DNA from: Synergistaceae bacterium | Lineage (GTDB): Bacteria; Synergistota; Synergistia; Synergistales; Synergistaceae | DNA length: 32,329 nucleotides | Direction: 5' to 3' | Assembly (NCBI GenBank): GCA_031289955.1 | Contig: JAITOL010000165.1 | Span: 1-32,329, forward strand | In this document: one piece after another, positions 1 through 32,329 of the stretch | How the letters are laid out: the number at the start of each line of letters is the position of its first letter | How positions within the stretch are numbered: position 1 is the stretch's first letter | Translations under genes and position numbers: made by a program | Notes under the pieces: model-generated | The model's database searches: none | Told to the model about the DNA's origin: nothing | The model's input: only the letters and a program-made list of their open reading frames with translations

Positions 1-48
1 TTCGGCGGGCTTGCGGGGTGATGTTTCAACTGTTTCACAGGCCCCATG

Positions 49-2118
49 TCACTTCAGGAGCGAGAAATCGCCTATCGAGTCGAAGAGATTTTTTGCGCGA
101 CAGAGCAGCCCAGTTCTCGTGGCGCGTACCGCCGGGTCGGGATCCATCACCATCACTCCGTCGAAGAAAGCCGATATCGCGCCCGAGAGCCCGGACAGCG
201 CCCTGCAAACGGCCTTCCAGTCGAGCGACGCCAGCGCGCGGGCCGTCTCGTCGCCTCGGAGGTTCAATGCGGCGCCCAGCGCGCGTTCCGCGTCGGTCGT
301 GAAATCACCGGCCTTGGGGTCGAGCGACTCTCGCTCGGCGTCGGGCAGTTTGCCGAGTATATTGTTGACCCGCACGGCGGAGATCACCAGCGATTCGAAC
401 CACGCCTCGCCGCTCACTTCCTCGAACGCTTCGAGCATCCGAAGCGCCTGAAGGGGCCGCAGGCCCATCGACGCCGCGGCGAGGCTCGTCGTTCCATGCC
501 CGTACGAACGCTCGCGAAGCTGATTATAGAGCCGCTGCCTGTAGAAATCGACCGCTTTGCCCCGCACCCCGTTGTCGGCGTCGAGACGCCCGGCGGCCTC
601 CGCGAACAGCTCGCCCATGTCGACGTCCATCTCCAGCCCCCAGAGTATCTCGTTTATGCCGCGCGCGGCGCGTCTGAGCCCGTAGGGATCCTGCGAACCA
701 GTCGGAGAGAGCCCCACTTTGTGGATGGCGATTATCGAGTCGGCCCTGTCGCATATTCCGATGACCGCCCCGGTTTTGCCCGACGGTATTCTGTCGCCCG
801 CGAACCTGGGCAGATACTGCTCGAATATGGCGTCGGCCACTTCGTCGGTCTCGCCGCCGCGTTTTGCGTACTCGCGGCCCATAACGCCCTGCACCTCGGG
901 GAACTCGAACACCATGCCGGTGACGAGATCCGCCTTGGCCAGAACCGCCGCTCTGTCCGCGGCGCCGGCTATACCGGGCTCATTTATATGCCCGACCAGC
1001 CAGCCCGCAATGGATCTCACCCGTTCGCACTTGTCGCGGATCGAGCCCAAAGCCTCCTGATAAAGCACCTTTTCGAGCCGCGGCAGACGGGATTCGAGGC
1101 TCGACTTGAGATCGTCGCGCCAGAAGAACGCCGCGTCGTACAGCCTGGCGCGGAGCACTCGCTCGTTGCCGTCGCGGACAACGTTCATATCGCGGGCCCT
1201 GTTGTTGCTCACCCCTATGAAGTTCGCCATGAGCCCGCCGTTTTTGTCGCGCACCGGAAAATAGCGCTGGTTTTTCTTCATCGTCGCTATCAGAACTTCC
1301 TCCGGTATGTCGAGGAATTCGCTCTCGAACGACCCGCAAAACGGAATGGGATACTCCGTGAGCTGGGCGTTCTCCTCCAGCAGATCCGGATCGTCGTCTG
1401 CGGCGCCGCCCAATTCGCGCTCTATCTCGGCTATGCCGCTTTTTATCATGTTCTTTCGTTTTTCGTGGTCGACGATGACGAACTCGCGCTCCAGCGCGGC
1501 CTCGTAATCGCCGGCGCTATCTACGCGGACCGATTTGGAACCCATGAATCTGTGGCCCCGGCTATTTGCGCCGCTCATGACGCCGCCGAAACAGACCGGT
1601 ATTATGCCGCCGTCGAAGAGGGCCACGATCCAGCGAACCGGGCGGGCAAAACGCACACCCTGCTCCTCCCAGTACATGTTCTTGGGGAACACTATCCCGC
1701 GAATCAGGCCGGACAGAAAATCCGGCAGCAGATCCGCCGTCTCCCGTCCGGTCTCGCGCACTATCGCGTGCAGATACTCGACGCCCTTTATCTCCATGAA
1801 CTTCAGGCCGGAGGCGTCCACCCCCCTGCTTTTAGCGAAACCCAGAGCCGCCGCCGTGTACTGCCCGTCGGAGCTCAAGGCCTGAGTCTTGGGCGGGCCT
1901 TTTACGGCCTCCTCGAAGTCGTCCTGCCTGTCGGCCAGGTTGGAGACGCAGAGCGCTATCCTGCGCGGCGTGCCAGTCACCCTGAGGTTCCCATAACTGA
2001 GGCGCAGCTCCCCCAGAGCGGTTTTGGCAGCTTCGGACAGCTCGCCTATAACCCATGTCATGAAACGGGCCGGTATCTCCTCCGTCCCTATCTCGAACAA
2101 TAGATCGCGTTTTATCAT
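49..2118 (-). CDS. glyS: glycyl-tRNA synthetase beta subunit
   Basis: Beta subunit of the bacterial alpha2-beta2 glycyl-tRNA synthetase, which charges tRNA-Gly in the cytoplasm. The protein is 689 residues when started at the ATG that overlaps the glyQ stop as ATGA; this matches the usual family length. The N-terminus ([19 protein letters not shown]) is the family signature, and the conserved [12 protein letters not shown] segment and the C-terminal tRNA-binding region are present. An open frame continues 64 codons upstream but lies inside glyQ, so I rejected that longer start. The gene is translationally coupled to glyQ and probably shares its promoter. The call is secure from sequence resemblance. 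Confidence 0.97.
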
Positions 2119-3023
2119 TTCAGTTCCTCCCCGCGCGGCGCGTCGGGCGGACCGAATTTTCCCATAAGGGGGAACCCCATGCCCTCGCGCTGCGCGAGAT
2201 ATGCTTTGCAGCACGCGCCGGCAAGGGCTCGCACACGGGCTATGTAGCCGGTGCGCTCCGTCACGCTGATCGCGTTCCTGGCGTCCAGTATGTTGAAGGC
2301 GTGAGAACACTTGAGGACGTAGTCGTAAGCCGGCAGCACCATGCCCGACTCTATGACCCGCGCGCTCTCCGCCTCGTACATGTTGAAGAGCTTGAAGAGC
2401 ATGTCCGTGTCGGCGAGCTCAAAGTTGTAGGTCGACCCCTCGACCTCCGAACGATGATGGACGTCGCCGTATTTCACCCGCCCCACCCAATCGAGGTCGT
2501 ATACGTTGTTCACCTTCTGCGCGTACATCGCTATGCGTTCGAGCCCGTACGTGAGCTCAGCCGGCACAAGCTGCATATCCACTCCGCCGAACTGCTGAAA
2601 ATACGTGAACTGCGTTATCTCCATCCCGTCGAGCCAGACCTCCCAGCCGAGCCCCCACGCGCCTGTCGTCGGGTTCTCCCAGTCGTCCTCCACAAAACGG
2701 ATGTCGTGGTCTCGCGGATCTATGCCGAGAGCCGTGAGGCTTTCGAGATACAGTTCCTGGACGTCATCCGGCGCGGGCTTCAGTATCACCTGATACTGAT
2801 AGTAGTGCTGAAGCCTGTTTGGGTTCTCGCCGTATCGTCCGTCGGTCGGCCGGCGCGACGGCTCGACGTAGGCCACTTTCCAGGGCTCAGGCCCTATCAC
2901 CCTGAGCGTGGTCGCGGGGTTCATCGTTCCGGCGCCAACCTCGATGTCATACGGCTGCTGCAATATACAGCCCCGGCTCGTCCAGAAATTTTCAAGCCTC
3001 ATAATCAACTCCTGAAAGTTCAA
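2115..3023 (-). CDS. glyQ: glycyl-tRNA synthetase alpha subunit
   Basis: Catalytic alpha subunit of the heterotetrameric glycyl-tRNA synthetase (class II fold), forming glycyl-adenylate and charging tRNA-Gly with GlyS. Hallmark segments are visible: [51 protein letters not shown] and the late [15 protein letters not shown] chose the TTG at 3023 as start (302 residues, close to the usual 303): it has an AGGGGG ribosome site 7 bases upstream and gives an N-terminus ([14 protein letters not shown]) that aligns with the family. A TTG ten codons further upstream lacks such a site. It is the first gene of a two-gene operon; a sigma-70-like promoter lies just upstream. Confidence 0.96.
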
Positions 3024-3081
3024 ACAAATGCCCCCTTCACAGCCGCAGCGCAAATAAAAACAAAATCAAACGGCGTAGGTA

Positions 3082-3109
3082 ATTATAACGTATTCCAATG
3101 TTAAATCAA
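3082..3109 (-). promoter_or_regulatory. sigma-70-type promoter for glyQS
   Basis: Reading the minus strand, TTGATT (3109-3104) and a perfect TATAAT (3087-3082) are separated by 16 bases, about 60 bases ahead of the chosen glyQ start. No T-box leader, specifier loop or terminator is visible between it and the gene. Confidence 0.6.
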
Positions 3110-3157
3110 CTCGCGCCAAATCGGTATACATGCCTATCATTCCGATTACATGAAAAC

Positions 3158-3185
3158 TTGTAAATATGAGATTTTTGATTATACT
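3158..3185 (+). promoter_or_regulatory. putative promoter for the MATE exporter gene
   Basis: TTGTAA (3158-3163) and TATACT (3180-3185) are separated by 16 bases and lie about 33 bases ahead of the ATG at 3218. It is back-to-back with the glyQS promoter. Confidence 0.45.
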
Positions 3186-3217
3186 TCAATGAGCGAGCGG
3201 GGGTAACGATTTTTGAA

Positions 3218-4636
3218 ATGACAATTTTCAGTAAAGATTTAAAGATTTTTCCGGCGCGTGGATTTTTCACAGGCAAGGCGGATCTTGGAAACGACGCTCC
3301 AATGACGGCCATACTGAAGCTGGCCATCCCGTCAATGGGGCTTTTTGTATTCAGCACGCTGCTGCATCTCGTCGACACTATTTTCGTATCGTGGCTCGGA
3401 GAGCTGCCGATGGCCGCCATGTCGTTCACCGGGCCGATAAATATGTGCGTCTTCGCGACGCTGGAGTGCGTGGCGAACGGTTCGATAGCCCTGATGGGGC
3501 GCAACCTCGGACGAGGAGACATTCGATCCGCCCGGCACATAGCGAAAAGCGGGCTCGCCCTGCTTTACGTCGTCTGCCTCATATCCGTCCCGCTCGTGCT
3601 GCCCGGCGTTTCGAACGCGCTCTTCTCGAGCATAGGGGCGGGCGGCGACGACACGCTCCTTCGCCTGTGCTGGATGTACAACATGTGGGTGCCGATAATG
3701 CTGCCGTTCCTGGGATATACGTACATGGCAAACACCGTCTTCAGGGCTCAGGGCGACACAATGACCCCATTCAAGGCGATATCGCTCGCTAACGTCATAA
3801 ACATCGTACTCGACCCAATACTCATATTCGTCTTCCACTGGGGCATAGCCGGCGCCGCCATAGCGACGTGGATATCGCGCATCGCGTCGTCGATATGGCT
3901 TTGGAACCGCATGAAACGCCAGAGCGACATTGTGATCTCGCCTGTCACTCTGCCGGAACACAGGCTCATGAGCTACTGGAGGCCGATACTATGGATAGGG
4001 ATACCGGTCGGGCTCTCGACAGCGAGCACCGCGCTCGGCATGGGGAGCGTCAACCGGATACTGTCGACGTTCGGCCACAGGGTCGTGGCTTCCTGGATGA
4101 TAGGTATCAGGGTCGAGGAGCTCGCGTTCAACTTCCTGCAGGGAATAAACGTGGCCCTTACGCCGTATATAGCCTTCAACTATGGAAAACGCGACGCCTG
4201 GAGGATGACGGCCGGGTTCAAATCGGCGTTCCTTCTCGCTTTGGGTCTCGTCGGAACGATGGGCATAATCATATACTCGTGGCCCGGATTTTTCCTCGCC
4301 ATTTTCAGGCCGGCCCCGGAGATCACCGCCATGGCGTCGAGATCGATACGAGCGTCCGTCCCGGGCTATCCGTTCAACATCTTCCTCATTTTGGCCAGCG
4401 GATTTTTCGTCGGAACCGGTTATTCGATATATGGGACAATCACCCAGCTGCTGAGGTCTGTCGTGTTCCGGGTCTCCGCCGCCTGGATATTCGCGCGGAT
4501 TTTCCCCCTCGAAAACATCTGGTGGTTCCAGTCCCTCTCGTTTTTTCTGGCGAGCTTCGCCTCAGGGACGTTTTTCATGTATCTGCGGCAAAAAATAAAA
4601 CGCGAGTTCGAAACCGCCCCAAACCCGCGCCAATAG
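3218..4636 (+). CDS. MATE family efflux transporter
   Basis: Cation-coupled multidrug/toxin exporter of the MATE (NorM/DinF-like) family in the inner membrane. The 472-residue protein shows about twelve hydrophobic segments in two repeated halves. The first helix of the N half contains the typical LAIPSMGLFVFSTLLHLVDTIFVSWLG pattern (quoted partly as LVDTIFVSWLG), and the second half begins near LWIGIPVGLSTAS. Length fits the family (440-480). The ATG at 3218 is the only good start, though its closest ribosome-site-like stretch (GCGGGGG) is about 14 bases away. The gene converges with the downstream dehydrogenase with only 5 bases between their stops and no hairpin. Substrate cannot be told from sequence. 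Confidence 0.93.
   Translation: MTIFSKDLKIFPARGFFTGKADLGNDAPMTAILKLAIPSMGLFVFSTLLHLVDTIFVSWLGELPMAAMSFTGPINMCVFATLECVANGSIALMGRNLGRGDIRSARHIAKSGLALLYVVCLISVPLVLPGVSNALFSSIGAGGDDTLLRLCWMYNMWVPIMLPFLGYTYMANTVFRAQGDTMTPFKAISLANVINIVLDPILIFVFHWGIAGAAIATWISRIASSIWLWNRMKRQSDIVISPVTLPEHRLMSYWRPILWIGIPVGLSTASTALGMGSVNRILSTFGHRVVASWMIGIRVEELAFNFLQGINVALTPYIAFNYGKRDAWRMTAGFKSAFLLALGLVGTMGIIIYSWPGFFLAIFRPAPEITAMASRSIRASVPGYPFNIFLILASGFFVGTGYSIYGTITQLLRSVVFRVSAAWIFARIFPLENIWWFQSLSFFLASFASGTFFMYLRQKIKREFETAPNPRQ
3223..3237 (+). promoter_or_regulatory. possible CodY box overlapping the MATE start
   Basis: The 15 bases AATTTTCAGTAAAGA match the known CodY consensus AATTTTCWGAAAATT at 12 positions. It lies just inside the coding start of the MATE gene, downstream of its promoter, where a bound repressor could block transcription. 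codY itself is in this window. Three mismatches make a chance match quite possible. Confidence 0.25.
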
Positions 4637-4641
4637 ACAAT

Positions 4642-5763
4642 CTACACAGCTACGACTCTCCGGTATATATCCGTTATGAATTCCTCTGTCACGGTATCGC
4701 GCCATTCGGGCCCGAAGTGACTCTGCCAAAGTTTTTCCATGCTCATCGCCGTATAAGTCATGCGCTCGATGTGAGACTCGTTTATCCCATACTCCCTGGC
4801 CGTCGGACGCGGCATCCCGTTGATTTCCAGGAACTTTACGGTGTCGTCCCATCCGCCGTCCCGATAAATATCCCGGCAGGCCAGCATCGATATTGTGACG
4901 GCGACGCTGTGGGGCAGGCGCGGGCTGGAATTGCTGAGCCCATAGGATATGGCGTGGCTCACCCCGACGCGGCCTCCGATGGAGCTGCTGCCGCCCAGGA
5001 CTGACGCCGCAGCCGACCTCGCCGAGCGCCCAATATCGAAATCCGACAGGTCGCGGGACAGGACATCGCGCGCCATCGCGAGTCCGTCGCGCGAATCCTC
5101 CACAGCGGCCGCGTCGCTCGTGCGGCTCTTCGTTATCTCATAATGATGGAAGAAGCAGTCCATCATCGTGTAGAACCTGTTGAACTTCTTCGCCCCGGAG
5201 GACAACGCCGGATCGATGACGGCCACCGTCGGGGCCGTATGGTTGTTGTTTATGCCCAATTTTTTCTCGGGGCCTCGCAGCACCGCTATCGGAGTGACCT
5301 CGGCCCCTGTTCCGCTCAGCGTCGGAAGCACCCAGATGTCCGGGCCGCGCGCCATGTCGAGCCCGTACCCCTGATACTCCGCGGACGGCCTTGGATTGGC
5401 GAGGCAGATGGACACGGCTTTCGCAAGGTCCATCGTGGCGCCCCCGCCGACGCCCACTATCGCGCCGGGACTTTTTCCGCTGGATTTGAGCAGCGCCACG
5501 ACGTGGTCGACGTCATGTGTGCGCGGTTCCGAGGCGGACGCGTCGAACACGAATTTATCGCCCCTGCCGAAAAGCCTCTCGAACGGTTTCTGGCACGCCA
5601 ACACTCCGTCTATTATGAAAAACGGGGACGACGCCCTGTCCGATAATGCCGCCAGGAGATCGGTCACGCCGTCGTCCGACGTCACTATATCGGTAAATAT
5701 TTTCGTTCTCCACCAGGGGGAGGCGTTTTTGAATTCCTCTTCAGTCATCGGTATTCCGGACAT
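4642..5763 (-). CDS. kdnB: KdnB-like iron-containing alcohol dehydrogenase (3-deoxy-octulosonate 8-oxidase type)
   Basis: Group III iron-dependent alcohol dehydrogenase, most like KdnB, which in Shewanella oxidises C8 of Kdo before KdnA transaminates it to 8-amino-Kdo for lipopolysaccharide. The N half is a dinucleotide-binding fold with GVGGGATMDLAKAV (104-117) and PTLSGTGAE (147-155). The expected metal ligands are D202, H206, H270 and H285. The KdnB-like features recalled are SAEYQGYGL, KKLGINNNHT, FYTMMDCFFHHYE, VSHAISYGLS and the ending LWQSHFGPEW. The start at 5763 has AGGAG about 10 bases upstream. No KdnA aminotransferase or other LPS gene is adjacent, so the substrate is inferred from family resemblance only; a generic alcohol dehydrogenase is the alternative. 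Confidence 0.75.
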   Translation of the reverse strand: MSGIPMTEEEFKNASPWWRTKIFTDIVTSDDGVTDLLAALSDRASSPFFIIDGVLACQKPFERLFGRGDKFVFDASASEPRTHDVDHVVALLKSSGKSPGAIVGVGGGATMDLAKAVSICLANPRPSAEYQGYGLDMARGPDIWVLPTLSGTGAEVTPIAVLRGPEKKLGINNNHTAPTVAVIDPALSSGAKKFNRFYTMMDCFFHHYEITKSRTSDAAAVEDSRDGLAMARDVLSRDLSDFDIGRSARSAAASVLGGSSSIGGRVGVSHAISYGLSNSSPRLPHSVAVTISMLACRDIYRDGGWDDTVKFLEINGMPRPTAREYGINESHIERMTYTAMSMEKLWQSHFGPEWRDTVTEEFITDIYRRVVAV

Positions 5764-5804
5764 TGCGCAAACACTCCTTTTTCGGTCGAAACATGAACAT
5801 ACGA

Positions 5805-5833
5805 TTGATTATACACTTCCTATGACGCATAAT
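5805..5833 (+). promoter_or_regulatory. putative mntP promoter, overlapping a divergent -10 for the KdnB-like gene
   Basis: TTGATT (5805-5810) and CATAAT (5828-5833) are 17 bases apart and precede mntP by about 50 bases. On the opposite strand a perfect TATAAT (5813-5808) sits in the same place and could serve the KdnB-like gene, although its -35 is poor. The leader is too short for a yybP-ykoY manganese riboswitch and none is seen. Confidence 0.4.
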
Positions 5834-5883
5834 AATACATCATGTTTCATCGGTGTAAACATGGGCGCAAGGGAGGTAATTTC

Positions 5884-6435
5884 TTGTTTGGATCGTTGCT
5901 GCCGGCATGTTCGCTCTCCATAGACGCGTTTGCGGTGGCGCTCTGTATAGGAGCTACCGGAGACGGAACGAAAAAGACCGCGGCCATGATGGGAACGGCA
6001 TGCGGGGCTTTTCAGTTTTTCATGCCGCTCGCCGGATGGATGATAGGAGTTTACACACTCGGCAGGATATCCTCGATCGATCATTGGGTCGCGTTCGGAC
6101 TGCTCGCCTTCGTCGGGGGCAATATGATGCGCGGCTCGTTCAGCGGCGAGAGCGTCTGCTCCGGGTACTCGGCGGCAACCTTGAGATCGCTTCTATCTCT
6201 GGCGTTAGCCACCTCGATAGACGCGCTTGCGGTCGGCGCCAGCTTTGGGGTGACGGGAAAGCCCGTACTGGCGCTGGCCGGCGAGTCAGGGCTCATCACG
6301 CTGGCGCTCTGCTTCGCCGGCGTACTCTTTGGACGCCGCGTGGGCAACCGGCTCGGGAAAAGGTCGGAGTTCATCGGCGGTATGGTGTTGATACTGATAG
6401 GGCTCAACATCCTGCGCGAACACCTCGTCCAGTGA
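5884..6435 (+). CDS. mntP: manganese efflux pump MntP
   Basis: Inner-membrane manganese exporter of the MntP (former DUF204) family, protecting against Mn(II) excess. The protein is 183 residues from the TTG at 5884 (family about 188). That start has GGGAGGT six bases upstream and places the first helix (LLPACSLSIDAFAVALCIGA) at the N-terminus; the ATG fourteen codons earlier would add a charged, non-family extension. Two internal repeats each carry the S(I/L)DA motif: SIDAFAV near the start and SIDALAVGASFG in the second half, with the acidic residues known to be needed for transport in the family. Six membrane segments are expected. It converges on the next gene. A DtxR/MntR-type regulator about 19 kb away could control it, but no operator was identified. 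Confidence 0.93.
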   Translation: MFGSLLPACSLSIDAFAVALCIGATGDGTKKTAAMMGTACGAFQFFMPLAGWMIGVYTLGRISSIDHWVAFGLLAFVGGNMMRGSFSGESVCSGYSAATLRSLLSLALATSIDALAVGASFGVTGKPVLALAGESGLITLALCFAGVLFGRRVGNRLGKRSEFIGGMVLILIGLNILREHLVQ

Positions 6436-6450
6436 CGACGCGCGTGGCGG

Positions 6451-7095
6451 TCAGGCGTTTTTGCTCTCGAGCAGTATATTATCCTGCTGTTTTTTGAACG
6501 CCGTTATGAATGTGCTGAAACACTCTATCTCCTGAGCGTCCAAAGACGCGGGAGCATTCTTGTACTCCTCGCATTTGCTCATCTCGAAACATCGCTCCAG
6601 CGCTTCCATCAGCCGAGACAGATGATTGTCCGCGAACGCGTCCGCCGCGGGCGTATCGGCAGGCATGCGCCTTATCGTCTCCAGCACCATATCGGCGAAG
6701 TCGCATATCTCCAGCACCTTCTCCCGCAAACGCGGCTTTCGGATCATCGCGGCCATGGAACGAACCGAGGCGATCTTCGTGGATCCCTCGAACGCCGCGC
6801 GGGATTCCCTGCTCGGAGAATTTTTCGGTATCTTGGACTTCACTTCTTTTTGAACCATTTTGAAATTCTGGGTCTCCCTCATCATCTGAACTACTCGTCC
6901 GGCGTCCTCCCTTTTGCTGTGCTCATACTCGAATATGAAAAGAACCGGGAGAAAAATTATCAGCAGGACAAGAATATACTCAGGGATAAGATCATCATAA
7001 CCCATGAAATTCGATATTCCAAGCAGTATTCCGGTACCGAACAGAAGCACCATAGCATATTTGTTCACTTCAAATTTCACCTGCCTGCGCGACAC
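6451..7095 (-). CDS. small membrane-anchored protein, possibly XpaC-like
   Basis: A 214-residue protein I do not firmly recognise. Two hydrophobic segments lie near the N-terminus (about residues 14-31 and 38-55), followed by a charged, mainly helical cytoplasmic region. The stretch around residues 120-200 (LREKVLEICDFADMVLETI, then DNHLSRLMEALERCFEM) resembles the helical core of the XpaC/5-bromo-4-chloroindolyl-phosphate-hydrolysis family, whose function is itself obscure; this is a weak resemblance. It starts 17 bases after the prepilin peptidase stop on the same strand, so the two are probably cotranscribed. Confidence 0.7.
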   Translation of the reverse strand: MSRRQVKFEVNKYAMVLLFGTGILLGISNFMGYDDLIPEYILVLLIIFLPVLFIFEYEHSKREDAGRVVQMMRETQNFKMVQKEVKSKIPKNSPSRESRAAFEGSTKIASVRSMAAMIRKPRLREKVLEICDFADMVLETIRRMPADTPAADAFADNHLSRLMEALERCFEMSKCEEYKNAPASLDAQEIECFSTFITAFKKQQDNILLESKNA

Positions 7096-7112
7096 ATGTT
7101 ATACAACAGTAA

Positions 7113-7919
7113 TTATCCCCAGGGCCACCCCGGATAGACGCCGCCCATGAGTCCGCCAAAACGCCTTACAAGCGCGTCGCCTATGAAAAGAACCGTCACA
7201 GAGCCTATGGCGAGGAATGGACCGAGCGGCACCGCGTCTTTGCGTTTGAGTTTCTTCGCCAGCATGAGCGGGACGACCACAATCCCCCCCACGAGAAAAC
7301 CTACATAAAGGCCGAACGCGCAATATTTCCACCCAACGGCGGCCCCTATGCCGGCCATGAGCATCGCGTCCCCCCAGCCCATGCCCCCGCGGCTCACTAT
7401 GATGATAAGAGCGATAAATCCGAATCCCAGAGCGGCGCCGAGCAGCCCGGATATTATGGCCGGCCATCCGCCGGAGACGCGGACGAGCAAGCCTATAACC
7501 CCGGGGGCGAGCGCCCATATGTCGTATATATAGCCGTTGTCGAAATCCGTCAGGGAGTTGAAGAGCGAAAACCAGAGCACGATGAGGGACATGCCGAAAG
7601 CGGCGGAAAAACCCCATCTCCAGAAGAGCGCGGCCGACAATATCCCTGAGACCATCTCGGCGACGAAGTGCCGCGGCTTTATCGGCGTTTTGCAGTAGCG
7701 GCATTTTCCGCCCAGCAGCACATAAGAGGCTATCGGCACGAGATCGAGCGACCCCAGGACATGCCCGCATTTATCGCAGACGGAACGCTCGCTCCCCCAC
7801 CATTTTTTTTCGGCGACCGTGCGCATAGCCGCCGCGTTTATGAAGGATCCGGCGCAGGTTCCGGCCGCGAACGCGAATAATATTGATATAATGATGTTAT
7901 AGCCACCGGCAACGCCCAT
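7113..7919 (-). CDS. pilD: prepilin peptidase (A24 family aspartic protease)
   Basis: Bifunctional membrane peptidase that cleaves the leader from type IV prepilins or type II secretion pseudopilins and N-methylates the new N-terminus. The 268-residue protein has the N-terminal methylase-domain zinc motif C48xxC51...C73xxC76 and both catalytic aspartates, one in TDFDNG (D125) and one in GMGWGD (D184). About eight hydrophobic segments are visible and length matches PilD/TadV-large types. No pilin, ATPase or secretin gene is in the window, so it probably serves a distant system. It is divergent from the tautomerase gene with only 30 bases between starts. Confidence 0.94.
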   Translation of the reverse strand: MGVAGGYNIIISILFAFAAGTCAGSFINAAAMRTVAEKKWWGSERSVCDKCGHVLGSLDLVPIASYVLLGGKCRYCKTPIKPRHFVAEMVSGILSAALFWRWGFSAAFGMSLIVLWFSLFNSLTDFDNGYIYDIWALAPGVIGLLVRVSGGWPAIISGLLGAALGFGFIALIIIVSRGGMGWGDAMLMAGIGAAVGWKYCAFGLYVGFLVGGIVVVPLMLAKKLKRKDAVPLGPFLAIGSVTVLFIGDALVRRFGGLMGGVYPGWPWG

Positions 7920-7949
7920 ATAATTACACCCCCGAAAGGAGAAATCGTC

Positions 7950-8141
7950 ATGCCCATAATACAGATAAACCTGATTGAGGGACGTTCGGTCGACGCAAAA
8001 AGAAAATTCGTCTGCGAGGCGACAAAACTCGCGTGCGAGTGTTTTGACGTCGCCCCCGAACAGGTGAGGATAATAAACAACGACATGACACCGGAAAATT
8101 ATTCCATAGCCGGCGCGCTCATCATAGACAGAAAAAAATAA
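7950..8141 (+). CDS. 4-oxalocrotonate tautomerase family protein
   Basis: A 63-residue member of the 4-oxalocrotonate tautomerase superfamily, small homo-oligomeric enzymes using the amino-terminal proline as general base. Pro1 after Met removal is present (MPIIQINLIEGRS), as is the family pattern of a short beta strand, a long helix and a second strand (PEQVRIINNDM). Length is typical (about 62). The start is supported by AAAGGAG eight bases upstream. The physiological substrate is not predictable; the second-position contacts of true 4-OT (Arg11, Arg39) are only partly matched. A hairpin terminator follows. Confidence 0.88.
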   Translation: MPIIQINLIEGRSVDAKRKFVCEATKLACECFDVAPEQVRIINNDMTPENYSIAGALIIDRKK

Positions 8142-8171
8142 CCGGCTCCCTCAGGCGACATTATAACTGAA

Positions 8172-8208
8172 AACGAGCCCGTCTTTAACATGCGGACTCG
8201 TTATTTTA
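8172..8208 (+). terminator. intrinsic terminator after the tautomerase gene
   Basis: AACGAGCCCG (8172-8181) pairs with CGGACTCGTT (8193-8202) over ten positions with one mismatch and an 11-base loop, followed by ATTTTAT. The uridine tract is modest. Confidence 0.6.
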
Positions 8209-8304
8209 TGCCATGTGAGCATAAATTTTGTTAGTTCAAACTAATACATATGTGTTCCACAAGCGCCTTCAAACCACTGCCAAAAACCACTTTCAAGAAC
8301 TATT

Positions 8305-8378
8305 TTACAGTGAAATTCAAGAATTGAATATAATGGGCCGGAATTTGAAGCCTTGACAAAGATATGGCTTCACTGTAA
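8305..8378. repeat. inverted repeat overlapping the flavodoxin promoter
   Basis: TTACAGTGAA (8305-8314) and its exact reverse complement TTCACTGTAA (8369-8378) are 54 bases apart. The right arm covers the start of the -10 element of the flavodoxin promoter. Inside lies a second, smaller inverted repeat ATTCAA-GAA-TTGAAT (8315-8329). The rest of the 327-base gap (8142-8468) holds the upstream terminator, the promoter and an AT-rich leader; I see no gene or known riboswitch. Such paired sites could be operators for a regulator, or arms of an RNA/DNA hairpin. Confidence 0.55.
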
Positions 8379-8381
8379 TAT
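8353..8381 (+). promoter_or_regulatory. strong sigma-70 promoter for flavodoxin
   Basis: A consensus TTGACA (8353-8358), a 17-base spacer, and TAATAT (8376-8381). Transcription would start near 8388, leaving about an 80-base leader before the flavodoxin start. This is the best promoter match in the window. Confidence 0.75.
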
Positions 8382-8468
8382 CTCGTGGTTGTTTGATTTT
8401 ACAAACATATCATGCCCGTTATATAGATGTTTGTGCGGTTTGTAAAAACTAAAAGGAGGTATGTCATC

Positions 8469-8894
8469 GTGGCAAAAGTTGGAATTATTTACTGGTCCGG
8501 CACCGGCAACACGGAGAACATGGCGTCTTTGATAAAACAGGGAGTCGAGTCCGCCGGGGCGGAAGCCGTGTGCAAACACGTATCCGACGCTTCTTTGGAC
8601 GAGCTCTCCGGTTTCGACACGGTTGCCTTAGGCTCTCCGTCGATGGGATCCGAAGTCGTGGAGGAGGACGAAATGGCCCCGTTCGTCGCGTCCGCAAAAC
8701 CGGGACTCAAGGGGAAAAAAACCGCTCTTTTCGGGTCTTACGGCTGGGGCGACGGAGAGTGGATGCGCAACTGGGCTCTGGAGATGAAAGAAGCCGGCGT
8801 CCTGTTGGTGGACGACGGCCTCATAGTTCACGAAACTCCCGAGGGCGCAAGCGCGGAGCAATGCGTCGCTTTCGGAGTCAAACTGGCTTCATAG
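8469..8894 (+). CDS. short-chain flavodoxin
   Basis: Cytoplasmic FMN-binding electron carrier, 141 residues, of the short-chain type found in anaerobes. The N-terminal phosphate-binding loop is WSGTGNTE after the first beta strand (KVGIIYWSG), followed by the loop ALGSPSMGSEVVEE and the GSYGWGDGEW segment that contacts the flavin ring. I chose the GTG at 8469: AAAGGAGGT is nine bases upstream, whereas the ATG fourteen codons earlier has no ribosome site. It is a single-gene unit transcribed from a strong promoter whose -10 is overlapped by an inverted repeat, suggesting regulated expression (iron or redox control is common for flavodoxins but not shown here). Confidence 0.93.
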   Translation: MAKVGIIYWSGTGNTENMASLIKQGVESAGAEAVCKHVSDASLDELSGFDTVALGSPSMGSEVVEEDEMAPFVASAKPGLKGKKTALFGSYGWGDGEWMRNWALEMKEAGVLLVDDGLIVHETPEGASAEQCVAFGVKLAS

Positions 8895-8901
8895 GAAGAG
8901 G

Positions 8902-9097
8902 CTATCTCAGACGTTTCATGGCTAAAGCGGACGGGCAGAGCGACAATCCGCCGAGCGACGCACAGCGAAGCTCCGGCGGGATCATTCTGCCCGTTTCGTA
9001 CACCGCGTCTATCGTCTCGTCGAGCGGCGGTATGAGAACTCGACGGGCCCCTCATTACCGGCCCCAGCACGCCGTTGAACACGCTCGCGGTCTTCAT
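8902..9097 (-). pseudogene. remnant of an iron-sulfur L-serine dehydratase
   Basis: Immediately after codY (2 bases) an ATG opens a frame with the N-terminal signature of iron-sulfur L-serine ammonia-lyases (VFNGVLGPVMRGPSSSHTAA). The body of the enzyme is then missing. A different frame continues directly with a C-terminal-like segment (PLDETIDAVYETGRMIPPE), and a further one-base shift gives ASLGGLSLCPSALAMKRLR followed by a stop at 8904-8902. So both ends of a roughly 400-500 residue enzyme remain, joined by a large internal deletion plus a frameshift. The four-cysteine cluster region is lost. This is a dead gene once cotranscribed with codY; the family name is my recognition of the termini and needs a search. 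Confidence 0.75.
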
Positions 9098-9099
9098 CC

Positions 9100-9942
9100 C
9101 TAATATCCCTCTCTCGAGTGGATCGGATTGTAATCGTCCCTGTGCGGGGACAACCCCAGTTCCTCCAGAAACAACCTGCTCGTGACCTTTATGTACGTGC
9201 CCTTCATCCCGAGGCTCCGGCTCTCTATTATCCCGGCGCTTCCGAGTTTGCGGAGGGCGTTCACGATCACGCTCCTCGTCACTCCGACTCTGTCGGCGAC
9301 CTTGCTGGCGACGACCACTCCGTCATGTCCGCCCAGATCCTCTATTATGTGCTTTATCGACTCGACCTCCGAGAACGAGAGCGCCCGCATCGCCATCTGG
9401 ACGACGAGCCTCTCCCGGCCGCGATCTTCTATGTTGCGGCTGCGCTCGTTCAGTATCTCGACTCCGACCACTGTCGCCAGATATTCGGCCAGCACGAGAT
9501 CCTTCGTCTCGAACGGTTCGCCGAAACGCGCCAGTATCAGGGTTCCAAGGCGTTCAGCCTTGCCGTTTATCGGAACGAAGAGCACATGTTTGTTCAAATA
9601 TGTGCAAGGCTGATCCGAATAAGCGCAGAAACCGTTGTCGGTGTGGTTCAGAACGGACTCGCGCGCCATGTTGAGTTTGTCGACGTATTTTTCCGGCATA
9701 TAACCGCCGGTGAGAAAACCTTCCATGACGTGGCAGTCATACTCGCTCACCCATGAGTAACCGAGTATCCGCCCCTCCCTGTTTATCAGATAAACGTTGG
9801 CCGTCGACAGATCGGTCAAAAGATGCGCCAATCTCTGATAGTCCGGCGTCCTGGTATCCAGCCTGTTTTGCAGAACCCTGCTGACGTGCCGGGTCTTCTC
9901 GAGCAGATCGAGCATATCGTCATGACTCTCGATATCGGTCAT
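9100..9942 (-). CDS. codY: GTP-sensing global transcriptional regulator CodY
   Basis: Homologue of the CodY regulator, which in Firmicutes senses GTP and branched-chain amino acids through an N-terminal GAF domain and represses nutrient-limitation genes. The C-terminal helix-turn-helix is nearly identical to that of Bacillus (VASKVADRVGVTRSVIVNAL, then SAGIIESRSLGMKGTYIKV). The GAF half contains ERLGTLILARF and DLVLAEYLATVVGVEIL. I chose the second ATG (9942): the upstream ATGGAGGTT supplies GGAGG at correct distance and is better read as its ribosome site than as a start six codons earlier. It is the fourth gene of xerC-hslV-hslU-codY, the Firmicutes cod order. Confidence 0.95.
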   Translation of the reverse strand: MTDIESHDDMLDLLEKTRHVSRVLQNRLDTRTPDYQRLAHLLTDLSTANVYLINREGRILGYSWVSEYDCHVMEGFLTGGYMPEKYVDKLNMARESVLNHTDNGFCAYSDQPCTYLNKHVLFVPINGKAERLGTLILARFGEPFETKDLVLAEYLATVVGVEILNERSRNIEDRGRERLVVQMAMRALSFSEVESIKHIIEDLGGHDGVVVASKVADRVGVTRSVIVNALRKLGSAGIIESRSLGMKGTYIKVTSRLFLEELGLSPHRDDYNPIHSREGY

Positions 9943-9969
9943 ATGATCCGTAACCTCCATTCGCGGCGC

Positions 9970-11409
9970 CTACAGCAGATATTTTCTGGCGTCGTCGTCC
10001 TCGGTCAGCGTCGCGAGCCTGCCCCGGACGAAATCGCCGTCTATTCTCACCTCGAGAGCCGACGACGGCTCGCCAGCCTCGAAACTCACTTCCTCCAGAA
10101 GATGCTCCATCATCGCGTGCAGTCTGCGGGCCCCGATATTCTCCATCTGAGAGTTCATCGCGGCCGCGTAACCCGCTATCGCGGCTATGGCGTCGTCCGT
10201 GAAGACGATCTCGGTTCCCTCGGTCTCCAGCAGCGCCACATACTGCTTTATGAGGCTGTTCTCGGGATCGGTCAGTATGCGGACAAGATCCTCCTCGGAG
10301 AGCGCGTCGAGCTCGACCCTTATTGGAAGACGTCCCTGAAGCTCCGGCGCCAGATCAGACGGCTTGTTGTGATGAAAAGCCCCGGCCGCTATGAACAGTA
10401 TGTGGTCCGTGTCGACCGGGCCGTATTTCGTGTGAACAGCGGTGCCCTCTATTATGGGCAGCAGGTCGCGCTGCACTCCCTCGCGGCTCACGTCCGGGCC
10501 GGATCTTCCGGCGGCGGAACCGGAGGCGATCTTGTCTATCTCGTCGATAAACACGATGCCCTCCTCCTGCGCCCGTTCGAGTGCTTCGGCGCTTATGGCC
10601 TCCATGTCGAGCAGTTTTTCGGCCTCCTCGGCCTGAAATATCCGCTTCGCCTCGTCGACCCTCATTTTTTTGCGCCTCGTCTTCTTGGGCATCATCCCTC
10701 CGATCAGCTCGCCTATGTTGATGCCCATCTCCTCCATGCCTCCGCCGATGAAACCGACGCCCACCCTGGGGCTTTCGGAGACCTCGACCTCTATCTCCCG
10801 CGCGTCGAGCTTTCCGCCCTTCAGCATGTCGCGCATCTTTTCCCTCGTGTGGGCGGAGCGTTCGGTATCCTCCGGCGTTTCGGCCTCTATCGCCTCGGTT
10901 TTTTCAGCTCCGGCGCCCCCCATCCCGAATATCCGCATCAGATCGGAGACCGCCGGCGCGCGGAGCTTTTTTCCGGTCGGCAGCAGCGCGTCCAAAATAC
11001 GCTCCTCCGCGTTCGAGGCGGCGTCGTCCTGCACGCTCTCGATTTTTCTGCGCCGCGCCATCTGAACGGAGACCTCGACGAGATCTCGTATCATCGACTC
11101 CACGTCGCGCCCCACGTAGCCAACCTCGGTGAATTTCGTGGCCTCGACCTTCACAAACGGCGCTTCCACCAGCTTCGCGAGCCGGCGGGCAAGTTCCGTC
11201 TTTCCAACTCCGGTCGGGCCGACCATAAGAATATTTTTCGGCGCGACCTCGGCCCTCATCTCATCCGTCAAGGCCCTTCTGCGGATGCGGTTTCTCAGAG
11301 CTATCGCCACCGAGCGCTTTGCGCTGTCCTGACCTATGACGTAACGGTCGAGATATGTCACCACGGAGCGCGGCGTCATGTTTGCGCCATGTTCAGCCGA
11401 TATTGGCAT
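9970..11409 (-). CDS. hslU: HslU/ClpY ATPase of the HslUV protease
   Basis: AAA+ unfoldase that recognises, unfolds and feeds substrates into the HslV peptidase. The 479-residue protein has the N-terminal segment for client-free hexamer assembly (MTPRSVVTYLDRYVIGQDSAKR), Walker A GPTGVGKT, the central I-domain (roughly 110-250, with a glycine/methionine-rich part), Walker B VFIDEIDKI, the RPD-like arginine finger region (LQGRLPIRVEL) and sensor 2 IGARRLH. The C-terminal hydrophobic tail (KYLL) that docks into HslV is present. The start overlaps the hslV stop as TAATG with GGAGGAAG upstream, so the two subunits are translationally coupled. Confidence 0.97.
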   Translation of the reverse strand: MPISAEHGANMTPRSVVTYLDRYVIGQDSAKRSVAIALRNRIRRRALTDEMRAEVAPKNILMVGPTGVGKTELARRLAKLVEAPFVKVEATKFTEVGYVGRDVESMIRDLVEVSVQMARRRKIESVQDDAASNAEERILDALLPTGKKLRAPAVSDLMRIFGMGGAGAEKTEAIEAETPEDTERSAHTREKMRDMLKGGKLDAREIEVEVSESPRVGVGFIGGGMEEMGINIGELIGGMMPKKTRRKKMRVDEAKRIFQAEEAEKLLDMEAISAEALERAQEEGIVFIDEIDKIASGSAAGRSGPDVSREGVQRDLLPIIEGTAVHTKYGPVDTDHILFIAAGAFHHNKPSDLAPELQGRLPIRVELDALSEEDLVRILTDPENSLIKQYVALLETEGTEIVFTDDAIAAIAGYAAAMNSQMENIGARRLHAMMEHLLEEVSFEAGEPSSALEVRIDGDFVRGRLATLTEDDDARKYLL

Positions 11410-11954
11410 TATTCAACTTCCTCCAGAATTATCGAATCGTTCGTGTAGATACATATGCGGGACGCTATCTCTATGCCGCGCCGCGCTATCTCGCCGGAGG
11501 GCAGGTCGGTCGATTCGAGCATGGCGAACGCGGCCGCCTGCGCGAAACCTCCCCCGGAACCTATCGCCGTAACTCCGTTTTCCGGCTCCAGTATGTCTCC
11601 CGCGCCGGAGAGGAGGAAAATATCGCTCTTGTCGGCCACTATCATCATTGCCTCCAATTTTCTGAGGTATTTGTCGGTGCGCCAGTCCTTCATCAGGGCG
11701 CTCGAAGCCCGAAGCAGGTTTCCGTGGTGCTCGTCGAGCTGTTTTTCGAAGCGTTCGAGCAGCGTCATGGCGTCCGACGTGCTGCCCGCGAAACCGGCAA
11801 TGACGTCGCCCCTGTTCTTTCCAACTATCCGGCGAACCTTGCGGGCCGTCATCTTGACCACCTGGCTGCCCAAAGTCACCTGTCCGTCGCCGGCCATTGC
11901 GGTCCGCCCGTCCCGCTTAACGCAAATTATCGTGGTTCCTTCCATGTTCTGCAT
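11409..11954 (-). CDS. hslV: HslV/ClpQ peptidase of the HslUV protease
   Basis: Proteasome-like threonine peptidase forming a double hexameric chamber with HslU. The 181-residue protein begins MQNMEG before TTI; by family comparison Thr7 becomes the nucleophilic N-terminus after removal of a short propeptide, as in Bacillus ClpQ, whose propeptide also precedes a TTI. The body is canonical: [53 protein letters not shown] and [13 protein letters not shown]. Its ATG directly abuts the xerC stop (TAAATG), consistent with coupling; the ribosome site is weak. Confidence 0.97.
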
Positions 11955-12872
11955 TTATCTCACATTTCCCCCAAGTCCGGAGCGCGGATGCGTCTCCATA
12001 TAACTTCTTTTCATCTGTTCCACCGACACCTTGAGATATCTCTCGGTGGTGGCGAGGCTCTCGTGTCCCATCAACTCCTGTATGACGCGAAGAGGCGCTC
12101 CCCGTTCGAGCATGTGCGTCGCGAAACTGTGCCTCATGGTGTGCGGCGTGACGCCGTACAGCCCAAGAGCCCTCGAAACCGCGACGACCATCCTGTGGAC
12201 GGTGCGCTCCGTCAGACGGGACGCCCCCGTCTTCTCCGGGTAAAAGACCGGAGATTCCCCCTCCGTCGCATGTCCCTTCAAGGAAGCTGCGTCTTTCCAC
12301 GCGACCAGCAGATCGCGCGCCGCGTGCCCGAAATACGCCCTCCGCTCCTTTGAGCCTTTGCCCTTCACCCTCAGCTCCCGCTCCCCTATATCGACGTCGT
12401 CCCAGGCGAGAGACACGAGCTCGTTCACCCTGAGCCCCGCGCCATAGAGCAATTCGAGGATGAGAACGTCGCGCGCGCCACGCCTCTCCGATTTGCCGGC
12501 GGCGTCTATCATCTTCATTACGTCTTCGTACGCTATCGGCTTGGGCACATACGCCTCAGCCCTGGGGCCCCGCAGCCCGACGCCGGGGTCGCCGGATACG
12601 ACGTGACGGGCGGCCAGATACTTCGTAAACCCTCGAAGAGACGACAGCTTGCGCGATATGGAGCTTCTTGAAAAACCGTAGCCGGACAGCTCTCTGAGGA
12701 ATCCCCTGAGACAATCCCTGTTGAGGCCGTCCGGCGTCGTCGTTCCCACAGATTCCAGATAATCGGCAAACTGAGCCAGATCCACCGCGTAGTTTACCAC
12801 GGTGTTTTTCGAACGCCCCTTCGCCGAACCCGTATAAAGGATAAACTCGTCTATATAGCTTGAAATATTCAT
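11955..12872 (-). CDS. xerC: tyrosine recombinase XerC (CodV)
   Basis: Site-specific tyrosine recombinase, probably acting at dif to resolve chromosome dimers (CodV/XerC position in the cod operon). Numbering from the ATG at 12872 (305 residues), the catalytic set is R148 (GAGLRVNEL), K172 (KGKGSKER), H244 and R247 (HTMRHSFATH), H270 (LMGHESL) and nucleophile Y279. The N-terminal SAM-like core-binding domain covers about residues 1-95. A longer frame begins with GTG at 12893, but that codon overlaps the -10 of the promoter, so the inner ATG is preferred. It heads the xerC-hslV-hslU-codY operon. Confidence 0.94.
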   Translation of the reverse strand: MNISSYIDEFILYTGSAKGRSKNTVVNYAVDLAQFADYLESVGTTTPDGLNRDCLRGFLRELSGYGFSRSSISRKLSSLRGFTKYLAARHVVSGDPGVGLRGPRAEAYVPKPIAYEDVMKMIDAAGKSERRGARDVLILELLYGAGLRVNELVSLAWDDVDIGERELRVKGKGSKERRAYFGHAARDLLVAWKDAASLKGHATEGESPVFYPEKTGASRLTERTVHRMVVAVSRALGLYGVTPHTMRHSFATHMLERGAPLRVIQELMGHESLATTERYLKVSVEQMKRSYMETHPRSGLGGNVR

Positions 12873-12883
12873 AATATTGGGAA

Positions 12884-12912
12884 ATTGTATCACTTATTGC
12901 GACTATTGACAA
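12884..12912 (-). promoter_or_regulatory. promoter of the xerC-hslVU-codY operon
   Basis: On the minus strand TTGTCA (12912-12907) and TACAAT (12889-12884) are separated by 17 bases. The expected transcription start lies only about 5 bases ahead of the xerC ATG at 12872, implying an almost leaderless mRNA. Confidence 0.6.
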
Positions 12913-12915
12913 GAA

Positions 12916-12938
12916 TTGCCCCGCGAAGAGCGGGGCAA
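12916..12938 (-). terminator. GC-rich hairpin between the Rpn-like gene and xerC
   Basis: TTGCCCCGC and GCGGGGCAA form a perfect 9-bp stem with a 5-base loop. On the minus strand TTCTTGT follows, so it probably ends transcription from the Rpn-like gene and insulates the xerC promoter that begins 4 bases on. Confidence 0.6.
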
Positions 12939-13028
12939 AGGCGTCAAACACTATAAACTATAGTTCCCGGCTTAAATTCTTACTGCATTTATACTGTGTA
13001 AAGTTTACTCCTGAATCTGTAAGGGTAG

Positions 13029-13706
13029 TTATCTCAATGAATGTATGGAGCTTTCTTCAAGGCCGGTACACCTCTTTATAACCTCGGCGGAAAGTCCTTC
13101 GGCCAACATTGAGCGCGCTACCTCAAAAGCCTTTTTTTCTTCGCCCTCTTCTTTCGCGTCGCGTATGTGAATATCCATGACTACTTCGTCTATCGGCCTG
13201 AATTGCATCTTCCATACCCCCCTTATTTTCGGGTCAATATCATCGTTGCCAATCCGCAGCAGACGATACGCAAATTTTTGAAAAGACCACGCTTTTTCTC
13301 TATCCAAACCCCTCGACGATATAAGGCCGAGCAGTTCGAGGGAATATTCCCCGCGCTTCGACGATGCCTCTCCCGCCTCCAGCATCCTTTTGGCTGTCAG
13401 AACCGGCAGCGCGAAATTTCGGTCGTCATGTTTCAATTTTTCCGCGTCGGCCTCGTCAACGCTGTAGGCGTTGTACTTAAAATCCACCGACGTTCCCTGC
13501 CATTCCCTGTTGTAAGTATCCACCGGCGCCGTTTTCCCCGTGTAGATAGCCAGCGATGTGACGGGAAGCGCGTATTCGTCGCTGGCACGGTAAAAACTTT
13601 GAAAGAGGCGCAGCGGAAGGCTTGAGTCCTCCCGGTGCTGCTGCTCGACTATGAAGATCGCCCGTATAACCGTATATCCGCCGCCATACTGAGGATAATA
13701 TATCAA
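13029..13706 (-). CDS. Rpn/PD-(D/E)XK nuclease-family protein, N-terminally truncated
   Basis: Resembles the recombination-promoting nuclease (Rpn, YhgA-like transposase) family. The recognisable part is AIFIVEQQHREDSSLPLRLF (residues 16-35), matching the family's IEHQS..D..M..R core, then VTSLAIYTG, and at the end the usual AKEEGEEKKAFEVARSMLAEG followed by a small helix-turn-helix-like tail. The family's N-terminal 60-80 residues, with the F..LF start and first acidic active-site residue, are missing. The TTG at 13706 has no ribosome site; the same frame stays open about 30 codons further without a standard start except TTG or CTG. I read it as a decayed or fragmentary copy, though an unusual start is possible. 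Confidence 0.6.
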   Translation of the reverse strand: MIYYPQYGGGYTVIRAIFIVEQQHREDSSLPLRLFQSFYRASDEYALPVTSLAIYTGKTAPVDTYNREWQGTSVDFKYNAYSVDEADAEKLKHDDRNFALPVLTAKRMLEAGEASSKRGEYSLELLGLISSRGLDREKAWSFQKFAYRLLRIGNDDIDPKIRGVWKMQFRPIDEVVMDIHIRDAKEEGEEKKAFEVARSMLAEGLSAEVIKRCTGLEESSIHSLR

Positions 13707-13844
13707 TGAAAAGAGCGCTCGGGTCAGCCAATGTAATCCACCTCGATTGAAAAAATGTAACTCTTTGTTATTTATACATTATACTAACCTCAAATAGAAT
13801 AAAAGAGGTATTTTATGCATAAAAGACATGAGGAGTGTTGAGAA

Positions 13845-15254
13845 ATGACTCTGTTCTCAGGCACAAAGGGATTTGTAATAGGCGCGGCGTCGAGCGGAAC
13901 CGGCAAGACCACGATAGCGAGCGCGATATGCGGCATATTGCGGGAACGGGGGCTCGAGGTTCAGCCGTTCAAGACCGGCCCCGACTTCGTGGATCCGACA
14001 TATCTCACTATGGCCTCCGGCAGGACGTGCCGAAGCCTCGACGGATTTCCATGCCCGGATCTGATGCCGTTTTTTTACGAGGAAGGATGCCGGCCGCGCG
14101 GACGCAAACGGGCCGACGTGGCTGTGGTGGAGGGCGTAATGGGACTTTACGACGGGCTCGGCGCGGACGGACTGTATTCGACGGCATGGCTCGCCCGGAC
14201 GCTCGGGCTTCCGGTCGTCCTCACGGTAGACGCCAGGGCGGCGGCAACGAGCGTCGCCGCGACGGTCAAGGGCTTCGCGACGCTCGACCCCCTCGCCCCC
14301 CGCGTGGCCGGAGTGATAGCGAACCGGGTGTCGAGCCTCGGACATGCCGAACTGATCGGGGAAGCTCTCGCGAAATTTACCGGCATCCCCCTGTTGGGCT
14401 GGATGCCGAACATCAAGGACGACGGTTTCCGTTCGCGCCATCTCGGCCTCGTGCCGGCGCCGGAGCTCTCGAATTCGAGATCGTCCATGGAGCGCTTTAC
14501 GGACATCCTGAGAGAACATCTCGACGTGAGCAAACTTTTATCGATAATGGGCGAACCGTCGGGCAATTACGCCTCGCCCGAATTCCCGCAAGGCGTGAAA
14601 AAACGCGACGGTTCGAGGGTGCGCATAGCGCTGGCGGACGACGACGCTTTCTGCTTCCACTACAGGGAAAACTGGGAACTGCTGGAACAACTCGGAGCGT
14701 CCGTCGAGACGGTATCCCCGATGCGCGATAAATCTCTGCCGGAGGGGACGGATCTGCTCGTGCTCCCCGGAGGATATCCGGAGGAATTTTCAGACGAGCT
14801 GTCGGACAATAAAAACTTCATGGCGTCCGTGACCGATTTCTCGCGCGTGGGATGCGTGTACGCGGAGTGCGGAGGCATGCTCTACCTCGCGGACAGCATG
14901 GAATATAAGAATAGTCTTCGATCTATGTGCGGGGTAATCAGGTCGGACGTCAAGATGACGTCCCGTCTCGAACACTTCGGTTACGTCGAGGGCACGGCGT
15001 CCCGGGACAATCTGCTTATGAAGCGGGGCGATACGCTCCGCGCGCACGAGTTCCACTACTCGAAGATGGTTGGGACGCCTCCGGACGCGTTTTCGGTAGT
15101 AAAGGCGTCGAGAAGGGACGAAAACTGGACGGACGGTTTCGTAATGGAGGACGGCAGACTGCTTGCGACCTATCTTCACATAAATTTCTACATGAACCCG
15201 AAAATGGCCGCTTCAATGCTCGCCCGCGCGGCGTCGCCCGTCAACGGACGATAG
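13845..15254 (+). CDS. cbiA: cobyrinate a,c-diamide synthase
   Basis: ATP- and glutamine-dependent amidation of the a and c carboxylates of cobyrinate in cobalamin biosynthesis. The 469-residue protein has the N-terminal dethiobiotin-synthetase-like domain with P-loop GAASSGTGKTT (13-23), KTGPDFVDP and VEGVMGLYDG, and a C-terminal class I glutaminase domain with nucleophile C342 (YAECGGMLYL), PGGYPEEF (308-315) and H445 (YLHINFY). GAGGAG nine bases upstream supports the ATG. The gene stands alone: no other cobalamin genes and no B12 riboswitch in the 138-base upstream gap. It converges on the HD-GYP gene. Confidence 0.95.
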   Translation: MTLFSGTKGFVIGAASSGTGKTTIASAICGILRERGLEVQPFKTGPDFVDPTYLTMASGRTCRSLDGFPCPDLMPFFYEEGCRPRGRKRADVAVVEGVMGLYDGLGADGLYSTAWLARTLGLPVVLTVDARAAATSVAATVKGFATLDPLAPRVAGVIANRVSSLGHAELIGEALAKFTGIPLLGWMPNIKDDGFRSRHLGLVPAPELSNSRSSMERFTDILREHLDVSKLLSIMGEPSGNYASPEFPQGVKKRDGSRVRIALADDDAFCFHYRENWELLEQLGASVETVSPMRDKSLPEGTDLLVLPGGYPEEFSDELSDNKNFMASVTDFSRVGCVYAECGGMLYLADSMEYKNSLRSMCGVIRSDVKMTSRLEHFGYVEGTASRDNLLMKRGDTLRAHEFHYSKMVGTPPDAFSVVKASRRDENWTDGFVMEDGRLLATYLHINFYMNPKMAASMLARAASPVNGR

Positions 15255-15317
15255 ACGCCGCAATATCGACCGAAGGGACGATATTTGAAATTGACATAAA
15301 ATCAAGAGGAGGAACGA

Positions 15318-16388
15318 TCAGTCCAGGTCTTTCGCGACCTCCTCGAACTTGGGGAACGTGTCCTCCAGAAGCGCTATCATCTTAGGGTCGAAGTGCCTGC
15401 CGGTCTCGCCGCGAATTACCCGCATCGCCTCGTCGTGCGACATCGCGCCCTTATATGGGCGCTCCGATGTGAGCGAGTCGTATATGTCCGATATGGCCAT
15501 CACCCTTCCGGATATTGGGATGTCCGCTCCGGACAGGCCGTTCGGGTAGCCCGAGCCGTTCCACCACTCGTGGTGGGATATGACGATCTCGCGGGCGACG
15601 TGCAGGAACGAGGAATCGTCCCCCAGATTTCTGATGGCGTCGTCTATCATCTGAGCTCCGGACGTCGTGTGTTTTTTTATCTCCGTAAATTCCTCCGGCG
15701 TCAGTTTTCCCGGTTTGAGCAGTATGTTGTCGGAAATGGCGACCTTGCCTATGTCGTGCAGCTTCGACGATTTTATTATGTTGTCGCGGTACTGAGGGCT
15801 CAGGTAGTAGTCGGGATCCTTATGGCTCTCGAGCCCTTCCGCCGCGAGGCGCGTATACGCCGTCGTGCGGTCGATGTGCCCGCCGGTGCCGCTGTCGCGC
15901 CACGCTGTCACGTTCGCCAGTATGTCCAGGATCGAATCCTGCGTCGTGCGCAGCCGCTCCGTCTTCTCTCCGACGAGCGTCTCCAGCCTCTTCCGGTAAT
16001 CCTCCAGCTCTATGTGGAGGTTGACCCGCGCGCGCACGACGCCCGTCGTGATCGGCTTCAATATATAATCCACAGCCCCGAGGTGGAACGCCTGCTCCTC
16101 CTTGTCGTGTCCCTCCTGAGCCGTCAGGAACAGAACCGGAACCGACGCGAGCCTCGAATCCTCCTTGATGCGCTTTATGAGGTCGTACCCGCTCATGACA
16201 GGCATCTCCACATCGAGCAGGATCAGGTCGGGAACGCGGTTTTCGAGGAACCCTATGGCCCGTTCGCCGGAGGGGGCCGCGTACACCTTATAGAGCGGCT
16301 TCAATATCTCCTGAAGCATGCGAAGATTCGTCGCGTCGTCGTCCACGACCAAAATGCTGTGAGTCTGAACTGTCCTCTCAGTATCCAT
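15318..16388 (-). CDS. response regulator with HD-GYP cyclic-di-GMP phosphodiesterase domain
   Basis: RpfG-like output protein, 356 residues. Receiver domain at 8-125 with acidic pocket DDD (16-18), phospho-acceptor D59 (LILLDVEMP) and K111 (ILKPI). A short coiled linker precedes the HD-GYP domain (about 150-350) with H211-D212 (HDIGK), H240, H272-H273 and GYP at 280-282 in [11 protein letters not shown]; these are the expected metal and substrate residues, so it should hydrolyse cyclic-di-GMP (to pGpG or GMP) when phosphorylated. Its start overlaps the kinase stop by 11 bases, so it is translationally coupled and almost certainly the kinase's partner. Confidence 0.94.
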
Positions 16389-19107
16389 TCTGTTTGTCGT
16401 CCTCTGTGCTGAGTATTGACTTTATCATCCCGGCGGCGCGGTCGTAGTTGAACGAATCTATGGCCGCCCTCACCTGAAAGAGTTGTCTGTCGAGATCGAG
16501 CCCGTAGCTCTCCGCCGTTATCCTGTCCATGCTCTCCATGGCGAAGTCGTGCTCGAGATTGTCTATCATGACCCTCACATCCTCGAGTATGTTCCGAAGC
16601 ACGTCCACGCTGCCCCTGACCTTGCCGCGATCCTCCTCGAATACGCTCTCGGACACTATATCGCCTATGAACGCGAACAAATCCTCGAGATGAGCCGCGA
16701 AATCCCGGATGTTGTTTTTGACGAAGACGTAGTTCTGGGATATGGCCGCCATTTCAAGCGCCCTGGCCTCGTCGGAAATCTTCATGGCCCCTATATTGGC
16801 AAGCGAGCTCTTGCACGAGTGTATATCTATCCGGAAACCGCTCCAGTCGTTGTTTTCTATAAAGGCCGTCATTCGGGACAGTTTCTCGGGGATGCTCGTC
16901 ATGAACGCCTTTACGACGAGTATATACGCTTCCTCCGATCCTCCGATGTTCTCCAGCGCCGTCTCGGTGTCCAGATCCTCGGACAGTCGGTTCACTGTGG
17001 CGTTTCCCGGGAGACCCGTCTCCTTCTTCGTCTCCGTGACCGCTATTTTTTCATCGGGCAGCCATTTCAGCAGCATCCGGTTGAGCTCGGGAATCTCTAT
17101 CGGCTTGCTTATATAGTCGTTCATGCCGCATGAAATATAAGTCTCCCTCATGCCGGTTATCGCGTTCGCCGTGAGCGCTATTATGGGAACGCGCTCGGTC
17201 CACCCCGGAGTGGCCCGGAGCGTTTTCGTCGCCTCGACGCCGTTTATCTCGGGCATCATGTGATCCATGAATATGATGTCGTAATGTTTTTCCCTGGCGA
17301 GGTCGAACGCTACGCGGGCGCCCTCCGCTGTGTCGGGTTCTATGTCGTACTGCCGCAGCAGCTCGCTTTCCACCATGAGGTTTATGTCGTTGTCGTCGAC
17401 TATCAGTATCTCGACCCCGACGCACTTGAACGATCCTATAGCGCCGAGGCTGCAATCTTTCTTTTCGGCGACCGCCTTCATGTTGTTCATTATCTGGCCC
17501 ATCGCCGTCACGAGCACGGGCTCGAACAGCACGTCGATATTGGCCCCCGTGTTCTGCTTCGCCGCCGTGCGGATGTTCTTGACGGCCACTATCTGGCAGG
17601 AGGGAGGTATCATGTCCATTCGCGACGCGATTATAGAGTGTCCGAAACCATACCTGTATATGACGTGGGAGTACGAATTCTCCGAGAGCAGGCTCGCGAA
17701 TGACGCATCGTCCCCGCCGCAGTCGGCCGAAACCTCGAGGTCTTTCAACATTCGCGCGTATTCGCCGCGATGGAGATCGTCCATCAGCAGCAGAACCTTC
17801 TTCGACGCCGGGGTCAGCACATACGCGAGCGACATGCTCGACGCGGCCCGGACCTCTATGGAGAAAAAGAACGTGCTCCCGTGTCCGTACTCGCTCCTGA
17901 CCTCGAGCTCCCCTCCCATTTTCCGGACGAGCTTGCTGCTTATCGGGAGCCCCAGACCCGTTCCCTCCACGCTTCGGTTTATGTATTTATCGGTCTGGGC
18001 AAATGGCTGAAATATCATCCCTATGTCGCCGTCCTTGATCCCTATGCCCGAGTCGGATATCTCGAACGTGAGCCGGACCATATCGCCCTTCGTCAGCTCA
18101 CAGGACATCGACAGGCCCACATGGCCCTCGTTCGTGAATTTCACAGCGTTATTGAGGAGATTTAAGAGCACCTGTTTCAGCCTTATGTCGTCGCAGATTA
18201 TCGACGACGGGGCGAGCGGGTCGATGTGCGAGACGAACTCGATATTTTTTTCGGACGCCTTGAGGTTTATGAGACCGGCTATGTCCGTAAGCAGCGCCCC
18301 GAGCTCCACGGGAACTTCCACCAGATCGAGCTTGTCCGCCTCGATCTTCGAGAAGTCGAGCAGATCGTTTATGATGGCCAAAAGCGAATGAGCCGCGTTC
18401 GTGATGCTCTGGGCATAGCCTCTCTGGACATCGTCGAGCCTCGTCAAGAGCAGCAGATCGCTCATGCCCTTTATGGCGTTCATGGGCGTGCGTATCTCAT
18501 GGCTCATATTGGCCAAAAACGCGCTCTTGGCCCTGTCCGCAGTTTCCGCCCTCTCTATGGCCTCCGCCAGCTCCCGCACATCGTGCAGAACGACGGAAAG
18601 ACCGCGAAATTCGCCGTCCGGACCGACCGCCGGCGTTATTATCACCTCGAACTGCATCGTCTCCCCGGCATTCATCACCACTCTGTCGTTGAACGTGATG
18701 CTGCGCGTCTCATCTATCGACCGCCTGAAACATCCGACCATTTTGTCGACCCAATCTTCCGGAGCAATCCTCGAGAACAGCTTCTTGAACGGCAGCTTCG
18801 TCATCTCTCTCTGGTCGGAGAACGACAGTTTCTCCTTGAGCTTGTTCGTTCCGATGACGTATTTGAGCTCCCGGTCGAGAACAAATATCAGAATGGGAGA
18901 GGTATCGAGGAGAAGGCTGTTATAGAGGAGCTGCAACTTGAGTTCCTCTTCGTTGAAACTCCTCAGGCGCTCAGAATTTTCATACATGGTTGAAAGCTGG
19001 TTATAAGCGCGTTCCAGCTTGTTGAGTTTTCTCCGGGCTTTGTTGTGTTCGGAGATTATCTCTTTAATTTTCTCCTCCGAATGAGGCATCGTTTCCGCTT
19101 CGTTCAT
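16378..19107 (-). CDS. hybrid sensor histidine kinase (PAS-HisKA-HATPase-pseudoreceiver-receiver-Hpt)
   Basis: A 909-residue soluble phosphorelay kinase. Coiled coil at 10-65, PAS-like domain at about 66-180, dimerisation helix with H203 ([10 protein letters not shown]), ATPase domain with N320 (LLNNAVKF), DSGIGI and GTGLGLPIS (to about 415). A degenerate receiver-like region follows (435-540). The true receiver spans 565-685 with DD at 571-572, D615 (FMDHMMP) and K668. The Hpt domain has H763 ([13 protein letters not shown]). A further helical C-terminus (about 800-909) is unrecognised. No membrane segment is seen, so it senses a cytoplasmic signal, plausibly through the FIST protein encoded 34 bases upstream. 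Confidence 0.94.
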
Positions 19108-19141
19108 TACCGCGTCTTCATACCCTTTATCATTGTCGTTC

Positions 19142-20353
19142 TCACAGCGCGAGCAGCACCAATGACTCGTTATGCCCCGCGTTGTTCGCCTTGTCCGGGC
19201 GCACCGAAGTGGGACATATTTCTCCGAAACTGTAGTAACCGGAGAACGCGAGATTCTCCGGCAGGCCCTCCAGCAGCGCCTCGGCCTCCAGCGTTTTTTT
19301 CGATGCCATGACGTAGTATCTCGCGATGCAGGAAACCGCGAACAGCATGGAGTATCTGTATCCGTCGGATTCGTTTTCGCGCATTTTTTCCACTATGTCG
19401 CTCGTGCTGTTTCGGGTGGAGGTCTTGATATCCTCCGGCTGGAGGACGCCGACGGAGATCGTCGAGCCCTCCGGCACCTCCCCTATGGCGGTTCCGGACC
19501 CGGTATCGAGGTTCACTCCGTGAAGAGCCCGGACTATCGGAATTCCGTCGAGATTTTCCATATCCGACCTCTCGACGAGCAGGGGATATGTCGTAAACGA
19601 CGTGGTGACATCCTCCGGGTTTGCCAGTTTTGTGACATCGAGGCTGAACTGCTCCAAAAAATGCACAAACGTGTCGTCTCCGACCCTGTAGACCACGTTA
19701 TCCTTTGAGCTCGTCACCGTCCGCTTCAGGTTTGTCAGAGCGCCCAGCGAGTTTTTGACCGTCATGACCGGCTTTACCGCTCCCGAGAGGAGAAGAACGG
19801 ACAGGCGGTCATTCGCCGCGCGGTCGCCGCAGTATACGCTCGTCCTGCCGTAAACTTCGTCGTGCGCGGGCAGTCCGCCGAAGACCGGAAGTCCCCCCGA
19901 TACGCGGTCGAGCTCGCGCGGATAGACATCCAGCATGATGTCCAGCGTATATGGCGGAAACGCCATGACGAGCTTCGGCGGCTCGGGGAGCGATTCGAGC
20001 GCCCGGTGGTATGTAAGTTCGATCTGTTCAGCCACGTTCTCCTGCGTCAGAGGATCGCTGACCGCGAGGGAAAAATCGACGTCGTCGGACGTGACCATCG
20101 TCAATATGGCCGCCGAATCGCAAAGCCCCTTTGCGCAGAGCATCGCGGTCGTCGAAAAACCCACTATCGGCACTCCGAGACGCTCGTTGAGCCCTCGGAC
20201 GAACTTGTCGTGATCGACGTCCGAATCGCAGAGCAGCAGCCCAAACCCGTTCTTCTGAAGTTTCAGGTTCCCCAGGATTCGTTCCGCCAGCTCGGAGGTT
20301 CCACTCTCGATATCGTCCAGTTCATAAGTTATCGCACTAAAGGCATTCAACAC
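19142..20353 (-). CDS. FIST domain sensor protein
   Basis: A 403-residue FIST (F-box and intracellular signal transduction) protein: FIST_N in about the first 200 residues and FIST_C after it. Recognisable pieces are [12 protein letters not shown], the conserved glycine-rich [15 protein letters not shown], and the end [15 protein letters not shown] typical of FIST_C. These domains are predicted to bind small ligands (amino acids have been suggested) and to partner histidine kinases or cyclic-nucleotide enzymes. The GTG at 20353 has GGGAGG eight bases upstream. It is the first gene of a FIST-kinase-HD-GYP operon; AT-rich DNA with TATAAT-like sequence lies upstream (about 20440-20470) but no clean -35. 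Confidence 0.9.
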
Positions 20354-20500
20354 AGAAACCGCCTCCCGTTCACATATTTAATGAATATTTATGCCCGGCT
20401 GTCGCGACCGCAATTTCATCAGGACAAAACAGACCATATAATTATAACAGTTATTCGCTATTTTTTTATTTAATGTTACAAACTAAAGCGGCGGCGGCGG

Positions 20501-22336
20501 TCAACCGTCCGTGAGCGAGAAAATCTTGTTTCTGAGCTCGGCGTCGCCGTCTTTTGAATCGAGCAGGGCGGCGATATCTTCCGCGCTCGGCCCGCGCGCG
20601 TCGTCGAGCCTGGAGAGGAAAATCTTCTCGTGGCTAGTCCGGTCGACGTGGTCGGGGTCGTAGAACAGCTCCTCGAACAACTTCTCGCCGCGCCGCACTC
20701 CGGTGAACTCGATTTTCACCTCGGTATACGGTTCGCGCCCGTGGAGGCGTATCAGCGTTTCGGCCATCTGGGCTATGTTGACGGGATCCCCCATGTCGAG
20801 CACGTAAAGCTCTCCGCCGCACCCCATGGACGCGGCCTGGAGAACGAGGCTGACCGCCTCCGGAATGAGCATGAAGTATCTACGCATATCCGGATGAGTT
20901 ACCGTCACCGGGCCGCCGCGCATTATCTGGCGCTCGAAGAGAGGCACCACGCTCCCCCTGCTGCCTAGAACGTTGCCAAACCGGACGGCGATATAGGTGG
21001 TGTCCCCGTGAGCGTCCTGAGCGTTGCGCAGCATGCGCTCCGCTATGTATTTCGTCGCGCCCATGACGCTCGACGGATGCACGGCCTTGTCCGTGGAGAT
21101 CATGACGAAACGCTCCGCGCCATACCGCCCCGCCATGTCGGATATGGTCCACGTGCCGAACGCGTTGACGCGAAGAGCCTCTCTCGGGTTCTCCTCCATG
21201 AGAGGCACATGTTTATGAGCGCCGGCGTGGAATACTATTTCAGGCCTGTGGACGTCGAAAACCCGCTCCATCGTCCGCGCGTCCGCTATATCCGCTATTA
21301 TCGGCACAAAGCGGGCAGTCGATCCGGCTTCGGCAAGTTTCTGCCCCAGGACGTATATGGACTGCTCGCCGTGCCCCAGCGCCAGAAGCTCGGCCGGGGC
21401 GTGGCTCAATATCTGAGCGCATATCTCGCTTCCTATCGAGCCTCCCGCGCCGGTGACGAGCACTTTTTTGCCGGATATGACCGTTGAGATTTGGGCTTCG
21501 TCCAGGCGTATCGGCTCGCGCCTCAAAAGATCCTGCAGCTCGACGGAACGCAGGCTTCCGAGCTCTATCCTTCCCCCGGCAATCTCCCGGAGGCTCGGCA
21601 GCACCCGCACCTCCATGTTGAGGGCCGAGAGCGTGTCGAGGTACTTCCGCACTCGCGAGCCGCTCGCCGACGGTATGGCTATCAGCGCCACGCGGATATC
21701 CGCGCGCTCGCAGATATCCGCGAGCGCGTCGTCGCCGCCGAGCACGGGAAGGCCCGCTATTGTCTTGTCCCGTTTCTGGGGGTCGGAATCAACGAAGCCC
21801 ACCGGCATAAAGGACGACCTGTTGCGCGTGAGGTCTCGCGCCAGGTATGCCCCGGCTTCGCCCGCCCCTATTATGACAGTTTTCCTCACCTCGCCCCTCC
21901 CGGGCGCGCCGGAAGAGGAGTAAAACTCGGCGAGACGCCATGAGGCCCGGACTGAACCGATGAAGACGAGCCCCGAAAAAAACATTATCGCGAGGGACGT
22001 CCGGGGAACCAGAAGCGATCTCCATAAGAAATTCACCCCCAGAAACAGGGCGCACCCAAGCATATATGCCCTCCCGAGGCCGGCGTATTCCTCGACGCTC
22101 GCCTGAGGCCAGAATATTCTGTAGACGCCCGAGAGCCACATGACCAACATTACGCACAGGGGGAAGGCGGCGGCGGCCAAAACCAGGTCGTCGCGGAGAG
22201 CCGGGGTTACAAGCAGAGAGAGGCGCAGGGCGTAGCCCATGTAGACGGAGATCGCGAGCATACAAAAATCAAGCGCCGCGACACGCCTGTTACGACCGCC
22301 CAGAACGAGCCAGAAACGCGGAATCAACCGCCTCAT
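20501..22336 (-). CDS. membrane-bound UDP-GlcNAc 4,6-dehydratase family protein (CapD/WbpM/PglF type)
   Basis: Nucleotide-sugar dehydratase/epimerase, 611 residues, making 4-keto-6-deoxy sugar nucleotides for capsule, O-antigen or glycoprotein sugars. Four membrane segments at the N-terminus, then a first Rossmann-like CoA-binding-type domain with VIIGAGEAGAYLARDL (about 155-270), then the catalytic SDR domain with VTGAGGSIGSE and FHAGAHKHVPLMEENP. The active-site segment is STDKAVHPSSVMGATK, where Met replaces the usual SDR Tyr, as in WbpM and PglF. The ATG at 22336 has GGAGG eight bases upstream. No glycosyltransferases are adjacent, so the glycan is unknown. Confidence 0.93.
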   Translation of the reverse strand: MRRLIPRFWLVLGGRNRRVAALDFCMLAISVYMGYALRLSLLVTPALRDDLVLAAAAFPLCVMLVMWLSGVYRIFWPQASVEEYAGLGRAYMLGCALFLGVNFLWRSLLVPRTSLAIMFFSGLVFIGSVRASWRLAEFYSSSGAPGRGEVRKTVIIGAGEAGAYLARDLTRNRSSFMPVGFVDSDPQKRDKTIAGLPVLGGDDALADICERADIRVALIAIPSASGSRVRKYLDTLSALNMEVRVLPSLREIAGGRIELGSLRSVELQDLLRREPIRLDEAQISTVISGKKVLVTGAGGSIGSEICAQILSHAPAELLALGHGEQSIYVLGQKLAEAGSTARFVPIIADIADARTMERVFDVHRPEIVFHAGAHKHVPLMEENPREALRVNAFGTWTISDMAGRYGAERFVMISTDKAVHPSSVMGATKYIAERMLRNAQDAHGDTTYIAVRFGNVLGSRGSVVPLFERQIMRGGPVTVTHPDMRRYFMLIPEAVSLVLQAASMGCGGELYVLDMGDPVNIAQMAETLIRLHGREPYTEVKIEFTGVRRGEKLFEELFYDPDHVDRTSHEKIFLSRLDDARGPSAEDIAALLDSKDGDAELRNKIFSLTDG

Positions 22337-22365
22337 GCCATACGCCTCCGCGGATAAATATTAAG

Positions 22366-22815
22366 TTATATGATGAGCTTGCCGCCCCTGCCGCCGGAAC
22401 CGGGAGGCGGAGAGATTCTGTCCAGCTGCTGAAGCACGTCCGAGGACGCGACCGCTATCTTCGAGCGGCCCTGTTCCTCGCGGGCGTAATCCTTGAGTTT
22501 TTTGTCGTACTCCTCCATCGCGCGCTTTATGACATCCACATCCCCCCGTATCCACTGGAGGATGCTGTCCGCAACCGCATTGACGACATCATCGCCGGGC
22601 ACGTCGGAAATCATGCCGAGCTCTTTGAGCATACGATGCTCCTCGCGGACCGATTCCGTTATATCGTCGTCGGTGAGGACGCCCTTCTTATACAAGACCC
22701 TCATTACGACGTTGAATCTCGTCTTGCCGCTCTCGTCGCTCATGGAGAGACTTTCAACCCTTGAAAGAAGCATCGTGATGATCTCTTCAAGGCTGATCTG
22801 CATCGGAACCGCCAT
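22366..22815 (-). CDS. uncharacterised acidic helical protein
   Basis: A 149-residue protein I do not recognise. It is soluble, mostly helical and charged, with no signal peptide. Residues 5-20 (MQISLEEIITMLLSRVE) and 39-70 (LYKKGVLTDDDITESV..) look like a helical bundle; the tail is glycine/proline-rich (SPPPGSGGRGGKLII). The start at 22815 has GGAGGT seven bases upstream. Its stop is 29 bases before the dehydratase start on the same strand, so the two are likely cotranscribed. Good codon structure and ribosome site make it a real gene; function unknown. Confidence 0.75.
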   Translation of the reverse strand: MAVPMQISLEEIITMLLSRVESLSMSDESGKTRFNVVMRVLYKKGVLTDDDITESVREEHRMLKELGMISDVPGDDVVNAVADSILQWIRGDVDVIKRAMEEYDKKLKDYAREEQGRSKIAVASSDVLQQLDRISPPPGSGGRGGKLII

Positions 22816-22928
22816 CTCAAATACCTCCAGATAAAATTTCCATTTTATTTTGTCTCCAGCGGAAACGAGCTTATTCTAACATATTACCCGAAAACTCGCC
22901 CATCCCTTAAAACTGCCCCGACGATATG

Positions 22929-22957
22929 TTAAAATATAAAGCGATCTATGGTATAGT
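22929..22957 (+). promoter_or_regulatory. putative promoter of the membrane-protein pair
   Basis: TTAAAA (22929-22934), a 17-base spacer and TATAGT (22952-22957), about 100 bases ahead of the GTG at 23061 in an AT-rich intergenic stretch. Confidence 0.4.
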
Positions 22958-23060
22958 AACATATCATAATTATTACTCATACCGTGTATGGGGGCTCGAA
23001 AATGGCGTCGGATTTATTCTTGCAGCGTAATTTTATATCTTTATCTGGAAGAGTCTTACC

Positions 23061-23921
23061 GTGACATTGTTAGATAACCGCAATGTAAGGCGCGCGTTGC
23101 TTTTTTCGTTCGAGGCCGCGCTATGTTGGGTTCTCGCCGGGGTGCTGCGCACGATGGCCGACCATATGTCGCGCCAAGAACCGACAAAGGTATCGTTCGC
23201 CGCCATAATTTTCCTGCTGCTCATAGACTTCTGCCTCGCGCTCATCAACCTGCTGCCGGCGGTCATAGCGCGCTCGATGATACCGGGCAGACAGATGGAC
23301 GGGCAGGACGCGGCAATCGCGACCGCCATTCACTACGTCACGTTCTTCATGTTGTTTCGCATCCCATACCTGCTCGTGACGGGCAGGTTTCACATCGGGT
23401 ATTTGTCGGCCGTTGGCAGCCTGATAGCCTATATCGCATGGATGGCGCTGTCATACGCGGCCGCTTACAGCATCGTCTCGACGCCGCCGATTGCCGGCGC
23501 GTCGATGAATGAGCTGATCATTCCCATGACGGAATCCGAAAAGTGCGTGACGGCTCTGGGCGACTATATGACGCTGTTGGCGCAGACGCTGGGAGAGAGA
23601 CGGCGGATGGAGAAACTCTGGAATCCGGTGTACTCGTATGTCAAAGACCTTCCAAAAATACAAAAACTCGTCCTGAACAAGGGCTTGAAGTACGACGAAA
23701 TAGTGCTCAACGCCGTGGGCGGCATAGCGTTCAAACTGCTGGCCTCCGGCGAGCTTCACGCCGCGCCGGGAACGCTCTCTCCCGACGGCGAGTATGTGAG
23801 AAAAGTATGGTGGGTCACCGCTAACGAGCTGGTCAAGAGAACGTACAACAGGCCGGAGGACGTGACTCAGGGACTCGAGGCTCTCGACGCCGCGATACTA
23901 TCCGCCGGGTTTCCAAAGTGA
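23061..23921 (+). CDS. uncharacterised multi-pass membrane protein
   Basis: A 286-residue protein not recognised. Four hydrophobic segments at about residues 12-30, 45-69, 88-108 and 113-140 are followed by a 145-residue cytoplasmic or periplasmic domain rich in charged helices, with a conserved-looking KVWWVTANELVKRTYNRPED near the end. The GTG start has GGAAGAG seven bases upstream. Its stop overlaps the next gene's GTG (GTGA), so the two are translationally coupled and may form a membrane complex. No transporter, protease or enzyme motif is visible. Confidence 0.75.
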   Translation: MTLLDNRNVRRALLFSFEAALCWVLAGVLRTMADHMSRQEPTKVSFAAIIFLLLIDFCLALINLLPAVIARSMIPGRQMDGQDAAIATAIHYVTFFMLFRIPYLLVTGRFHIGYLSAVGSLIAYIAWMALSYAAAYSIVSTPPIAGASMNELIIPMTESEKCVTALGDYMTLLAQTLGERRRMEKLWNPVYSYVKDLPKIQKLVLNKGLKYDEIVLNAVGGIAFKLLASGELHAAPGTLSPDGEYVRKVWWVTANELVKRTYNRPEDVTQGLEALDAAILSAGFPK

Positions 23922-24136
23922 TATTCGAGCCAGGCGATTTGGGGGCTGTGTCCATTATTGCCGTAAGCCTTCCGGTCTCCCTTATCCTGGGCTTGATCAT
24001 ATCCACACCAATATACAGGATAGGTAAAAAAAATAGCGAAAATTACGACTGGCGCGTCCTGTGGCTGAGTGTTTCAATAATAGCGTTCGTTATCGAGGTG
24101 CTGATTCAAGCGCTTCGAGTCTGGAAGGTGCTCTGA
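23918..24136 (+). CDS. small two-helix membrane protein
   Basis: A 72-residue protein with two hydrophobic segments (about 10-33 and 47-68) joined by a basic, polar loop (YRIGKKNSENYDW). It begins at a GTG that overlaps the preceding stop by 4 bases, so it depends on translation of the upstream membrane gene. Not recognised; likely a subunit or accessory of that protein. Confidence 0.6.
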   Translation: MIFEPGDLGAVSIIAVSLPVSLILGLIISTPIYRIGKKNSENYDWRVLWLSVSIIAFVIEVLIQALRVWKVL

Positions 24137-24209
24137 TCACCCGGATTGAACGCTCAGGCCGTCGCGTAGCCTCGGCCCGGTTACTTCGTGACCGCAAAGG
24201 GGACGACAA

Positions 24210-25298
24210 ATGAAATACCCGGTTATGACAATAAACGAGGCAAAGATCCGCCAAAACTCCCGCACTGTGGCCGGATTATGCAGAAAACACGGCATCGACG
24301 TCTGGGGAGTGACAAAGGGGTTGTCCGGAGACCCCCGCCTGGCGTCGCTCTACAGGGAGGCCGGGTTCAAGGGAGCGGCCGACAGCAGGCTGCGAAATCT
24401 GGAAAAACTCCGGGAAGCCGGCGTGCCCATGCTCCGCCAGCTGATGAGGATCGCGATGCCCTCCGAGCTGGAAGAGCTCATTCACACCGCCGACGTGTCG
24501 CTCCAGTCGGAACTGTCCACCATAAAGGCATTGGATAAACTGTGCGCCGCAAAGGGGAAAAATCACGACGTGCTGCTCATGGTGGACATGGGAGACCTCC
24601 GCGAGGGGTTCTGGCAGACGGAGCTGCCGCGCGCGGCCGAAGAGCTGAGGGGCCTCGTCGGAGGGGTGCGGCTCAAGGGCGTCGCCACAAATTACGCCTG
24701 CGCGTCCGGGGTGCTGCCCTCGCGGGAAAATATGGAAAACCTCGTCCGATCGAGGGACAGATTTGCGGAAATGTTGGGCGTCGAGCTCCCGGTCGTTAGC
24801 GTCGGAGGAACATGCTGCCTCAAATCCATAGAGGACGGGTTCGTCCCCGGCGATGTAAACCAGCTCCGATTGTGCGAGGGCGTGCTGCTGGGCACTGATA
24901 CGGCGGGAGGCAGGGAGATACCATACCTCGAACATGACGCTGTCACGATCACGGCTGAAATTGTCGAGTGCAGGCACAAACCGAGCGTACCGGTCGGCGA
25001 GACCGGATTTCAGGCGTTCGGAGAGAAGCCTGTTTTTATAAACCGAGGAATGAGAAAGAGGGCGCTTCTGGCCATAGGGCGGCAGGACGTCAATATGGAC
25101 AGGATCACGCCGATCAGGAGGGACGTTCACATAGTGACCGCGTCGAGCGATCACCTCATAGTGGACGTGACGGAAGCGGACTCCACGAGGAGTCCCGATG
25201 AGGGCTACAAACCAGGCGACACGATCAGTTTCAGGCCCCTTTATCCGGCTATGCTCGCATGCGCAACGTCAGAGTACGTGGAAGTGAGATTCGAGTAA
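24210..25298 (+). CDS. orr: alanine/ornithine racemase family PLP enzyme
   Basis: Fold-type III PLP enzyme, 362 residues, closest in feel to ornithine racemase (Orr) of amino-acid-fermenting clostridia. An N-terminal TIM barrel carries the PLP lysine in GVTKGL (about K36), then ADSRLRNLEKLR, LLMVDMGDLREGFW, and a phosphate-binding segment around VSVGGTCCL; a beta domain follows with INRGMRKRALLAIGRQDV. AGGGG seven bases upstream supports the ATG. In fermenters Orr converts L- to D-ornithine before 4,5-aminomutase, but no ornithine pathway genes are nearby; alanine or another amino acid is possible. The next gene, a metalloregulator, follows 15 bases later. Confidence 0.82.
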   Translation: MKYPVMTINEAKIRQNSRTVAGLCRKHGIDVWGVTKGLSGDPRLASLYREAGFKGAADSRLRNLEKLREAGVPMLRQLMRIAMPSELEELIHTADVSLQSELSTIKALDKLCAAKGKNHDVLLMVDMGDLREGFWQTELPRAAEELRGLVGGVRLKGVATNYACASGVLPSRENMENLVRSRDRFAEMLGVELPVVSVGGTCCLKSIEDGFVPGDVNQLRLCEGVLLGTDTAGGREIPYLEHDAVTITAEIVECRHKPSVPVGETGFQAFGEKPVFINRGMRKRALLAIGRQDVNMDRITPIRRDVHIVTASSDHLIVDVTEADSTRSPDEGYKPGDTISFRPLYPAMLACATSEYVEVRFE

Positions 25299-25313
25299 AG
25301 GATGGAAGCGAAA

Positions 25314-25994
25314 ATGAAACTTACCGCCAGAGTTGAAGATTACCTCGAAGCCATACTTGAGATCGAAATGTCCGGTGAAATAGCCACAGTCACCCATATG
25401 GCTAAAAACCTCGGAGTGACGAAGGCCACAATCACCGCCGCCTTGAAGAAGCTCAAGGCGGACGATCTCCTGGAGCACGAGCGATACGGGGACGTCATAC
25501 TGACGCCCTCCGGAAGGGCAAAGGCGCTCGCCATTTACAGGAGGCATGAATTTCTGACGGATTTCTTCGTCCGGATACTTGGTTTTTCGAGGGATAGAGC
25601 CCAGAGCGTGGCCTGCGTCATGGAACACGAGATAGACGAGGTGACGGAGATGAGGCTCGCCGCGTTTACGGACTCCATGACCCTGGCGGAACGCAACAAA
25701 GAGACGTGGCTGAAGGAGCTCAAGGAGAAGCTCGACTCGGCCAACGCGCTGCCTACGCCGCTCTGCCTGCTGCCCAACGGCTCGTCTGGCGTGATAGCGC
25801 GCGTCACGGCGCAGCACGAGCTCCATAAACGCCTCAACGCGGCTGGGTTCGTCCCGGGAGTCGAAATATCGGAAATAACGAGGCAGGAAGGTCAATCCGG
25901 GATAAGCTTTACGTTCTCCATGAACGGGATGGGCATTAAATTCGGGATTACAGAGGCAAGCTCTATCTGGCTCTACGAGCCGGAAGCGAAATGA
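25314..25994 (+). CDS. DtxR/MntR family metal-dependent transcriptional regulator with FeoA-like domain
   Basis: Metal-sensing repressor, 226 residues from the ATG at 25314; an ATG four codons upstream touches its AAAGG, so the inner start is preferred. Winged helix at about 1-70 (VTHMAKNLGVTKATITAALK is the DNA-reading helix pair), dimerisation/metal domain to about 140, and a C-terminal SH3/FeoA-like domain (about 145-220). Metal ligands by alignment memory: D9 and E12 (as MntR), H78, C101 (as DtxR Cys102 rather than MntR Glu99), E104 and H105. The site is thus mixed, and Mn or Fe specificity is open. mntP, a classic MntR-type target, is in the same window. Confidence 0.9.
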   Translation: MKLTARVEDYLEAILEIEMSGEIATVTHMAKNLGVTKATITAALKKLKADDLLEHERYGDVILTPSGRAKALAIYRRHEFLTDFFVRILGFSRDRAQSVACVMEHEIDEVTEMRLAAFTDSMTLAERNKETWLKELKEKLDSANALPTPLCLLPNGSSGVIARVTAQHELHKRLNAAGFVPGVEISEITRQEGQSGISFTFSMNGMGIKFGITEASSIWLYEPEAK

Positions 25995-26001
25995 AGGCCG
26001 C

Positions 26002-26098
26002 TGTCAGAATCCACAACATAAGAAAACAAAATAAATCTCTTTACTTAGGGATGCTTTTGGAGTCTGTTAAGTAAACTGCGTGATGTAATATTCTGACA
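26002..26098. repeat. nested inverted repeats, possible miniature element or structured RNA
   Basis: An outer perfect 9-bp inverted repeat (TGTCAGAAT 26002-26010, ATTCTGACA 26090-26098) encloses an inner perfect 8-bp hairpin (TTTACTTA 26040-26047, TAAGTAAA 26068-26075, 20-base loop). It begins 7 bases after the DtxR-type gene stop. No target-site duplication is evident. Confidence 0.45.
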
Positions 26099-26117
26099 AT
26101 TAGGCGTCCCACCAGAT

Positions 26118-26214
26118 AGCGACTTGGTCGCTTCCGAAATGTCACCGGGAATCCTATTCAGGATAGCAGTGCGACTCTTGTCTGTTAGTTGTGAATTCAC
26201 TGAGATATACTCAG
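26118..26214. other. chain of short hairpins between the regulator and the HNH gene
   Basis: Three further stem-loops follow: AGCGAC/GTCGCT (26118-26132, 3-base loop), ATCCT/AGGAT (26151-26164) and CTGAG/CTCAG (26200-26214). On the minus strand an uninterrupted frame of about 66 codons without a good start ends at 26045. I recognise no protein or RNA family; it may be the 3' remnant of an element tied to the restriction cassette. Confidence 0.3.
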
Positions 26215-26237
26215 CGTTTATTGTATAATGCTCATCT

Positions 26238-26948
26238 TCATTCTAAATATTCGCGTACCAGTTTCTTGATAGTTTTCTTTGCCTCTTCCATACCTGAAAG
26301 TCCTATCAGCCTTTTGTAATCCTCTATTTCATCGCCTGTGAATACTATGGAAATAATTCTCTGGTTATTACCGGCTATATGCCCATAATTTTCAGGATAT
26401 GCCCAGAAACATTTTGCGCAAAATGAAACATCCTTGATTTTCCAATTCTCACAATGTTCACATGTCCATGATTTAGCTCTATTTGCGGAGGGACACAATA
26501 ACATATACGCCTCGACATTGTCCTCATCCTGCTCTCCGCCAATTTCATATGGGATTCTATGATCGACCTGCAATAAATTTTCATCAACTGGTTCGTAATA
26601 AATAAAGCATTTTGCCCCATGCTTATCAATCAACGCCTGTTTCAATATTTTTGAAAGAGCAGTCCGACCAGCTACCTTTGATAACATATGTTTGACATCA
26701 CTTGGATCGCCAAGCTTATATGCTGCAATTTTTCTGCCATCACTACCTTCAATGCGATAAGTAATCAAAGGGATTCCGTACTCTCTAACATCGCGTACTG
26801 CCCTTGGAGGATGGTTATAGCCGTATAAATCCTTCAACTCTTGTGACGATATATAGCCATGTTTCAAAATATGCTGTATTACAGTTCGGGGGCGTTTTGC
26901 TTCTATAGAGTTCAATAAATCTAAAAACTCTTTGGGGTACTCGTTCAT
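26238..26948 (-). CDS. HNH-type restriction endonuclease
   Basis: Probable type II restriction enzyme, 236 residues. The beta-beta-alpha-metal (HNH) site is at about 120-165: LLQVDHRIPYEIGG with the catalytic His after Asp, then EDNVEAYMLLCPSANRAKSW. It is followed by a two-CxxC zinc ribbon (CEHC and CAKC). The N-terminal ~60 residues are wHTH-like (GYISSQELKDLYGYNHPPRAVRDVREYG). Its ATG overlaps the methylase stop by 4 bases, the tight coupling typical of a restriction-modification pair. Base composition is much more AT-rich than the flanks, indicating transfer. A standalone HNH nuclease is the alternative, but the methylase partner argues against it. Recognition sequence unknown. Confidence 0.85.
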   Translation of the reverse strand: MNEYPKEFLDLLNSIEAKRPRTVIQHILKHGYISSQELKDLYGYNHPPRAVRDVREYGIPLITYRIEGSDGRKIAAYKLGDPSDVKHMLSKVAGRTALSKILKQALIDKHGAKCFIYYEPVDENLLQVDHRIPYEIGGEQDEDNVEAYMLLCPSANRAKSWTCEHCENWKIKDVSFCAKCFWAYPENYGHIAGNNQRIISIVFTGDEIEDYKRLIGLSGMEEAKKTIKKLVREYLE

Positions 26949-27853
26949 ACAACACTCTCCAACAAAGTCAATTGTCTTTGTGTTATATCAATCGGCAATG
27001 ATAGATTTTGACTGATATATAATGCTTCATATGTTGTATGCCTTTTTCCCAACAACGTTGCTTGTGTTGATAAACCTGCGTCAAGAAGGATTTTTGTACA
27101 ATTCAGTTCTTGGGGCAACTCGGAACCATATTCTTTTTCACCACAAATTCCATCGTAGCTAATTATATAATCAACCTGATTGCGGTTGAGAACCGCAACT
27201 GCCGAGACAAATTCATCAAAGTTCACACCAGAAAAATAACGATTATCCCTCGTATTTGTAACTCCCTGATATGGGGGATCCATATAGACTAAATCGCCCG
27301 GCTTCGCAATTTCAAGAACCCTCCGATAGTCAAGAGCAGAAAATAAAACACGTCCCTTTAAAATATGGGAAATAGCATGGACATTAGTTGCTATAGTAGT
27401 GGGCTTTGTGCCATTTCGACGTTTATCAGGAGACTGATTAAAATTTCTGTTTTTTCCATATCTTACCGCTCCCTTTACGCATCGCGCCAGTAAATATAGC
27501 ATATTCTCAGCACTTTTGTCCCCCGCATTGAATAACTCTCTTATGTAATTAAAATGCTCTATGTGTCCATCAGGGAAATTGAATTGCTCCTCCCAAATTC
27601 TTTTATATTTATCAACGATTTCCGCGGGATTTTCTATCACAGTCTGTAATAGGCATACGATTGGCTCGTTCAAATCGTTTATGTGATATTCATTGGCACG
27701 TTTCTGGAAAGCAACCGCTATTGATATCGCCGCCATCCCCGAAAAAGGCTCAATCAGTCGATTGAACTTTTTAGGCATGTACCTAAGAATTTCAGAAGCA
27801 AGCATTCTTTTTGAGCCTTGATATTGTACAATATGCGGTATTCTCCCATTCAT
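26945..27853 (-). CDS. DNA adenine methylase (D12/Dam class)
   Basis: N6-adenine DNA methyltransferase of the D12 class, 302 residues, protecting host DNA from the neighbouring HNH nuclease. The AdoMet motif (I) is IEPFSGMAAISIA, preceded by the QYQGSKRMLA segment that replaces motif X in this class, and the catalytic motif IV is DPPYQG. A target-recognition region lies between them (about 70-190). I chose ATG 27853 with GAGGTGG just upstream rather than the overlapping GTG three codons earlier. It is the first gene of the cassette, AT-rich like its partner, and is preceded by a small palindrome in the promoter region. Confidence 0.92.
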   Translation of the reverse strand: MNGRIPHIVQYQGSKRMLASEILRYMPKKFNRLIEPFSGMAAISIAVAFQKRANEYHINDLNEPIVCLLQTVIENPAEIVDKYKRIWEEQFNFPDGHIEHFNYIRELFNAGDKSAENMLYLLARCVKGAVRYGKNRNFNQSPDKRRNGTKPTTIATNVHAISHILKGRVLFSALDYRRVLEIAKPGDLVYMDPPYQGVTNTRDNRYFSGVNFDEFVSAVAVLNRNQVDYIISYDGICGEKEYGSELPQELNCTKILLDAGLSTQATLLGKRHTTYEALYISQNLSLPIDITQRQLTLLESVV

Positions 27854-27904
27854 CTTATCCACCTCGTATCATCACAGAGACAACTAAAATTACCACTATA
27901 CGCA

Positions 27905-27921
27905 ATAGAAATACCTTCTAT
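27905..27921. promoter_or_regulatory. palindrome upstream of the restriction-modification operon
   Basis: ATAGAA (27905-27910) and TTCTAT (27916-27921) form a 17-base inverted repeat about 50 bases ahead of the methylase start in AT-rich DNA, flanked by CTATAC repeats. It could be an operator; no controller gene is seen in the cassette. Confidence 0.3.
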
Positions 27922-27976
27922 ACTAAGTAAAAGGCCTAAAAATTTCAAGTCATGACTCGCATTGGCGGAGCTGATG

Positions 27977-27997
27977 CGCCGCCCGATTCAGGCGGCG
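27977..27997 (-). terminator. GC hairpin at the plsC stop codon
   Basis: CGCCGCC (27977-27983) and GGCGGCG (27991-27997) form a perfect 7-bp stem with a 7-base loop that contains the plsC stop codon. No uridine tract follows on the minus strand, so it may slow or end transcription only weakly. Confidence 0.4.
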
Positions 27998-28626
27998 TCC
28001 CTCATCTTTAACATCGCGCCCAGTATGGAATCCAGCATGGCCTGACGGCGTTCCTTCTCGGGCATTTCGTCCGGGAAATCTTCGCGCGTTATCGGCGGCC
28101 CGAACGTCACGGAGATCCGATATGGCCGCGGGAAACGATGAAACAGCGGATACGCCTCGAACGAGCCCTCTATCCAGATCGGCACTATGGGCGCTCCGGT
28201 CTTCGACGCGATCAGGGAGACGCCTCCCTCAAAAGGAAGCAGGCTGCCGTCGGGCGTCCTCTCCCCCTCCGGAAAAATCAACACGCTGTACCCTTCCTTT
28301 ATAAAATTCATAACATCGCGCAGCAGGCTCGCGCCGCTGTTTTTGTTCTGCTGATTGACGGGAACCGCGCCGAGCGCGCCGAGCAGCGCGGCGAACGGAC
28401 GAAATTTAAAAAGACCGTCCCACGCGATAAACCGCAGAGGATTTGGAAACACCATGCCGATCGCCGGGGGGTCGAGATAACTTTCGTGGTTCGCCACGAG
28501 TATCACGGGAGAGTTTCCCCTGGAGACGAGAAACTCGCGAAGCTCTTTCATCCCCCTGATGGAAATGCGGTGATATATGAGGAAATATATCCGGAATAAA
28601 ATCTGAGCGATCCAGTAGACCATCAT
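27988..28626 (-). CDS. plsC: 1-acyl-sn-glycerol-3-phosphate acyltransferase
   Basis: Lysophospholipid acyltransferase of the PlsC family at the inner membrane, adding the second acyl chain to make phosphatidic acid. The 212-residue protein has one N-terminal hydrophobic helix (about 3-18), the catalytic NHESYLDP (HxxxxD), the glycerophosphate-binding FPEGERT, and VPIWIEGS. Length is typical for the short bacterial form. Two adjacent ATGs are possible; the second (28623) sits better relative to GGGGGG. It is divergent from ptb and separated from the restriction cassette by a hairpin. Confidence 0.92.
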   Translation of the reverse strand: MMVYWIAQILFRIYFLIYHRISIRGMKELREFLVSRGNSPVILVANHESYLDPPAIGMVFPNPLRFIAWDGLFKFRPFAALLGALGAVPVNQQNKNSGASLLRDVMNFIKEGYSVLIFPEGERTPDGSLLPFEGGVSLIASKTGAPIVPIWIEGSFEAYPLFHRFPRPYRISVTFGPPITREDFPDEMPEKERRQAMLDSILGAMLKMRDAA

Positions 28627-28685
28627 GATCCCCCCATAAACTAGAACTGCGTCTATTTTACTACACGCCGCGACTCATTCGCCGT

Positions 28686-28714
28686 TTGACGCCGTTAAAA
28701 TTCTCTCCGATTAT
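28686..28714 (+). promoter_or_regulatory. putative ptb promoter
   Basis: TTGACG (28686-28691), a 17-base spacer and GATTAT (28709-28714), leaving a leader of about 80 bases before ptb. The -35 is good, the -10 moderate. Confidence 0.45.
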
Positions 28715-28799
28715 CTGTTTCTGAAAACGCGCTCATTATGGTACTATTTTGACAGTCTGAAATTCCAAACCATCGATAATTCAGGGAGGTATGAATGTA

Positions 28800-29723
28800 A
28801 TGAAGCAACTGCGCACTCTCACCGACATGCTCCAACACGCGCGCACCGTAGGGCCGATGACGATCAGCGTGGCCTGCGCGGCCGACGCGGACGTTCTGCA
28901 GGCCGTCGACGCCGCCAGAAAAGAAGGGGTCGCCAACGCGATATTGGTCGGCAACGCGGACAAGATAGCGGAAGCGGCCCGCCTCAATTCGATCGATCCG
29001 GGAAACTTCGAGATACTGGACGAAAAGGGCGGCGAGGCGGACGCGGCGCTAAAGGCGGTGGAACTCGTGTCGTCCGGCAAGGCTCAGATATTGATGAAGG
29101 GAATGCTTCATACCGACAACTTCCTTCGCGGCGTCCTGAACAAGGAAAAGGGGCTCCGCTCGGGGAGCGTCATCTCTCACGTCTATTTACACCAGGTTGA
29201 GGGCTACGACAGGATCATCTTCATCACGGACGGGGCGTTCATCCCCTCCCCAGACCTTCCCACGAAAGCCAAGATCATCGACAACGTGGCGAGGTTCGCC
29301 CACTCGTTCGGCATAGAGACGCCGAAGGTCGCGGTGTTGGCGGCCGTCGAGGTCGTAAACGCCGACATGCCGGCAACGCTCGACGCGGCCGCTCTGACCC
29401 AGATGAACCGCCGCGGCCAGATAAAGGGCTGTGTTGTGGACGGCCCGCTGGCGCTCGACAACGCGGTTTCGGAGCTGTCGGCGAAGCACAAGGGCATAGT
29501 GTCCGACGTGGCGGGAAAGGCCGACATACTGCTCGTGCCCAACATCGAAAGCGGCAATATCCTGGCGAAGTCCATCGTCTACTTCGCGCCGAACAAGACG
29601 GCCGGAATAGTGCTCGGCGCAAAAGCGCCGATAGTCCTCACCAGCAGGGCCGACTCGGCGGAGGCCAAGACGTTCTCCATAGCGGCCGCCGTGGTCTGGG
29701 CCGCATACCAGAAAAACAAGTAA
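28800..29723 (+). CDS. ptb: phosphate butyryltransferase
   Basis: Cytoplasmic acyltransferase of the Ptb/Pta family, exchanging CoA for phosphate on butyryl-CoA (or branched acyl-CoA) so that a kinase can make ATP. The 307-residue protein matches Ptb length and shows ILVGNADKI, QILMKGMLHTDNFLRGVLN, the HVYLHQVEGYDRIIFITDGAF segment, and ILLVPNIESGNILAKSIVYF near the end. I chose the second ATG (28800), nine bases after AGGGAGGT; the ATG at 28791 directly abuts that site. The following gene is a butyrate-kinase homologue, the usual partner, but its active site looks degenerate. Pta activity on acetyl-CoA is a possible alternative. Confidence 0.9.
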   Translation: MKQLRTLTDMLQHARTVGPMTISVACAADADVLQAVDAARKEGVANAILVGNADKIAEAARLNSIDPGNFEILDEKGGEADAALKAVELVSSGKAQILMKGMLHTDNFLRGVLNKEKGLRSGSVISHVYLHQVEGYDRIIFITDGAFIPSPDLPTKAKIIDNVARFAHSFGIETPKVAVLAAVEVVNADMPATLDAAALTQMNRRGQIKGCVVDGPLALDNAVSELSAKHKGIVSDVAGKADILLVPNIESGNILAKSIVYFAPNKTAGIVLGAKAPIVLTSRADSAEAKTFSIAAAVVWAAYQKNK

Positions 29724-29733
29724 AACAGCTCGG

Positions 29734-29761
29734 GGGGAGGTCGCGCGACGCCGGCCTCCCC
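29734..29761 (+). promoter_or_regulatory. strong hairpin holding the only SD-like sequence before the kinase homologue
   Basis: GGGGAGGTCG (29734-29743) pairs with CGGCCTCCCC (29752-29761) over ten positions including one G-T wobble, with an 8-base loop. The left arm contains the only GGAGG near the next gene. It may sequester ribosome binding or protect the upstream mRNA; no uridine run follows, so a terminator is less likely. Confidence 0.5.
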
Positions 29762-29774
29762 TATATATACGACT

Positions 29775-30866
29775 GTGAAGATATTCACTCTCATTCCAAA
29801 GGCATCCGCCACAGAAATAGCGGTTTTCGAAAACGACGAGGCGATATTCAGCAAAACGATAGCCCACGTCCCGTCGGAATTCGCCGCGCTCCGGACCCCT
29901 CCGGAGCAGGGACAATACCGCTTCAACGCCATAATCGAGGCCGTAACGGCGTCTGATTTCGACATGAAGGACGTCGGAGTCGTCATCACAGAGATCGCCT
30001 CCCGCAGACTGCCGGCCGGAATATATATGATAGACGACTCCATCACCGCCATTCTGGCGGAAAACATGATAGATGAAAACCAGCACAGATCCGGCGTGTT
30101 TGCGGCGCTCCTCGTGAGCCGGCACATAGGCGGCAATCACGACGTGGAGTGTATGCCGCTCGTCGTGGAGCCCATAATCATAAGCGAAATAATGCCGGAA
30201 GCCGCCATCAGCGGTCTGAAGGGAATAACGCGCGAACCCGTGTGCAACACTTTATCGCACAGGACGGCCGCGTCCCACTACTCTCACTACGAGAAGGGCA
30301 GCGGCCTGAACGACGCGCGCGTGGTGGCCGTCCATCTGGGCAACGAGATTAGCGTCGGAGCGTACGACATGGGCAGGCTGCTCGACAGCAACAGCCCCCA
30401 GGATGGAGAGGGGCCGTTTTCCCCGTTCACGAGCGGAACCTTGCCTGCTAACTCGCTCATAGACCTCTGCTACTCCGGAAGATACGATATGGACGAGACC
30501 CTCAGGATAATATCGTCCGAAAGCGGGCTTTCCGCCTATCTGGACGACGCGTCGCTGCCGGCCGTAATGAAGGCATACAGGGCAGGGCACAGGAAAACGA
30601 TTTTCATGGTGAAAGCGATGGCATACAAGACCGCGCGGGAGATAGGCGCGAAAGCCGCCGCGCTCTCCGGCAGCGTGGAGGCCATACTGCTCACCGGCCC
30701 ATGGGCGGTTTTTGAAGAATTCACGCGCGAAATATCGTCCCGCGTCGAGTGGATAGCGCCGGTGCGCAACTACGCGCTGGAAGGCGAAATGAAACAGCTC
30801 GCCCGGGCGGCGGCGGAAGTTTATAAAGGCAACGTCAAAATAAAACTGTACGGCCTGGATTGCTGA
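29775..30866 (+). CDS. butyrate kinase homologue with degenerate active site
   Basis: ASKHA-fold acyl kinase relative, 363 residues, full length for butyrate kinase. Clearly conserved: HLG (187-189), ISVGA, DGEGPFSP (210-217), SG.LP (220-224) and the C-terminal IAPV pattern. Yet the N-terminal phosphate motif NPGSTSTK is replaced by IPKASATE, GRGG is replaced around 70-78 (ITEIASRR), the HLGGG glycines become HLGNE, the catalytic DP aspartate region reads VVEPI (E132), and LTGGIA becomes LTGPWA. These changes suggest lost or altered kinase activity. The GTG start has no nearby ribosome site, only a hairpin upstream. It follows ptb by 51 bases on the same strand. It may be a regulatory subunit, a pseudo-enzyme, or have another substrate. 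Confidence 0.85.
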   Translation: MKIFTLIPKASATEIAVFENDEAIFSKTIAHVPSEFAALRTPPEQGQYRFNAIIEAVTASDFDMKDVGVVITEIASRRLPAGIYMIDDSITAILAENMIDENQHRSGVFAALLVSRHIGGNHDVECMPLVVEPIIISEIMPEAAISGLKGITREPVCNTLSHRTAASHYSHYEKGSGLNDARVVAVHLGNEISVGAYDMGRLLDSNSPQDGEGPFSPFTSGTLPANSLIDLCYSGRYDMDETLRIISSESGLSAYLDDASLPAVMKAYRAGHRKTIFMVKAMAYKTAREIGAKAAALSGSVEAILLTGPWAVFEEFTREISSRVEWIAPVRNYALEGEMKQLARAAAEVYKGNVKIKLYGLDC

Positions 30867-30955
30867 GGACGGTCGCCGAATTAAACATTCCCCCTGCGGG
30901 ACTCCATTCAAAATGGCATTTGGCCCGGCATTACGGGAGCTTTGCGATTTGAAAT

Positions 30956-30984
30956 TTGCCCTATCCGAAATTATATGGTATTAT
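30956..30984 (+). promoter_or_regulatory. putative promoter of the M23 peptidase gene
   Basis: TTGCCC (30956-30961), a 17-base spacer and TATTAT (30979-30984) with an upstream TGG giving an extended -10. The gene starts about 49 bases later. Confidence 0.5.
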
Positions 30985-31032
30985 CACAAAACGTTACCGC
31001 AAAACGCGGTTGTGTAGCAAAGGGGGTATTTC

Positions 31033-31953
31033 ATGCTTTCAAGAGATCACTCGAGCGCCCAATGCGCGTCACATTTCAGGACCGGGGTCGCCTCATTCAG
31101 TTTCGCCACGCTGCTTTTCCTATCGACACTGCTCGCGGGAACATCCTCCGCTGACATAAATCCGGCGCACAGAGCCCTTGATATAGCGGCCTCATTGCCA
31201 CAGCGTCACGCGCCGCCGCCCGCTCCCGCCCGCAACGACATCGCACAGACCGCGGAAGCCACATTATCGTCGGTCATGGGGATAATCGACGTGATGAAGC
31301 AGGCACAGGAAGTGACAGCGATGCTTCCTTCAAAGGAGCGCGCCCTGCCGCCATCCCCGAAGACGGACGTCGACATAGCTCTCGGATTCGCAACGCGTTT
31401 GCCGGATTTCCCATCACCATCCCCGGCTAAAAAACTTGAGCCCTCAAAGCCCTCGGCCTCGTCCATTCCGGCAGCACAGCCCGGAGCTTCGAAGATAGCG
31501 CCATTGCCTACATCCCAACAACTTATCTGGCCCGCGGACGGATTGATATACTCCGCTTTCAACGCGACGAGGGGCAGCAGGAAAAGGCACGGCGCAATAG
31601 ACATCGTCACACAGAAGGGCACTCCGATAGCGGCGGCGGCGGACGGCATAGTGTCGGTCGCGGCGAACGGAGGCAAGAACTTCAGCGGCTATGGCAAGAC
31701 GGTCATTCTCGACCACGGCAATGGACTTTACACGGTATACGCCCACTGCGACTCGATCATAGTCAAGATGGGACAGAAAATCCGGCAGGGAGAATATATA
31801 GCCACAGTTGGACGCACAGGCAGAGCGACGACGGATCACGTCCACTTCGAGGTTCGCATAGCCGGCCAGAAACACGATCCCCTGGCCTACCTCCCATCGA
31901 GGCCGGAGATGGTTAAAGCGACGAACTACCATTCCCCGGGGAAGAAAAAATAA
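31033..31953 (+). CDS. secreted M23 family (LytM-type) metallopeptidase
   Basis: Cell-wall endopeptidase or divisome activator of the LytM/M23 family, 306 residues. A signal-peptide-like hydrophobic segment (about 18-38, VASFSFATLLFLSTLLAGTSSA, cited here only as its end LLAGTSSA) precedes a proline/alanine-rich linker (about 60-160). The peptidase domain (about 163-290) has the zinc ligands RHGAID (H and D) and HVHFEV (HxH), with the usual GTPIAAAADG and GNGLYTVYAHCD. All zinc residues are present, so it should be active, unlike EnvC/NlpD-type degenerate forms. AAAGGGGG seven bases upstream fixes the ATG. It is a single gene ended by a bidirectional hairpin. Confidence 0.93.
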   Translation: MLSRDHSSAQCASHFRTGVASFSFATLLFLSTLLAGTSSADINPAHRALDIAASLPQRHAPPPAPARNDIAQTAEATLSSVMGIIDVMKQAQEVTAMLPSKERALPPSPKTDVDIALGFATRLPDFPSPSPAKKLEPSKPSASSIPAAQPGASKIAPLPTSQQLIWPADGLIYSAFNATRGSRKRHGAIDIVTQKGTPIAAAADGIVSVAANGGKNFSGYGKTVILDHGNGLYTVYAHCDSIIVKMGQKIRQGEYIATVGRTGRATTDHVHFEVRIAGQKHDPLAYLPSRPEMVKATNYHSPGKKK

Positions 31954-31984
31954 TTTCACCCGGCCGGCAATCTGTTGAAAATTT

Positions 31985-32017
31985 AAGAACCCCTTCCGTA
32001 TCGGGCAAGGGGTTCTT
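31985..32017. terminator. bidirectional terminator between the M23 peptidase and gpt
   Basis: AAGAACCCCTT (31985-31995) and AAGGGGTTCTT (32007-32017) form a perfect 11-bp stem with an 11-base loop between convergent genes. On the minus strand TAAATTTT follows; on the plus strand the T-run is short. Confidence 0.7.
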
Positions 32018-32040
32018 GTTGGCGATACCGATCGCTAGAA

Positions 32041-32329
32041 TCAGAGCGAATCGGCTATGGGGGCAACGAACGTCGTCGTCGGAAACGAATCCCACGGAAA
32101 GAGTATCCACGTGTCCTGGCTCACTTCCGTTATGAACGTGTCGACTATGGGGCGTCCCTCCGGTTTTGCGTAGACTGCGGCGAAGTGTATCGCGGGAAAC
32201 ATCTTCCGCGCCTCGCGCGCCGTTCGCCCCGTATCGACGAGATCGTCGATGACGAGCCATGTGGAATCCATATCCGCGAGATCCGGACGTTTCAATACAT
32301 CCACCCTGCCGCTCTGGCTGCGGAGCGTG
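32041..32329 (-). CDS. gpt: xanthine-guanine phosphoribosyltransferase, 3' part
   Basis: C-terminal 95 or so residues of a purine phosphoribosyltransferase; the gene runs off the right edge, so its start is not in the window. The PRPP loop [12 protein letters not shown] and the downstream [16 protein letters not shown] and [10 protein letters not shown] segments match the Gpt (XGPRT) family of enterics closely, where the last aromatic residue stacks on the purine. It salvages guanine and xanthine to nucleotides in the cytoplasm. It converges on the M23 gene across a strong terminator. Confidence 0.88.

Follow-up and report, generated by a model that had tools for sequence, protein, structure and literature searches.

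A remnant of an iron-sulfur serine-dehydratase-type gene directly behind codY in a Synergistaceae bacterium, very likely a deletion pseudogene

Results

Gene content around codY. We analyzed a 32,329-nucleotide stretch of DNA from a Synergistaceae bacterium (the window), which is contig C117 of a metagenome-type assembly of 2.65 Mb in 219 contigs, 95.6% complete and with 2.88% contamination. This genome (G000) was compared with a sample of its genus that comprised 11 genomes, itself included, with one genome per species. The window carries an intact codY gene on the minus strand, with a stop codon at positions 9102-9100 and with its best named matches in Synergistaceae assemblies, and upstream of it hslU, hslV, and the gene for a XerC/CodV-type tyrosine recombinase, which we take to be CodV (Table 1). 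Another 7 genomes of the genus have a copy of hslU, 75 to 82% identical to this one, upstream of codY or of a piece of codY. Behind codY, at positions 9097 to 8902 of the minus strand, we found the remnant of a serine-dehydratase-type gene, 7 bases away from the end of a convergent flavodoxin gene. In a scan for promoters and terminators, terminator-like sites occurred at chance level, with none between codY and the flavodoxin gene.

Two further regions of the window drew attention. The stretch from 26000 to 28000 has a GC content of 39 to 40%, compared to about 57%, and encodes an adenine methyltransferase of the D12 class (PF02086) along with a protein that matches HNH and HTH_39; this AT-rich stretch looks like an acquired restriction-modification pair. 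At 28791-30866, a phosphate acetyl/butyryl transferase gene (PF01515) is followed by one for an acetate-kinase-family protein (PF00871, barely above the cut-off), two genes that we assume are possibly a ptb-buk pair.

Table 1. Features of the window at and around codY
Feature	Positions	Strand	Evidence
Flavodoxin gene, convergent	8427..8894	+	PF00258 E 4.7e-15; TIGR01753 136.1 bits vs cut-off 123
89-aa chance ORF opened by frame a, antisense into flavodoxin 3' end	8828..9097	-	No Pfam match
Remnant, 3' piece, 41 codons plus stop, other frame	8902..9027	-	90% identity over residues 469-509, E 2.1e-17; codon comparison
Remnant, 5' piece, 24 codons, GPSSSHT motif	9026..9097	-	92% identity over residues 1-25, E 2.3e-7; codon comparison
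codY, 286 aa, intact	9100..9960	-	PF06018 E 2.2e-44; PF08222 E 3.7e-27; NF003170 324.5 bits vs cut-off 255
hslU, upstream of codY	9970..11409	-	AAA_2 E 4.5e-34
hslV, proteasome-type peptidase	11409..11954	-	PF00227 E 1.2e-19
XerC/CodV-type tyrosine recombinase	11955..12893	-	PF00589 E 2.7e-37; PF02899

Two ends of one gene persist in different frames. The remnant opens with an ATG at position 9097, 2 bases past the codY stop codon, a spacing that had already been read correctly in the original prediction. Its first frame (frame a, 9097-9023) translates as MKTASVFNGVLGPVMRGPSSSHTAA, and its second (frame b), which runs up to 8905 and is closed by a stop codon ending at 8902, as PLDETIDAVYETGRMIPPELRCASLGGLSLCPSALAMKRLR. 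Both pieces match a 509-amino-acid protein of a same-genus genome, G005, with the identities and E values given in Table 1. They represent the homologous start and end of one gene and are collinear, covering residues 1-25 and 469-509 of 509 on the same strand of the same contig. The claim that both ends of a serine dehydratase gene are preserved behind codY with the middle gone was thus confirmed, and we can add that they lie on the minus strand. There are no internal stops in either surviving piece. When the G005 protein was searched against the whole 2.65-Mb assembly, it matched only the two window pieces and, at 30%, a sequence on contig C32, and the missing middle of the gene was not found elsewhere. 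We rejected the 89-amino-acid ORF opened by frame a as a gene, as it had no Pfam match at E values up to 1.

A single deletion would account for both frames. The remnant measures 196 nucleotides compared to 1,530 for the gene in G005, so that about 1,334 nucleotides are missing. Because a deletion of this size (3n+2) is not a multiple of three, the two ends stand in different frames and the reading frame is broken. An additional one-base frameshift had been proposed; we rejected it, finding no second lesion, since the loss of about 1,334 nucleotides in one out-of-phase step suffices. The deletion junction is placed as a range rather than at an exact base, at about 9029-9021. In the intact copies of the gene, the longest exact word common to both breakpoint neighborhoods is 6 nucleotides in G005 and 5 nucleotides in G003, another genome of the genus, which fits a short-homology deletion and disagrees with a collapse by the assembler. 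The word length used by assemblers is far above 5 to 6 nucleotides.

We also compared the 66 surviving codons (24 plus 42, including the stop) among the three copies. There are 30 silent and 5 amino-acid-changing differences between the window and G005, again 30 and 5 between the window and the G003 copy, and 29 and 4 between the intact genes of G005 and G003. Because the remnant shows hardly any surplus of amino acid changes over the intact copies, the deletion seems recent; these are small counts and a comparison rather than a test, and they suggest a fairly recent event.

The lost gene type and a second serine dehydratase. In G005, an open 509-codon gene begins 4 bases past the codY stop codon (L015:3108-4634), so that an intact gene after codY is present in a relative. 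Compared to this protein, with which the window pieces share 90 to 92% identity at both ends and the same place behind codY, the window copy has lost 444 residues (25-468). The G005 protein matches SDH_alpha (PF03313) at 183.9 bits, above the cut-off of 26.4, and SDH_beta (PF03315) at 21.1 bits, under the cut-off of 26; the G003 copy, 67% identical to that of G005, has no SDH_beta match at 0.001. The G005 protein also falls under the equivalog cut-offs of TIGR00718 (185.6 against 243.2 bits), TIGR00719 (106.9 against 161.2), and TIGR00720 (141.8 against 345.1). It can safely be called a serine-dehydratase type; because it is under every curated equivalog cut-off, its substrate is not assured, and L-serine is putative. 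Three cysteine motifs (GCQ at 388, CDP at 431, and PC at 441), presumably those of the [4Fe-4S] center, all lie in the part deleted from the window copy. One distinct solved-structure sequence matches the G005 protein: PDB 4rqo, an L-serine dehydratase that we take to be from Legionella pneumophila and of the single-chain, SdaA-like type. It aligns with the alpha domain of the G005 protein over residues 317-498 (E 1.1e-28) and has the GCQ, CDP, and PC motifs in common with it, while the beta-type N terminus aligns weakly.

The match on contig C32 of the window's own genome is an intact 468-amino-acid single-chain serine dehydratase (TIGR00720, 650.4 bits against a cut-off of 345.1). Like 4rqo, it is of the single-chain, SdaA-like type and differs from the lost 509-amino-acid type. 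Across the genus, an SDH_alpha gene above the cut-off is present in 6 of the 11 genomes (G000 included), and the 509-amino-acid type is intact in two (G003 and G005) and detectable by protein search as a remnant in one (G000). The idea that this locus records the loss of one serine degradation route is weakened both by the intact enzyme on C32, the other copy whose existence had been raised as a check, and by the substrate of the lost type not being assured.

The place behind codY differs among relatives. The wider gene order is hslU-codY-flgB-flgC. In a comparison of 36 codY loci, 32 of them with at least 500 nucleotides downstream, flgB lies within 210 nucleotides after codY in 13, including G003, G007, and several surrounding genera; some of the named loci may duplicate genomes of our own series, and L029-L031, which duplicate three of those genomes, are omitted. 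No serine dehydratase match (509- or 468-amino-acid query) was found near codY in any of 80 named codY loci with flanks of up to 6 kb. Within the genus, a gene of this kind immediately follows codY in the same orientation as an intact copy in G005 and as a remnant in G000 and G002, and is absent from that place in G003, G004, G007, and G008. A tree built from HslU plus CodY split G000, G001, G002, G004, G005, and G008 from G003, G007, and the outgroups with a support of 94. Inside this sub-clade, support is weak (55 to 62), except for G002 with G005 and G001 (100) and G005 with G001 (99).

The remnant in G002 (L014, 3384-2356, minus strand; contig C241) was missed by the protein search and found by reading the sequence. 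There, codY is followed by an 18-codon frame and then by a glycosyltransferase family 2 gene (PF00535, E 1.8e-32), and the first 13 codons of the frame match the start of the serine-dehydratase gene at 9 of 13. As a control, we scored 34,945 distinct start-codon words from Synergistota loci; all those scoring at least 8 belong to 509-type genes, the window remnant, or the G002 stub, and the best other word scores 7. Behind codY, G008 has a spacer in which a GC-rich stretch resembling a stem and a run of T were seen by eye, followed by a flavodoxin gene, and G004 has a tautomerase gene and a prepilin-peptidase-type gene. The flgBC genes are absent behind codY in all five of the six sub-clade genomes in which the downstream end of codY is visible. 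Rod-protein genes are present elsewhere in G000, G001, G002, G005, and G008, and the rod-protein family has no match in G004. In the window's own genome, flgB and flgC lie at about 3046-3885 of contig C148 (L190), apart from codY, an arrangement that differs from those of G003, G007, and most of the neighboring genera examined.

The codY gene itself is incomplete in G001, the sister of G005 (L018, 3076-3413; contig C44). After an intact hslU we found only a 114-nucleotide piece of codY, 91% identical to that of G005. This piece lacks about 117 nucleotides on its upstream side, the start among them, and is followed by unrelated AT-rich sequence. Because the contig stops 135 nucleotides past the matched piece, a contig-end artifact is possible. 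We did not find codY in G006, G009, and G010, a result that is uninformative on codY loss given their poor hslU matches (residues 1-128 of 479 in G006, residues 9-321 of 479 in G010, and a weak, distant match in G009).

Discussion

We conclude with high confidence that an iron-sulfur serine-dehydratase-type gene directly behind codY has become a pseudogene by deletion. A two-domain gene of this type, with fused beta and alpha domains, would have come to sit directly behind codY in one sub-clade, and in the lineage of the window one short-homology, out-of-phase deletion, probably a single event, would have taken residues 25-468 and joined the ends in different frames. The remaining product, having lost the entire iron-sulfur center with its three cysteine motifs, cannot act as an enzyme. 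The loss was probably tolerated because another iron-sulfur serine dehydratase persists in the genome.

The deletion was seen in one metagenome-type assembly and one genome of the species, and the fragmentation of that assembly (219 contigs) and its 2.88% contamination leave a small chance that the organism has an intact gene whose ends were joined by the assembler or come from a minority strain. We consider this improbable, as the intact relatives have no repeat above 5 to 6 nucleotides at the breakpoints, the middle of the gene is missing from the entire assembly, the junction lies mid-contig, and G002 bears a distinct stub of its own in that position; we infer that the junction reflects the true state of the genome. 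We judge it very improbable that the remnant has been retained for use, for example to encode a short leader or coupling peptide downstream of codY. The start codon and tight codY spacing, which the window shares with G005 and G002, would agree with such a role, as would the few amino acid changes among the surviving codons and the similar start of the G002 stub, which directly precedes the glycosyltransferase gene. However, no same-strand gene follows in the window, where the frame runs antisense into the convergent flavodoxin gene; the ends are equally conserved between the intact copies, and nothing recognizable stands at that place in G008 or G004. A chance resemblance, with no serine-dehydratase remnant at all, is refuted by the E values of the whole-genome search (2.1e-17 and 2.3e-7) and by order, strand, and place all being right.

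The original prediction had called the locus a fossil of a codY-sda operon and had placed the lost route under the nutrient regulator; control of the gene by CodY, like a shared transcript, is putative. As for the pairing, it is real, being intact in G005, but it is young and local, seen only in one sub-clade; we rejected an ancient operon, given the wider hslU-codY-flgBC order and the 0 of 80 named loci with a serine dehydratase match nearby. In the simplest reading, the gene reached codY before the sub-clade diversified, and repeated losses followed; alternatively, serine-dehydratase genes may have arrived behind codY separately. The intact 509-type copy of G003 lies on a different contig from its codY, which counts against a long history of the gene behind codY. 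The branching order within the sub-clade has a support of 55 to 62, too low to settle how many times the gene was lost independently.

Bacterial deletion pseudogenes that arise by short-homology deletion are a known kind, and they likewise show one out-of-phase internal deletion, ends that are otherwise undamaged, and intact relatives. The present case does not differ from them in kind and, taken as one pseudogene, is ordinary; its sole unusual aspect is that several relatives have other states at the same place. A search of the literature found no account of this locus among the titles and openings of abstracts listed.

The locus is thus a case of ordinary gene decay that is informative as a series of losses among relatives: a clean gene loss, seemingly observed not long after it happened, with an intact copy in a neighbor and further outcomes at the same spot in other genomes. 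We offer a broader reading only tentatively, and consider it rather unlikely, namely that the codY locus of the sub-clade as a whole is coming apart, with flgBC gone, the sda-type gene settled and then lost in various ways, and codY fragmentary in G001, so that some lineages would be in the course of abandoning nutrient sensing by CodY. Should the entire codY locus turn out to be eroding, it would offer a tractable example of how related bacteria dismantle a global nutrient regulator.

What the first reader, a model, noticed from the sequence alone, without database searches (positions are those of the whole stretch)
29775..30866. Butyrate kinase homologue that has lost most catalytic motifs, next to ptb
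The protein is full length and keeps HLG, DGEGPFSP and SG.LP, but the NPGSTSTK, GRGG, HLGGG, catalytic-Asp and LTGGIA motifs are all altered (residues 7-14, 70-78, 132, 188-191, 306-311). Codon use and frame are intact, so it is under selection as something. A pseudo-kinase paired with an apparently intact phosphate butyryltransferase could be a regulator, a subunit of a second kinase, or an enzyme with changed chemistry.
Basis: partly seen in the sequence, partly recalled or inferred. Interest (0 to 1): 0.72.

Follow-up and report, generated by a model that had tools for sequence, protein, structure and literature searches.

The report
Conserved dead butyrate kinase beside ptb
In gut bacteria of termites, a gene that once made the energy-yielding enzyme butyrate kinase has lost the residues needed to handle ATP, yet it has been kept, and its pocket rebuilt in one consistent way, always beside its old partner enzyme, so it most likely does a new, probably regulatory, job.

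Summary
ORF 29775-30866 (363 aa) is a full-length butyrate-kinase (Buk) homologue in which every ATP/phosphoryl-transfer motif is altered. It is not a lone or decaying gene. Seventeen copies from termite-gut Synergistaceae (the others 44-70% identical to the window's) share the same replacements, carry no internal stops, have dN/dS about 0.1-0.2 in most pairs (like intact Buk), and all lie directly behind ptb. The phylogeny shows in-place conversion of the ancestral Synergistales ptb1-buk1 operon, through part-degenerate intermediates. Fourteen positions, mostly in old active-site motifs, are fixed differently in the clade (K->E, H->N, N->R, D->E, L->W and others), so the cleft was re-specified rather than relaxed. 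Ptb is intact. At least six genomes carrying the gene show no intact Buk, which argues against a subunit of a second Buk. Two more degenerate Buk clades (B, C) arose independently in the same genomes. Best explanation: a pseudo-butyrate kinase working with Ptb1, probably binding acyl-phosphate or Ptb1 itself. Altered, non-ATP chemistry is the main rival. No report of it was found in the open literature searched.

The parts
29775..30866 (+). BukA: degenerate butyrate kinase homologue (363 aa, GTG start)
   Evidence: AlphaFold2 mean pLDDT 89, Foldseek TM 0.80-0.83 to T. maritima Buk2 1x9j/1saz
28791..29723 (+). Ptb1: phosphate butyryltransferase, apparently intact; constant upstream neighbour of BukA
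   Evidence: NF004472 409 bits over its cut-off of 399; C-terminal TSRADS motif kept, 116 of 129 residues invariant in intact ptb1-buk1 operons kept; ptb in 50 of 53 family genomes
29724..29774 (+). ptb-bukA gap with a strong hairpin (GGGGAGG...CCTCCCC) and no properly spaced Shine-Dalgarno before the GTG start
   Evidence: RNA fold z -2.9, -3.8 with flanks; hairpins of different sequence in most orthologous gaps and also in several intact ptb1-buk1 operons
29793..29816 (+). former PHOSPHATE1 loop, residues 7-14 IPKASATE (ancestral NPGSTSTK); E14 fixed in 17/17, basic residue at position 9 in 17/17
30078..30089 (+). residues 102-105 NQHR (ancestral HASN); N102 and R105 fixed in 17/17
30168..30170 (+). 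residue E132 in place of the catalytic Asp (D128 of Buk2); Glu in 16/17
30390..30446 (+). residues 206-224 NSPQDGEGPFSPFTSGTLP; loop strongly kept but the catalytic Arg (R214) is T219
30690..30713 (+). former ADENOSINE motif LTGPWAVF (ancestral LTGGLAYS), residues 306-313; W310 and F313 fixed in 17/17
27988..28626 (-). PlsC-like acyltransferase, divergent from ptb; conserved neighbour of the locus in most clade-A members
   Evidence: PF01553
31033..31953 (+). M23 peptidase downstream; retained downstream gene of the ancestral ptb1 locus in several relatives
   Evidence: PF01551

Best explanation
BukA is a pseudo-butyrate kinase that arose in place in the ancestral Synergistales ptb1-buk1 operon. 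Shown by sequence: it keeps the ASKHA two-domain fold (predicted) and the DGEGPFSP loop, but has lost the ATP-phosphate loop, both catalytic arginines, the catalytic Asp and the adenosine motif, and has fixed a new residue set at the same positions. Inferred: it cannot make ATP. It uses the rebuilt, nucleotide-free cleft to bind Ptb1's acyl-phosphate product, or docks on Ptb1 itself, and so gates or senses the acyl-CoA/acyl-phosphate step, while any ATP formation from acyl phosphates is left to AckA or the separate intact Buk where one exists. Steps and odds: dead as an ATP-dependent butyrate kinase about 0.93; under selection for a function about 0.97; functional partner of Ptb1 about 0.65; non-catalytic ligand-binding or regulatory role rather than new catalysis about 0.6 to 0.65 given the above.
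For: Loss of the R91-type and R241-type arginines alone predicts a near-dead enzyme: R91A and R241A acetate kinases keep 0.3-4% activity (PMC6461089). Here N8, K15, D128 and the P-loop are also changed, and G331-I332 of MtACK corresponds to x-W310. Seventeen copies, no internal stops; dN/dS 0.08-0.23 in 10 of 11 pairs, one 0.42, against 0.13-0.18 for intact Buk. Fourteen positions fixed differently in clade A and in intact Buk1, mostly in cleft motifs. Ptb1 directly upstream in all 17, gap 20-375 bp, about 55 bp in most; Ptb1 intact. Tree: clade A, its sister and two part-degenerate members form one group (SH-aLRT 97) beside the intact Buk1 of other families that sit behind the same ptb1; long stem (1.0) then ordinary branches. 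Fold kept.
Against: No binding or activity data of any kind; adjacency to ptb may be inherited rather than functional. Many genera of the family keep ptb1 with no buk behind it, and G009 of the same genus has ptb1 followed by an unrelated gene, so BukA is dispensable for whatever Ptb1 does there. The kept or new polar residues at the cleft positions (E14, N102, R105, E132, H187, E338) fit an altered enzyme as well as they fit a sensor. The SH-aLRT values are from a quick tree.
Confidence: 0.5

Rival explanations
1. Changed chemistry: BukA is an enzyme that uses acyl phosphate without a nucleotide, for example an acyl-phosphatase or a phosphotransferase to a non-nucleotide acceptor, turning Ptb1 + BukA into a CoA-recycling or acyl-transfer module.
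For: H182 and the metal-site Glu are kept; E14, N102, R105, E132, W310 and F313 are fixed in 16-17 of 17, as expected of a re-specified active site. Precedent: Entamoeba histolytica acetate kinase, in which bulky residues at the same ADENOSINE positions go with pyrophosphate use instead of ATP (PMC5517563). Genomes such as G008 have Ptb1 but no intact Buk and no AckA found.
Against: The Arg, Asp and P-loop residues that carry out phosphoryl transfer are gone, not only those that hold the nucleotide. No new catalytic motif is recognised.
Confidence: 0.27
2. A protein whose new role has nothing to do with Ptb1 or acyl phosphates (scaffold or other ligand), staying next to ptb only by descent.
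For: Gene order of the locus (plsC, ptb1, M23) is itself inherited; two further degenerate Buk clades (B, C) are not beside ptb and are also conserved.
Against: Adjacency to ptb1 holds in all 17 copies across four genera while the rest of the neighbourhood changes; the DGEGPFSP loop is the best kept part.
Confidence: 0.1
3. Regulatory or structural subunit of a catalytic kinase: BukA pairs with an intact Buk as a heterodimer.
For: Acetokinases are dimers (PMC3475010). The window genome has an intact Buk (L050) and a probable second one (L054).
Against: Six genomes with BukA, including all four of genus g18, show no intact Buk in any contig; the intact Buks of the window genome lie elsewhere, not beside ptb1.
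Confidence: 0.08
4. A pseudogene in decay or under relaxed selection.
For: Many family members have lost buk1 altogether; the copies inspected use non-ATG starts and the window copy lacks a well placed Shine-Dalgarno.
Against: dN/dS well below 1, no internal stop in 17 copies, new residues fixed across 44-70% identity.
Confidence: 0.03
5. An ordinary butyrate kinase whose residues are replaced in shifted or equivalent positions.
For: D128->E is chemically similar; H182 and E338 are kept.
Against: Both catalytic arginines, N8, K15 and the P-loop are lost with collinear alignment; only 25 of 121 Buk1-invariant residues remain in all clade-A copies.
Confidence: 0.02

Closest known systems
Butyrate kinase (Buk; NCBIfam TIGR02707/NF002834; T. 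maritima Buk2, PDB 1saz/1x9j)
   Same: Same length, fold and domain order; about 30% identity; same operon position behind ptb; descends from it
   Different: ATP P-loop, both catalytic Arg, catalytic Asp and the second glycine of the adenosine motif all replaced; fails the TIGR02707 equivalog score
Entamoeba histolytica PPi-dependent acetate kinase (PDB 4h0o)
   Same: Acetokinase-family member with the adenosine pocket changed by bulky residues at the G331-I332 positions (PMC5517563)
   Different: An active enzyme whose described changes lie in the nucleotide-binding motifs; BukA has lost the phosphoryl-transfer residues too and is a Buk, not an Ack
TsaB/YeaZ, inactive ASKHA partner of TsaD (recalled, not tested here)
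   Same: ASKHA-fold protein without its own catalysis, kept as partner of another protein
   Different: Its partner is a paralogous ASKHA enzyme; BukA's neighbour is Ptb, an unrelated fold
Buk/Ptb acyl-CoA salvage module of Listeria (cited in PMC10026030)
   Same: ptb-buk gene pair linked to branched-chain acyl-CoA supply
   Different: Listeria Buk is an active kinase

Membership tests
Butyrate kinase (EC 2.7.2.7) | Whole-length match above the equivalog score TIGR02707 | tested here: not met
   244.7 bits vs cut-off 289.1; only the broader NF002834 subfamily is passed
Butyrate kinase (EC 2.7.2.7) | PHOSPHATE1 motif N-P-G-S-x-S-T-K | tested here: not met
   IPKASATE; N and K replaced in 17/17
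Butyrate kinase (EC 2.7.2.7) | Two catalytic arginines (R91/R241 of MtACK) | tested here: not met
   E73/T219; neither position is Arg in any of 17
Butyrate kinase (EC 2.7.2.7) | Catalytic Asp (D148 of MtACK) | tested here: not met
   E132; Glu in 16/17, Ala in 1
Butyrate kinase (EC 2.7.2.7) | ATP-dependent phosphorylation of butyrate | not testable with these tools
   needs purified protein
Acetokinase family, ASKHA fold (PF00871) | Two-domain ASKHA fold | tested here: met
   PF00871 23.9 bits vs 22; AlphaFold2 pLDDT 89, TM 0.80-0.83 to 1x9j/1saz
Pseudoenzyme of the acetokinase family | Catalytic residues lost but sequence under purifying selection across species | tested here: met
Pseudoenzyme of the acetokinase family | No catalytic activity of any kind | not testable with these tools
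   new chemistry cannot be excluded from sequence
PPi-dependent acetate kinase type (EhACK) | Nucleotide pocket blocked while phosphoryl-transfer residues are kept | tested here: not met
   adenosine motif G-L -> x-W in 17/17 fits a blocked pocket, but Arg/Asn/Asp are lost
Phosphate butyryltransferase (neighbour, Ptb1) | Whole-length match and conserved residues | tested here: inconclusive
   NF004472 subfamily passed (409 vs 399), TIGR02706 equivalog missed (383.5 vs 410.5); 116/129 conserved residues kept

The most novel reading that the evidence does not exclude
Ptb1 + BukA is a new two-gene acyl-phosphate module in which a former kinase has become a nucleotide-independent enzyme or acyl-phosphate sensor, and Synergistaceae have done this repeatedly (clades A, B, C and perhaps a fourth in genus g3), replacing substrate-level ATP formation by another use of acyl phosphates.
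Probability: 0.3. Interest if true: 0.78.

Novelty: new variant of a known kind. Interest (0 to 1): 0.56.

Why it matters
Ptb-Buk is a textbook pair for making ATP from acyl-CoA. Here the transferase half stays intact while the kinase half is rebuilt in the same place, with surviving intermediates (G012, G015, G032, G026) that suggest an order of loss: P-loop Asn/Lys and the first Arg first, the Asp, second Arg and glycine-rich loops later. It is a natural series for how an ASKHA kinase becomes something else. It also warns that 'butyrate kinase' annotations and butyrate-pathway counts in gut metagenomes include members predicted to be catalytically dead: in genus g18 all the Buk genes found are of this sort.

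Tried and rejected
Lone mutated gene or MAG error: rejected, 17 copies plus part-degenerate intermediates in single-contig genomes (G012, G015, G032). Shifted catalytic residues: rejected, alignments are collinear. Pseudogene: rejected by dN/dS and absence of stops. Ptb1 as a PlsX substitute feeding acyl phosphate to phospholipid synthesis, suggested by the plsC neighbour: not supported as a replacement, since PlsX-type proteins (PF02504) are in 50 of 53 family genomes. Obligate partner of an intact Buk: disfavoured, none found in at least six genomes with BukA. The ptb-bukA hairpin as a feature special to the degenerate gene: rejected, several intact ptb1-buk1 operons have one too. First pass of the alignment was discarded because minus-strand loci had not been turned. 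Literature: no paper with 'butyrate kinase' and 'pseudoenzyme'; two with 'pseudokinase', whose titles (a cancer-pharmacology review and a C. difficile phosphoproteome) are on other subjects and were not read.

Full report
Observation. The ORF at 29775-30866 (+) encodes 363 aa, starts with GTG and lies 51 bp behind ptb. It is a butyrate kinase homologue over its full length: NF002834 263.9 bits (cut-off 222), but under the TIGR02707 equivalog cut-off; T. maritima Buk2 1saz/1x9j at E 1e-46. Two more losses were not named: the Arg of the ERSG loop (T219 here) and the His of EHASN (N102 here). Kept: the His of AHMGGG (H187), the metal-site Glu (E338), and the DGEGPFSP loop.

It is a family, not a lone mutant. 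A search of 61 relatives, a scan of 84,980 species genomes and the family search gave 17 copies in all, the window included, the others 44-70% identical to it. The 16 found in named records are all 'MAG: Synergistaceae bacterium' whose bin codes look like those of a termite-gut survey (compare PMC9137090; the link to termites is inference from the record titles). They fall in four genera (g1, g12, g13, g18). No copy has an internal stop. All 17 stand directly behind ptb1 (gaps 20-375 bp).

Selection. Pairwise dN/dS (Nei-Gojobori, synonymous sites partly saturated) is 0.08-0.23 in 10 of 11 pairs and 0.42 in one; intact Buk of the same genomes 0.13-0.18; ptb 0.02-0.20. Comparing 17 clade-A copies with 11 intact Buk1 orthologues, 37 positions are conserved in both, 53 are fixed in intact Buk1 but free in clade A, and 14 are fixed in both but differently. 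Those 14 include K15->E14, G73->T72, H104->N102, N107->R105, D128->E132, N202->S207, L305->W310 and S308->F313; in addition position 9 is always Lys or Arg where Buk has Gly. Several of these positions correspond to residues that line the active site of acetate kinase (PMC3475010, PMC4390882). Relaxed decay would not fix one new set; I read this as a cleft made over for something else.

Why it cannot be an ordinary kinase. In acetate kinase, changing Arg91 or Arg241 alone leaves 0.3-4% of activity (PMC6461089), and changes at Asn211, Gly239 or Gly331 cost 6- to 200-fold (PMC4390882). Here both arginines, the P-loop Asn and Lys, the Asp and the second Gly of the adenosine motif are gone together. 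The residue at the MtACK Ile332 position is Trp in all 17; bulky residues at these two positions are proposed to block the nucleotide pocket in Entamoeba acetate kinase (PMC5517563).

Origin. In the tree clade A, its sister L049 (G026) and the part-degenerate L082 (G015) and L085 (G012) form one group (SH-aLRT 97) next to the intact Buk1 of other Synergistales families. Nearly all of these sit behind the same ptb1, so the kinase was converted in place. G012, G015 and G032 have lost the P-loop Asn and Lys and the first Arg but keep Asp, His and the second Arg; G026 has lost nearly all. The stem of clade A is long (1.0) and the branches inside are ordinary. Elsewhere in the family buk1 is simply gone: G011, G013, G016, G018, G034 and G036 have ptb1 (62-66% identical) with no Buk gene. 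The locus is plsC (divergent), often DUF502, ptb1, [buk1 degenerate or absent], alpha/beta hydrolase, M23 peptidase.

Partners. Ptb1 looks intact: 116 of 129 residues invariant in intact operons are kept in the window, against 57 of 121 for Buk. The window genome has an intact Buk (L050), a probable second one cut by a contig end (L054), AckA and three more degenerate Buks (L051, L052, L053). All four genomes of genus g18 and G008 and G022 have BukA with no intact Buk found. MAG incompleteness (80-96%) is a caveat, but the same gap in all four genomes of one genus is unlikely to be chance. This speaks against BukA as a subunit of an active Buk.

Structure. AlphaFold2 on a 42-sequence alignment gives mean pLDDT 89, pTM 0.80; the best crystal structures are T. 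maritima Buk2 at TM 0.80-0.83. The fold is predicted to be kept.

Expression. The ptb-bukA gap holds a strong hairpin in most copies, and the starts read are GTG or TTG (the L041 position reads CTG), never ATG, whereas intact Buk1 mostly starts with ATG. Hairpins also occur in intact ptb1-buk1 gaps, so they are old; the weaker starts suggest less BukA than Ptb1. This is inference.

Mechanism. Shown by sequence: loss of ATP and phosphoryl-transfer residues, selection, fixed new residues at cleft positions, constant Ptb1 neighbour. Inferred: BukA binds acyl phosphate or Ptb1 and tunes the acyl-CoA/acyl-phosphate step. Non-ATP chemistry is the main rival. No activity or binding has been measured. 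Novelty: a new variant of a known kind (a pseudoenzyme branch of the acetokinase family); the literature searched holds no report of it.

Noticed in passing
L051, L052 (own genome C95, C88); L061, L064, L069, L076, L078 and others: Clade B: a second, independent degenerate Buk lineage (SPYYNHTK, SVGG, Asp kept, second Arg -> Gln, HMGGG -> NLDTT), two copies in the window's genome, not next to ptb; in L052 followed by a Glucosamine_iso-domain gene and a YbaK-like gene.
   Followed up: partly
L053 (own genome C69), L062, L066, L070, L075, L077, L079, L080: Clade C: a third degenerate Buk lineage, sister to the intact Buk2 of other families; in L053 it lies next to a class-IV aminotransferase, as do some intact Buk2 genes (L083, L089, L091), so it too seems converted in place.
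   Followed up: partly
L086 (G012:C1:281593-282318) and matches in G032, G076: A fourth, short Buk-like protein without most catalytic residues in genus g3.
   Followed up: no
window 26238-27862 (-): HNH-endonuclease-domain gene plus D12-class adenine DNA methyltransferase, a likely restriction-modification pair with unusual codon use, inserted between the iron-dependent repressor gene and plsC; absent at the same place in L039.
   Followed up: partly
L178, L171, L177, L185 and others, downstream of ptb1: Family-wide ptb1 locus, often without buk: DUF502 membrane protein, ptb1, an alpha/beta-hydrolase-like protein with a conserved HGVHSSANL motif, and an M23 peptidase. Ptb1 without any acyl kinase beside it has no obvious role.
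   Followed up: partly
L074 (G021), L058:4675 (G001): Otherwise intact Buks with the catalytic Asp replaced by Asn; sister to clade B, possibly a first step of degeneration.
   Followed up: no
window 29724-29774 and orthologous ptb-buk gaps: Intercistronic hairpin conserved in structure but not in sequence, with non-ATG starts in all clade-A copies inspected.
   Followed up: partly
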